Shown here piece after piece: positions 1 to 46,146 of a DNA stretch of 46,146 nt. The number at the start of each line of letters is the position of its first letter. Position 1 is the first letter of the stretch. The notes beneath the pieces were generated by a model. That model did no database searches and was not told where the DNA came from. It saw only the letters and a list, made by a program, of their open reading frames with translations. The position numbers and the translations under genes are program-made. This stretch comes from a virus, in IMG/VR virus record IMGVR_UViG_3300027816_000159, positions 1-46,146 of that record; one strand, 5' to 3'.

Positions 1-239
1 CCGCTGCAGTGCTGGGATGTGGCACTACCACCAATGGCGCTATTCAACTCCTTGCTTCTGTAGCCAGAGCTGATGTGGATAGGCACGCCGAAGTGCTCAC
101 GGATAGGCTCGAAGATATTCTCCGCCAGCTTCTTGAAGTTTTCTAAATGCTCGCCGCTCGGGGTATTATTAATCCCCCTTCTTTTAGCAGTCTCGCTACG
201 GCTAACCTCAGCCAGTGATAGATGTTTAGATATTTGCAT
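1..239 (-). CDS. Peptidase M15-type endolysin, N-terminal part (cut by window edge)
   Basis: The reading frame starts at the ATG at 239 and runs off the left edge after 79 codons. It begins MQISKHLSLAEVSRSETAKR and continues with GINNTPSGEH, then FEPIREHFGVPIHISSGYRS at about residues 43-62 and GGSATSQH at 70-77. This is the order seen in the M15A/M15_3 D-Ala-D-Ala-type carboxypeptidases that phages use as endolysins. In that family SGYRS precedes the first zinc ligand, which is the histidine of SQH; the remaining D and H ligands lie beyond the window. It would cut peptidoglycan cross-links in the periplasm at lysis. It begins 1 nt after the stop of the giant protein upstream, so it is probably co-transcribed and coupled. 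The holin-like and spanin genes that would complete lysis lie about 18 kb upstream. No signal peptide is visible, so export by a holin is inferred. Confidence 0.85.
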   Translation of the reverse strand, partial: MQISKHLSLAEVSRSETAKRRGINNTPSGEHLENFKKLAENIFEPIREHFGVPIHISSGYRSKELNSAIGGSATSQHCS

Positions 240-240
240 A

Positions 241-3200
241 TTACTTTCTCATCTCCTTCTTAAGCTGCTGCTGCTGCTCAATATTTGTTTCCTTGTATAT
301 CTTCAGCAAATCCTCTGCGAAGTTCATCATCTCAATTCCTATAGCTTCCTTCTCCTTAGGATCTTTAGCAGCAAAGTAATTATCCTGAACCATCTTGAAA
401 TACTTCATGTATGGGTGCGCAGCTATTCCCCACTTGTCTACAAAGTCTCTTAGTTCCTGAACAGGCTTAGATACATATGCAGAATTTTCTTTTACAAATC
501 CACTCTTCTCAGCTAGCTTAAATTTATCACGAGCTTCTTCACGACCTACGTTAGATAGCTCAATACCAAGCTTACCAAAATATGTGAACTGACCTTTAAT
601 AAAGTGGTCAACCATTCTTGGATCTGCTTTTACCACATTACCTATAACCTTACCTATTCTAGAAGCATCTTCAGTATTTCTTAAAGACATGTCTAATGCA
701 GACTCATATCTAGGAATAATCTCTGTACCTCTAAAGAAATCATAGTTAGCAGTCAGCTCTATTATCTTACCATAAGGTCCAACAATATCAGTCCCCTCTA
801 CAGGTACTAGTGATTTGTATACAGTACCAGCATAACCATCAAATGCTTTTTTATTACCCTCAGAGTAACTCATGCCACGGCTAAGTGCACTACCAAATAA
901 GCTAAGCTCAAATGGTTTAGGAACAGCTAACCACTTATTATCTCCGATTGGTACGTTATAAAACATATCACGCTGCCAGTCAGGAAGTGCTTCGAATTGC
1001 TTTTTCTTTTCTTCATCTGCACTTGATAACGCATATACTGCCAGCTCGGGGAGTAAAGAGAACAGGAATATTCTAGTAGCAAACCCTGCCGGATTTTCTT
1101 TAGCACTCTTAGATGCAGCACGTAAACCTTGAACAGCCGCGTTAGTAAATGGTATTACCTGATTGATAACACGCATTGTATTACCGGCCACAGCGAAGTC
1201 AATTAGTTGTCTTGCCTTAGATCCAGCATACAGCATGGCGTTATAATCATCCATACCTTTTTTCTTTGCCTCGTTATACGCAGCTTCATACTCAGACACA
1301 CGACCAGTGGTCTCTGATTTATAAAGTCCCTGCTCATACGCCTTCCAAAGATTCTTAATTTTATCTGGCGTTACTACAAAGCTACCGCTCTTTGTTACCT
1401 TATTAGCAGCATCAGTCAGCAACTCGTAATAGAACTCCTTGCTTTGTGTGTATAATCCTGCGTTCAGTGCGCCAGTTCTCGCTGACTCACTCCACTTATC
1501 CTTAGTGGTAATAGATCTCTTAATAGATTCCCATGGATTATTATTAGACAAGATTAATCTAGATTGCCAGTCACGTACCACGTTTCTAGCAGCGAATGTT
1601 GGGAATCGTGTCACCGTCCATCTCATTATCGATGGAAGTGCAGTTAACCAACCGGGAAGATTATACATCTCGCTATCAAGATTCTTGACAGAGTTGTAAA
1701 TATCCTCTTGGAACTTCCAGTATTCTGGCTTACCATCTACAAAGATTGTGACTACTCCCTCACCCTTTTCTTTAACCTGCTGTCCAATACTTTCTAGTTT
1801 CTTTATTGTCTCAGAATCTTTCTCGCCTGCAATAAGATTTCTAAATGATAGCATCACCTCATTACGGTTAGCCTCCTTCATCATCTTATTAAGATTGTCA
1901 AGCAAAGAAACATATGGGTCTTGAATTCTTTTCTCAGATCCTTTAATCTTTTTTACAGGCTCCGATACCCCACCAATTGTTCCTCTTTTACCCTTGATAG
2001 TAAACTCCACAGGTTCGCCTGCAGGAGTCTCGTTCATTCTTTGAAGTGCTACATACTCTAGGTTATTCTCCTTAATGAATTTATAACCCCCGATCAGCTC
2101 GCCATCCTTATCGTAAATAGCCTCAGGCATACGGCCTTTATCTACCATGTATCTTAAAGCAGCATCAGCCATTTGCTGATATCTAGAAGCTGCCTCTTTT
2201 ATATTATCAAGATTAGGATTCTCTTCAAATTCTTTTAGTGCTTCTTCTGCAACCTTTAAGTCCGTTACATTCTCATCACCAATACCGCTGATGATATCAT
2301 CCCTGTCAAACCTTTTGCTAAGTTCAACAGTTCTTTTAGCAACCATGTATGAAAGGGTGTCCTTAACATTCTTGTTATACTCTTCTTTAGATATGTCTTT
2401 ACCAAGTGGTTCAAGTAACCAGTCGATATTCATCGGCTTACCATCTGCAGATTTCAAACGCTTATATTTGGCGTCAAACATCCCACCACTTACCGCTTCA
2501 TTAAATGCAGCGTCATATCCGTTTAACAATCTAACTAATACCTTTGGATCATTAGCGGGTAACACCTGATCAAGACCTCTGATTCCTTTCACACGATCCG
2601 CCGCCTTATTAAATACAGTAAGATTGTCTAACATCTCACGGCTCAGTCTATCCATCCAGTTAACAGAAAAGTTCTCATCTCCAATGGTTTCGATAAACTT
2701 CTGAACTGAACCTTTTCTTTCTGGCTTACCTATCTGGATATTATCTGCAATAATGTCGGCAGCGCTTCTTCTACCTACAGACTGTTGCTTACGTTTAGCG
2801 TTAGGCTTAAATTCCAGTTCGGGAGTAGTCTTAGTAACCTGATATCCATCTTGGAATACCTTTTCTTGATAAACCTCAGGTTTCATAGCCTCTGTAGTCT
2901 GTGCTCTTAATACCTTACGTCCCTTAATATTCCATTCAGCTACGGTCATTGGGTACCCCCGATCTGCCGCAACCTTGGTAACAAATCCTACCTGCTTATT
3001 AAAATCAAAGGCCTGTCCGGGGTATTGTTTTTTAAACTGCTTCTCCGCCTCAGGCAAAAGATTCAGTGGGTCCTCATTAAAAGGATACACTTGATTCTCG
3101 GGTATACGCACTACATACCCAAACTCAGATGGCACATTAACCTCTTTAATATCAGGTCTGGTGTAATACATAGAGATGCCTACACCGGGGCGTTCATCTC

Positions 3201-6200
3201 TACCAGTAGCTAAATTCTTACCAAACTTCTTAGGGTCGATAGACTTAACCTTAGAACCAGAATAGTGATAGAAAACGTAATTACCCTGATCGTCACTGGT
3301 CATTTCTTTATTTAGCCCAGCATCAGCAACTAGATTACGTCCACCTTTAGAAGCTTGTATTCTTGTTCCTGATGGTTCTGCTTTCTTATACTCAAATGAA
3401 CCCTGCTCTCCTAGAGGCTGGCCCTTTACATACATACTACCGGCTAACATCTGTGATGCGGTCTTAGTGTATGGTGCACCAGAAGGCCCAATCATTTCAA
3501 TAGGAGTAAACATCTGGTTTAGATCATAAGCGCCATCTAGTATAAAAGCATTCTTGCCGGGGAATTTAGCGTTAAATAGTGGATGAGTAACACCCTTATC
3601 CTGCACCTCCTGTATAGTTATATTGGGATCTGTTTCAAATCCAGCCACAGCAAATCCCCACTTACCTTCATTCATGTACATATCCACCAAACCCTTTTCT
3701 CCCAATTCATACATCACCTTCTCAGCGTTGATACCGAGTCTGTCCATTAATTGCTTGGCAATAAACTTCTGAGGCTTTTTAGATACATATCCCTTATCAC
3801 CCTCAACGGCTTTGATATCAGCCTTAGCAGCCAGACCACCTAAAAGGTTTGAAACAAAAACCCCTCTAGCTTTGAAACTTGCAGGGGAGTTATTATCCCC
3901 AACAGTATAAGCCATTTCAGATATCATATTATCTATGGTATCTGCATTGGATAGGTCAGCACCTTTATATTTATTTACAAAATTCTTGTATCCTTCTTCA
4001 CCGAATGCGTCTTTTAGCGCAACAAGATCCTTTCCGAAGAACTCTTTCTTAAAATCTGACGATCTTAACACGGTCTTAGGAAGCATTGAGATAGCATCCA
4101 TTACATAACGAAGCGCATAAGAATTACTCAGCATTGAAGTAGGCGCTTGTGTACCAATAAGTGTTACTCCGGGTTGATTACCAAAAACTTCATTAACGTA
4201 TTTACTCCAAGTGTTTACCTTAGATTGTTGTGTAGTAGCAAATCCTACATTACCATCCACATTATTTTTTACAGACAAGTAAGCAGGACCCCCGTACATG
4301 AAAACAGTTTTACCTGAAGGGAGTTTTAACTCTCCTACACGTGTAGGGTCTGAGTTAATCACTACTGCCTTGCCCCCGAACTGTTTGTAAACCTCCTCAA
4401 GAGACTTCTGTGGTAGTGCTGTAACCTCCTTAGACTCGTATATATTTACCGCTGGCTGACTTGTTACACGTTTTTGGACATTCAGTTGTCCGCCCGCAAC
4501 TACTTCTGGAGAATCAAGATTGCTGATATATTCTTTTACATTTTCAGCGCCAACTACTTCTGAAATATCTTGACCAGTTTTTAGTGCGTTAGCCACATCA
4601 CCTGCTAGCTTTTTAAATGCGGCCACATCTGTATCACTTAACACCTGACCAAAACCTAAAGCCTTAGCCATTCTATTAATCAAGTCGATGATAGATTGCT
4701 TAAGGCCAGTTGGTACATTATCAAGATTGATAACACCCTCTGCTACTCTGGCGATTACCTCTACCACAGCCTCATCATCCACAGTCTCTTGTCCTTCGTA
4801 GTTCTTGGTGGCCCAATCAAGTGCGTTAGCTACAGTCTTACTATCCTTTGATGCAGACTTTAATCCACTAACTACTTTGTTGAAAAGCTCGGGGCTCGTG
4901 TTCCTTACAATATTTACAACAGGGTGAGCAGCCTCATGCCACACCACTAATCCTTCGGCGATACCTTTCTCAAGCTTTGCCTTATTGATATATATCTTAC
5001 CGTCATTTGCTACGAATATTCCTTCCGTACCTTTTTGTACGCCAACAGCATCAGATAATCTATCATACTCATCTGGATCTTCTATCACATTAATATTTAC
5101 ACCAGTCTTTTCTAATGACTTTTGAGCTGCCTGAATCTTCTTATCAAAATCTGTTTCAGGTTTAGGTTGAACCTTTTCTTCAAAGTTATACCCAACCTCA
5201 AAGTCTACAGGCTTACCACCAATATTGATAGTAGAGAAGTTATCCGCGCCTGATTCAAATCTAGGCTCAACATTCACCGTTCCACTTCTTGGGAAGAATG
5301 AACCATCTTTATACACGAGCCCGGTACTATGTGCAACAGAATCCTGACCAAACGCATTAGCAAATTCAATCGATTGCTGCTTAGTCATATTAGGTACAAA
5401 GAAAGAACGCTCTGTCTTACCTTCATACTTTCCGAAGATTTCTACTGGCTTAAGACCACGCTCTTCTAGCCAAGCCTTAGCCTTTTCGTTTAATTTTTTA
5501 TTACCAGCCTTACTAATCTGCATAGCCTCTGGGTTCATACCACTAAGCATCGCAAACTCACCAGTCTCTAAAGTAGTTTTAAGATCTGCTTCGCTAGCAA
5601 ATTCAGACTGAGGTAAAGCCTGACGGTCAGCAGTGTCTTCTTCAGGAGTGAATGGCTCTGATACAAAGTCGGCATCAGTCAACCCTTGCTCCTTCTTTAA
5701 TCTCTCCTTAACCTCTGGCTTCATTTCCTCTTTAACTTCTTCCTTAACTTCTGGCTGTACACCATTAAGGATATCAGCATTCTGTTGATCTGCCTTCTTA
5801 GCCTGCTCCTTCATTTCATTTACCACACTCTCTGGCATATCCTCTGACATCTTAGATGCGTCAAACTTCTTCATCACATTGTCAGCGTAGTTTGCCTTCT
5901 GCAAGTCAGTCAAAGGGTTACCGTTCCTATCTACCCTTGGCATAGTGGATACTACCTGTGCTAACTTGTTAGCACGAGCTAGTCCTTCTTGATATTGTGA
6001 TTCGTTAATATCTCCATTATCAAACAATTCCTTAAGACCTGACTTTGCTGATTCAGGATTAGATCCTGCCTCAAACCAAAGTTGCTTATACAATTGAGAG
6101 TCTCTTCTGTTACTTAATATAGCAGTAGGTCCAGTAAGAAGTGGAGTCATTAAAGCTGTAGAGATTAATACATCCTTCCAGTTCTTTACAATGTTACCAT

Positions 6201-8262
6201 CTAACGCCTCAGTTGCAAGTTCTTCAGCTTGCTCCTTAACCTGCATCTTACCAAATTCTTTAACTGCTCCAGCTACTGTAGGTCTAGCAGAAGCAAGCGT
6301 CATACGTCCACCCTTAAATGCGTTCGCTAACGCAGTAGCCTCATCCATTATTCCTGCTAATCCACCTACAGTAACACCAGTTCTTAATGCTCTAGCGAGT
6401 GGATCATTCTTTCCCTCTCTAAACTGCTCATCATATTTATTAGCTGCAGCATCTAATCCCGCTACCATGCCAGACATAATCAATCCTCCACCAGATAATA
6501 CAGTTGGAGCAATATTGCCTAATGATCTAGCGCCAGAAGTAGAAAGTAGATGTGAAATATTTTTAGCGGTAAGGCTAACGTTTCCTTTGTTAGGATTAGC
6601 ATAGAACTCTATACCACCATTATTATAAGCATCTTTAATTAATGGATATACCTGCTTATACTTTTCTTCTCTTGATAGATTGTTATCCTTAATAATTCCA
6701 TCAACCTTTTGCTTAACAGCAGCATCTGTAATTTCTGGAATAACATCCTCACCACGTAAAGCAGAACCAGTGTCTCCGTAATTTAATATCTCCTCAGATA
6801 TATATTTTGAATGATCACGCTGCATATCAGCAGCTAGTCTCTGATCTCTATTCTTAGTAGCATAATCAAATACAGCAGACACTCCTCTGTCGAGCCAATC
6901 ACTAGCACCAACTGCTATGTTGTAAATACCTTTTGTAATAGTTGGCGTTTCGATTCCTTCTGTTACATCAAACAACACCCTGTCTATATCAGAAGCTGCA
7001 ACATCTGGGTATCTAGATTGCTGTGATCTTTTTGTTTTCTCAGCAAGTTGTTTCCATTGTGATAACCCTTCGATAAAACCAGCAGCAGGTTTCTTACCTG
7101 TCAATTCCTGCTCACCAGTAACCCTGTTCATATTTCTATTAGACTCAAATGCAATCGCATTCAGTCCGATATTCTCAAGCTCTCTTAAATATAATTGCTT
7201 GTCAGAAGCAGGCGCCACTGGGTTATTGATTCTCTCCTCTAAGTTCTTTGCTCTATCGGGATCAATCTGTTTTAATAAATCTAAACCAGCACCAATAAAT
7301 ACGTTACCCTGCTTAGCCCAGTTATTAACCACATCCTGATCTTTTAACCCCTGATATAATGCAGCATACGCATCAACAGTGAATGCGTCAATAGCCTCTT
7401 TCTTTTTATCTACATCAAATATATTCTCGTCAATCGCCTTCTTAATCTGTTTAATCCTATCCATTGAAGCTTGATACCCAGTCTGCAAAGGCTGACCAGT
7501 ATTAGGATCTATATTAAGCTGACCAAGCTTTGCTGTGTATTCAATTTGCGAATTAGCTTCTTCATCAGATACACCTCTATCCTTTAAAGTATTTTTAAAT
7601 ATACTTCTCCACTTATATGCGGCTTTACTTTTCTCGTACTCTTGCCTGTTAGCAGAATATTCTTTTGCCTTCTTTAATACAAAAGCATCATCAGCTAAGA
7701 AATCTTTTTTTGCAGTCTCTAATGCAAGGGGGTCTACGTTCTCAGGCTTTGCAGTCTCTCCGTTATACCAATCTTTAATATTGCTAATCTCATCATCGTA
7801 CTCCTGCTTGTATAAATTGTATATACTATTAGCCCACCTAGGATTAACAATGCCCAACTGACCTCTTTCGTTAATTTGTCTTACCTTGTTGTTTAAAATA
7901 TCAGCCGCCTGCTTAGCTCTTTCTTTAGCGATCTTTAGTGGATCTTTAGGCTCTTCTTCCGATTGTAACGGTAATTGTGATTGGGAAGTAACTGCAGGCT
8001 TTTCTCCAGATACTGGAGCACCAGTCAATAGAGAAGGGTCTGACTGGTCTTTTTTTTTAAAAGAAGATATGTTGCCGATGAAGACATCCTTGTCTTCTTT
8101 AAAATCTTCTAGGTTAGAAGACATCACATCGTATACCTTATTAGCATACTCAGGATCTGAATTTAATTTATTGTAGAAATCCTGTTCGCTGATTTCAAAG
8201 TCGTCAAAATTAGAAGCTAATTTATTGTATACGTCTTTAGCGAAGTTTGTGTTTTCAGCCAT
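241..8262 (-). CDS. Giant polyvalent/internal virion protein (2673 aa)
   Basis: This single 2673-residue frame is the largest gene in the window. Residues 1-130 are charged, with an NKLNSDPEYANKVYDVMSSN-type helical repeat. A glycine/alanine-rich, membrane-prone stretch occurs at about 570-640. An E/K-rich linker (KEEVKEEMKPEVKERLKKE) lies near 860. A zinc-peptidase signature, VVWHEAAHPVV, is near residue 1105. A segment near 1670-1740 (FYHYSGSKVKSIDP, then RPGVGISMYYTRPD) resembles ADP-ribosyltransferase domains of phage polyvalent proteins. The C-terminal third contains ARNVVRDWQSRL and a hydrophobic segment near 2400, as in the large polyvalent protein-associated domains. Such proteins are packaged and ejected with the DNA, comparable in position to T7 gp16. 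It is last in the ejection cluster, just before the endolysin. The virion-internal role is inferred; enzyme activities rest on motifs only. Confidence 0.7.
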   Translation of the reverse strand: MAENTNFAKDVYNKLASNFDDFEISEQDFYNKLNSDPEYANKVYDVMSSNLEDFKEDKDVFIGNISSFKKKDQSDPSLLTGAPVSGEKPAVTSQSQLPLQSEEEPKDPLKIAKERAKQAADILNNKVRQINERGQLGIVNPRWANSIYNLYKQEYDDEISNIKDWYNGETAKPENVDPLALETAKKDFLADDAFVLKKAKEYSANRQEYEKSKAAYKWRSIFKNTLKDRGVSDEEANSQIEYTAKLGQLNIDPNTGQPLQTGYQASMDRIKQIKKAIDENIFDVDKKKEAIDAFTVDAYAALYQGLKDQDVVNNWAKQGNVFIGAGLDLLKQIDPDRAKNLEERINNPVAPASDKQLYLRELENIGLNAIAFESNRNMNRVTGEQELTGKKPAAGFIEGLSQWKQLAEKTKRSQQSRYPDVAASDIDRVLFDVTEGIETPTITKGIYNIAVGASDWLDRGVSAVFDYATKNRDQRLAADMQRDHSKYISEEILNYGDTGSALRGEDVIPEITDAAVKQKVDGIIKDNNLSREEKYKQVYPLIKDAYNNGGIEFYANPNKGNVSLTAKNISHLLSTSGARSLGNIAPTVLSGGGLIMSGMVAGLDAAANKYDEQFREGKNDPLARALRTGVTVGGLAGIMDEATALANAFKGGRMTLASARPTVAGAVKEFGKMQVKEQAEELATEALDGNIVKNWKDVLISTALMTPLLTGPTAILSNRRDSQLYKQLWFEAGSNPESAKSGLKELFDNGDINESQYQEGLARANKLAQVVSTMPRVDRNGNPLTDLQKANYADNVMKKFDASKMSEDMPESVVNEMKEQAKKADQQNADILNGVQPEVKEEVKEEMKPEVKERLKKEQGLTDADFVSEPFTPEEDTADRQALPQSEFASEADLKTTLETGEFAMLSGMNPEAMQISKAGNKKLNEKAKAWLEERGLKPVEIFGKYEGKTERSFFVPNMTKQQSIEFANAFGQDSVAHSTGLVYKDGSFFPRSGTVNVEPRFESGADNFSTINIGGKPVDFEVGYNFEEKVQPKPETDFDKKIQAAQKSLEKTGVNINVIEDPDEYDRLSDAVGVQKGTEGIFVANDGKIYINKAKLEKGIAEGLVVWHEAAHPVVNIVRNTSPELFNKVVSGLKSASKDSKTVANALDWATKNYEGQETVDDEAVVEVIARVAEGVINLDNVPTGLKQSIIDLINRMAKALGFGQVLSDTDVAAFKKLAGDVANALKTGQDISEVVGAENVKEYISNLDSPEVVAGGQLNVQKRVTSQPAVNIYESKEVTALPQKSLEEVYKQFGGKAVVINSDPTRVGELKLPSGKTVFMYGGPAYLSVKNNVDGNVGFATTQQSKVNTWSKYVNEVFGNQPGVTLIGTQAPTSMLSNSYALRYVMDAISMLPKTVLRSSDFKKEFFGKDLVALKDAFGEEGYKNFVNKYKGADLSNADTIDNMISEMAYTVGDNNSPASFKARGVFVSNLLGGLAAKADIKAVEGDKGYVSKKPQKFIAKQLMDRLGINAEKVMYELGEKGLVDMYMNEGKWGFAVAGFETDPNITIQEVQDKGVTHPLFNAKFPGKNAFILDGAYDLNQMFTPIEMIGPSGAPYTKTASQMLAGSMYVKGQPLGEQGSFEYKKAEPSGTRIQASKGGRNLVADAGLNKEMTSDDQGNYVFYHYSGSKVKSIDPKKFGKNLATGRDERPGVGISMYYTRPDIKEVNVPSEFGYVVRIPENQVYPFNEDPLNLLPEAEKQFKKQYPGQAFDFNKQVGFVTKVAADRGYPMTVAEWNIKGRKVLRAQTTEAMKPEVYQEKVFQDGYQVTKTTPELEFKPNAKRKQQSVGRRSAADIIADNIQIGKPERKGSVQKFIETIGDENFSVNWMDRLSREMLDNLTVFNKAADRVKGIRGLDQVLPANDPKVLVRLLNGYDAAFNEAVSGGMFDAKYKRLKSADGKPMNIDWLLEPLGKDISKEEYNKNVKDTLSYMVAKRTVELSKRFDRDDIISGIGDENVTDLKVAEEALKEFEENPNLDNIKEAASRYQQMADAALRYMVDKGRMPEAIYDKDGELIGGYKFIKENNLEYVALQRMNETPAGEPVEFTIKGKRGTIGGVSEPVKKIKGSEKRIQDPYVSLLDNLNKMMKEANRNEVMLSFRNLIAGEKDSETIKKLESIGQQVKEKGEGVVTIFVDGKPEYWKFQEDIYNSVKNLDSEMYNLPGWLTALPSIMRWTVTRFPTFAARNVVRDWQSRLILSNNNPWESIKRSITTKDKWSESARTGALNAGLYTQSKEFYYELLTDAANKVTKSGSFVVTPDKIKNLWKAYEQGLYKSETTGRVSEYEAAYNEAKKKGMDDYNAMLYAGSKARQLIDFAVAGNTMRVINQVIPFTNAAVQGLRAASKSAKENPAGFATRIFLFSLLPELAVYALSSADEEKKKQFEALPDWQRDMFYNVPIGDNKWLAVPKPFELSLFGSALSRGMSYSEGNKKAFDGYAGTVYKSLVPVEGTDIVGPYGKIIELTANYDFFRGTEIIPRYESALDMSLRNTEDASRIGKVIGNVVKADPRMVDHFIKGQFTYFGKLGIELSNVGREEARDKFKLAEKSGFVKENSAYVSKPVQELRDFVDKWGIAAHPYMKYFKMVQDNYFAAKDPKEKEAIGIEMMNFAEDLLKIYKETNIEQQQQLKKEMRK

Positions 8263-8264
8263 AA

Positions 8265-9839
8265 TTATTTATTTAGTGACTTAGCACCGGATTTTTTAAC
8301 AGCGTATCCTTCTACATTCTTATCAGCTCCCATAATCTTTTGATAAAGACCAGCTGCCTGTTGAACCGCACGTGGTGAGGTTATGTCAAAGGTAATGGTT
8401 TGTGTGATAGCTTTACCTTCATTAGGATTTGGCTTATAAGTTTTACCAACCTGTATCATAGGTCTTCTATCTATATCACCTTCATAATTTACGGTGACAA
8501 TATTACCAACGACCTTAGGTTCACCTACAAGTTTCTTTCCTCCGCCTCCATATAAAGCACCAAGATAGTTATTAATTGAATCAATATCATTAGCCTTCAT
8601 AGCCTTTTCCATATTCTGCATCCATGTAAGCCCAGCTATCTTTTCTTCTGAACCAACTTTAATAACTGTAGGAGCTTTAGGAGTATCAACCTTAAGACCT
8701 GCATCTATCTTTACCGCCTTAGCCTCGCCCTGATCACCATATTGTTTAACAGTACTTAAGAACTCTGGCATATATATTCTAGAGAATGTATCTATACTAG
8801 AACTCTCGTAAGGATTTACTAGACCGGGAACCTTTTCAGCAAAGCTGTTAAAGTTCTCAGAAGATATAGCAAGCGCAGATTCTACAGGATTAGGACTTCC
8901 AGCCTGCTTAAGAAGTCTAGCATTGTGTTCTTTTATTTTATCAATGGCGCCTATGTAAACCTTTTGTTTAGCAGATGGCCCTAACATATTTTGAAGCTGA
9001 TCATACTTAACAAGATCTAACTGCTTATATGTATCTGTTGAACCGGGTATAGTTATTGAAGTCGGCTTTGTATCAAGAACCGGAACTTTATATTTAAGCC
9101 CAGTAGTTGCGTCTGTCTTTTCCTCTTCTCTTTCAAATGGGCTTAACTTGTATTCGTATCCTAAACTAAGAACCTTCTTGCCAGTAGGATCTAAGGTTAG
9201 CTTATTAGATACTAACGCATCGCTCTTCATTAATTCATCCATCTCCTTAAAGGCACTAGAATTTAGTTTGCCTCTATTTATATAAAGCTCTGGATTATTT
9301 GTAGCCTCTTGTGTGATAAATAACTTAGGATCTGTTATGCTAGAAACATCTTTTAATGATCTAGAAACTATATTACCATTTTGATCTTTCTGCTCATCGA
9401 ATACATTTTTATTAGCAAATGCTGCTAATGTTTTAGCATCGAACCCTTTTGTCTCAAGATCTTTAACAGCCTCACCCACTCCCTTAAAGTATGTATCATA
9501 TTGATTAAATGCTGTAAACGCTGTATTCATTATAGTTTGAGCGTCAGCATAAAAATTGGGAGAACCAACAGAGGATTTTAATTTATTAATACCAGCGGCG
9601 ATAATGTTATCCCTTATTTCAGTTGGGACTTCGGAGGCATTTGAGTAAAACTTTCTTAGTTCCTCATTGGTATTACCAAAGATTAACTGGTTAGCTTTTT
9701 GCTGCTCGATGATTGCCTCACGAGTAGCCTGCTCTCTCCTTCTGTTTGCCTCTTGACCAGCCTGAATAGATCTAGCAAGAAGTTCATAAGAACCGCCATC
9801 AGAAGGAATTACTGGTGATACTGTTATAGTTCTTGCCAT
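8265..9839 (-). CDS. Probable internal virion (ejection) protein, 524 aa
   Basis: This 524-residue soluble protein has no signal peptide or membrane segment. The N-terminus (about residues 20-60) is a charged helix rich in Q, R and E (QAGQEANRRREQATREAI), suggesting a coiled coil. The rest is mixed helix and strand with many K, T and D residues. I do not recognise a catalytic motif. It lies 2 nt upstream of the giant protein and 6 nt downstream of a glycine/alanine-rich small protein. The order small hydrophobic, medium, giant parallels T7 gp14-gp15-gp16, so an internal or ejection-channel role is inferred from position and size. It could equally be a tail-associated cargo protein. Confidence 0.55.
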   Translation of the reverse strand: MARTITVSPVIPSDGGSYELLARSIQAGQEANRRREQATREAIIEQQKANQLIFGNTNEELRKFYSNASEVPTEIRDNIIAAGINKLKSSVGSPNFYADAQTIMNTAFTAFNQYDTYFKGVGEAVKDLETKGFDAKTLAAFANKNVFDEQKDQNGNIVSRSLKDVSSITDPKLFITQEATNNPELYINRGKLNSSAFKEMDELMKSDALVSNKLTLDPTGKKVLSLGYEYKLSPFEREEEKTDATTGLKYKVPVLDTKPTSITIPGSTDTYKQLDLVKYDQLQNMLGPSAKQKVYIGAIDKIKEHNARLLKQAGSPNPVESALAISSENFNSFAEKVPGLVNPYESSSIDTFSRIYMPEFLSTVKQYGDQGEAKAVKIDAGLKVDTPKAPTVIKVGSEEKIAGLTWMQNMEKAMKANDIDSINNYLGALYGGGGKKLVGEPKVVGNIVTVNYEGDIDRRPMIQVGKTYKPNPNEGKAITQTITFDITSPRAVQQAAGLYQKIMGADKNVEGYAVKKSGAKSLNK

Positions 9840-9845
9840 TTTATT

Positions 9846-10496
9846 TTATCGTCTTACTGATCTCATGAAGTCTGCAAAATTGATTCCTCCACCTACACCA
9901 CCGCCAGCAGCTGCTCCGGCTGCTCTGCCAGCACCACCAACAGCACCACTACTAAACATTGAGCTTGCCATGCCCATCAGCCCTTGACCAACACCCTGAG
10001 CAGCGGCTTGCTTCATCCCGGCAGCGCCAGTAATAATGTTAGCTCTAGCCTGAAGTCCGCCCATAATGTTCTCAAACAGATCCTGCTCCGCTTGCTGACC
10101 TCCAGCCAAAGAAGCATAGTACGCTTGACGTCTTGCTTCCTCAAGTCCTTGCCCTTCAATTAAACCTTTTGTCAAGGCATCCTGAGCCTGCTCACCAGCG
10201 CCAGCTACAAACTGTAGGTACTGGTCTGGACGGGCAGCCTGACGAGCTCTGAATAAAGTATTAGCCTGCTGAGTAGCGATCCCCCTTTGCATTGCTTGCA
10301 TTAGTGGGTTCTGCTGCATAGCTGATCTAGATTCAGCAATTCGCTGTTGGGCGAACTTAGACATTTCAGCCTTGGGTAATTCTTTCATTAACCCTGTGAT
10401 TTGTCTAGCAGCCTTAGCCTGCTCTCCGGCGCCAATCATGTTAGAGACGGCACCAAGCCCTCCCATCACAAGAGGTATAGCTAAAGGTATTGGCAT
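9846..10496 (-). CDS. Probable DNA-ejection protein, Gly/Ala-rich, gp14-like (216 aa)
   Basis: The protein opens with a hydrophobic glycine-rich stretch (PIPLAIPLVMGGLGAVSNMI, residues 2-21). A long helical Q/A/R-rich middle follows, and then a low-complexity segment (GGAGRAAGAAAGGGVGGG) near residues 184-203 before a basic tail. This composition is typical of small podovirus internal core or ejection proteins such as T7 gp14 and P22 gp7, which insert into host membranes during DNA entry. It is first of three co-directional genes that would form the ejectosome. Assignment rests on composition, size and gene order, not on a recognisable domain. Confidence 0.55.
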   Translation of the reverse strand: MPIPLAIPLVMGGLGAVSNMIGAGEQAKAARQITGLMKELPKAEMSKFAQQRIAESRSAMQQNPLMQAMQRGIATQQANTLFRARQAARPDQYLQFVAGAGEQAQDALTKGLIEGQGLEEARRQAYYASLAGGQQAEQDLFENIMGGLQARANIITGAAGMKQAAAQGVGQGLMGMASSMFSSGAVGGAGRAAGAAAGGGVGGGINFADFMRSVRR

Positions 10497-10518
10497 AGTA
10501 AGAAAGATTGAATAGTTA

Positions 10519-10526
10519 CAAAAATA
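10519..10526 (-). promoter_or_regulatory. Possible Bacteroidota -7 promoter element
   Basis: On the minus strand this reads TATTTTTG, matching the Bacteroidota -7 consensus TAnnTTTG. It lies 22 nt upstream of the start of the ejection-type gene at 10496. No good -33 TTTG is present at the expected 19-23 nt, only TTATG-like sequence in an A/T-rich tract. It could be a weak or late promoter, or chance in A/T-rich DNA. The rest of the 70-nt gap 10497-10566 shows nothing else. Confidence 0.25.
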
Positions 10527-10566
10527 TGATTATTAATACTTTTACACATAAAATAAGCACCCAGTT

Positions 10567-11325
10567 TTAGACGGTTTGTCCACTGCTGGCGTCAAAGCCT
10601 AGGTTAACGAATTTAAGCGCTCGCTTCACAGCACCCGGGAAATAGAATACAGTAAACTTAGCCACGTCTCCCCTCATCCGGTCCCCCTTCCACATAGCCA
10701 AGTTATATCCTCCAGCTATCCCCGGGGTTCTCCTATCTCTCAGGAACCCAGCATACTTAACACCCTCTTTTACAGTAAATTCTGAGTTGGTCACATCCGT
10801 ACTCTGAACGTAAGGCACCTCAGTTCTAAGGTGGACACGCTCGGGGGTATCACCCTCGATGCCTACACTCTCGTAAACCTTAACAGTATTGCTAGCCTCA
10901 TTATGTACGCCAGCAATAGCCGATGCCTGAACTGCACCATAGAAGGTATTCACAGGTCCATCGTGCGTATAGGGCATCCCATCCTTAAAGGATACAAGCC
11001 TATTGCCTACGTTAGACATCCACTCAGGGCGGAACCCATACTTAGTAACAAAACGATCAGCAGCATTCTGGTATGCAAATACGCCCCCCGAACCGTCATA
11101 CTGATCATAATAGTTTGTCATTATCTCCGTAACAAACAGAGTACCAGTGAATTGTGTATTAGACTCAATCACAAGTTGTTGTGAGGTAGAGGCTATGAAG
11201 CAGCCAGTAAGACCAGCGCCGTAAACCTTTTGATTCATGTAGAACACTTCGATCGTATCACTACAAGTAATCTTATAGGTGATGTCCGGGACCAGAGCAG
11301 CTGTTATTGTAGTTGAGAATGGCAT
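10567..11325 (-). CDS. Virion protein, tail-tip associated (252 aa)
   Basis: An upstream in-frame start exists at 11382. I chose the ATG at 11325 because it overlaps the stop of the preceding large tail gene as TAATG, the coupling used repeatedly in this operon. The product begins MPFSTTITAALVPDITYKI. It then contains VFYMNQKVYGAG, KFVGF-like segments such as VSFKDGMPYTHDGPVNTFYG, a charged VHLRTEVPYVQSTDV motif near residue 165, and KEGVKYAGFLRDRRTP. Similar strings occur next to the large muzzle/stabilisation protein in crAss-like and other Bacteroidota podophages. It is likely a beta-rich tail or neck component. The exact role is unknown; the family resemblance is from memory of such proteins. 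Confidence 0.55.
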   Translation of the reverse strand: MPFSTTITAALVPDITYKITCSDTIEVFYMNQKVYGAGLTGCFIASTSQQLVIESNTQFTGTLFVTEIMTNYYDQYDGSGGVFAYQNAADRFVTKYGFRPEWMSNVGNRLVSFKDGMPYTHDGPVNTFYGAVQASAIAGVHNEASNTVKVYESVGIEGDTPERVHLRTEVPYVQSTDVTNSEFTVKEGVKYAGFLRDRRTPGIAGGYNLAMWKGDRMRGDVAKFTVFYFPGAVKRALKFVNLGFDASSGQTV

Positions 11326-14300
11326 TAGCACTGAGTTGTTGAAAGTGAAAGAACTGTACCTGTCGCAGAATCTAGATTCCATACACTACCATAGGCGTGC
11401 ACAAAAGTATATCCTGTAACCACCGTTGTTGGCATACCCATTGAAGAGTAGAACAGAACCGTTCCTGACCCAAATGGGCTGCCCGTATATGGAGTTACCA
11501 GAGTGTAAGATCCTTGTGTAGAACATGCTTGTGCAACACTGGTTCCAAGGCCAGCCGGCACCAACGTAATTACTTCCCAGTCTGTAACAGTACCACTTCC
11601 CGTAATAGTAGCTGTACCACCACCACCTGTGATAGTAATAGACTCAGAGTATGGGCCAGCCGCTAAACCAGCCTTAAGCCTGATCCATATATTAGTAGAT
11701 GGCAACGCCCCGCCAGTATACGCTATGGTGGTACCAGATGTACTGAAGCCAGAGGTGGCGCTCACCTTGGATACCTCTATATTAGTAGAGGAAGGTATTG
11801 TTATATTACCAGAGGCTGGTGATAGGTTAAATCCATTCAGCTGTATTTGAACAGCAGTAGAAGGACCATTGAGCTCGATATAATTCAGGATCGTAGTAGA
11901 GCTAGGAGTAGCAGTTAGTGTAGCCCCAGCAGGAGCGCTAACAGAACCAGATAGGGCAACTGTAGAAGAAGCGCCTCCGCCAACCAGTGTAATATTACCG
12001 GTAGCAGACCCAACGCCTAGCCCAGATTTCAATCTAACATATATAGTATTCTGAGCAAAAACACCGGTGCCAGTATAAGAGACTGTTATCGATGGGAAGA
12101 AAAGCGATGGGGTTGTCCCTACCTCATATCCAGTTGGCGCCGTGATTAATACAGTCCCATTAGGCGTAAGACCAGAACCAGACAAGGTAAATGACTGCTC
12201 CGTAGAAGGTCCACTTCCAAACAAATATGTAAACCCACTTAAACTGTTAGGCGTGCCACCAAGAATAGCTGCGACTAACGTAAAGCTATACGAGTATGTA
12301 TCCAGCTCTACGTCATCCAGCACCGCATTTCTTGGAACGACAGACATCCTAGGCATTGACATTAGATACTCCTCATGGTATGGGTCAACCATCCCAAGTA
12401 CGCGAAGCGGGAAGTTGGGATTAATTGCATTATATACAGAAGGATTCTTTCTATAGTTAAAGATATCATCCCCTATCTTCTTAAAGAACTTTCGCATCTT
12501 ATTTTCAGAGATGGCGAATAGTCCATTAACATTATAGCGAACCCAGCTTCCACGATTAGCATCAAAGAATAGGACCTCTCCTCCCCACTCAAAAGCGCTC
12601 TCTGGGTTTATAGTACCAAATGAGCCACGCAGTACGCTTATGTTTCCTACTACCCCCGAACTCTTAGCCAAGAAAGATGACCCAGTGTTATCAAATACTT
12701 GCGTCTCACCTATATAAATATTAGCTGTTTCTTCCTCACCAATAGCCAGCATTACGTTACCCTCGAATTGCACCTTAGAGGTGATGATCAATTTTTGGAT
12801 AGACTCTAATTCAACCGGCAGGTCAACGGTGTCTAATGCATCAAACGTACTAAGACCATTAACCAAAGTACCGGGCATGTAATTATTTGAATATGATACA
12901 GTTACAGGCATTATCGATCTGCCACTGTTAGTGATAGCATTGGCCATCCCAATTCCTGTATACCAATTCTGCCAGTATACATCATTGAGGCTCATGTTCT
13001 CTGTATAGTAAGATGTTGGCACTGTTCTCTCCTTTACATATACATCTCCTTTTAAGAAACCATAAGTAGTTTCATAGGTTCTAAAGTTTGTGGTAGGATT
13101 TGACACTCGAAGCATTGGGCCTACCTCATAATAGAACTCATCAGCTATATTTATGTAAGGGCTTGATAATTCATATAAATTTAATAGCCCAGTAGATGTA
13201 CCGAAATCAACAGGATCAACGATTATATATTGGCCAAATTTACCCTTTACATTTAGAAGATAAGGATTGCCACCTGTTGATCTATAAAGTCTTACAGTGT
13301 CATCCTCCCTATAGGTATACCCCATGCCGAATGTTACCATATTCGATTCATCTATCCCTATACCAAATACATCAGCCGTATATGCTGTAGCTGTCGTATA
13401 GTTGCCAGTTGTAGGGTCTTTCTTTATATAAACCATCCCACCCCGCCACTGCATAAAAGAAGAGACGGATAGACACTTTGTTCTTACGATGCTATAGTAC
13501 CAAGCCCATTCAGGTATCTGTGTGAGTGCGTCAGTGTTAGAAAGATTCCACATGATCTCCCTTGAGTATGTGGCGTTAGTATAAGAAATATCTGCTGTAA
13601 CAGCCTTTGCTGAATCCGATGTAATTACACCGCTCTTTCTACCAGCCTTGTCATAGAATACCACGCCAACCTTGTAGAAGGCGTTGCTTTTAAATATAGT
13701 CCCACCAGCGGTAGCCCCTGCGCCAGCACTGGTAATGCTAGCCTTAAACCCAGTGTATGTAAACGATATTAGTGTGCCACCTTCATAACTAGCTATCGCC
13801 TCTCCAGTAGTTGCACCACCGGGGAATGCGTTTAGATCTGTTACGAAATCAAGTGTGGCCGGAAATGACGGAGGAGTAGGCTGCGTATCTGGGTAGTAGT
13901 AATTATACCCAACGGTTGGGCTAGCTATACCTATATAATACTTTGTATAAACCACGCCAGTCTTAAGGAACTCGAGCTTCATCCAAAGACCATTCGTTGA
14001 ATTAATGGTGATTGGCAATGCGGAAGCTGAGATAGAGCTAGTAGATGGGTTATCATACCCATATACATTATTACCCAAGAACAATCTGTTCTTAGCGATC
14101 TCTAATGTCTGTGAGGTTATCGGTACATAGTCAAACGCTTTTGCAGTCTCAGCATCAGAAACAGAAGCGCCAACAGTATCATTATAGAACCTATAAGAAA
14201 GCCAACTACCAGTATTGTGAACGGCAATATTTGCCTCATTAAAAGTCTTGATAATAAACATTTTACCGCCAGTCATATACTTGACGGCGAACTCAACCCT

Positions 14301-15353
14301 TACCACATCCTGCTGGATTAGCTGGTTCGGGTGAGCAATATCTATCGAGTTATAAATATTATAAGACGGATGGTAGTATGCCACCATATTTGAAAGTGGC
14401 GCGAATACAGAAACCTCGCCATCGCGATATACATATCTATAAGTAAATTGGAACGAGTCATTGTCAACTAGGTTATTAACAAGAACTGGGCTGGTTTGGT
14501 TCACCGCAGTAGCAGTCAATGGGAACATTGGCTTATAGCGGATAAGGCTAAGAACGCTAGCATCTAGCATGGCGCTAATCTTAATAACAAGCCCAGAACC
14601 AGTACCACCTATTAATGCAGAAGATACGGTAAACTCGTCACCATTCCTATAATATCTTCCGAAGTTTGTCATGACCACCTTGGTCACCACGCCTCCAGCA
14701 ACAGTAACCGTTGCCCTGCCACCTACTCCAATCCACGACGGATCGGGGGAGGCCACAGCAGAAACTGGTACATCTACATAAACACCATTAGTGTACCCCG
14801 AACCAGCGGTAAGTACAATAGTGTTGTAGATCTCATACCTCTTTACGCTAGTGGTATATGATGGGTGCTGCGCTTTAATTGCCGCTTCTACGTTTATTCT
14901 CTTCTGATCTCCATCTGTCCAAAATAGCTGGTTCTCAGCCATAGCAACACTATGAATAAAACGGTCTTCCTTAAACCCAAGGATAGAACCATTATTAGGT
15001 TGCTCTAGTAGCGTGTATATTTTATCGGTATCTGCATCGTAGCAGTAAATGCCATGCCAGCCAGTAGAGTTATAGTTAAACCAGAACAGTCTTCTTTTTG
15101 CATGGTCCTCATAGGCCCCGATGGTTCTATTGTACCCGTACTGTGGTAGTGTGAATGTTGTGGTGACGCCGGTATGCCCAATGGTTTGGTTCTTCAGCTG
15201 ATTACCCTCAATGTTAGTGATCTGTCCTACCTGCCCATTCTCGGATGTAATAAACCTGATATTGAGGGCGCCAAGGTATTCCTTTGGGTCCATCAAGTAT
15301 GAGGCATCATCCGAATTGATCCCCTTCAGAAATGATTTTTTAGTTACCGGCAT
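11325..15353 (-). CDS. Large tail-tip/muzzle-like protein with Ig-like repeats (1342 aa)
   Basis: The N-terminal ~1020 residues form a beta-rich body that starts MPVTKKSFLKGINSDDASYL. It contains many Y/N/T-rich segments, for example DRFIHSVAMAENQLFWTDG and EVLFFDANRGSWVRYNVNG, like the stabilisation or muzzle proteins at the tail end of crAss-like podoviruses. Two tandem Ig-like domains follow at about 1035-1142 and 1145-1250, each with an FTLSGSGL- or IQLNGFNL-type opening and an IYVRLKSGLGVGSATGNITL-type end. These resemble adhesion repeats of secreted Bacteroidota proteins. The C-terminal ~85 residues (VAQACSTQGSYTL ... TTQC) look like another short fibre-type module. It lies between connector genes and the ejection cluster. 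The structural role is well supported by context; receptor or glycan binding by the repeats is inferred. Confidence 0.65.
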   Translation of the reverse strand: MPVTKKSFLKGINSDDASYLMDPKEYLGALNIRFITSENGQVGQITNIEGNQLKNQTIGHTGVTTTFTLPQYGYNRTIGAYEDHAKRRLFWFNYNSTGWHGIYCYDADTDKIYTLLEQPNNGSILGFKEDRFIHSVAMAENQLFWTDGDQKRINVEAAIKAQHPSYTTSVKRYEIYNTIVLTAGSGYTNGVYVDVPVSAVASPDPSWIGVGGRATVTVAGGVVTKVVMTNFGRYYRNGDEFTVSSALIGGTGSGLVIKISAMLDASVLSLIRYKPMFPLTATAVNQTSPVLVNNLVDNDSFQFTYRYVYRDGEVSVFAPLSNMVAYYHPSYNIYNSIDIAHPNQLIQQDVVRVEFAVKYMTGGKMFIIKTFNEANIAVHNTGSWLSYRFYNDTVGASVSDAETAKAFDYVPITSQTLEIAKNRLFLGNNVYGYDNPSTSSISASALPITINSTNGLWMKLEFLKTGVVYTKYYIGIASPTVGYNYYYPDTQPTPPSFPATLDFVTDLNAFPGGATTGEAIASYEGGTLISFTYTGFKASITSAGAGATAGGTIFKSNAFYKVGVVFYDKAGRKSGVITSDSAKAVTADISYTNATYSREIMWNLSNTDALTQIPEWAWYYSIVRTKCLSVSSFMQWRGGMVYIKKDPTTGNYTTATAYTADVFGIGIDESNMVTFGMGYTYREDDTVRLYRSTGGNPYLLNVKGKFGQYIIVDPVDFGTSTGLLNLYELSSPYINIADEFYYEVGPMLRVSNPTTNFRTYETTYGFLKGDVYVKERTVPTSYYTENMSLNDVYWQNWYTGIGMANAITNSGRSIMPVTVSYSNNYMPGTLVNGLSTFDALDTVDLPVELESIQKLIITSKVQFEGNVMLAIGEEETANIYIGETQVFDNTGSSFLAKSSGVVGNISVLRGSFGTINPESAFEWGGEVLFFDANRGSWVRYNVNGLFAISENKMRKFFKKIGDDIFNYRKNPSVYNAINPNFPLRVLGMVDPYHEEYLMSMPRMSVVPRNAVLDDVELDTYSYSFTLVAAILGGTPNSLSGFTYLFGSGPSTEQSFTLSGSGLTPNGTVLITAPTGYEVGTTPSLFFPSITVSYTGTGVFAQNTIYVRLKSGLGVGSATGNITLVGGGASSTVALSGSVSAPAGATLTATPSSTTILNYIELNGPSTAVQIQLNGFNLSPASGNITIPSSTNIEVSKVSATSGFSTSGTTIAYTGGALPSTNIWIRLKAGLAAGPYSESITITGGGGTATITGSGTVTDWEVITLVPAGLGTSVAQACSTQGSYTLVTPYTGSPFGSGTVLFYSSMGMPTTVVTGYTFVHAYGSVWNLDSATGTVLSLSTTQC

Positions 15354-15355
15354 CT

Positions 15356-16117
15356 TTAATTCTTTGTCACGGGCCCGTATGAAGCCTGAAGGCTACGACG
15401 GATATCCAGTGTATCAATAGTATTCATTCTAGCTTTCAGAATACGAAGTTGGTTGTAGAACTCATCCTTAGCTAATTGTCTTTCGCTAAGATTAAATTGT
15501 CTACCGTGCTCCTTCATCTTCCAAAATATATATGCCTTGATCGTCTCGATCGCATAAGGATGAACTGAGTTGGAAGCGTCAAGTAACATACCATCAGATA
15601 TGTAATCCATGACGATAAACGTCCCAGAGTAGCTTACATCTAGTTGTATCTCATCGCGTTCTCTGAGGATAATAAAGGACTCGCGAAAGCCCGGGATGTT
15701 ATTGAATATACGTCCCAGATGCTCTCCCTTGTCGTTAACATAATTAGTATACCAGAACCCTTCCCAGTTATTTGGAAGTATTCCATTGGACGCTTCGATG
15801 TCTCCATAGGGGATTTTGTTTCCTTGTGAATCAAACTTGTTGAGGCGGTTAAAAGAATCTCTCTTCTCACCCCATGGTGAAAGGTACTGGCCCATCTCAT
15901 TGCCGACTCTAATGTAGTCAACAAAATCGACAGGAAGCGTTGCAGCCTTGTATGAGTTAATAGGTAAACGAACACTCTTAACATTTTGGAGAACATCAAA
16001 GTTTAATTCACGCAGGCATGAAACAGCATACGTCATAAACTGCAAGTACCACTGCATTGGGTATAGCCTATCCGCCAGCGCCCCTCTAACTATTTTATCA
16101 AGTGTCGTTACTTTCAT
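15356..16117 (-). CDS. Ring/connector-type tail protein (253 aa)
   Basis: The protein begins MKVTTLDKIVRGALADRLYP and contains WYLQFMTYAVSCLRELNFDV, then SVRLPINSYKAATLPVDFVD near residues 46-66. The pattern 'polar helix, LP.DFVDYIRVG, W' is seen in head-tail connector and ring proteins of crAss-like podophages. The C-terminal half is helical and charged (KMKEHGRQFNLSERQLAKDE). Start and stop are coupled to its neighbours: TAATG at 16117, and 2 nt separate it from the next gene. It is one of three consecutive 200-250-aa proteins of the same general type. Confidence in a connector role is moderate. Confidence 0.55.
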   Translation of the reverse strand: MKVTTLDKIVRGALADRLYPMQWYLQFMTYAVSCLRELNFDVLQNVKSVRLPINSYKAATLPVDFVDYIRVGNEMGQYLSPWGEKRDSFNRLNKFDSQGNKIPYGDIEASNGILPNNWEGFWYTNYVNDKGEHLGRIFNNIPGFRESFIILRERDEIQLDVSYSGTFIVMDYISDGMLLDASNSVHPYAIETIKAYIFWKMKEHGRQFNLSERQLAKDEFYNQLRILKARMNTIDTLDIRRSLQASYGPVTKN

Positions 16118-16737
16118 TAGTCTCTAGTTGATTCTGATCTATCAGCTGGTGGTACCTGAACCAGCATATTATAAGCTATCTGAACCACCTGCGCCTCCAT
16201 GTCAGCGGAAAGCGGAAGAGTTTCATATAAACTTAAAGCACCAATATCCATGCCAACCAGTCTGATATAAACGCTATTTACGCTCATACCGGGTAGGTTC
16301 TGAGTAAATATAATATCTCTACCTACAACCTCGTAGCCAATCAACCCAGACATCTGGCCCAGTAGATCCTGAGGCTTAATGATCCCATACATAGATGTTG
16401 GGATTGGGATGAATGGTTCATTGATTGCGTCAATCTTTGACACATGCAGAACACCCATATTTCTTGGAAGATTTATAGGCATCGATGGAAGAGTAGCTCT
16501 GCTAAGGCTTGTTTTATAAGTAGTTACGGGCACGTTATCATACGTGAACACCATACAGTTATTAGGTATTGTATCTCCTTCTGGGGTATTGACCGCAAAG
16601 TAATCCGCCTTCAGCAGCTGATTTGCAACCTGCTCAACAGCTAGTATAACATCATTTGTATGTATACGAGCGCTGATGATAGGGTTACCAGCAATAAGTC
16701 GCTGTATCTGCTCGGCAATTTTTTTCTTAGTTGTCAT
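16117..16737 (-). CDS. Ring/connector-type tail protein (206 aa)
   Basis: The sequence MTTKKKIAEQIQRLIAGNPI is followed by NDVILAVEQVANQLLKADYF and NCMVFTYDNVPVTTYKTSLS. Then comes a proline-rich LPSMPINLPRNMGVLHVSKI segment at about residues 83-103. A helix-then-beta plan with a 'TLPSMPINLP' strand is shared by the adjacent connector-type proteins. It overlaps the upstream gene by ATGA and the downstream gene by TAATG, so all three are made together. No catalytic motif is visible. It is probably part of the head-tail interface; which ring it forms cannot be told. Confidence 0.5.
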   Translation of the reverse strand: MTTKKKIAEQIQRLIAGNPIISARIHTNDVILAVEQVANQLLKADYFAVNTPEGDTIPNNCMVFTYDNVPVTTYKTSLSRATLPSMPINLPRNMGVLHVSKIDAINEPFIPIPTSMYGIIKPQDLLGQMSGLIGYEVVGRDIIFTQNLPGMSVNSVYIRLVGMDIGALSLYETLPLSADMEAQVVQIAYNMLVQVPPADRSESTRD

Positions 16738-17426
16738 TGTCCTTGTGCCTCCTTCACTTGTCCGAACTGAATAATCTCTTGGCTCGTCAGGTTAAGACCG
16801 TAGAACTGCAGAGCTATTACAATAATATTGTTTATATCCATTTCCCTCCACTCAAGCTGAACAGAGTTGGCGGGATCATATGTGATAGCACGACCCACCT
16901 GATTGTAAGCAAACTTGGGGTTAACTGGGCGGCGGAAATAATAAATCGCTCCAGTGGCTGGTGCCTCTGGGAATAGCTGAATTCTATTCTGGCTGTTCAT
17001 GATTGCTACTGGATCATCCGCGCTTACTGGGATAACCTGACTTTCTAGTCTTTCAATCAACTCATCTTCTGCCATTACTTGCACAGCTGAGTATACGTTT
17101 CTCCCGAGCTGAGCGTTAAATACAGTAGTATATAACGACAGCAGGTGCATATAATCACTAGGAAGAGTAATAACCCCAGATGGTGTAGCACCCGCATTAA
17201 AGGTATACTTCGACTTAAATGGGCTTAATGCATCGTCAATTCTTTGCGAATCTCCATAAAGCTCTGCCTGTGCCTTAGCTGGCAGCTTTGGGTTCGTGTG
17301 ATACTGATCGAACAGCGTCATCTGAGCCCTATCTAAAACAAGATCAATCTCCTCGTGGGTAATGAAACCCTGCTGCGCCTTGTTGACGTAGAAGAGAATG
17401 ACATTATGTACATCGTTAATGGTCAT
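16734..17426 (-). CDS. Ring/connector-type tail protein (230 aa)
   Basis: It begins MTINDVHNVILFYVNKAQQG with ITHEEIDLVLDRAQMTLFDQ following. The second half has GVITLPSDYMHLLSL (residues ~80-95), ELIERLESQVIPVSADDPVA and IQLFPEAPATGAIYYFRRP. This helix, then LPSDY strand, then 'P..IYYFRRP' layout is common in a conserved structural protein of Bacteroidota podophages, usually annotated only as structural. Its start overlaps the stop of the small basic gene upstream as TAATG. It is inferred to be a neck or ring component along with its two downstream neighbours. Confidence 0.5.
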   Translation of the reverse strand: MTINDVHNVILFYVNKAQQGFITHEEIDLVLDRAQMTLFDQYHTNPKLPAKAQAELYGDSQRIDDALSPFKSKYTFNAGATPSGVITLPSDYMHLLSLYTTVFNAQLGRNVYSAVQVMAEDELIERLESQVIPVSADDPVAIMNSQNRIQLFPEAPATGAIYYFRRPVNPKFAYNQVGRAITYDPANSVQLEWREMDINNIIVIALQFYGLNLTSQEIIQFGQVKEAQGQ

Positions 17427-17704
17427 TAGAACTTACTGTTAGGGATATTAATGGTTTTGCCGATCTGGCTTCCCCTCTTCCAGTTAAGGGCGTTAATAAA
17501 GGCTACAGGGCTATCGTTCTTGGCGTGCCGGGCAAAGAAGCTCTTTACCTGACCCTCAGACTTGCCACCCTTAGTCCCCCACTTGCCACGATGCTTAGCC
17601 TCCCCGCCCTTAAGCGTGATCTCACGACCGGTCTTAGGGTTCTCCCCCTTAGCCTGCCATGCATGCTTACCATCCTTAGCCGCCATTACATGAAATAAAG
17701 CCAT
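17426..17704 (-). CDS. Small basic protein of unknown function (92 aa)
   Basis: A 92-residue, lysine- and glycine-rich protein containing GGEAKHRGKWGTKGGKSEGQ at residues ~33-52 and VKSFFARHAKNDSPVAFINA after it. No signal peptide, cysteine cluster or membrane segment is seen. It overlaps the end of the spanin gene by 19 nt and the next gene by 1 nt. The basic charge suggests binding to nucleic acid or to an acidic partner, but that is a guess. I do not recognise the family. Confidence 0.5.
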   Translation of the reverse strand: MALFHVMAAKDGKHAWQAKGENPKTGREITLKGGEAKHRGKWGTKGGKSEGQVKSFFARHAKNDSPVAFINALNWKRGSQIGKTINIPNSKF

Positions 17705-18261
17705 CCTCTTACTATTTTTATAATCGATTTTCTAAGAATAAAGATAGACATTGCTACAATGATCAACCACAATTTAAGCTTATCATTTCTTAGCTTACCC
17801 ACCTTATCCTTATAGTTCTTCTGGCACTCGTCAAGTTGTTCACCAGACACGACCAGCTTCGATTGCAAAATTAGTATATCTGACTTTAAAGTATCCTCAT
17901 AAGTCCTATCCCTAACTGTGTTAGTAACAGTTCTAGTGCGATAAACAACAGAGTCCTTCTGCTTAAATGACAAAACACCGCCTATGACCGATACTCTTGC
18001 ACGGCCAATGACAGTGTCAAAATCCTTACAGGGTACGTTGTGTACCCGCTCTACAATAGAGTCCTTATAAATAATCGAGTCCCTTACCTCAGTTATAGTG
18101 GTAGTGTCGTTTACACAATACCCCCTTCTAATAACCTCACTGGCAACCTCGCTAAACCGCTCAGGATCTCGCATTACCCTTTTCACAGGGTTGCATCCTA
18201 ACATGCTGATAACCAACACAATGCATGTGTTAATTAGTGCGGTTTGCTTTAGGGATTTCAA
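17686..18261 (-). CDS. One-piece spanin (u-spanin) lipoprotein, 191 aa
   Basis: With a TTG start at 18261 the product opens MKSLKQTALINTCIVLVISMLGC. This is a short basic n-region, a hydrophobic core and a lipobox ending at Cys23. The middle is charged and periplasmic-looking, and a single membrane helix (LWLIIVAMSIFIL) lies about 20 residues from the C-terminus, followed by basic residues. An N-terminal lipid anchor plus a C-terminal inner-membrane helix in one chain is the hallmark of unimolecular spanins such as T1 gp11, which fuse the two membranes at the last step of lysis. It overlaps the holin-like gene by 32 nt. A second TTG at 18300 is possible but gives a worse signal sequence. No ATG precedes the lipobox. 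The spanin call follows from topology, not from sequence homology. Confidence 0.65.
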   Translation of the reverse strand: MKSLKQTALINTCIVLVISMLGCNPVKRVMRDPERFSEVASEVIRRGYCVNDTTTITEVRDSIIYKDSIVERVHNVPCKDFDTVIGRARVSVIGGVLSFKQKDSVVYRTRTVTNTVRDRTYEDTLKSDILILQSKLVVSGEQLDECQKNYKDKVGKLRNDKLKLWLIIVAMSIFILRKSIIKIVRGWLYFM

Positions 18262-18487
18262 TTTCTTCTGGTTTAATAGCGAACAGTCTATTTTGAGCAA
18301 GCATTGATTCAGTTACCGTCATCCTTCTTTCTAGGTTCTCTATCTTAATGTTGGTGGCCGCCTCAGCCTGAAGCAGCACCTTTACATCTGATCTGATCTC
18401 CTGCAGAAGACTCCACAGGACAAATCCAAAACCTGAAATGATCATCGGACTAAGCCAAGATTTTACCCTATCAAGACTGTTCGCCAT
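18230..18487 (-). CDS. Holin-like single-TM protein (85 aa)
   Basis: This is an 85-residue protein with one hydrophobic segment at residues ~11-28 (WLSPMIISGFGFVLWSLLQ). A long charged helix follows, likely a coiled coil (EAATNIKIENLERRMTVTES), and then a polar tail. Small proteins of this plan sit beside lysis genes in many phages of Bacteroidota and act, or are presumed to act, as holins or holin regulators. The neighbouring downstream gene is a spanin-type lipoprotein, which supports a lysis role. It starts 6 nt after the upstream gene's stop and shares the promoter at 18786-18816. A tail-associated coiled-coil membrane protein is the main alternative. Confidence 0.5.
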   Translation of the reverse strand: MANSLDRVKSWLSPMIISGFGFVLWSLLQEIRSDVKVLLQAEAATNIKIENLERRMTVTESMLAQNRLFAIKPEEIEIPKANRTN

Positions 18488-18493
18488 TGTTAA

Positions 18494-18769
18494 TTACTTG
18501 AATACACTCAGTAATTGAGCCTTAGCCAGAACGGTCAAAGACTCGTTTGACTTAATGAAGTCCTTCAGGGTAGAAGAATCGCTAGGATCTAGATCCAGCG
18601 CCTCGCCATTGAAACACTTCTGGGCCCATGTGAATAACTTAAGTGCATCTCCTTTGTTTGCTGAAGCCAGCTGTGTAGACAGAAGCTTTCCAAGGGTTAC
18701 AGACGATCCGTCCATGTCCTTTACTTCGGTGCCATCAAGCCCCTTCAGTGGTTGGTTGAAATCTAACAT
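18494..18769 (-). CDS. Small conserved phage protein, first gene of promoter-led unit (91 aa)
   Basis: MLDFNQPLKGLDGTEVKDMD is followed by SVTLGKLLSTQLASANKGDA, then a helical half ending in ESLTVLAKAQLLSVFK. The pattern 'F..PL..LDG......G...TLGKLL...L......GD..K....A' occurs in small proteins of many phages and prophages, but I know of no proven function. It is the first gene after a near-perfect Bacteroidota promoter, with the -7 element ending 17 nt before the ATG. The leader is thus only a few bases long and has no Shine-Dalgarno site. A chaperone or lysis-timing role is conceivable but unsupported. Confidence 0.55.
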   Translation of the reverse strand: MLDFNQPLKGLDGTEVKDMDGSSVTLGKLLSTQLASANKGDALKLFTWAQKCFNGEALDLDPSDSSTLKDFIKSNESLTVLAKAQLLSVFK

Positions 18770-18785
18770 AGATGTTTATTTTGTA

Positions 18786-18816
18786 CAAAGATAGGGTATT
18801 ATCTATCTCGAACAAA
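18786..18816 (-). promoter_or_regulatory. Bacteroidota-type promoter (TTTG-N19-TATCTTTG)
   Basis: Read on the minus strand, TTTG (18816-18813) is followed by exactly 19 nt and then TATCTTTG (18793-18786). This matches the Bacteroidota primary-sigma consensus TTTG-N19/21-TAnnTTTG at every fixed position. The start codon at 18769 lies 16 nt downstream of the element. It would transcribe the small hypothetical, holin-like and spanin genes and probably the tail genes beyond. It indicates that this unit can be read by the host RNA polymerase. Confidence 0.75.
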
Positions 18817-18833
18817 CAGTTTTCCACCTTTGT

Positions 18834-19103
18834 TTATTCACCAGTGATGGTCAGATTCAGGGAAGATGCGATCCAATCCCAAGCGGTCTCATCTGACTGC
18901 CAGTCTTGGTAGGCTTGCCCATCCATAGTCAGGTTGCCCTGAGCCAAGGTTTCGCCAGCAGATCCGTCCTCGTTCTGAGCCATTAAAGAGTAATAGAAAG
19001 TAGCGCTAGAATTCAAGACCAGACGTACTACATAAGCATTAAGAAGTTTCGCCTCCTTATTGGCGCCATTTGCCCAAATGGTAACGGGTTGAATTGTTTT
19101 CAT
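18834..19103 (-). CDS. Fibre-associated small protein, unknown (89 aa)
   Basis: The protein begins MKTIQPVTIWANGANKEAKL and contains NAYVVRLVLNSSATFYYSLM and a W-rich end (YQDWQSDETAWDWIASSLNL). It is acidic and beta-strand-rich. Its start overlaps the upstream gene's stop (TAATG at 19103). Small proteins like this often follow long tail fibres in Bacteroidota phages, so it may be a fibre tip, cap or chaperone; that is inference from place only. Confidence 0.5.
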   Translation of the reverse strand: MKTIQPVTIWANGANKEAKLLNAYVVRLVLNSSATFYYSLMAQNEDGSAGETLAQGNLTMDGQAYQDWQSDETAWDWIASSLNLTITGE

Positions 19104-19450
19104 TATGATTGATTTTCAGTTGTTTCAGCCCAAGGTAAACCGAGGTTCACAATAGGGGGGTTAATAAGGTTCTCGATCTGGGCGTCGACATTAGCCTTAA
19201 GGGCGTCTACGTCCGCACCAGCCTCGAGCCAGCCGATCACCTGCGCCTCGGTCAAATCGGGATAGGCCGTAAAGTCGGTATCCGAAGGTTGTGCGCATTC
19301 CATTACATCGTACTTTTCTACAAAGTAGGTTTTATCATCTACCACCTTTGTTCCATTGTAACGGAAGTGTACCGTCTTTACTACGTCCTGTAGGCTACCC
19401 TCTTGTGGGATGGTATCTAGTTGTAAGATTTCCCAATTGTAAGTTGTCAT
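19103..19450 (-). CDS. Small tail-fibre-associated protein, DUF7936-like (115 aa)
   Basis: The sequence has MTTYNWEILQLDTIPQEGSL, then DVVKTVHFRYNGTK (residues 22-35) and, near 80-95, DLTEAQVIGWLEAG. The pairing 'VV..VHWRY.G' with 'LTE.QVIGW' is a widespread small-protein pattern in phages, especially aquatic ones, usually beside tail-fibre genes. It begins 17 nt after the giant fibre's stop. The function is unproven; a fibre-assembly or fibre-tip part is plausible. The family name is from memory and should be treated as tentative. Confidence 0.55.
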   Translation of the reverse strand: MTTYNWEILQLDTIPQEGSLQDVVKTVHFRYNGTKVVDDKTYFVEKYDVMECAQPSDTDFTAYPDLTEAQVIGWLEAGADVDALKANVDAQIENLINPPIVNLGLPWAETTENQS

Positions 19451-19467
19451 TTTATTCTGTTTTTAAA

Positions 19468-22400
19468 TTATAAACAATTTGTACCATTAGCAAAATCTCC
19501 AAGTATTTGCCAATTTGAACCGTCACTTTGAATTATCACCGCATATTGACATTGCAGGGCATAGGTGGTAAACCCATCTATTGTTTGCGTGCCATTCGGA
19601 TCGATAGTCAACGTATCAGTAGTATTGGTTCTGTTTATCTTAATCATATAAATTCTACCTGTGCAAGTTGTAGCATCTGGTAGGTTTGCGGTTGCGTTAC
19701 CATTTAGATTAAATATAACAGTATGGTCGCTAGAGGTCAAGGTGTAAGTCGCCGTCTTTGTAGTTATAGCCTTGGCAACCGAACCGTTCGCGTGTAGTGT
19801 TGAAGTAGGGGAAGATGTGGCGATACCTACATTTCCTCCTAATGGATTTATAGATAAATTGCGATATGAAGTACCTTGCTGAACGGATTGAATTTCGCCA
19901 TTTCCAGAACCATCAATTCCAAAAAGCATCTGGCGGCCTGTGGTAAATGACTCCTCACCCAAAGCAAGCAACGAGCCTGTTCCTACAACGTGCATTTGAT
20001 AAGTAGAAGTAGAACCATTAACGACTACATTACCTGTTCTTGTAACTCTAAACTCAGGAGTTCCCCCGACCTGCAAATCCATCAGCAAAGAATTTGCACC
20101 CGAAGCCGTATTAGTGATGTTTAACTTTATAGCAGTAGGGTTTCCTGTGGTGTTCCAAGTTCCTGCAAGGTCTATTAATGATTGAGCATTTGAGCCTGTA
20201 AGGGAATAAGCACCTGTTGTACTTAATACCGAAGTATTGGCGGCTGGAGTTAATTTTACTTCTCCAGAAAGATTAATAAGCATTGCTTGTGTCCATACAA
20301 AATTAGTATTAGCAGTTCCGCTTGTTACAACATTAACTTGAAAACCATTAGCTGCACTTAGTCCTAATTGTACCGCACCATTTGTTGTTTTGTATTTATA
20401 ACCACTTGTTCCAGTTCCATCATAAAAATTATTAATACCGACTTTCATATCAGCGGCATTAGTTTGAAAACCAACATAGCCAGCATAGGTATTTCCCTCT
20501 ATAACATTAAAAGGAGAAATCCATCCACTTAGTGTACTATTCAATGCAATATTTCCCGCCACCGCTAACCCATTCGTAGGTGCTGCGGTACTTGCTGAAT
20601 ATCCTATGGCTGCTCCACCATTGACTTGCAAGCGGCTGCCGATGGTTGTAGTTCCAATTCCTAAAAAATTAGATGAATTTATGCGCATTGCTTCTGATGA
20701 AGTAGCAAACGCAAAAAAATTGGTAGAGGCTTGTATGAATGCTACTCTTGTAACACCATCAAATCTAAAAAACTCAATGCCTGACTCATCACCGGGAGCG
20801 TTATTCCTACCATTTATTTTTAGTGAATTTGAGCCACTACCTGTGTTAATTATAACAGGATAGCCACTTGCACTACTTGTGCCAAAAGTATTGGAATTAC
20901 TTGCACCCGTAATTGAACCTGCAACTATCAACCCATTTGTTGGAGCAGCAGTAGAGGCAGAGTAACCGATGGCTGCATTTCCATTGACTTGTAGGCGAGA
21001 ACCGATGGTTGAAGTATTGATACCAACATTTCCTGCTGGTGCAATAATCATACGAGTATCAAGTGTGCCTGCGCTTGCAGTTAAAAATTCTAATCTTGCA
21101 TTTACGGATGTTGCACTATTAGCATCTATTAAACCTTGTATTATTGCACCTCTTTTTTCTGCACCTGCTGTGTTAGGAATTGCGTATGTAATTGAACCAA
21201 TAGAACCCGTATTTGCGGCTGCGCCTGTTGTCAAAATTACGTGAGCCTGAGCATCAGCGGTAGTAGCAGTATTATAGATTTCCAAAAATCTATTAGTTCC
21301 ACCGTGATTATATCTACTTGGTGAGGTTGCTCCAATACCAACATTGCCATCAGCGGCTATTCTCATTCTCTCAGTCCCACTAACGATAGCACCAGCAGTA
21401 CCACTTGGAGCATTACCAAATGTAATTACACCTGCCCCCAATTCTATTGTTGATATGGCTGCGGTGGTTATATAACGATAAAAGGAACCATCATAAAATA
21501 TGTTATTCCCTAATCCTGTAAAGTTGATATCACTATTATATACCGCTGACCTTGCTCCGATTTGTATCGCTCTAAAACCAGATGCCCAAGCAGAAGGAGT
21601 AACATTCACTCCTACGTTTCCTGCTACCATTAAACCATTCGTAGGAGCAGCAGTAGAGGCAGAGTAACCGATGGCTGCTCCACCATTGACCTGCAGTTGG
21701 CTACCGATTGTTTGGGTATTTATTCCAACTAAGCCAGTAGAAGTAATAGTCATTCTTGCAGTTGATGCAGAAGCTGCATTACTTGTAGCAAAAACTAAAT
21801 TACCAGAAGTTGCACCAGCGGTATGTGCTGATATTTGTGAATATATTGCAGCCGCATCATCGCTATTTGCACCTAAAAAAGAAAGATTAGCAAAGTTATT
21901 ATTGGTGGCTGATGTTTGTTGTATTGTAATTCTCGCACTTGCAAAATATTGTGTTGTATTTGTAGTTGACATAAAAGTTCTAACCATACCATCACTATAT
22001 ATTCTCATTCTCTCGGTAGCCGCATTTACACCAGTACCAGAACTTCCCGCTGCACTCGTATAGAATGTTATAGGGCCTCCTGCTCCAGAGCCTGTACTTG
22101 CTCCTCCTCTAATTCTTAATTCAGCACCAGCTACGTTCGTTCCTGTTGCGCCTGAACCACTCAAAATACCCGTTGTTGGAGAAGCAGGAGCATTAGTGCC
22201 ACCGACAAATACTGTCCCATCATTATTGATAAAAAGCCTTACTGTACTATTTGTAGATAATTGAATGGGTAGATTTTCATACATATAAATATACCCTTGT
22301 GTATCATCAACCCCTACAAACATACCATCGGTAACAGTACTTCCGTGTGTTAAGTTTGAAATCTGCATCCCTGATAAACCAGCGGTAGTTCTATAAACGT

Positions 22401-25400
22401 GCAAGTTTGTAGCAGGTGCAGCAATACCAATACCGACATTTCCAGCAACCGCCAATCCATTTGTAGGAGCAGCAGTACTTGCACTATATCCTATGGCTGC
22501 ATTGCCGTTTATTTGTAGCTTAGAACCTGCAGTCGCAGTACCTACTCCTACGTTTGTTCCATCGTCAAATATTTGGCTATTGCCAAGGGTTGTAGAAGCG
22601 GTAAATTTAGGTAAGTAGTTAGTTGTACCAGATCCTCCAATACCTCCTCCACCTCCTCCAGTAACCTCAATAACATTACCTGAAGAATCTACGGCAAGGT
22701 TGTAGGTAGCTGTTCCTGTGATAGTTCCTGAACCATAAGCTCCTAAGCGAGCCCTACCCGCAGCCGTTATTTCAAATCTACTTGCTCCCCCTACCTGTAA
22801 ATCCATTAGGTCGGCAGTTGCTCCCGATGCGGTGTTGGTTATATTTAAGAGAAAGGCAGTAGGATTGCCAGTAGTGTTCCAAGTTTGAGAGAGAGATACT
22901 AAACTTTGAGCATTTGAGCCTGTGAGGGAAGACCCGCTTATCGCCATTCCCACTTGGTTATTTGTTGGTTGAATGGTAAATCTTCCCCCAGCAGTAGTAG
23001 TGCCTATCATTACATTGCCACTTGTTGTACCTAAAAGAACATCGCCTGTTACAGTTTGTATGGCTCTATGGGTTACTCCAGTCATTGAAGTTAAGGTAGG
23101 GTCATAATATATGCCTATGATATTATGTGTACCACCTGTTATATTATATCCAGCTGTTATATTAACTGCCGTATAATTTGCTGTACCTGCATTTGAAGTT
23201 AAAGCAGCTGTCGTGGTAGAACCTACTTGTAATTGTATAAAATTCCCACTTACATTATTATTTGCTACACCCCTTAATGACAATGCTCCACTACCTAAAC
23301 TCTGGTCAAATGCAGCTAAATTTGTATTTCCAGCAGTTATATTTAATAAAGAGGATTGTATTCTCATACCGAAAATACTACCTGTTCCATTAACAGACAT
23401 ATAGTTCCCAGAAGGAACACTTAAATCTCCAACAATTGTTGTATTCCCCTGCACCCTTGCAGTACCATTTACATCTAATCTAAAGCCTGCATCGGTAGTG
23501 GTGTTGATTAGTAAGTTACCATTTGTAACTGATAATCGCATTCTTTCGGATGCAGCAGTTACATCCCCTGTATAAAACCTTATATCCCCCCCTGATTGTG
23601 ATGCTGCCAATGCTAAACCAGAACTTCCCGCTAAAATTACTGACCTTCCAGCATTCCTCGCTCCAGTTCCAACGTAATTAGAACCCATCCTTTCAATGGC
23701 TAATGCTGCCCCACCACCATCATTTCCCTGTAATAAAAACCTTACAACTGCCGATGTTCCAGTTGATGAGTTTGTAAAAGTATGAGAGTAAAAACCATCC
23801 GTAGTGGCAGTAGCGTTAATCGTACCAGTTGTGTTTACATTCCCATTTAATTGAGAGATGCCTGTAACTCGTAATGCATTATTCGTAACCCCAGTAAATG
23901 CACCATTCGTAAAAGTGGGGTTTATATCCAGTCCTACTAATACATCGTTATTGGCTGCTGCTACTAAGGTATTTGTAAAGTTTATTCCTCTGGCAATAGC
24001 AGAAGTGGCTGTGATTGTTCCAGCTACTTGCAAACGACCTCCTATATCGGAAGTTGTGCCAAGCAATAAATTCCCTGCTAAATATGATGCATTACCAGAT
24101 TGTGAGTAAATATCCCAAGTTCCACTAACTGCTGTACCTGCTGAATTGTTAAATAGTATGCCAATATTTGCACTACTGCCTGCAGTCAAATTAGCAATTC
24201 TTATAGCATTTTGCCTTGTTACTGCTCCGCTACCTGATTTGAATACATCAACGTAATCGTAGCCTACATAAGTACTAACGACTCCTGAACCTGTTACTGC
24301 TCCACCTACTGAATAGCCTCTTACTTGTGCTGTTGTATTAGCACTAACATTAACTGCTGAGTTAAACCCAGCCATATTTGTAGCTGTGGTTGAATTGTTA
24401 ATAGTTGCATCTATCCCTGTAAGATTTCCTGTATTAGTAGCAACAGTTGAAATACTACGAATGCCATACATTTGCCCACCTGTACTATTATTTGTAGTAG
24501 CATTAACTGATAGCGCAGCTTCAGCATTTAGCGCAGGCGCAGCATTTATTGTGGTAAAACTTTGCACTCTTGCTGTGCCCGCAATATCTAAACGGAAGCC
24601 AGCATCGGTAAATGTGCCACCGTTTTGAATTACTACGTTGCCTGATTGAAAAATTCTAAAGTTTTCATTTACTGTTCCAGCATTATTTCTATTCTGAATA
24701 GCAAAATATGGATTTCCATTATCCACGTTACCAGAAACTAAATTAACAATTGAACTTAAACCTGATGCTGAGTTTACTAATTGTATTGAAGTTAGATTAG
24801 CATTATTGTTTGTGCCTGTTCTAAAAGTTGCTACATTATTTGCACCAGAATTTGGGAAGTTCACTCTTAAACCCACATTATTTACCCCTGTAAAAGCACC
24901 ATTGGTAAAAGTAGGGTTTATATCAAGTCCTACTAAAAAATCGTTATTAGCTGCTGCAGTTAAGGTAGGAGTGGCATTTATTCCCCTCGCAATAGCACTT
25001 GCAGCAGTAACAGAGTTATTTACTAATAATTGTGAGGTAGGTGTAAAGGCGAATGTAGGGGAAGATGTGATAGAGTTAGTGCCATTGAAATAGGACACCT
25101 GACCTGTTGTGCCTGTACCCGTGATAGGATTGGTAAGAACAGATTGATATTGGGGGATATTTAATGTTGATCCAACTAAAGTAGCAGCGCCACTTGTTCC
25201 TGTTGTAGTTAAAGTAATCGCATTCTGCTTGTTATTGAAGGTTGTCCAATCCGTTGCACTTAGATAACCATCGTTACTTCCACTTGATTGTATTATGGAA
25301 AATTGGCCAGTTGTATTGTTATACACTAAGGGTACAAATGCACTCAAAGAGGTAAGCGAAATTCCACCCAAACCTGCAAGAGTATATGTCGGGATATTTA

Positions 25401-26388
25401 ATGTGTTAGAAATTAACGTAGCCGAGCCACTTGAACCCGTTGTGGTTAAAGTAATCGCATTCTGCTTGTTATTGAAGGTTGTCCAGTCTGTAGAACTCAA
25501 AGCACCCCTGTTAGTTGCAGAGGCTGTTGGTACGTTCAATGTAATTACAGGAGTTGTAGTACCGTTGGCTACACTAGAGCTAAGATCAGTACCAGTAGTG
25601 CCTAATGTTAAAGCCGCCACAGAAGTCACCGTTCCAACAGACCAAGTCCTATCTGCTGTAAGATCATAACTTACCCCATTGATAGTCAACACTCTAGCAG
25701 CATTTGCTGGGGTGTAACCTAATACAGTTGGTATAGATTTCTTCTCCCAAAGCTGTGTTGATGAGTTGTAGAAAATACCATCATTGTTAGTTGGGTTCAG
25801 GGCTGAAACATTATGAATCTCCTGAAGCTCAAAACCATTTTGAACCTTAACGAATATCTCTCCATTATTTTGCTGCACCCTTGTAACAATACCGATAAAA
25901 ACAAGGTGAGCTGGGGCATATGGCTTATTAACTAAACCAAAGATTAAATTACCATTTGTTCCAAGCCACACTGGATCTCCAGCCACAGCTGTTGACGTAT
26001 CAAGACCAGCTAGCAACCCCTCAGTAATAACGCTAACCTGAGCGTTTGTAACTCCGCCCGTCTCTATTAATCCAAGCGTTTTAGAAGATGTAGCCTCAGA
26101 TGTATTAGAAGCCTTAGACACGATCATGTTCGTACCATCGGCAGATGATACATAAACAGCCTGCCCCTTAGCTATATTTTCACCAAGCTTTACCTGATGC
26201 TTTAAAGTAGAAGTTGTAATAGGCCCAATATCAGACAACAACTGAGCCCCTGTTCTATACTTAACAACCCCGCCATCGCTAACTAAGAATCTATCAGTAT
26301 CAATTGTGGCATTGGCAATTGTATTTAATTGCGTAGTTCCATCAACAATAAGACCAGCCTTGGCTAAGATATTTGCTAAAAACTTCAT
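19468..26388 (-). CDS. Giant repeat-rich tail fibre protein (2306 aa)
   Basis: This protein is dominated by S, T, G, N and A residues with regular beta-strand spacing, as in trimeric phage fibres. Residues 1-240 are a distinct N-terminal part (MKFLANILAKAGLIVDGTTQ, KLGENIAKGQAVYVSS) likely to attach to the virion. The shaft carries many repeats. One recurring unit is 'GSRLQVNGNAAIGYSASTAA' followed by PTNGL.VAGN. Another has RGINATPTLTAAANNDFLVG / LDINPTFTNGAFTGV. Shorter GDVLLGTT, FRLDVNGTARVQ and AERMRI units also recur. The last ~90 residues (TLTSSDHTVIFNLNGNATAN, then WQILGD near the end) form a cap-like module. It would be the receptor-binding fibre. Its DNA is repeat-rich, which favours recombination. 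Function from composition and context; no enzyme motif seen. Confidence 0.8.
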   Translation of the reverse strand: MKFLANILAKAGLIVDGTTQLNTIANATIDTDRFLVSDGGVVKYRTGAQLLSDIGPITTSTLKHQVKLGENIAKGQAVYVSSADGTNMIVSKASNTSEATSSKTLGLIETGGVTNAQVSVITEGLLAGLDTSTAVAGDPVWLGTNGNLIFGLVNKPYAPAHLVFIGIVTRVQQNNGEIFVKVQNGFELQEIHNVSALNPTNNDGIFYNSSTQLWEKKSIPTVLGYTPANAARVLTINGVSYDLTADRTWSVGTVTSVAALTLGTTGTDLSSSVANGTTTPVITLNVPTASATNRGALSSTDWTTFNNKQNAITLTTTGSSGSATLISNTLNIPTYTLAGLGGISLTSLSAFVPLVYNNTTGQFSIIQSSGSNDGYLSATDWTTFNNKQNAITLTTTGTSGAATLVGSTLNIPQYQSVLTNPITGTGTTGQVSYFNGTNSITSSPTFAFTPTSQLLVNNSVTAASAIARGINATPTLTAAANNDFLVGLDINPTFTNGAFTGVNNVGLRVNFPNSGANNVATFRTGTNNNANLTSIQLVNSASGLSSIVNLVSGNVDNGNPYFAIQNRNNAGTVNENFRIFQSGNVVIQNGGTFTDAGFRLDIAGTARVQSFTTINAAPALNAEAALSVNATTNNSTGGQMYGIRSISTVATNTGNLTGIDATINNSTTATNMAGFNSAVNVSANTTAQVRGYSVGGAVTGSGVVSTYVGYDYVDVFKSGSGAVTRQNAIRIANLTAGSSANIGILFNNSAGTAVSGTWDIYSQSGNASYLAGNLLLGTTSDIGGRLQVAGTITATSAIARGINFTNTLVAAANNDVLVGLDINPTFTNGAFTGVTNNALRVTGISQLNGNVNTTGTINATATTDGFYSHTFTNSSTGTSAVVRFLLQGNDGGGAALAIERMGSNYVGTGARNAGRSVILAGSSGLALAASQSGGDIRFYTGDVTAASERMRLSVTNGNLLINTTTDAGFRLDVNGTARVQGNTTIVGDLSVPSGNYMSVNGTGSIFGMRIQSSLLNITAGNTNLAAFDQSLGSGALSLRGVANNNVSGNFIQLQVGSTTTAALTSNAGTANYTAVNITAGYNITGGTHNIIGIYYDPTLTSMTGVTHRAIQTVTGDVLLGTTSGNVMIGTTTAGGRFTIQPTNNQVGMAISGSSLTGSNAQSLVSLSQTWNTTGNPTAFLLNITNTASGATADLMDLQVGGASRFEITAAGRARLGAYGSGTITGTATYNLAVDSSGNVIEVTGGGGGGIGGSGTTNYLPKFTASTTLGNSQIFDDGTNVGVGTATAGSKLQINGNAAIGYSASTAAPTNGLAVAGNVGIGIAAPATNLHVYRTTAGLSGMQISNLTHGSTVTDGMFVGVDDTQGYIYMYENLPIQLSTNSTVRLFINNDGTVFVGGTNAPASPTTGILSGSGATGTNVAGAELRIRGGASTGSGAGGPITFYTSAAGSSGTGVNAATERMRIYSDGMVRTFMSTTNTTQYFASARITIQQTSATNNNFANLSFLGANSDDAAAIYSQISAHTAGATSGNLVFATSNAASASTARMTITSTGLVGINTQTIGSQLQVNGGAAIGYSASTAAPTNGLMVAGNVGVNVTPSAWASGFRAIQIGARSAVYNSDINFTGLGNNIFYDGSFYRYITTAAISTIELGAGVITFGNAPSGTAGAIVSGTERMRIAADGNVGIGATSPSRYNHGGTNRFLEIYNTATTADAQAHVILTTGAAANTGSIGSITYAIPNTAGAEKRGAIIQGLIDANSATSVNARLEFLTASAGTLDTRMIIAPAGNVGINTSTIGSRLQVNGNAAIGYSASTAAPTNGLIVAGSITGASNSNTFGTSSASGYPVIINTGSGSNSLKINGRNNAPGDESGIEFFRFDGVTRVAFIQASTNFFAFATSSEAMRINSSNFLGIGTTTIGSRLQVNGGAAIGYSASTAAPTNGLAVAGNIALNSTLSGWISPFNVIEGNTYAGYVGFQTNAADMKVGINNFYDGTGTSGYKYKTTNGAVQLGLSAANGFQVNVVTSGTANTNFVWTQAMLINLSGEVKLTPAANTSVLSTTGAYSLTGSNAQSLIDLAGTWNTTGNPTAIKLNITNTASGANSLLMDLQVGGTPEFRVTRTGNVVVNGSTSTYQMHVVGTGSLLALGEESFTTGRQMLFGIDGSGNGEIQSVQQGTSYRNLSINPLGGNVGIATSSPTSTLHANGSVAKAITTKTATYTLTSSDHTVIFNLNGNATANLPDATTCTGRIYMIKINRTNTTDTLTIDPNGTQTIDGFTTYALQCQYAVIIQSDGSNWQILGDFANGTNCL
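20552..22556 (-). repeat. Four dispersed ~115-bp repeats inside the tail-fibre gene
   Basis: Copies lie at about 20552-20664, 20916-21032, 21621-21735 and 22438-22556. Each encodes the same fibre unit (G..LQVNG.AAIGYSASTAA, then PTNGL.VAG). They differ at synonymous and a few non-synonymous sites but keep long identical blocks, and copies two and three share the block encoding the AIGYSASTAA core almost exactly. Copies are separated by unlike sequence of about 250-700 bp. They are natural sites for unequal recombination. Confidence 0.75.
23870..25011 (-). repeat. Second pair of ~140-bp repeats in the tail-fibre gene
   Basis: The segments at about 23870-24018 and 24872-25011 encode nearly the same peptide (ALRV, then VGLDINPTFTNGAFTGV on the coding strand). 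They share most bases, including the tract coding for the NNDVLVG / NNDFLVG core. A third, shorter pair at about 25190-25262 and 25420-25495 encodes the STDWTTFNNKQNAITLTTTG unit. These make the fibre shaft modular. Confidence 0.65.
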
Positions 26389-26389
26389 A

Positions 26390-27589
26390 TTATTTATTTA
26401 CTATAACTCTATATTGATTTGTTGTTGGGGCTGTAGCAAATGATACAGAAAGCGTATTAACGCCAGTACGACTGACGTCTGTGAATACAGTTTCCCCTGT
26501 AGCGTTTTCAACAACCTCTACATCTACGTCTAAATTATTTAAATTATGCGTTACTGTATAGGTAAGATTAACCCCGTCACCAATGCTAGTGGCATACTTA
26601 CCTCCAGATATCTGACTAGCAATGTAATTTACTAAGTCAGTCTGATTTGTAATTGTCCCCGTGATATTCCCCCACGCAGCACCCGGATATAGAGGCGTTA
26701 GATTATAAGGACCGATCGGGGCGTTCAGTGGAACATAGGTTGGGATCTGGTAGTTACGCAATACAGCGATCAAGTCTTTTAGATCACGATATATACTTGT
26801 AGTGTTATTAAGCCTAATCCTGTAAATAATGTGCTCGAATAATGATTGAGCATATGTAAAGTCCTCTCTTGTTTGAGCGAACTCACTCACAGTATCTACC
26901 TGACTCTCTAATGTATTTTTCAACAAAACAATCAGACTGGTAATCTGAGCCAGCGTTGCAGGAGTTTCTGCGTATGTATTAACCGATTTTGTTATAGTCT
27001 CCTCTACAGTCAACCAAGCATATGTCTGGTGGGTGTAGACAAGACTAGAGGTTAGCGTTATTACATAATTAGCGTCCCAGTACTGGTTACTGAACTTTAC
27101 ATCAAACGTAGCCGTACTACCTGTAATAGTCCCCGTTGGTGTGGATACCGCCGTCCAAGACCTAGTCACCGCCGTATTGTTATAATTCGCTACCTGATAA
27201 TTAGTGGAGTCGATGTACTCTAGCTTAGGGGTAAATACATCAAACTGCTCGTTCAGGTTTAAGGTGACTGGCAGATACTGGAACTGGAAGGTTCTGGTGA
27301 AATCTGTGGATAAATACCCCGGAGCCGCCGCCGTATACTTAATTGTGTATGAGCCCCTTTGAACCTGCCCTGTAGAATCCAGCATTAAGGTGTAAGAAAA
27401 ACTAGACCCTGCAGAAGGGATATCTGGTGAGTTAATATTGCCCGTCCTGACATAGCCATCTGGCTGGATGATCTCAAAGATACCCACCAACCCGGCAGGC
27501 GGGGAGGTAGTGGTGTCTGTTAAAACCAGTGTAGGTATCCCGTCAAGGTCAAACTTGACGTTAAAGGACATATTAGAGATGGTGGGCAT
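26390..27589 (-). CDS. Fibre-type virion protein (399 aa)
   Basis: The frame is open upstream to 27685, but that extension would run across a strong terminator at 27640-27667. The ATG at 27589 (MPTISNMSFNVKFDLDGIPT) is therefore the better start. The N-terminal half is Ig-like (SFSYTLMLDSTGQVQRGSYT). A helical middle (LTSLIVLLKNTLESQVDTVS-like) follows. The C-terminus has KYATSIGDGVNLTYTVTHNL, then VEVVENATGETV and YRVIVNK, a short domain found at the ends of many phage tail proteins. It directly precedes the giant fibre in transcription order and probably links or supports it. A collar or head-fibre role is possible. Confidence 0.6.
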   Translation of the reverse strand: MPTISNMSFNVKFDLDGIPTLVLTDTTTSPPAGLVGIFEIIQPDGYVRTGNINSPDIPSAGSSFSYTLMLDSTGQVQRGSYTIKYTAAAPGYLSTDFTRTFQFQYLPVTLNLNEQFDVFTPKLEYIDSTNYQVANYNNTAVTRSWTAVSTPTGTITGSTATFDVKFSNQYWDANYVITLTSSLVYTHQTYAWLTVEETITKSVNTYAETPATLAQITSLIVLLKNTLESQVDTVSEFAQTREDFTYAQSLFEHIIYRIRLNNTTSIYRDLKDLIAVLRNYQIPTYVPLNAPIGPYNLTPLYPGAAWGNITGTITNQTDLVNYIASQISGGKYATSIGDGVNLTYTVTHNLNNLDVDVEVVENATGETVFTDVSRTGVNTLSVSFATAPTTNQYRVIVNK

Positions 27590-27639
27590 TATTACAAAAT
27601 TAAAACAAAGTTCCCAAATTGGCAGGGAATAAGCAATAA

Positions 27640-27667
27640 AAAGCCCCCTATAGAAATAGGAGGCTTT
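27640..27667 (-). terminator. Rho-independent terminator
   Basis: On the minus strand AAAGCC-T-CCTAT pairs with ATAGG-G-GGCTTT around a short TTCT loop, with one internal mismatch, and is followed by TTTTT. It sits about 50 nt after the stop of the post-capsid gene at 27720 and before the fibre-type gene, so it separates the head module from the tail-fibre module. Confidence 0.8.
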
Positions 27668-27719
27668 CACCAAACAACCAAACACGAGATGAACCTCAGT
27701 TCAGTTGTGAACTAAGGAC

Positions 27720-28550
27720 TCACTTTTTGGCCTTGCTCTGAATAGTTTGGAACACCTTTTCTCCTTTTGCGGAGCTGGTGCAGAAGCTTACGAACTCGTC
27801 GATAGCGTCGCTACCTGTCCGAGCCACTACCAGAATCACTTCCTTAGTAGGCCACTCAAATCTAGACTGCTCCTGATTAAACAGGATTACGCCCTTCTTG
27901 ATAGCCCTATTAACGGTGGCGGTTACCACGGCTAGTTTGTTATTCATCAGATCGAGGAATGCAGCAGGGTCTTTGTCTGCCATTTCCTCCAGTTCATTTC
28001 TCAGAACGGATACAGCCTTTGAGTCATCCTTACCCAAGGCAGCTGCGTATGTTTTGACATCCTCAGTGCTCAGGTCAGCAGCAGCATTCAACGCCTCACG
28101 ACGTTGGTTGCGGGTTCTGCTTTCCTTCTCTGCAGTTTTAGTCTCATCTACCAATTCAAAAATAGCCTCTTTTGTTTCGTCTCTGTTAGGCTTAGAAGCA
28201 TTATAATCACAGATAGAAAGATAGCTATGGATTTCCTGATCATAGGCGCGGCCACCAGTTAAGATCATATGGCCAGCCATGTTTGAGTAAAAGTTAATCT
28301 CATGGAACAAGTGGTTGCCTTGACCATCTACAGAACGAACGGCAGCAATATCTACATACTGGCCCTTCTCTTCATCATAAATAGTGTCAATAACTGGGAC
28401 CCCCTTTACTGCAGGGATAGCTAACCTGTTTGGATCAAATGGGTCTTTTTCAATCTTGCAAAGCCTATATGTCACAGATTGACCGGGCTTTAGCATGGTT
28501 TCTTTAATCAGCTTTTCAGATAGCTGATTGTACATTTCTGTTTTTTTCAT
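27720..28550 (-). CDS. Post-capsid head protein, unknown (276 aa)
   Basis: The protein starts MKKTEMYNQLSEKLIKETML. Residues ~22-110 are a compact beta-type domain (SVTYRLCKIEKDPFDPNRLA, IPAVKGVPVIDTIYDEEKGQ). A charged coiled-coil stretch follows (AEKESRTRNQRREALNAAAD), then a helical domain ending in basic residues. It is the only gene between two terminators, directly after the major capsid protein, where phages often place head-decoration or head-completion proteins. No known motif is visible. Separate transcript ends on both sides suggest it may have its own expression level. Confidence 0.5.
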   Translation of the reverse strand: MKKTEMYNQLSEKLIKETMLKPGQSVTYRLCKIEKDPFDPNRLAIPAVKGVPVIDTIYDEEKGQYVDIAAVRSVDGQGNHLFHEINFYSNMAGHMILTGGRAYDQEIHSYLSICDYNASKPNRDETKEAIFELVDETKTAEKESRTRNQRREALNAAADLSTEDVKTYAAALGKDDSKAVSVLRNELEEMADKDPAAFLDLMNNKLAVVTATVNRAIKKGVILFNQEQSRFEWPTKEVILVVARTGSDAIDEFVSFCTSSAKGEKVFQTIQSKAKK

Positions 28551-28583
28551 CTGGTGTGTTTTTGGTTATTGATAAAAAGCAAA

Positions 28584-28607
28584 GGTAAGGGGTTTTACCC
28601 CCTTACC
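28584..28607 (-). terminator. Rho-independent terminator after the major capsid gene
   Basis: A perfect 9-bp stem (GGTAAGGGG with CCCCTTACC) closes a 6-nt loop. On the minus strand it is followed by TTTGCTTTTTA. It starts 31 nt after the capsid gene's stop at 28639. It would cap the abundant capsid mRNA and insulate the next gene. Confidence 0.8.
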
Positions 28608-28638
28608 GTATGCTATAGCTAATCTATTGATAATCAGC

Positions 28639-29967
28639 TTAGGACAGCTTGAAGAACTGGTTTGCACCGAGGATCTCCAGACCTTGTACGCTCTCGTAGT
28701 GGATCTCCAATACAGAACGCTCGTTGGTTGGAACAGGAGCCAGACCACCGAGAAGGATCTCGCGATACTTCAGATCGGTACCATCGCCAGCCATGTAACG
28801 AACGCCAAGGCGATCGAGCATTTGACCGTCGTTAGTCTTGATCTTACCGGCAGGAGCACCGTAAGCACTGTTCTTAAAGTTGGGAGAACCAGTGTAGTTT
28901 ACGATGTTCTGGTGATCCAACAAAGGCAGATACTTCTTGTAGTAAGTACGTCCGTAGATCTTCACAGTATCGATACCGAGATCCAGTGATTTACCGGCGA
29001 TCTGGAAACGAGCACCTTGAGACAACAGAGCACTGTTACCTAAGTTGTTGAACAGGTTGTCAAAAGCAATGTTCATAGTTGTACCTACGAACAGGAAGTA
29101 CTCCTGAGGGCAACGAGCTCTGTTCAAGGTCTGAGTAAGAGCTTGAATGTCGGCGAGTGTTGCAGTACCTGCAGTCAACAAAGATTGGTTGATACCACGA
29201 GCAACTACAGTCTGATCGAGACCACCAGTAGTTTGAACTGGTCTTCCTTCTGCATCAGCAAGAGCAGGAGAAGCATCAGCAAACAAGGTAGAACTCTTAC
29301 GACCGAACATCAATGAAGTAGAGATATCTCCACGGAACTTCATCAAGCTCTCGTGCTGACCTTTGTACATGTAGAAAGGCTTTCCTTGAAACTCAACTTC
29401 AACCTTAGAAGCCTTCTGGATGTCGGTGATACTGAACTTACCCTTGAAGATTTGCACTTGGTTGTCGTATCTAACTACTCCCCAACGCTTAGCATCAGGA
29501 GAAAGAGAACCTTCACCAGCAGCGTTAGAGAAGAAAGAAAGTCTATCTCCGCTAGCCAGAGTCAAGGTAGCGCCATCTACAGACTTGATAACGATGTTAG
29601 TAGTAGCAGCTTTACCAGTGATGTAACCTACAGCTCCGTTAGGGAACATAACCAGCTCACCTACGTTTACATAAGCGTAAGCAGTGGCGTCGATTGTAGC
29701 AGTTACAGAAGGAGGAGCGGCAGTAGTTCCAGTTACACCAGAACCAGTTACGGCACTAACAGTACCGAGAACATAGAGCTCTTCGTTAACGAAGTGATGG
29801 AAAACAGGAACTGAAGTGGGGTTGGAGCGATTAGTCAACTCCATGATGTCCAAGAAAGACATCTCCTCGTTAGTTACGTCAAGAACCTTATTAAGGATCT
29901 CACGTTGATCGAGGAAGTTAATTGATGATACGTAACTCTTATTAAGGTTACCTAAAGTACCGGGCAT
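28639..29967 (-). CDS. Major capsid protein (442 aa)
   Basis: The 442-residue protein begins MPGTLGNLNKSYVSSINFLD and QREILNKVLDVTNEEMSFLD. It has a beta domain with ALTLASGDRLSFFSN-type strands, a central EVEFQGKPFYMYKGQHESLM, and an HQNIVNYTGSPNFKNSAYGA segment near the C-terminus. Size, codon-optimised composition and position agree with an HK97-fold coat protein: it follows portal and scaffold-like genes and is followed by a strong terminator. It would assemble the head shell. The fold is inferred; no sequence signature for HK97 coats exists. Confidence 0.75.
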   Translation of the reverse strand: MPGTLGNLNKSYVSSINFLDQREILNKVLDVTNEEMSFLDIMELTNRSNPTSVPVFHHFVNEELYVLGTVSAVTGSGVTGTTAAPPSVTATIDATAYAYVNVGELVMFPNGAVGYITGKAATTNIVIKSVDGATLTLASGDRLSFFSNAAGEGSLSPDAKRWGVVRYDNQVQIFKGKFSITDIQKASKVEVEFQGKPFYMYKGQHESLMKFRGDISTSLMFGRKSSTLFADASPALADAEGRPVQTTGGLDQTVVARGINQSLLTAGTATLADIQALTQTLNRARCPQEYFLFVGTTMNIAFDNLFNNLGNSALLSQGARFQIAGKSLDLGIDTVKIYGRTYYKKYLPLLDHQNIVNYTGSPNFKNSAYGAPAGKIKTNDGQMLDRLGVRYMAGDGTDLKYREILLGGLAPVPTNERSVLEIHYESVQGLEILGANQFFKLS

Positions 29968-29992
29968 GATTAATTATTTTATTTTTTAAAAA

Positions 29993-30994
29993 TTATTTTG
30001 ATACTCCTCTACTTGCGAAAGCTTGAAGAAGACTTGTTGTAAAGTCTCCAGAACTTTCAGTCGGAACATCCCCCACGGGAGCGGTTGAGGGGTTCTTTAT
30101 TTCTTTCGTCACTTCAGAACGACCAAGCGTCTTGCCAAAGTTAATCAGAGCTTTTTCAAATTGCTCAGGATTCTGACTATAGGCAACGGTCTTATACCAT
30201 TTACTATAGTCTAATTGGCCGGGCGCCGACGCGAATTGTTGAAAGAACTTGTTGTTATCCAGAGTCATCTCCACCATTGATTGCGGTTCTGGAAGCTCGT
30301 AATTAAACTCATCGTCACCAGTCTTAATGCTAAGTCTCTTAGCTTCAATTATGGACTTGGTGAGAGGATTCTCAATTACTGATTTCTCAAACTGAGCAAT
30401 CGCCTCTTGCATTGCCGCATCCTGCGCTTCAGCTTCTGGGTTGGCTTGTGGTTCCGGGGCCACAAATCCCTTCTGCCAATCGATATACTTAGAACGGAGT
30501 TTGTTAGCTTCAGACCTCAGAAGTTCTTTCCCGAGCTCTGAATCATCCTCACCCCATTCTTCAGCATCAAGCTTAAACTTGTCTACTACCTGTTGCTTAA
30601 AAAGACGATCAAACGCCTTCTCAGAAACATCTGGATACTGCTCTCGAAGATTACGTCTCATAATCTCCGTGTCATCCATCTTGGTAAAGTCTACAGTCTT
30701 AGCCTGCAGGTATGGTGTTAAATCACCTGTCTTCTCATAATACTCAACAGCACCCTTAATGAAATCATCCTTGAATTCATAACTGGGGGCCGCCATTCTT
30801 GACCCACTAACTGAATCCTCCTGCGGAGTTTCTTCAACTGGTGCAGTCTCTACAGCAGTTGTTTCAGTTGTGGTCTCCGTTGGGGTTTCCTGTGTTTCAG
30901 CAGGCGCCTCTTCTGGAGCCGCTTCTACAATAGGTTTACCATTAACGGTTACATCAGACAACGATAAATCGTTGAAATTCAGTTCATCGCTCAT
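29993..30994 (-). CDS. Acidic scaffold-like head protein (333 aa)
   Basis: Residues 20-65 are a disordered E/P/T/A tract (AAPEEAPAETQETPTETTTE), followed by a strongly charged helical body rich in E, K, Q and D (DKFKLDAEEWGEDDSELGKE). No cysteine, membrane or enzyme motif occurs. An acidic, helical, disordered protein between portal and capsid genes is the usual profile of a capsid scaffold. The C-terminal ~40 residues (NPSTAPVGDVPTESSGDFTT) may bind the coat. The call is inferred from composition and synteny. Confidence 0.65.
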   Translation of the reverse strand: MSDELNFNDLSLSDVTVNGKPIVEAAPEEAPAETQETPTETTTETTAVETAPVEETPQEDSVSGSRMAAPSYEFKDDFIKGAVEYYEKTGDLTPYLQAKTVDFTKMDDTEIMRRNLREQYPDVSEKAFDRLFKQQVVDKFKLDAEEWGEDDSELGKELLRSEANKLRSKYIDWQKGFVAPEPQANPEAEAQDAAMQEAIAQFEKSVIENPLTKSIIEAKRLSIKTGDDEFNYELPEPQSMVEMTLDNNKFFQQFASAPGQLDYSKWYKTVAYSQNPEQFEKALINFGKTLGRSEVTKEIKNPSTAPVGDVPTESSGDFTTSLLQAFASRGVSK

Positions 30995-31062
30995 ATTTAT
31001 ATTATTTGGTTATGCAAAGCTTTGATAAAGGTTTTGAAAAACAATGGATTATAGGGGGTGAA

Positions 31063-33537
31063 TTATTGCCCCTCCTCCATTTCTTCTCCTTCAACCTCTC
31101 CCTCTTCCATTCCCTCATTCTCCTCTACCTCATTCTCTTCAACCTCTTGCTCTTCTTGCTCAGGCGCCATTGGCTGGGCCTGCTGCGGGAAGCCTCCAAG
31201 ATTAAACATCTCTTCTTGGGCTATCATTGCGCCGTCAATTTCTGGTTCTTCTATATCAGTATCGGGCTGCCCCATTCTTATCTTTGTCACACTCTTCTTG
31301 CCCTTGTTCTCAACCTTCTTAGTTTCAACCTTGCCCTTCATGCGCATCTTCTCAAGCTCGATCTCGTACTTATACTTCATCTCTAAGATCTTAGCATCGT
31401 ACTCTTTCTCAAGCTGGATCAGCTGGCCCTTAATCTGACCTTCGGCTTGGATGGTCTGCTGCTTAGCCTGCTCAGCAACCATGGCAGATTCTTGCTGAAC
31501 CTGCGCATTCATTTGCTGCATGCGCATTGCTTTATCCTCCTCTTCCTTGCGACGCTTCTTGATCTTATACGCCAGCAATTGTTGGGCAACCTTTAGATTA
31601 TCGGTATTCTGAATAACAATAGCATCCTCTATATCTAACATCCCGTTGCCTTGCCCAGCCATTACCTGCTGTTGAAGCATAGCTCTTTCCTCATCTGTCG
31701 GCTTATCTTCTAAGAAGATTCCAAATTCATACAGACCAAGATTTGGAGATGCCTTAAAGAACTTCATTGTATTAGACCCAAGAGCACGAACATATCCCTT
31801 CACCTCTCCTTCTGCAGCTACATCTTGCAAGCGAAGTATAATAGCATTAGATAAAGATTCAAGCAATTGCTTTTCTCCTTGTACGATATTTGTAAGGGCG
31901 TTATTTGTTCCCTCGTAAGCCAGCTTCGCAACAGTTGTTAGCGTTCGTGGATCTGGAGTAGAACCATCCGTCATCTCATTCATACCAGTTACATCACGGA
32001 TCAACTGTATATTGTTTTGGATGATCTGCCAGTAGTTCATTACATCTCGGCCCAATCCATTTTCCAATTCTTCAATGGGCTTATAATTGCTCATTCTTCC
32101 CTGAGGATCGCTCTTGCGATATACCAACGTACCGGTTTTATTATAAAGATCAAGCACCTTCATTGGTGTTAGACGCTTACCGCCAGCACCAAGAGGGATA
32201 TCTTCAAGCGCACCCATTTCAATCATAATACCCTTTGGCCTTGCCTGATTGATAGCATTCTGCAAACGGTACCATGCAATCTGAATAGCATCTGCCATAG
32301 GAAGAAGATAAGGCATTATTCCGTAGGCCTTCATATCCCAGAACTCAGGGGCCATCAGGTGGTAACTCATTTGAGTATCCATGAGAGATGACTTAGCTCG
32401 CTTCATATTAGTACACAACCCATAATCAAATATGTAGTCTGTACCGATGATCCACTTTCCTTTATATACAACCTTGTAAGCTACACGCTCAAATTTATCT
32501 TTTCTTTTATTCTTGTCATCATACTTACCGCGCGCATATACCTTGTTACCACGGCGGTCAATACGCTGCTCAAAAACCATTTCGTTGACGGAGAAGAACT
32601 CCAAATCAAGAATACGAATCCTAAACCTGTCATAACCTTTATTATAAACAGAAAGAGAAGAAGGCCATTCCTTGGGATTACCCAAAAACCCAACATGCTT
32701 TTTTGCAATCTCCTCATACTCCTGCTCACTAAATTGGTTACCCGCCATCTGCTTTAAATCAGCAATGGTCATCTCTGTGATCTCACCAATATAAGCCGCA
32801 TCGGAGAAGTCCTTGTTCTTGCAATTATTGATTAGTATATTTCTAGGGTTTACCTTTCTAATTTTAATAGCACCATTACTATCGATATACTCCTTGTATC
32901 CGGAAACACCATAGTCAAAAAGATCTTGGCGAATCCCTTCACGGAGCTTCTCGATCTGGTTTTGCTCCAACACCAGCTTTATACCCATCTCAGCTTCAAT
33001 AGCCATCTGATGCTTGAACGTGTAGTTCATCTGCATCTCCAGCTCCTCCATGTCCTTAGCCTCATTAGGCATCAACTGAAGGGCGGGGGTTTCAAGAAGT
33101 GATGGATCAAGCTTAGCAGCCTCTTCACGCAACTGGATCTTAGCCTTAAGGGTAGCAAAGTAATCCTGAACCTCCTCGTTAGCCAGAGAATCAATGGGCG
33201 TGGCTACAATATTATACCCAACCTTGTTTAATTTACCAAGGGCAATTCTTCTAAACTTTGGAACAATGGGCATCACAGACCAGTCGATGTTAAGCCAGTC
33301 CTCATTAGAGGCCTCGTCAACTTGCATTAGCGGCCTATACTTGTTAATCGATTGATTACCAACAGCATACTGCATGATTACCTCATAGCGGTAGCGAGCA
33401 TGGTAAAAGATCTCACGCGGATTGTCGTTCTCAAAAGAGCTCCACGCAGCCTTACAGTACTGAAGAACCCAGTCGCGACCCTTTTCTCTCGGATCGATTA
33501 AGTGACTTGGGAAATCAGTCTTCTGGAGTTTGTCCAT
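31063..33537 (-). CDS. Portal protein (824 aa)
   Basis: This 824-residue protein lies 2 nt after the terminase gene. Segments such as IEKLREGIRQDLFDYGVSGY, KIRKVNPRNILINNCKNKDF and DVTGMNEMTDGSTPDPRTLT (near 505-525) match the wing, stem and 'RD.TG.NE' region of podovirus/crAss-type portals. The C-terminal 200 residues are a long coiled-coil barrel-like segment (RRKEEEDKAMRMQQMNAQVQ), ending in an acidic tail of E, V and G. It would form the dodecameric DNA gate at one head vertex. Terminase-portal-scaffold-capsid order supports the call. Confidence 0.85.
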   Translation of the reverse strand: MDKLQKTDFPSHLIDPREKGRDWVLQYCKAAWSSFENDNPREIFYHARYRYEVIMQYAVGNQSINKYRPLMQVDEASNEDWLNIDWSVMPIVPKFRRIALGKLNKVGYNIVATPIDSLANEEVQDYFATLKAKIQLREEAAKLDPSLLETPALQLMPNEAKDMEELEMQMNYTFKHQMAIEAEMGIKLVLEQNQIEKLREGIRQDLFDYGVSGYKEYIDSNGAIKIRKVNPRNILINNCKNKDFSDAAYIGEITEMTIADLKQMAGNQFSEQEYEEIAKKHVGFLGNPKEWPSSLSVYNKGYDRFRIRILDLEFFSVNEMVFEQRIDRRGNKVYARGKYDDKNKRKDKFERVAYKVVYKGKWIIGTDYIFDYGLCTNMKRAKSSLMDTQMSYHLMAPEFWDMKAYGIMPYLLPMADAIQIAWYRLQNAINQARPKGIMIEMGALEDIPLGAGGKRLTPMKVLDLYNKTGTLVYRKSDPQGRMSNYKPIEELENGLGRDVMNYWQIIQNNIQLIRDVTGMNEMTDGSTPDPRTLTTVAKLAYEGTNNALTNIVQGEKQLLESLSNAIILRLQDVAAEGEVKGYVRALGSNTMKFFKASPNLGLYEFGIFLEDKPTDEERAMLQQQVMAGQGNGMLDIEDAIVIQNTDNLKVAQQLLAYKIKKRRKEEEDKAMRMQQMNAQVQQESAMVAEQAKQQTIQAEGQIKGQLIQLEKEYDAKILEMKYKYEIELEKMRMKGKVETKKVENKGKKSVTKIRMGQPDTDIEEPEIDGAMIAQEEMFNLGGFPQQAQPMAPEQEEQEVEENEVEENEGMEEGEVEGEEMEEGQ

Positions 33538-33539
33538 TT

Positions 33540-35543
33540 TTATATTTTATTCTTCCTAAAATAATCAGACACATCTCGTATCTGACCAGTTCCTTTTACA
33601 TGTACCCTAACTTGATCAGCTATTAGAGCATAACCTGCCGCCATAGCCAAGTCAAACTTGGTTGTCTTTGCTATATCAAACTCCAGCCAATCCTTGATAA
33701 GGTCCTTGAAATAAACCCTATCATGCATCTTGTTGATATAGTCCTCCGTCAGCTCGGCGATCTGCTGGTGAGTTTTAGCACTAGCGGCCACACCGGGCTG
33801 GTTTCTTTCTGGTAGCCAGATAAGGAACGGAGAATACCCCCGATCATCGAAGTAGTGCATAAGGCCAATCTTCTGGTTTTCAAATAAAACCGGGGCACCG
33901 TAGTATACCGCCATCTTGATCATGTCCTCGTAGAATATCTGGACAGAGTCTGGGCGATAAGCATACTTTGCCACGAAGGCGTAGTTGTATATATCCTCCT
34001 CCCGAGCCGCGCTATACTTCTGAAGCACTATCCCGGCTCCGTTAGATCTCCTACCATCCTCCGTCATGTTGTGGTCAATCGGGTCAACCCCAATCACAAA
34101 ATTCAGGCCATTGGCAGGGTGGAATACACCACCGTTCTTCGTAACCTTATTACTATCTTCCTCCTTATCAAAAAGCTTTGCGACCTCCCACCGGCCATTC
34201 TTTGATGGTTCAAATACTACCCGGGTATCGCGGTCACCATTAAGCCAGACAAAGTTACCCCTTGTTGTCAAATTATCCTTCCAAGAAAGCCTATCCATTC
34301 TTTCATTCAGTAACTCAGGGTTGTACAAGCACTTGCTCCCATCAATCCTAAAAGCCTCCTCCCACTCAATTGGCTCCTTCCTAATAATAGAACTAAGCGC
34401 CCTTGAATCGTGAGCTAACAATTTGCGCTCGTCTCTAATCTCCTGCTCGGCCCTAGCCCTGTCGGCCACACCGTACTGGTTATAGTATCTAGTGTCCGCC
34501 GCACTACAGAAGTACCTATAAAGCCCAGAAGCCGTCCTTTTCCCCTTCTTGTTATTCTGATCCGAGTTCTCCCATATCTTCTTAAATGGGGCTCCTCCCT
34601 GATCCATATCCTCCACCGTAGTGGTAAGCAGTGCCTTACCTATAATTCTACCCTCGTCATCCAAATGGCAGTACTTGGTTACCAACCACCGGTTCCAAAC
34701 ATCAACCTCCATAGTCTTACCAACCTCATCACCCAAGTACCTGTGCAGCTTCTGTCCGTCATAAGATATAGCCTCCGATGTCTTCCAGTCTATGGCAGAC
34801 TCCAGCTCCTTCTCTTCCTTGATAGTATTTGCCCTTCTACCCTTAACCGTGGTTTGATAGAACCTCAGCTCTGATGTCGGGGTAAGCCCCTTAGATGTAT
34901 CAAATATGGGGACAAAGAAGTCTGGCAGCTTTTTAAAAGGCTGAACCACCGCCTTTCTGAATACCTCCTTAGCGTCAGCCCCCGTCTTAGATTGTATCCC
35001 AGACTTGGCGTTATTAGTTCTAGACGGGTACTCATATAAGAATACCCCACCCCTAAATGTCTTACCCTGCCTACGCTTTGTGATCTCCACCATTCCCATG
35101 CACTCAGGGTCCTCAATGCAGTACTGCATAAAGTAGAAGTACTTCCTATCCGTGTCCCTGTATTTAGGAAGGCCAGTATCGAGATGCCAGTAATTAAGAT
35201 AGAAGTAATGTAGCCCAGTTATATAAGTGGGCGCACCATTATTATAAAACCAATACCCATTCAGCCTCCTGTCCCATTCCTGCTGCCTAAATTGTTCTAA
35301 CTTAGGATCAAAGAACTCCGGGTCCTCATCCTGCCTCTGCTGTTCCTTTGCCCTGATCTTAGCGTAATCTTTTGGCAATGGTGTGTTCTCAAAGTACTGT
35401 TCAGCCTTCTTTGGTGACCTAGCATATATAGAACGCTCCTCCAGCTCCCCGCTCAGTATATTTAATACAAAGCCGGATGGTGGGACGTGGCAGATAAGTC
35501 CCTGAATATTTTCAATAGACCCATTACTTATTGGACTGAACAT
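33540..35543 (-). CDS. terL: Terminase large subunit (667 aa)
   Basis: This is the packaging motor ATPase and nuclease. A Walker A-like TKRRQGKTFRGG lies at about residues 153-165, with R/K-rich spacing typical of large terminases. A Walker B-type LHRYLGDEVGK is near 260-270, where D and E would coordinate and activate ATP hydrolysis. The RNase H-like nuclease domain shows FVIGVDPIDHN near 486 (first Asp) and KTTKFDLAMAAGYAL near 630 (last Asp). The length is usual. It overlaps the upstream gene by 20 nt and the portal follows by 2 nt. No separate small-terminase gene can be named with certainty. Confidence 0.9.
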   Translation of the reverse strand: MFSPISNGSIENIQGLICHVPPSGFVLNILSGELEERSIYARSPKKAEQYFENTPLPKDYAKIRAKEQQRQDEDPEFFDPKLEQFRQQEWDRRLNGYWFYNNGAPTYITGLHYFYLNYWHLDTGLPKYRDTDRKYFYFMQYCIEDPECMGMVEITKRRQGKTFRGGVFLYEYPSRTNNAKSGIQSKTGADAKEVFRKAVVQPFKKLPDFFVPIFDTSKGLTPTSELRFYQTTVKGRRANTIKEEKELESAIDWKTSEAISYDGQKLHRYLGDEVGKTMEVDVWNRWLVTKYCHLDDEGRIIGKALLTTTVEDMDQGGAPFKKIWENSDQNNKKGKRTASGLYRYFCSAADTRYYNQYGVADRARAEQEIRDERKLLAHDSRALSSIIRKEPIEWEEAFRIDGSKCLYNPELLNERMDRLSWKDNLTTRGNFVWLNGDRDTRVVFEPSKNGRWEVAKLFDKEEDSNKVTKNGGVFHPANGLNFVIGVDPIDHNMTEDGRRSNGAGIVLQKYSAAREEDIYNYAFVAKYAYRPDSVQIFYEDMIKMAVYYGAPVLFENQKIGLMHYFDDRGYSPFLIWLPERNQPGVAASAKTHQQIAELTEDYINKMHDRVYFKDLIKDWLEFDIAKTTKFDLAMAAGYALIADQVRVHVKGTGQIRDVSDYFRKNKI

Positions 35544-36135
35544 TGGCTATATCCTCCGGTCTAATGCGTTTACGTTTGGTTATTGATTCCTCTAGCATCT
35601 CATCCTCGCCAGTTAATTGACGAAGATACTTCTGCAGTCTTTGCACTATCTCATCCTGCGCTGTCATAATCTGCGTCTTAATGGTAATAGCCTGAAGGAT
35701 ATCCTTATCCCTATTGCCATCCACTGGCAGCATTACTCGCTTATTAAACTCATAGAACGCCTGCTCGTTACCAACGATCATAGACCAGACATAGTTGTTC
35801 TGGTACTTTAGATACTTGATTATCAGATTAAGAAGTTCCTCATACGGAACCTCCTCGTCATCCACCTTGATCTTAAAATCAAATAGAGCAGTTACATCAT
35901 CCTTATCTAGATCAAACCCAGCGATGGCAGCAGCGAATTGCTTACGCTTCGATATCTCTGGGTAGTACTCTCGAAGAGGCGAGTTCATGTCATACATCAG
36001 TAATACATAACGACTTAGCTTATCATCCGCATCACCTAGTATTTGGCGTAATTTAGGGTGGGACGAAAACAATGGTTTTTTAACCGTGGGGTTAAATTCC
36101 ATTTTCTTATACTCAATCTCTGGTATCATTTCCAA
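35524..36135 (-). CDS. TerL-upstream protein of unknown function (203 aa)
   Basis: A charged, mostly helical protein: EYKKMEFNPTVKKPLFSSHP, then LSRYVLLMYDMNSPLREYYP and QILQ/TAQDEIVQRLQKYLRQ-type helices. The C-terminus is basic (ITKRKRIRPEDIANVQSNK). It overlaps terL by 20 nt and the glycosyltransferase upstream by 10 nt. Its place and helical character would fit a small terminase subunit or packaging adaptor, but no DNA-binding helix-turn-helix is evident. Homologous-looking genes precede terL in crAss-like phages without known function. Confidence 0.5.
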   Translation of the reverse strand: MEMIPEIEYKKMEFNPTVKKPLFSSHPKLRQILGDADDKLSRYVLLMYDMNSPLREYYPEISKRKQFAAAIAGFDLDKDDVTALFDFKIKVDDEEVPYEELLNLIIKYLKYQNNYVWSMIVGNEQAFYEFNKRVMLPVDGNRDKDILQAITIKTQIMTAQDEIVQRLQKYLRQLTGEDEMLEESITKRKRIRPEDIANVQSNK

Positions 36136-36752
36136 CTATGTTTCCACCAATGTATTCCAATGGTGTTTGGTGTTAATAATTCAGGCCTGTACTGCTCATT
36201 CCAATTATAAGGATAGAAGTAGTCCTTAGGAAGAGTTACAAACCCATCGTAAGTTTTTACTTGATATAAATCAGAATCGTCTAATGGTTTCCCTTTCTTT
36301 GACTCTACATAATCCTTTAGCATCCATGGGCTGCACCCAACCTCAATAGGCACCTGATATATTTTAACTCCATTGATTACATCAAAGTAACAATTCAATA
36401 TCTCAGCGTGATACTTGTTCCCCTTCTTTCCCCCAGACGCCGCACCATTAGGGAACACAGGATAACCCTCTATAGAAACAAAAGACTCAAACTCAAGCAC
36501 CTTATCTATCGGCGCTATTAACTCAATATCAAAGTCTAGGTATATGCCACCATACTCATGCACCGCCCACCATCTAACAAAATCAGATAGCATAGAGTAC
36601 TTCTTGTTATCAATTAATTTCTGCAGATCAGGGTACCTGTCTACCGGGATATTAGAGCAGTTCCAGTGCATAAACTCTAAATGGCCAGCATATTTACGCC
36701 AGCTATCCCTGTAGTCAAACCCTAAATTACCATCTAAAAAATAGTGTATCAT
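36126..36752 (-). CDS. Glycosyltransferase, GT32/OCH1-like DXD family (208 aa)
   Basis: The motif SDFVRWWAVHEYGGIYLDFD at residues 56-75, continuing IELIAP, is the signature of DXD-containing sugar transferases of the GT32 (OCH1/capsular polysaccharide) type. Asp73 and Asp75 would bind the metal-nucleotide sugar. A late GIHWWKHSWK matches the 'HHW..SW' end of that family. It is shorter than cellular relatives but includes the catalytic core. It overlaps the next glycosyltransferase by ATGA, so the pair is co-translated. The acceptor (virion protein, host glycan or DNA base) is unknown. Confidence 0.8.
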   Translation of the reverse strand: MIHYFLDGNLGFDYRDSWRKYAGHLEFMHWNCSNIPVDRYPDLQKLIDNKKYSMLSDFVRWWAVHEYGGIYLDFDIELIAPIDKVLEFESFVSIEGYPVFPNGAASGGKKGNKYHAEILNCYFDVINGVKIYQVPIEVGCSPWMLKDYVESKKGKPLDDSDLYQVKTYDGFVTLPKDYFYPYNWNEQYRPELLTPNTIGIHWWKHSWK

Positions 36753-37417
36753 AGTTGCTTGTCACATCTGTGGCAGTAACCCCGCCATGTTTTAAATATT
36801 TCGTCATAAGACATATTAGCCAGCACTCCACAACTACAGTGCTTATATTCCTTTTCTGGTATTGCATTATTATCCTCTGGCGGTTTTACAGAATATATAA
36901 CTTTATGAATATGCTGGTAAGGAATCATCTTAGCCAATTCAATATAGAACTCACCATCACCACCAAACCTAAGCTCCCAAGTTGGGAACTTATTTATCTT
37001 AGGATATACGCCACATGGTGTACCAATATTCCCGACCTTAATAACATCACCCTCTGGAATTTTAGAGTTAGCGTATAAGAACTGAAATATATATAACTTA
37101 TCCTCTGTGCAACATTCCCTAACAATAGACATGGCGTCTTTTGTATATACATCATCATCATCAGCGTTCATGAAGTAATCTCCGGGAAGTTCATCCTGCC
37201 ACCTGTTTCTAGAACCATGCCCCCAGAAACCTAGCGGTTCGGGGTTATGTAAAGATATAACCTTACAATTGCTGTCGATCTGTAGTGACATAGGTTGACA
37301 ATCCCATATAATAGTAAGATAGTCCTGCTCCTCTAGCTGAGGCGCAATGGAGTCCACCATTCTTTGCAAGGTATCCCTACCTGCTGTGGCTATCACTACG
37401 TTGAAGGATTTCTTCAT
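36749..37417 (-). CDS. Glycosyltransferase family 2-like with C-terminal Cys cluster (222 aa)
   Basis: A GT-A fold is indicated by FNVVIATAGRDTLQRMVDSI at the start and by the acidic metal site FMNADDDDVY (Asp86-89). The middle contains FGGDGEFYIELAKM, resembling the acceptor loop of GT2 enzymes. The last 30 residues carry CSC at 194-196 and CHRC at 215-218, a potential zinc ribbon not usual for this family. It overlaps the upstream GT-B-type gene by 41 nt and the downstream GT32-like gene by 4 nt. It would transfer a sugar from a nucleotide donor to an unknown acceptor in the cytoplasm. Confidence 0.75.
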   Translation of the reverse strand: MKKSFNVVIATAGRDTLQRMVDSIAPQLEEQDYLTIIWDCQPMSLQIDSNCKVISLHNPEPLGFWGHGSRNRWQDELPGDYFMNADDDDVYTKDAMSIVRECCTEDKLYIFQFLYANSKIPEGDVIKVGNIGTPCGVYPKINKFPTWELRFGGDGEFYIELAKMIPYQHIHKVIYSVKPPEDNNAIPEKEYKHCSCGVLANMSYDEIFKTWRGYCHRCDKQL

Positions 37418-38369
37418 ATATCTTTAATCTTTTCTCTCCCCACTTTACTATATCATAATTCTCTAAGCAGTATGATCGGTTCTTGGCTGCACATTCTTTT
37501 CTATATTCCTGTGACTCAACCAGCTTAGTTAACTCGCTAATAAAATCTTTTTCGCCAGTAAAGTAATTAACCGGCAACCCCAAGTAGGGTTCAGCTTTGC
37601 TAACCAATATAGGAATATTTAAAGCAGCAGCTTCTAACGCCTTGATATTACTCTTATAGGAATTAAACTCGCTAGCCTTGCTAGGGACCACAAGTATATC
37701 CCCCTTATAGCCAGACATGTAGTCCTCCACACCAGACCACTCAATAGTGGAGTATGGGATCTTCCCATCGCCAGTAAGGTTTCTTGTAATAACATCATAG
37801 ACATCACCCTCTACGTAACCAGCAATCACCCACTCTACCGGCAGGTCTATCTTCTTCATTGCATTCGCAATTAAGAATGTGTTAGAGTAATTCATTGCAG
37901 AGCTAGCGTATACTAGCCTAACCCTATCAGAGGGGGACAGCTCGTGTTCTCTAAACTGCCCCGTCTCATAGGCTAAAGCATTTGGAATCACGTATACGTT
38001 CTTATTAGGTACGGCGCGAGCTAGCTTGTCTGATGTGCATATAACGGCATCAGCATATATAAGATGTTGGCGGATCTGAAAACCTACATCGCTCTTCTTC
38101 CAGAGATTATACTTAGGGTGGTCCTTGCCAACCTCCCACCAATCGTCTGTGTCCACCACCACCTTCACATTATACTTCTTCGCCTGCTGAGCAATAAACG
38201 ATGGAGATATCATTACGTGCCTAGAGTAGTGCAAAATATCACACCAAGCCAGATCCTCCTCCTTGAGATTAGAAACAGTCCTAACCTCAGCGTTAATGTG
38301 GTTATTAGGCATGAATACCCTGTGGTAGGAGCACCCATCTAGATTCTTTATCCAAGACAGTACTTTCAA
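37377..38369 (-). CDS. Glycosyltransferase, GT-B group 1 (GT4-like), 330 aa
   Basis: The frame starts MKVLSWIKNLDGCSYHRVFM. It has a WCDILHYSRHV strand and VVVDTDDWWEVGKDHPKYNL, then YADAVICTSDKLARAV near residue 110, which is the typical 'D.VI..S..L' element before the hinge. The C-terminal half contains VYASSAMNYSNTFLIANAMK and VVPSKASEFNSYKSNIKALE, with the family's E-x7-E region at SEFNSYKSNIKALEAAALNI. It overlaps its neighbours at both ends. With the two downstream genes it makes a three-enzyme sugar-transfer cassette. The substrate is unknown. Confidence 0.8.
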   Translation of the reverse strand: MKVLSWIKNLDGCSYHRVFMPNNHINAEVRTVSNLKEEDLAWCDILHYSRHVMISPSFIAQQAKKYNVKVVVDTDDWWEVGKDHPKYNLWKKSDVGFQIRQHLIYADAVICTSDKLARAVPNKNVYVIPNALAYETGQFREHELSPSDRVRLVYASSAMNYSNTFLIANAMKKIDLPVEWVIAGYVEGDVYDVITRNLTGDGKIPYSTIEWSGVEDYMSGYKGDILVVPSKASEFNSYKSNIKALEAAALNIPILVSKAEPYLGLPVNYFTGEKDFISELTKLVESQEYRKECAAKNRSYCLENYDIVKWGEKRLKIYEEILQRSDSHSR

Positions 38370-38614
38370 TATCGCTTGTTTAACATTTCTTTAAAATCAT
38401 CTATATTCATTAGCACAAGATGGATGTCGTGCTTAGTCCATACACGAACAGCATCCTGCTCTACGCCCTGCTCATAGTCAAGATCATAGGTCACGACCTC
38501 GTCAGTAAACGCATCAATTGTCATCGGGTTGATGTACACATGTGTTATCAGAGCCGATCCTGCTGGTCCCTCCAGCATTACTTTCAGTTTTACGAACCTG
38601 TCTATGAACGCCAT
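38366..38614 (-). CDS. Small hypothetical protein (82 aa)
   Basis: MAFIDRFVKLKVMLEGPAGS is followed by an acidic strand-rich half (TIDAFTDEVVTYDLDYEQGV) and a short helix at the end. Its first ~100 nt overlap the end of the zincin-like gene in another frame, and its stop overlaps the glycosyltransferase start as ATGA. An internal ATG at 38578 would shorten the overlap. I do not recognise the family. Confidence 0.45.
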   Translation of the reverse strand: MAFIDRFVKLKVMLEGPAGSALITHVYINPMTIDAFTDEVVTYDLDYEQGVEQDAVRVWTKHDIHLVLMNIDDFKEMLNKRY

Positions 38615-38951
38615 TTTTATTATAAAATTTTAAAGCTTCATCAATCAACATTCCACACAACCAAGCACCGCTCTCTTCATCTTGAATATCTCTATCCTGC
38701 ATAATACCGTAGACAACGTGGTAGACCTCGTGCGCTATTGTATTTACAGATGACTTCTTATCATTAATTAAAATATAGTAATCAGATATATCAAACGTCA
38801 GTGTCCAAGCCTCCCCATCCTCAGCAGGATCAGTTGGCACCTCTCCGTGTTTTTTATAAATGCGGTTATACTCACGGGTAAGATCATCCGTAAGCACAAG
38901 GTGGACCTTGCACTGGTACAGTTTGATATCTATGTTTTTACTTTTCCGCAT
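38514..38951 (-). CDS. Zincin-like small metallopeptidase (145 aa)
   Basis: The core VNTIAHEVYHVVYGIMQD at residues 69-86 carries HEVYH, the HExxH zinc site, flanked by hydrophobic residues. A helix with SGAWLCGMLIDEALKFY follows. The N-terminal half is a beta-type lead (QCKVHLVLTDDLTREYN). Such HExxH proteins of about 140 aa are found in tailed phages and called putative metallopeptidases; no substrate is known. The last ~35 residues are encoded where the next gene overlaps and are low in hydrophobics, so the functional part may end near residue 112. Confidence 0.6.
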   Translation of the reverse strand: MRKSKNIDIKLYQCKVHLVLTDDLTREYNRIYKKHGEVPTDPAEDGEAWTLTFDISDYYILINDKKSSVNTIAHEVYHVVYGIMQDRDIQDEESGAWLCGMLIDEALKFYNKNGVHRQVRKTESNAGGTSRIGSDNTCVHQPDDN

Positions 38952-39303
38952 CGAATATAGACCAGTTATTTATAAACACCTTTGCCTTACCATTTAACGA
39001 TACCTTCATGTGAGTACCTTTAATATTATCAAACGGTATCATCATCCATATGCACTTGGGTTTTATATAAACCGCCAGCACATCAAATTCATTCTTATAC
39101 CTCCTCCCTCTAGACCCACTTGTGTGGATGGACCAAGAACCAGTTTGGCTGTAGGATGTTGACTTGATCTGCACCCTCGTCAGCTTACCTTTGCAGTCCA
39201 CTATCCTGTCGTAGCCAGAATCATATATCGGCCTAGCCGTCATCATACCACGTTCAATAACATGGTAGTCAAACAGCACTTCAGCAGCGGCTCCTTTATT
39301 CAA
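38938..39303 (-). CDS. PD-(D/E)XK nuclease-like protein (121 aa)
   Basis: The start MNKGAAAEVLFDYHVIERGM, followed by YDSGYDRIVDCKGKLTRVQI and KSTS, reproduces the 'G..AE..... D..... .QIKS' pattern of the PD-(D/E)XK fold. Candidate catalytic residues are Glu8, Asp32, Gln45 and Lys47. It resembles the group I intron-type and Holliday-resolvase-type small nucleases. It overlaps both neighbours by 8-14 nt. A role in recombination, packaging or host DNA breakdown is inferred from the fold. Confidence 0.6.
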   Translation of the reverse strand: MNKGAAAEVLFDYHVIERGMMTARPIYDSGYDRIVDCKGKLTRVQIKSTSYSQTGSWSIHTSGSRGRRYKNEFDVLAVYIKPKCIWMMIPFDNIKGTHMKVSLNGKAKVFINNWSIFDAEK

Positions 39304-39793
39304 TGGTGGTTAAGAATTTAGAGTCCATAGATAAGAATGCATTCCTTCTGCTAATCTCCCCGCCATTCACCGTCTTACGGGTTGGCGTCTCCCGAACCTC
39401 AATCTTCTCAACAAAGTTACCCTTGCTATCCGTTATCTGCCACACCAGTATCACGCCCTCGTCCATCAAAGATACAATTACAAAGAACGGAACATTATAC
39501 AAAGAACTTGCGTGTGAGCCAAACTTCAACTTCGTGTGCGTGATCAGGTACCCACCATTATTTCTCAGGTACTCCCTTGTCAACGTCACACCACCAGCGC
39601 TCTTTCTGCACTTAATCTCCGCCAGCCCAGTGATAGTCAGCCTGCCATCGATAACCTTAGACAGAATTATATCTGAGTTGTTGGCCGCACCACTAGTGTT
39701 AATAACAGTATAACCGCGCTGGGTCAACACGCCCTGAACGCGGTACTGCTCTTCCATAAAGAACTGACCCAGTGGTGTTTCGCAGTCTAGCAT
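39296..39793 (-). CDS. PD-(D/E)XK nuclease-like protein (165 aa)
   Basis: Residues ~38-64 read NNSDIILSKVIDGRLTITGL then AEIKCRKS. The 'D-x(17)-EIK' arrangement (Asp41, Glu59, Lys61) is the catalytic core of PD-(D/E)XK enzymes. The surrounding GYTVINTSGAANNSD matches the usual lead-in strand. The C-terminal half is beta-rich. It is directly followed by a second nuclease-like gene with an 8-nt overlap, so the two may act together. The substrate is unknown. Confidence 0.65.
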   Translation of the reverse strand: MLDCETPLGQFFMEEQYRVQGVLTQRGYTVINTSGAANNSDIILSKVIDGRLTITGLAEIKCRKSAGGVTLTREYLRNNGGYLITHTKLKFGSHASSLYNVPFFVIVSLMDEGVILVWQITDSKGNFVEKIEVRETPTRKTVNGGEISRRNAFLSMDSKFLTTIE

Positions 39794-39975
39794 TCGTAGA
39801 AGTTAAAGTCTATTTCATGCTGCCACTCCTCCCATGTCTTTACCAGACCCGGGTAACTAAAATGGATAGAGAAGGTCTTATCCCCTATCCTCAGATACAG
39901 CCCCACCACCTTCTGGTACACTATACCCTTGGGGTGTGAGCTTACCACTTGCGATGTCTTCTTTGACAGCTTCAT
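39787..39975 (-). CDS. Small hypothetical protein (62 aa)
   Basis: The frame encodes MKLSKKTSQVVSSHPKGIVY, then a strand-rich part (LYLRIGDKTFSIHFSY) and a W/E-rich end. Its 5' ~98 nt overlap the 108-aa gene in another frame, which is large even for this phage. The downstream half is free of other coding potential and its stop overlaps the next start, so a gene ending here is likely. A later GTG start is possible. Confidence 0.4.
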   Translation of the reverse strand: MKLSKKTSQVVSSHPKGIVYQKVVGLYLRIGDKTFSIHFSYPGLVKTWEEWQHEIDFNFYEC

Positions 39976-40204
39976 TTCGCTTGATTTGGAGTTTATGAAT
40001 CTCTTCTAAATAATTCTTTATTCCGTCCATACCAAGCTGCTCATACGCCTTACGCATCCTGCGCACATGGTTGACTGGATGGTTATAAACATTAGGGACA
40101 CGATCGCCATCCTCGTTTACCGCCAACCCAGACACGCACTGCTCATACACTATGGGCAATCTATTGGCTATCTCTTTTATCTGTTTGATCTGCTGTTTGG
40201 TCAT
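39878..40204 (-). CDS. Small helical hypothetical protein (108 aa)
   Basis: The ATG at 40204 (MTKQQIKQIKEIANRLPIVY) is preferred over an upstream in-frame start because the upstream extension reads through the GroES-like gene. The protein is helical and charged, with NVYNHPVNHVRRMRKAYEQL in the middle and a G/P-rich tail. It overlaps genes on both sides. I see no motif that points to a function. Confidence 0.5.
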   Translation of the reverse strand: MTKQQIKQIKEIANRLPIVYEQCVSGLAVNEDGDRVPNVYNHPVNHVRRMRKAYEQLGMDGIKNYLEEIHKLQIKRNEAVKEDIASGKLTPQGYSVPEGGGAVSEDRG

Positions 40205-40766
40205 TATGTATAAATAAAATATTTTGATTCCACATGCAGTACAACCTTCTCCCCTCAATCACATTCCAAAACTTTCCAACGTCCTCATACTCAACAACAG
40301 AACCCTCGGGTATAGATGGGTCATTACTGGCCACAATCAATCCCTTAGTCTTTTCAGTGTCAACCAGATCAGGAACAATCAAGTCAGTCTTTATCTCCTC
40401 CTTAATCGGCTCCAGCAAAATGTAATCACCAACCGGGATTATCTTACCACCCCTCACCAAAGCAATGGCGTTAAAGTAATCCACCATCCAGTACTCCTCG
40501 CCATCCACCTCAATCCTGTTCTCCTCATCTATAGTTACCAAAAAATGAAAGTAAAGCTTATCGCCAGCCATGACGTTAGCCTTAAAATCAGGGGTGCCCA
40601 TAGATCTGTCATACTTATCAGGGGCCGCCACCACATGACCAACAATGGTGGAGTTCTCCTCCTGCTTGAAGGAAGTGTCCTTGTACAACTTAATCCCAGA
40701 CTCAGTCTCAATCTCGTCTTGAAACCTCTTATCTATCTTTACAAATATTTTGTATATAGGCTTCAT
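40161..40766 (-). CDS. GroES-like co-chaperonin, tandem-domain (201 aa)
   Basis: Two similar beta modules can be seen. The first spans ~1-95, with KPIYKIFVKIDKRFQDEIET, STIVGHVVAAP, GDKLYFHF and a closing VDYFNAIALVRGG. The second starts at ~108 with VGDYILLEPIKEEIKTDLIV, then TKGLIVASNDPSIPEGSVVE and RRLYCMWNQNILFI. 'P.GDYILLEPI.EE' followed by 'G.V......GS.V.Y' is the GroES pattern. T4 gp31 is a precedent for a phage co-chaperonin that helps fold the capsid protein with host GroEL. This one appears doubled. The call rests on the second half mainly. Confidence 0.55.
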   Translation of the reverse strand: MKPIYKIFVKIDKRFQDEIETESGIKLYKDTSFKQEENSTIVGHVVAAPDKYDRSMGTPDFKANVMAGDKLYFHFLVTIDEENRIEVDGEEYWMVDYFNAIALVRGGKIIPVGDYILLEPIKEEIKTDLIVPDLVDTEKTKGLIVASNDPSIPEGSVVEYEDVGKFWNVIEGRRLYCMWNQNILFIHNDQTADQTDKRDSQ

Positions 40767-40813
40767 GACTACTAAGTTACACCAAGTGTGGATATCTATG
40801 TAAATAAAGTTAT

Positions 40814-41083
40814 CTACAAGTGAGAATTACTAAACCTGTCCATGAACCGCATGTGCGCCTCACGAAGCATGTCCATGTACCTTCTCTTATCACCGTACTC
40901 CACATGGCAGGACCGACAAAGACCCATCAGGTTGTCGATCTCATCCTTAGTCTTGGACCCACCCATACCCCGAGCCTCGATATGGTGCACGTCTACTGCC
41001 TTAGAACCGCATACCTCGCAGGGCATCCAGCTATCCATCCCATATCCAAAGAACTCTATGTAGACCTTCGTGTGCCTTCTCAT
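40814..41083 (-). CDS. HNH endonuclease (89 aa)
   Basis: The protein carries PCEVCGSKAVDVHHIEARGM at residues 21-40 and NLMGLCRSCHVEYGDK at 51-66. Cys22, Cys25, Cys56 and Cys59 form the structural zinc knuckle. His33-His34, Asn51 and His60 form the beta-beta-alpha metal catalytic site. Small stand-alone HNH proteins near packaging genes often assist terminase in cleaving DNA; here it is about 5 kb from terL in the same operon direction. Its start overlaps the upstream small gene as ATGA. Confidence 0.85.
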   Translation of the reverse strand: MRRHTKVYIEFFGYGMDSWMPCEVCGSKAVDVHHIEARGMGGSKTKDEIDNLMGLCRSCHVEYGDKRRYMDMLREAHMRFMDRFSNSHL

Positions 41084-41253
41084 TTGCCCTTAGCTGCTGA
41101 TATAGCGATAGCCAAGATCTGCTTCTTAGACCTAGCCTTACCACCAGCGCCCTTCTCCTTGCCCTTCTTCTTGTTATCCGCCATTAGCTCACGGATGTTG
41201 GCAGAGATGGCTGACTGAAGCTCACTTTTCTTTTTTGCTTTTTTTAGTGGCAT
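41080..41253 (-). CDS. Small basic protein, DUF6496-like (57 aa)
   Basis: The translation begins MPLKKAKKKSELQSAISANI, continues RELMADNKKKGKEKG and ends KARSKKQILAIAISAAKGK. The combination 'MPLKK.KSK....S.NI.ELM' with 'KKQ.LAIAIS.A' is a known small-protein pattern in aquatic phages, whose role is unproven. It overlaps the upstream gene by 32 nt in another frame and the HNH gene by ATGA. A high lysine content suggests binding to DNA or RNA. Confidence 0.65.
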   Translation of the reverse strand: MPLKKAKKKSELQSAISANIRELMADNKKKGKEKGAGGKARSKKQILAIAISAAKGK

Positions 41254-41383
41254 CTTTTTTAATTTTAGCTTCTTGTTTTAACATTTGTTTAGTCGGCTTC
41301 TTACCACTCCCAGCCTTGGCCCGGATATTATCCCAGAGACCACGACGAGAATAGGAGCCATCCTTGCGAAGGATCATTTCCAT
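41222..41383 (-). CDS. Small basic phage protein (53 aa), first gene of the late operon
   Basis: The translation begins MEMILRKDGSYSRRGLWDNI, continues RAKAGSGKKPTK and has a lysine-rich end. 'RGLWDNI.AK....G..P' is a recurring motif in short, very basic proteins of tailed phages, sometimes detected in virions; a nucleic-acid-binding role is inferred. A second ATG at 41377 is possible. It is the first gene leftward from the divergent control region, so its promoter must lie just upstream, where TTAATTTG near 41390-41397 is a poor match to the -7 consensus. Confidence 0.6.
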   Translation of the reverse strand: MEMILRKDGSYSRRGLWDNIRAKAGSGKKPTKQMLKQEAKIKKDATKKSKKEK

Positions 41384-42114
41384 AGGAGTGCAAATTAATT
41401 AAAGAAAAAGTAAAAGAGTATTAAATCTGAGCCAAGAAAATTCTGAGCACACCCCCCTTTCCCCCCTTAGGGTTGTTTGAGGCCGTCCATCCTATTTGGT
41501 GGCATCGCCTGCTGGAGGGTCTTTTGCCGATTTACGCATATTGACCTGTCCTATCAAATCCTCGCCGAAGTCTCAATCCTCGCACAGCTACGGGGCCCCC
41601 TTGATACTATCTCCATGCACCCGGATAACGTAGCCACGCAAACATACAAATAGAACCCCGAACCGCCAAACCAGTTATTCAGCCCTGTTTAAAACCACCC
41701 CAACCCATACACAAAATAAAGCTATATTTGACATACCAAAAGTCGTGGGTTTTAAGATCAAAAAATAAATGGGATTTGTGTGGGCGAAAAGAGGGGGTAA
41801 CATTATAAAATGGTGGGGTGCGCGCCAGTTTGCGAATCGCAAAAACGCGACTGGGTGGGGGTCGAATCCGCGTTTACAAAATCGATTTTCGGGTCGAACG
41901 GGTAATACCATATTACCCTATACAATTCGATAACCCATTATGCCTCAGCCCCTTACGTTATGTATGGGCATATATCGGGAACTGGATGGAGAAAAACTAA
42001 ACGGAAAAAGAAATCGAATAAAAACCTTATAACTTGTTGAGAATGTGGTGGTTATGCGTGTGTGTTTGGGGATACAATAGCCCCCCTCCCCCTCTTCAAA
42101 AATATCCCTAACTT
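41384..42114. other. Divergent non-coding hub between the two transcription blocks
   Basis: These 731 bp separate the leftward and rightward genes, and no convincing gene is seen. The leftmost ~75 bp are A/T-rich and should hold the leftward promoter. The minus-strand stretch from about 41637 to 41470 reads as a protein-like frame interrupted by three stops. A GCTACG/CGTAGC stem encloses 41588-41633. On the plus strand 41825-41895 is highly self-complementary: TTTGCG/CGCAAA, CCAGT/ACTGG and an alternative AAACGCG/CGCGTTT stem that encloses a GGGTCGAATCC T-arm-like string. A perfect palindrome follows at 41900-41918. The hub could hold an origin, operators and further structured RNA; none is proven. 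Confidence 0.5.
41900..41918. repeat. Perfect 8-bp inverted repeat with 3-nt centre
   Basis: GGGTAATA and TATTACCC flank CCA. It lies in the divergent non-coding hub, about 200 bp before the regulator gene. No U-tract follows on either strand, so a terminator is unlikely. It fits a dimeric repressor operator or an origin hairpin. Confidence 0.6.
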
Positions 42115-42444
42115 ATGAAACTTGATAAGTACATTTTCTGCTTTGCTTCTGCTAACTATCGGGCATCACAGCGCACTGGTGTGCCCCTCCTACACATGAC
42201 CCAGTTACGATACCTCTATGGCCTTCGTCGGCTTGGTGTGGTCTCTCAGGCTTCTCTCTCTGACTTTATCTACCATCACCGAGTAGATATCAATCGTCGT
42301 GACAATCGCGCTACTTGGAACGACCTTGATGTTCTTGTTACTCGTGGCCTTGCCAGTAGGGAGAATAGGCGCTACTCTATTACTCCTCTAGGGAGAGAGT
42401 ACTTATCACATATACGGCAGTACTTACTTAACAAGCGGCTCTGA
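42115..42444 (+). CDS. Winged helix-turn-helix DNA-binding protein (109 aa)
   Basis: The second half contains NRRDNRATWNDLDVLVTRGL, then ASRENRRYSITPLGREYLSH. This is the recognition helix and wing pattern 'L..L...GL......YS.T..G..YL' typical of MarR/PadR-like winged helices. The first half (LHMTQLRYLYGLRRLGVVSQ) would supply the dimer helix. It is the first rightward gene after the divergent hub and is followed within 25 nt by three CTAA-N5-TTAG dyads, which are plausible binding sites. It probably controls the switch between the leftward and rightward operons or its own expression. The family is clear; the target sites are inferred. Confidence 0.7.
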   Translation: MKLDKYIFCFASANYRASQRTGVPLLHMTQLRYLYGLRRLGVVSQASLSDFIYHHRVDINRRDNRATWNDLDVLVTRGLASRENRRYSITPLGREYLSHIRQYLLNKRL

Positions 42445-42468
42445 TATACCCCCGAGCCCCCGCCCTTG

Positions 42469-42540
42469 CTAATCTCTTTAGCAATTTGGCTTCATAGACG
42501 ATCGACTAAATTCTTTAGCATCGCTTGCTAACTGGTTTAG
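42469..42540. promoter_or_regulatory. Three tandem CTAA-N5-TTAG dyads (candidate operators)
   Basis: Thirteen-base palindromic sites CTAATCTCTTTAG (42469-42481), CTAAATTCTTTAG (42506-42518) and CTAACTGGTTTAG (42528-42540) share outer arms CTAA/TTAG, and the base before the right arm is T in all. Spacing from start to start is 37 and 22 bp. They lie directly downstream of the winged-helix gene and upstream of the structured RNA and early genes. Each could also form a small hairpin in RNA. After them comes a C-rich then A/T-rich stretch, with nested inverted repeats CTTCCAA/TTGGAAG (42610/42667) and CAACTT/AAGTTG (42619/42652). Confidence 0.6.
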
Positions 42541-42675
42541 TAGCCGAGCCCCCTTTTTACCCTCCCAGTCCCATCCTTCCCAAAATTATTTTTTTGCTTA
42601 ACTGGTTGACTTCCAATCCAACTTCTAAGTAAGTATACGTATTTTTAAAAAAAGTTGTAAAAAAATTTGGAAGTA

Positions 42676-43138
42676 GTTACCCTGCCGATGTATGTTTGCC
42701 TCGGATTCAACGATGAGTCCGCAGTTCTTTCAAATGTTCGCTACAACGTGTTAGGGCAACGCACCTCCCACCCATCCACCCGACTAGGTGAGTACGATGG
42801 ACGGACGGACACCAAACCACGATTAATGCATAGCGATGGTCTCGATATGAGCCTTCCGTCGTAAGACGTTGTGGCCACCACGAAGAGTGGGATGAGACTC
42901 GAGGATGCCTTCCTCGGCACATAAACATCAGGCACACTGGCGGTATCGTACCTGCTCCCAGTGTTCTCGCAAGGTCGCGCCAAACCTCGGTAGTTCCGAG
43001 TCAGGGTGTTGGAGTCAGCAAACCGAAAGGACTGACTTGCATGGGCAGATGTTAAGGGTCGATTTATCACCCCCGACTACCCGATAAGTAAATGGGTCTA
43101 GTGCTAATATTCGCACTACTGACGATGGGGGCAGTAAC
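42676..43138 (+). ncRNA. Large structured RNA candidate, ~463 nt, at head of early operon
   Basis: No credible reading frame exists here, yet the sequence folds locally almost throughout. A terminal stem closes it: GTTA-(CC)-CTGCC at 42676-42686 pairs with GGCAG-TAAC at 43130-43138. Inside are a hairpin of 8 bp with ACGA loop (42702-42721), CCATC-CACC/GGTG-GATGG (42772-42800), a branch closed by GTCTC/GAGAC (42839/42898) that holds CGTC-GTAA-GACG and CCAC/GTGG, CGAGGA/TCCTCG (42900-42916), CACTGG-GGTA/TACC-CCAGTG (42935-42963), CTCGG/CCGAG (42986-43000), GTCAG with a CC-GAAA-GG tip (43014-43036) and TAGTGC/GCACTA (43099-43118). It ends 18 nt before a start codon. It lacks the conserved boxes I know for RNase P RNA, tmRNA or self-splicing introns. 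Large phage RNAs such as GOLLD or ROOL are possible relatives. Confidence 0.65.
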
Positions 43139-43156
43139 CTCCGAAACCCAAACACC

Positions 43157-43282
43157 ATGATAAACGTAAACCTCCTCACCCTAAAGGGTCAGCAGATTGC
43201 CGCTGACCTCCTATCCATGGGATGGGAAATCGTGACATTTGACACCCTTTCTATCACCCTTCAAAATCCTTCTTATGCGTAA
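43157..43282 (+). CDS. Small hypothetical protein (41 aa)
   Basis: The ATG at 43157 follows the structured RNA by 18 nt, with the same AAACCC-type leader used by the later early genes. The product begins MINVNLLTLKGQQIAADLLS, continues MGWEIVTFDTLSIT and ends LQNPSYA. It overlaps the next start by 8 nt (ATGCGTAA), which suggests translational coupling. A short amphipathic helix is likely. No family is recognised. The leader match is the main reason to call it. Confidence 0.5.
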   Translation: MINVNLLTLKGQQIAADLLSMGWEIVTFDTLSITLQNPSYA

Positions 43283-43469
43283 GCGAATCAAATCCCCCCT
43301 CTTTACTGCCAAGGCAGATGGACAAGTTATCCGCCGTACCGAAAAAACAATCTCTACCCATACACGTGTGAAACAAATCCTCGTGGAACTGGGCGGAGAT
43401 TCAAAGCAAATCTTGCGTGACCTTAAGTGGGAGCGCCTTTGTAAACAAGCAAACCTACTACCCCTATGA
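43275..43469 (+). CDS. Small basic hypothetical protein (64 aa)
   Basis: The start at 43275 (MRKRIKSPLFTAKADGQVIR) overlaps the previous gene's end. An upstream in-frame ATG at 43239 lies inside that gene and is less likely. The product is basic with a helical second half (HTRVKQILVELGGDSKQILR). Its stop overlaps the next start as ATGA. Nucleic-acid binding is possible from charge. No family is recognised. Confidence 0.5.
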   Translation: MRKRIKSPLFTAKADGQVIRRTEKTISTHTRVKQILVELGGDSKQILRDLKWERLCKQANLLPL

Positions 43470-43549
43470 GAAAGGTTATCCAGTTACTGCTTGCCCTATT
43501 GGTGATAGGGTATGTGGTGGGTCAGATACAAGACCAAATTTGTAGATAA
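43466..43549 (+). CDS. Membrane micro-protein (27 aa)
   Basis: ATG at 43466 overlaps the preceding stop (ATGA), and the frame ends at TAA 43547-43549. The product begins MRKVIQLLLALLVIGYVVG and ends QIQDQICR: a two-residue basic lead, one hydrophobic helix of about 15 residues and a polar tail. It could be an inner-membrane micro-protein. The tight ATGA coupling and the fact that the first intergenic element starts 8 nt after its stop argue that it is a genuine gene. Confidence 0.5.
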   Translation: MRKVIQLLLALLVIGYVVGQIQDQICR

Positions 43550-43557
43550 TTTCCCCC

Positions 43558-43600
43558 GAACTGGGCCGCTTTAGGCAAGTCATCGAATGACACCCAGTTC
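43558..43600 (+). ncRNA. Intergenic tRNA-like element A
   Basis: The outer stem GAACTGGG/CCCAGTTC (8 bp) encloses a small CC-GCTTTA-GG hairpin and a second hairpin GTCAT-CGA-ATGAC, also readable as a 3-bp stem with a 7-nt ATCGAAT loop. It starts 8 nt after the previous stop, is preceded by CCCCC, and ends 20 nt before the PP-loop gene's ATG. The three-way-junction plan matches the other five elements while the paired bases differ. Confidence 0.7.
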
Positions 43601-43620
43601 CTCATCCAAACCCCAATACC

Positions 43621-44382
43621 ATGATTCAGCAACTAATCGACAGAGGCGCAATCTTTTTTATCAACGACTCAGGTGGAAAGGATAGCCAAGCCATGAAGAT
43701 ATTCCTCAGCAAAGTAGTACCCCACGACCAACTGGTCATCGTCCATGCAGACCTCCCCGAAGTTGACTGGGAGGGATGTTGGGAGCACGTACAAGAGAAT
43801 TCACTGGGCATAGAGGCGCACCTCGTTCGTGCGGGCAAGACCTTCTTCGAGATGGTGGAGCACCGCGGCATGTTCCCCTCCCCCAGTTACCGCCAGTGCA
43901 CCAGTGACCTCAAGCGCCAACCGATTGAGAAGTTTATCCGCAACTGGTGCAAGGAGAGAGGCAAGACCCTCATCGTGAACTGCATGGGTATCCGCTCCGA
44001 AGAGTCATCCGCTCGCGCCAAGCAAATCCCCTTCCGCATCAACGAGCGCAATAGCAAGGCGGGTCGGGAGTGGTACGACTGGCTACCCATCTTCGACTGG
44101 AGTGTAAAGGAGGTGTGGGCTGAGATTGAGTCAGTAGGTCAGAAGAGGCACTATGCCTACGACCTCGGCATGAGCCGCCTCTCTTGCGTGTTCTGCATCA
44201 TGAGCAATAAGAGCGATATCAAGGTGGCCGCAAAGCACAACCCCCAGTTGTACAAGCGGTACGTAGAAACTGAGGAGCGGCTTGGGTTTACCCTCCTCAT
44301 GAGTGGCAAGGAGAAGAACTGGCTGAAGGATATCGTTGAGGGTGATGCCAAGTTCTCAGTCGCAGAGTTCGTCTGCGGATAA
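43621..44382 (+). CDS. PP-loop ATPase, PAPS reductase-like family (253 aa)
   Basis: The ATP-pyrophosphatase loop is clear as FINDSGGKDSQAMKIFL, with SGGKDS at residues 17-22. The next strand LVIVHADLPEVDWEGCWEHV and a later CMGIRSEESSARAKQIPF (~120-137) are typical of the PAPS reductase/DndC-like branch. A late SRLSCVFCIMSNKSDI carries a CxxC that could hold zinc or a cluster. The family activates substrates by adenylation in sulfur assimilation, tRNA or DNA thiolation. Phage copies are common but their substrate is rarely known. It is flanked by intergenic elements A and B, and its own stop codon lies in the stem of B. Confidence 0.8.
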   Translation: MIQQLIDRGAIFFINDSGGKDSQAMKIFLSKVVPHDQLVIVHADLPEVDWEGCWEHVQENSLGIEAHLVRAGKTFFEMVEHRGMFPSPSYRQCTSDLKRQPIEKFIRNWCKERGKTLIVNCMGIRSEESSARAKQIPFRINERNSKAGREWYDWLPIFDWSVKEVWAEIESVGQKRHYAYDLGMSRLSCVFCIMSNKSDIKVAAKHNPQLYKRYVETEERLGFTLLMSGKEKNWLKDIVEGDAKFSVAEFVCG

Positions 44383-44422
44383 CTGGATGGTCTCAGGAGG
44401 GGTTCGACTCCCCTCCCAGTTA
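44380..44422 (+). ncRNA. Intergenic tRNA-like element B (contains the upstream stop codon)
   Basis: TAACTGG pairs with CCAGTTA over 7 bp. Directly against the 3' strand stands a T-arm: a 6-bp stem GAGGGG/CCCCTC and a 7-nt loop TTCGACT, a canonical tRNA T-loop. The outer stem and T-stem would stack as 13 bp. The 5' side of the interior (ATGGTCTCA) is unpaired. The first three bases are the stop codon of the PP-loop gene. It ends 19 nt before the next ATG. The CCCCCG lead found at the others is absent. Confidence 0.75.
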
Positions 44423-44441
44423 CGAATCAAACCCCTATACC

Positions 44442-44933
44442 ATGAGACAAACTAGAAGACTCGAAGGTAGCTTCACCAACTACCTTATGGGCAACAATTC
44501 GTCTACCCCAGAGGTAGGCAAAGGTGCTACTCTCCTATCGTATTCAGACCGCCACCCTGCTGAGGTGTTGGAGGTATCCGCCGATGGTAAGCAGTGTGTT
44601 ATTCGTGAGATGAACCACAAGGCCAAGCCCAATGCAGAAGGTATGGGCCACCAAGACTGGGAACTGACTCCGAATCCCGATGGATACAAGCGCACTCTCC
44701 TATACCGCAACGGCGCATGGAGAGAGGTGATTGAGGACATCGTGTTTGAGCCCGAATTCTCGAATCAGTTCAAGCATATGACCGACCTATGGATTCGTTG
44801 TAGTGAACTGGGACTCTACGATGACAATAACGACCTCAGATTCGTTAAAGGATTCACCAAGGTGAAAAGGAGATACCCGAAGGTGAATATCCTCTTTGGT
44901 AGAGCAGAGTATCACTATGACTGGGAATTCTAG
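44442..44933 (+). CDS. Hypothetical protein (163 aa)
   Basis: It begins MRQTRRLEGSFTNYLMGNNS, has a beta-type core (GATLLSYSDRHPAEVLEVSA, then QCVIREMNHKAKPNAEG) and an aromatic, charged second half (FEPEFSNQFKHMTDLWIRCS) ending in W-E-F. The 'A.V..V..DGK...V......K' portion resembles small barrel domains found in other phage hypotheticals. No catalytic motif is seen. It ends in TAG and is bounded by elements B and C. Confidence 0.6.
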   Translation: MRQTRRLEGSFTNYLMGNNSSTPEVGKGATLLSYSDRHPAEVLEVSADGKQCVIREMNHKAKPNAEGMGHQDWELTPNPDGYKRTLLYRNGAWREVIEDIVFEPEFSNQFKHMTDLWIRCSELGLYDDNNDLRFVKGFTKVKRRYPKVNILFGRAEYHYDWEF

Positions 44934-44939
44934 TCCCCC

Positions 44940-44985
44940 GAACTGCGAGGTAAGACCTAAGTCGGAGCGAAACCGACCGCAGTTC
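44940..44985 (+). ncRNA. Intergenic tRNA-like element C
   Basis: GAACTGCG pairs with CGCAGTTC (8 bp). Inside are AGG-TAAGA-CCT (3 bp, 5-nt loop) and, directly against the 3' strand, GTCGG-AGCGAAA-CCGAC (5 bp, 7-nt loop), positioned and sized like a T-arm. It starts 6 nt after the TAG stop, after CCCCC, and ends 20 nt before the next ATG. Confidence 0.75.
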
Positions 44986-45005
44986 CTTACAAAACCCCTA
45001 CAACT

Positions 45006-45251
45006 ATGCAAGAAAATCAAATCTATGCCCGCCAATGCGATGCTACTGGCGAAGGAATGAACGAAGGCTACTGCTTCGGAGATGGATGCTACTATGCCAA
45101 GTACGAGGCCGATGCGCTCAAATATGCTCAGCAGTTAGGATACGATACCCTTGAGGAAGCATACGAGGATGAGGCCTACTACTGGACGGAGTGGGAGGAT
45201 GCGGATGACTTTCAGTATATCGTGAAGGGTGGAGAACTGGTCGAAATCTGA
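45006..45251 (+). CDS. Acidic hypothetical protein (81 aa)
   Basis: The product MQENQIYARQCDATGEGMNE is followed by GYCFGDGCYYAKYEADALKY and a very acidic, aromatic end (AYEDEAYYWTEWEDADDFQY). Three cysteines (11, 23, 28) might bind metal. The strong negative charge suggests a DNA-mimic or protein-binding role, but that is conjecture. It lies between elements C and D and starts with an ATG 20 nt after C. Confidence 0.6.
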   Translation: MQENQIYARQCDATGEGMNEGYCFGDGCYYAKYEADALKYAQQLGYDTLEEAYEDEAYYWTEWEDADDFQYIVKGGELVEI

Positions 45252-45258
45252 CACCCCC

Positions 45259-45306
45259 GAACTGCCACCATCCCGATGGCGATGGGTTCGCGACCCAAGG
45301 CAGTTC
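45259..45306 (+). ncRNA. Intergenic tRNA-like element D
   Basis: GAACTGCC pairs with GGCAGTTC (8 bp). Inside are CCAT-CCCG-ATGG and TGGG-TTCGCGA-CCCA, the latter with a 7-nt TTCG-starting loop like a T-arm, one unpaired A from the closing strand. It starts 7 nt after the TGA stop, after CCCCC, and ends 21 nt before the next ATG. Confidence 0.75.
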
Positions 45307-45327
45307 CTCATCAAAACCCCAAACACT

Positions 45328-45495
45328 ATGGTTAAGGTCTATTTCGAGACGGAAAATTCAAAGTACGCAGAATTGGTAGCAAAATTCGATAGTGAAGAAA
45401 CCTACTATGCATGTTCTGAGGCACTGGAATCTTTAGCCAAGAAGAACGGATTTGATTTCGTTACCGAAAGTTTACAAGAAGAAGAGGATTTATAA
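45328..45495 (+). CDS. Small hypothetical protein (55 aa)
   Basis: The ATG at 45328 follows the D leader (AAAACCCC then ACT). A longer in-frame start at 45229 would run through element D and is rejected. The product MVKVYFETENSKYAELVAKF is followed by an acidic helical half (EALESLAKKNGFDFVTESLQ). It looks like a compact beta-alpha protein. No family is recognised. Confidence 0.55.
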   Translation: MVKVYFETENSKYAELVAKFDSEETYYACSEALESLAKKNGFDFVTESLQEEEDL

Positions 45496-45502
45496 TCCAC
45501 CC

Positions 45503-45545
45503 GAACTGCATCGGTTCAGCCGTGGTCTTCGATGACGTGCAGTTC
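45503..45545 (+). ncRNA. Intergenic tRNA-like element E
   Basis: GAACTGCA pairs with TGCAGTTC (8 bp). Inside are CGG-TTCAG-CCG (3 bp, 5-nt loop) and GTC-TTCGAT-GAC (3 bp, 6-nt loop). The plan equals element C with shorter arms. It starts 7 nt after the TAA stop and ends 16 nt before the peptidase ATG, the shortest leader of the set. Confidence 0.7.
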
Positions 45546-45561
45546 CCTAAATCCAAACCCC

Positions 45562-46017
45562 ATGAACCTAAATGAAGCAAGAGTATTAGCCACTGCGCTA
45601 ATCGAAAAGCACGGACTTACTGACTGGCAGTTCAAATTTGACACCGCCCTTAGTAGGTTCGGATGTTGTAAGTTTCGATCGAAAACAATAACCCTATCCG
45701 CCAAACTAACCGAATTAAACGGCGAGGCTAAGGTAACAGATACGATACTGCACGAGATAGCACACGCCCTTGTTGGAGTGGGACACGGACACGATTCGGT
45801 GTGGAAAAGGAAGGCTTTAGAGATTGGATGCAACGGAGAACGATGCTATAACCCACAAGAAGTAAGCACACCCGATGGGAAGTATTCGGCAGTATGCCCG
45901 AAGTGTAAGCACGTACACAAAAAGTTTCGTAAAAAGACAAGACGTTCCTCGTGTGGGTTTTGCTCGGGAGGAAGGTTCAATCCCGAATACGAACTCAAGT
46001 ATACCATGAACTACTGA
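45562..46017 (+). CDS. SprT-like zinc metallopeptidase (151 aa)
   Basis: The ATG at 45562 (MNLNEARVLATALIEKHGLT) fits the leader rule; an upstream in-frame start lies inside element E. The active site is TILHEIAHALVGVGHGHDSV, with His64, Glu65, His68 and a third ligand near His75-His77. A zinc ribbon follows with CPKC (112-115) and CGFC (131-134). This is the SprT/Spartan-like core, known in cells for cleaving DNA-crosslinked proteins; phage versions are of unknown target. The W-K-R-K and R-K-K-T-R-R stretches would favour DNA binding. Confidence 0.85.
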   Translation: MNLNEARVLATALIEKHGLTDWQFKFDTALSRFGCCKFRSKTITLSAKLTELNGEAKVTDTILHEIAHALVGVGHGHDSVWKRKALEIGCNGERCYNPQEVSTPDGKYSAVCPKCKHVHKKFRKKTRRSSCGFCSGGRFNPEYELKYTMNY

Positions 46018-46024
46018 CACCCCC

Positions 46025-46067
46025 GAACTGCGATGGTCTTACGGAGGTTCGATTCCTCCGGCAGTTC
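46025..46067 (+). ncRNA. Intergenic tRNA-like element F
   Basis: GAACTGC pairs with GCAGTTC (7 bp). Directly abutting the 3' strand is a T-arm of 6 bp, CGGAGG/CCTCCG, with a canonical 7-nt loop TTCGATT. As in element B the 5' interior is unpaired and contains ATGGTCTTA, nearly the same as in B. It starts 7 nt after the TGA stop, after CCCC, and ends 20 nt before the last ATG. Confidence 0.75.
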
Positions 46068-46087
46068 CGCATCAAAACCAAACACAC

Positions 46088-46146
46088 ATGAAAGTCTACG
46101 AAGTAACACAAACAATCACAAGCGTACAAGTGAAGTACATCTTGGC
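46088..46146 (+). CDS. Start of a further early gene (cut by window edge)
   Basis: The ATG at 46088 follows element F by 20 nt with an AAAACC-type leader. The 19 complete codons visible read MKVYEVTQTITSVQVKYIL and continue past the edge. Too little is present to name a family. It shows that the pattern element-leader-gene goes on beyond the window. Confidence 0.55.
   Translation, partial: MKVYEVTQTITSVQVKYIL

Follow-up and report, generated by a model that had tools for sequence, protein, structure and literature searches.

The early genes at the end of a 46,146-nucleotide stretch of viral DNA (IMG/VR record IMGVR_UViG_3300027816_000159, positions 1 to 46,146; the whole stretch is called the window below) are separated by six compact elements, each of which is a sense-orientation structured RNA built like a tRNA minus its anticodon arm, with counterparts of the acceptor stem, of the D arm (a short hairpin) and of the T arm. 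We put at about one half the probability that these elements are tRNA-like punctuation of the polycistronic early transcript, setting the ends of its messages via tRNA-processing enzymes of the host. A tentative extension, a little short of even odds, is that they belong to a family of tRNA mimics lacking an anticodon, hitherto undescribed and widespread, which punctuates polycistronic messages in unrelated dsDNA phages, where host tRNA-processing enzymes would set the ends boundary by boundary and the elements would serve as standard joints for cassette swapping. If this were true, a new small structured RNA family would exist in phages of several host phyla, and phages would organise polycistronic messages by tRNA mimicry, a strategy familiar from mitochondria. 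Many unannotated intergenic gaps would then become annotated parts, some gene-module boundaries would be explained, and synthetic operons would gain a compact natural part for gene separation.

Six elements between early genes

A preliminary description had placed six elements of 43-48 nt on the + strand, and all of them were found. Element A (43558..43600, +) combines the acceptor stem GAACTGGG/CCCAGTTC with a D-like hairpin around CCGCTTTAGGC and the T-like arm GTC-ATCGAAT-GAC; the TAA of a 27-codon ORF lies 8 nt upstream and the ATG at 43621 lies 20 nt downstream. Directly 5' of its acceptor stem is a CCCCC run (43553..43557, +). Of the other five elements only B lacks it; C, D, E and F have the run, identical or nearly so, and most relatives do as well. 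Between element A and the ATG stretches the leader (C)CTCATCMAAACC (43601..43620, +), kept in the other gaps and in relatives (repeats D1/D2). A phosphoadenosine phosphosulfate reductase-like gene of 253 aa (43621..44382, +; phrog_424, 1.5e-38) separates A from element B (44380..44422, +), whose acceptor is TAACTG/CAGTTA, its D hairpin GA-TGG-TC and its T-arm loop TTCGACT. The first three bases of this stem are the TAA stop of the preceding gene, and three relatives (G003, G004, G008) also have an element at this position.

The next gene (44442..44933, +; 163 aa, without a function call) is 100% identical in G008, where a different element follows it. In the window it is followed by element C (44940..44985, +), in which an 8-bp acceptor, GAACTGCG/CGCAGTTC, and the T arm GTCGG-AGCGAAA-CCGAC make a stack of 8+5 = 13 bp, with the D hairpin AGGT-AAG-ACCT. 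Element D (45259..45306, +) consists of the acceptor GAACTGCC/GGCAGTTC, the D hairpin CCAT-CCCG-ATGG and the T arm TGGG-TTCGCGA-CCCA, and element E (45503..45545, +) of GAACTGCA/TGCAGTTC, CGG-TTCAG-CCG and GTC-TTCGAT-GAC, respectively. Beyond E lies a gene of 151 aa (45562..46017, +) of phrog_1006, a family without annotated function; by eye it looks zinc-metalloprotease-like, and a search for relatives with the SprT-like protein as bait found none. Element F (46025..46067, +; E 3.6e-14) is the plainest tRNA mimic of the six, with a 7-bp acceptor (GAACTGC/GCAGTTC), the D hairpin GA-TGG-TC and the 6-bp T arm CGGAGG-TTCGATT-CCTCCG.

All elements but B, which has TAACTG/CAGTTA, are closed by the stem GAACTG/CAGTTC. 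As had been described, the inner pairs are GG/CC, CG/CG, CC/GG and CA/TG, the preceding stop is 6-8 nt away (except in B) and the following ATG lies 16-21 nt downstream. An extra hairpin is present in A, C, D and E; B and F have instead a hairpin of 2 bp around a UGG loop, which that description lacked. Folding z-scores range from -0.7 (B) to -4.2 (C). A large structured RNA considered at 42.68-43.16 kb was rejected, its folding z being only -1.1.

The claim that every early gene boundary carries an element holds from 43.55 kb onwards, up to the point where the record is truncated. It fails at the two junctions before that, the earliest ones (ATG 43275 and ATG 43466), where the genes overlap and there is no element; the first early gene (43157) has none in front of it either. 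In longer relatives, furthermore, the rightward gene block carries elements over its first 2-5 kb only.

A tRNA-like fold

About 75 distinct copies were collected from related phage contigs. In 62 distinct aligned copies from relatives, pairing occurs in 95% of cells, and both sides change, in a compensatory manner, at 15/15 modelled pairs; covariation in these 62 copies, the alignment of which was fitted to the model, is 0.46; shuffling lowers it to 0.09, and sliding the partners to 0.08 or less. Cells with a double change number 191 in relatives, as opposed to 52 in shuffles, and, for the 140 distinct hits that make up a wider set, 531 against 134. Chance is excluded because both pairing and covariation are seen in the relatives' copies. 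This very strong covariation, together with the fact that the elements always lie in the same orientation as the genes, supports the earlier proposal that the conserved feature is an RNA structure and not an invariant DNA operator. That description overlooked the tRNA-mimic shape, the tie to the upstream stop and the spread beyond one phage.

Acceptor and T stem total 12-13 bp, near the 12 bp of tRNA, even as the split between them shifts (6+7, 7+6 or 8+5), and the 3' strand measures 12-13 nt in all 75 clade copies and in 61 of the 70 wider ones. In the simplest class (class I, to which B, F and most wider copies belong) the acceptor is stacked on a T arm with a TTCRANY loop, the T-like loop reading TTCGAYT in most copies; class II has the variant NNCGNNN. 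Position 3 of the T loop is C in 75/75 copies and position 4 is G in 74/75, the single exception being an A, which the R57 rule of tRNA permits. The D-like loop contains a G in 72/75 copies, and the pair closing the D-like hairpin around UGG may be G-C, A-U, U-A or C-G. The sequence after the stem is usually N-C-not-C (N75 is C in 9/86); therefore no CCA is encoded, which is compatible with an RNase Z substrate. G-U pairs make up about 0.5% of T-stem cells and are thus roughly tenfold rarer than in real phage tRNAs (5% in the T stem, 7.7% in the acceptor). Their near-absence is one point against a pure RNA logic, and a DNA-level structure predicts the same.

The elements have no match in Rfam 15, at the gathering threshold or at E ≤ 1, and the same is true of 16 further loci. 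ARAGORN does not score them as tRNA, giving one partial call, anticodon unresolved, in locus L362. No description of such elements was found in a literature search whose scope left out preprints and most subscription journals, so that a published account may be missed; with neither an Rfam family nor a paper in hand, the earlier impression of an undescribed family stands. In bacterial genomes, matches to the acceptor pattern are scattered over unrelated taxa and the strict finder confirms no element among them; model R1 found nothing at E ≤ 0.01 in 12 bacterial genomes, which shows little alone. A general link with GOLLD RNA was rejected, as some 30 loci with a GOLLD-like pattern gave the strict finder only L502, besides L354 already in the set.

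Distribution and placement

The core pattern retrieves 70 further distinct copies in unrelated viral contigs, among them annotated Gordonia, Streptomyces and Mycobacterium phages. Just as at A-F in the window, a tRNA-like unit occupies most boundaries of a co-oriented gene block in Gordonia phage VanLee, where 8/8 consecutive long gene gaps examined contain one, and in Endor1, where, of the gaps measuring 50 nt or more, 8/10 do. The elements sit at gene boundaries, usually 4-10 nt after the preceding stop codon: a close upstream stop is found in sense for 38 of the 70 unrelated copies, when 2.9 would be expected at random, and in antisense for 4. The distance to the next ATG varies, from 16-21 nt in the window to 36 nt in G015 and about 45-60 nt in VanLee. 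In B and several other copies (G013, G009) the stop codon lies within the acceptor stem. Homology between relatives breaks inside elements at 42/63 ends (11% expected), and an identical gene may be followed at its boundary by different subtypes in different phages, as in the window and G008.

Proposed punctuation and its rivals

If the elements punctuate the early transcript, RNase P on the 5' side and/or RNase Z on the 3' side, possibly also the CCA-adding enzyme, all of which recognise the top half of tRNA and its elbow, would bind them. The bound enzyme would then cut there, or else the element would stay in place and cap the upstream message stably at its 3' end. Neighbouring genes would thereby be separated, and the next gene would gain a short, clean leader. 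Because such an element would work by its shape, any version could replace another and gene-plus-element cassettes could be exchanged between phages. Covariation, the T-loop rule, the D-loop G, the 12-13 nt 3' strand, stop-codon proximity, non-constant ATG spacing, the filling of gaps in VanLee and Endor1, the absence of an encoded CCA and the subtype swaps all count for this punctuation. Against it stand the C at N73 of the clade, a rare discriminator in tRNA, the scarcity of G-U pairs, which tRNA mimicry does not predict, and the many class II loops (AGCGATA and similar) that are non-canonical T-loops. Where the stop lies inside the stem, as in B, G013 and G009, a 5' cut before translation would yield non-stop messages, and such copies are more compatible with cutting on the 3' side or with a cap that stays uncut.

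An uncut 3' stabiliser or insulator involving no tRNA enzyme, the fold of which would block 3' exonucleases and keep upstream RNA off the next start region, has a modest chance of being the correct explanation. Spacing that is tight to the stop and free to the start, interchangeable subtypes, non-canonical T loops included, almost perfectly Watson-Crick stems and the tolerance of stop codons within them would all suit it; yet a plain hairpin would suffice, and the conserved T-loop, the D-loop G and the 12-13 bp stack, kept across very different base compositions, are left unaccounted for. We consider it unlikely that the fold recruits or holds ribosomes for initiation or re-initiation of the next gene. 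The near-constant 16-21 nt to the ATG and the conserved leader of the window would agree with such a role, as would the enrichment of starts at most 60 nt downstream in unrelated phages (26 vs 7.9). The position, however, is fixed to the stop codon and not to the start, the ATG distance differs between clades, an extra hairpin may intervene (G015, G007), and in actinophages a Shine-Dalgarno-like AGGAG comes after the element. Stop-codon readthrough was rejected as a general role, since the upstream frames of A and C reach, by eye, another stop inside the element.

The scarcity of G-U pairs, expected under selection for DNA-level pairing, and the homology breakpoints within elements might suggest that an extruded hairpin serves as a site of recombination or, in the manner of N4, as a virion RNA polymerase promoter, RNA folding being incidental. 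This is quite unlikely: breakpoints at gene boundaries are expected regardless, the loop sequence is tRNA-specific, orientation tracks the stop codon (38 sense, 4 antisense), and the elements are present in Gordonia, Streptomyces and Mycobacterium phages, for which no virion RNA polymerase is known. Many tRNA enzymes bind the top half of tRNA alone, so that the multiple copies in early genes might be decoys titrating or inhibiting a host tRNA-binding enzyme or a defence nuclease, or sites for a phage regulator. We rate this as very unlikely, given that a decoy would have no need to hug each stop codon, and that subtype diversity in one phage speaks against a single sequence-specific protein. 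Placement right behind stop codons would also be appropriate for intrinsic terminators without a U tract, and there is a precedent in the early genes of actinophage phiC31 (Ingham et al., 1995, as cited in PMC8355165). This explanation is highly improbable, as no T tract follows the stem (over the following 10 nt the fraction of T averages 0.22) and stopping in every gap would silence the operon. Identity with the phiC31 terminators was rejected, the intergenic hairpins there not being tRNA-like and model R1 finding no match among them.

Comparison with known systems

With canonical tRNA (Rfam RF00005) the elements share the acceptor stem, the D-like hairpin with its loop G, the TTCRANY T loop of class I and a top-half stack of about 12 bp; unlike it, they have no anticodon arm, no encoded CCA, a length of 39-48 nt, two hairpins only and a D stem down to 2 bp. 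As regards function, a parallel would be mitochondrial tRNA punctuation, where tRNA-shaped units also lie between the genes of a polycistronic transcript, but those are real tRNAs excised by RNase P and RNase Z, whereas the phage units are mimics for which cutting is putative. Mimicry of tRNA by a viral or bacterial RNA is also seen in the 3' tRNA-like structures of plant viruses and in tmRNA, whose tRNA-like domain has no D stem and the same stack of acceptor and T arm as the elements; these occur as one copy per RNA, at the ends, while the phage elements are many and lie inside dsDNA phage operons. Between the early genes of T7, RNase III sites are structured processing marks made of long double-stranded stems. 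A T7-type site needs some 20 bp or more of double strand; the elements, with only 12-13 bp, T arm included, and a tRNA-like form, are therefore not of that type. The PeSL cassettes of T4-type phages reportedly are likewise structured, recur between genes and coincide with the exchange of modules, but they combine an early promoter with a plain stem-loop, in place of which the elements have a tRNA fold. N4-type hairpin promoters, which belong to phages with a virion RNA polymerase and precede the first early gene, differ in that the elements do not lie before that gene (43157) and are found in actinophages too. The phiC31 early terminators are structures that likewise follow stop codons in the early genes of an actinophage; they are plain long hairpins, in contrast to the tRNA-like elements of the window.

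The early region elements

The large terminase (TerL) encoded on this 46-kb virus fragment has distant relatives, at 22-32% identity, in gut crAss-like phages, Flavobacterium elemo phages and Cellulophaga phages (phi38:1, for example). A preliminary description had placed six elements of 43-48 nt in intergenic gaps (A to F, starting at 43558, 44380, 44940, 45259, 45503 and 46025). All are present, on the + strand, with the stem pairings described, 6-8 nt from the preceding stop codon in all but B, and 16-21 nt from the following ATG. The closing stem is GAACTG/CAGTTC in five; B has TAACTG/CAGTTA, where TAA also serves as the upstream gene's stop codon. The presence of an element at 'every early gene boundary' is true of the gaps A-F; the junctions at 43275 and 43466, the earliest two, are start/stop overlaps and hold no element. 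A run of about five Cs lies immediately 5' of the element at 43553, 44935, 45254 and 46020 and in relatives, a feature of this clade only. A C directly 3' of the element is invariant in this clade only, and a C run usually precedes the element. Before the first early gene, a non-coding stretch of about 500 nt (42500-43160) is conserved with three related contigs (100% with G008, 82% with G003 and 87% with G004); no Rfam family matches it, and its stability as RNA is unremarkable (z -1.1). It is probably an early control region.

A tRNA-like fold under selection

The distal hairpin of F, GGAGG-TTCGATT-CCTCC, is a tRNA T-arm sequence, and the short hairpin beside it has a G-G loop; both B and F have GATGGTC between acceptor stem and T arm. 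Seventy-five distinct copies gathered from related contigs fall into two classes. In class I (B and F), the D-like hairpin has 2 bp and a UGG loop, its closing pair being G-C, A-U, U-A or C-G and its second pair A-U or U-A. In class II (A, C, D, E), the hairpin at the D position is longer, with a loop containing or ending in G, and the T-like loop reads NNCGNNN. The T-like loop has C at position 3 in 75/75 copies and G at position 4 in 74 of them, the remaining copy having A; a G is present in the D-like loop of 72. These positions correspond to those of the tRNA elbow pairing, G19-C56 and R57. Counted together on the 3' strand, T stem and acceptor come to 12 or 13 nt in every one of the 75, split as 7+6, 8+5 or 6+7; the corresponding sum in tRNA is 12. 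There is no space for an anticodon arm. The element is a tRNA-like structure.

Covariation had earlier been read as a sign of RNA structure, and this reading is upheld. Both alignments used here were fitted to a model, which biases them toward structure, and the margins are large nonetheless: in relatives (62 distinct aligned matches), 95% of cells are paired and double changes occur at all 15 pairs, with a covariation score of 0.46 vs 0.09 in shuffles and at most 0.08 with slid partners; in other phages (140 distinct matches), 94.7% are paired, with 531 double-change cells vs 134 in shuffles and a score of 0.55 vs 0.11. The structure is under selection. G-U pairs form about 0.5% of T-stem cells (1/375 in the clade, 3/420 in wider copies), and 5% (7/140) in real phage tRNAs; over all element sets, they are about tenfold rarer in stems than in those tRNAs, and the clade alignment has none in its acceptor helix. 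This scarcity reflects either a premium on stability in so small a fold or pairing that also matters in DNA.

Distribution among viruses

In relatives, two models of the element (R1 and R2) match only the early gene block, on the coding strand, with the exception of a few matches that are weak and isolated. They find nothing in G016, G019 and G020 (47-52% TerL identity), and one weak match in G018. Further afield, the class I core, with no acceptor required, matched at least 155 viral stretches (at least 120 plus 35); of the 147 matches examined, those left after deduplication include 86 in which the core is enclosed by a perfectly paired acceptor stem of 5 bp or more, and these stems differ considerably in sequence. 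A strict finder gave 224 matches in retrieved loci totalling 5.4 Mb, many of them chosen by the core pattern and some overlapping, and none in a first-order random control or in 119 bacterial loci. R1 is silent in T5 (23 tRNAs) and in phiC31, and is thus not detecting tRNAs.

Within the examined region of Gordonia phage VanLee (NC_073474), there are eight successive gaps with a length of about 100 nt or more, each with one element. Nine elements occur in Streptomyces phage Endor1 and eight in Joe, also a Streptomyces phage; of the 10 gaps in Endor1 that span 50 nt or more, 8 hold an element, and no short junction does. MakoManhole, Trine, HINdeR and Dagobah carry one or a few copies each. In the annotations of these phages nothing is marked in the gaps, Trine excepted. 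There an ORF is called across them, and three tandem elements lie at the start of annotated gene 40 (L477 2102-2380), whose ORF start may be mis-annotated.

Some loci hold other structured RNAs. A GOLLD RNA (L354 110-569, - strand; E 1.1e-83) is directly followed by an element, and a viral contig with a type I hammerhead ribozyme (L393 4403-4452, - strand) also carries one. In phiC31 (NC_001978), the gap between genes 13 and 14 (L516 14410-14552) holds a full-length tRNA-like sequence that is not annotated; its T arm is complete and the two sides of its acceptor stem match.

Placement and exchange

Unrelated phages have a stop codon in sense orientation at -8 to 12 nt from the element in 38 of 70 cases; random positions give 2.9 (at most 8 in 200 trials), and the antisense orientation gives 4. 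The modal distance, 6-9 nt, would probably place the element about where it just escapes unfolding by a terminating ribosome. The distance to the next start differs among clades. By its placement, the element thus goes with the end of the preceding gene. Between some elements and the next ATG there is a second small hairpin (TGCAATAATGCA and ATACCGATGTTGGTAT, for example; G015 near 10017, 10511 and 10950, G007 at 25675, and L197 and L206), which varies in sequence with pairing kept.

When the early block of the window is compared with G001-G021, the related contigs, 42 of 63 homologous block ends fall inside or adjoining an element, where a length share of 11% predicts about 7. Identity with G008 is 98.8% up to element C, and the two differ from there on; the gene preceding C is 100% identical and the element subtype differs. 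With G005, the window has one gene-plus-element cassette in common (96% identity). Together, these observations make the elements interchangeable modules. They may cause exchange or simply survive it, gene boundaries being favoured breakpoints anyway.

Possible role and relation to known RNAs

Three features are common across phages: a position behind a stop codon, independence from subtype, and the shape by which RNase P, RNase Z and the CCA enzyme recognise their substrates. Such tRNA enzymes would punctuate or cap the message at the element. This is the simplest common reading, to which we give about an even chance. In B and others, stop codons lie within the stem, which argues against a cut that must fall on the 5' side; what remains is cutting on the 3' side, or a cap left uncut. 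Most copies continue after the stem as N-C-not-C; they avoid the C that would come second in a CCA end (9/86). A fold that stabilises or insulates the message with no cutting at all comes second, and seems rather unlikely. As to precedent, the preliminary description knew of no such phage family, and Rfam, existing annotations and the literature searched, preprints and subscription journals lying outside the search, hold no description of the element. As a repeated gene-boundary element in dsDNA phages, this tRNA-like structure appears to be new.
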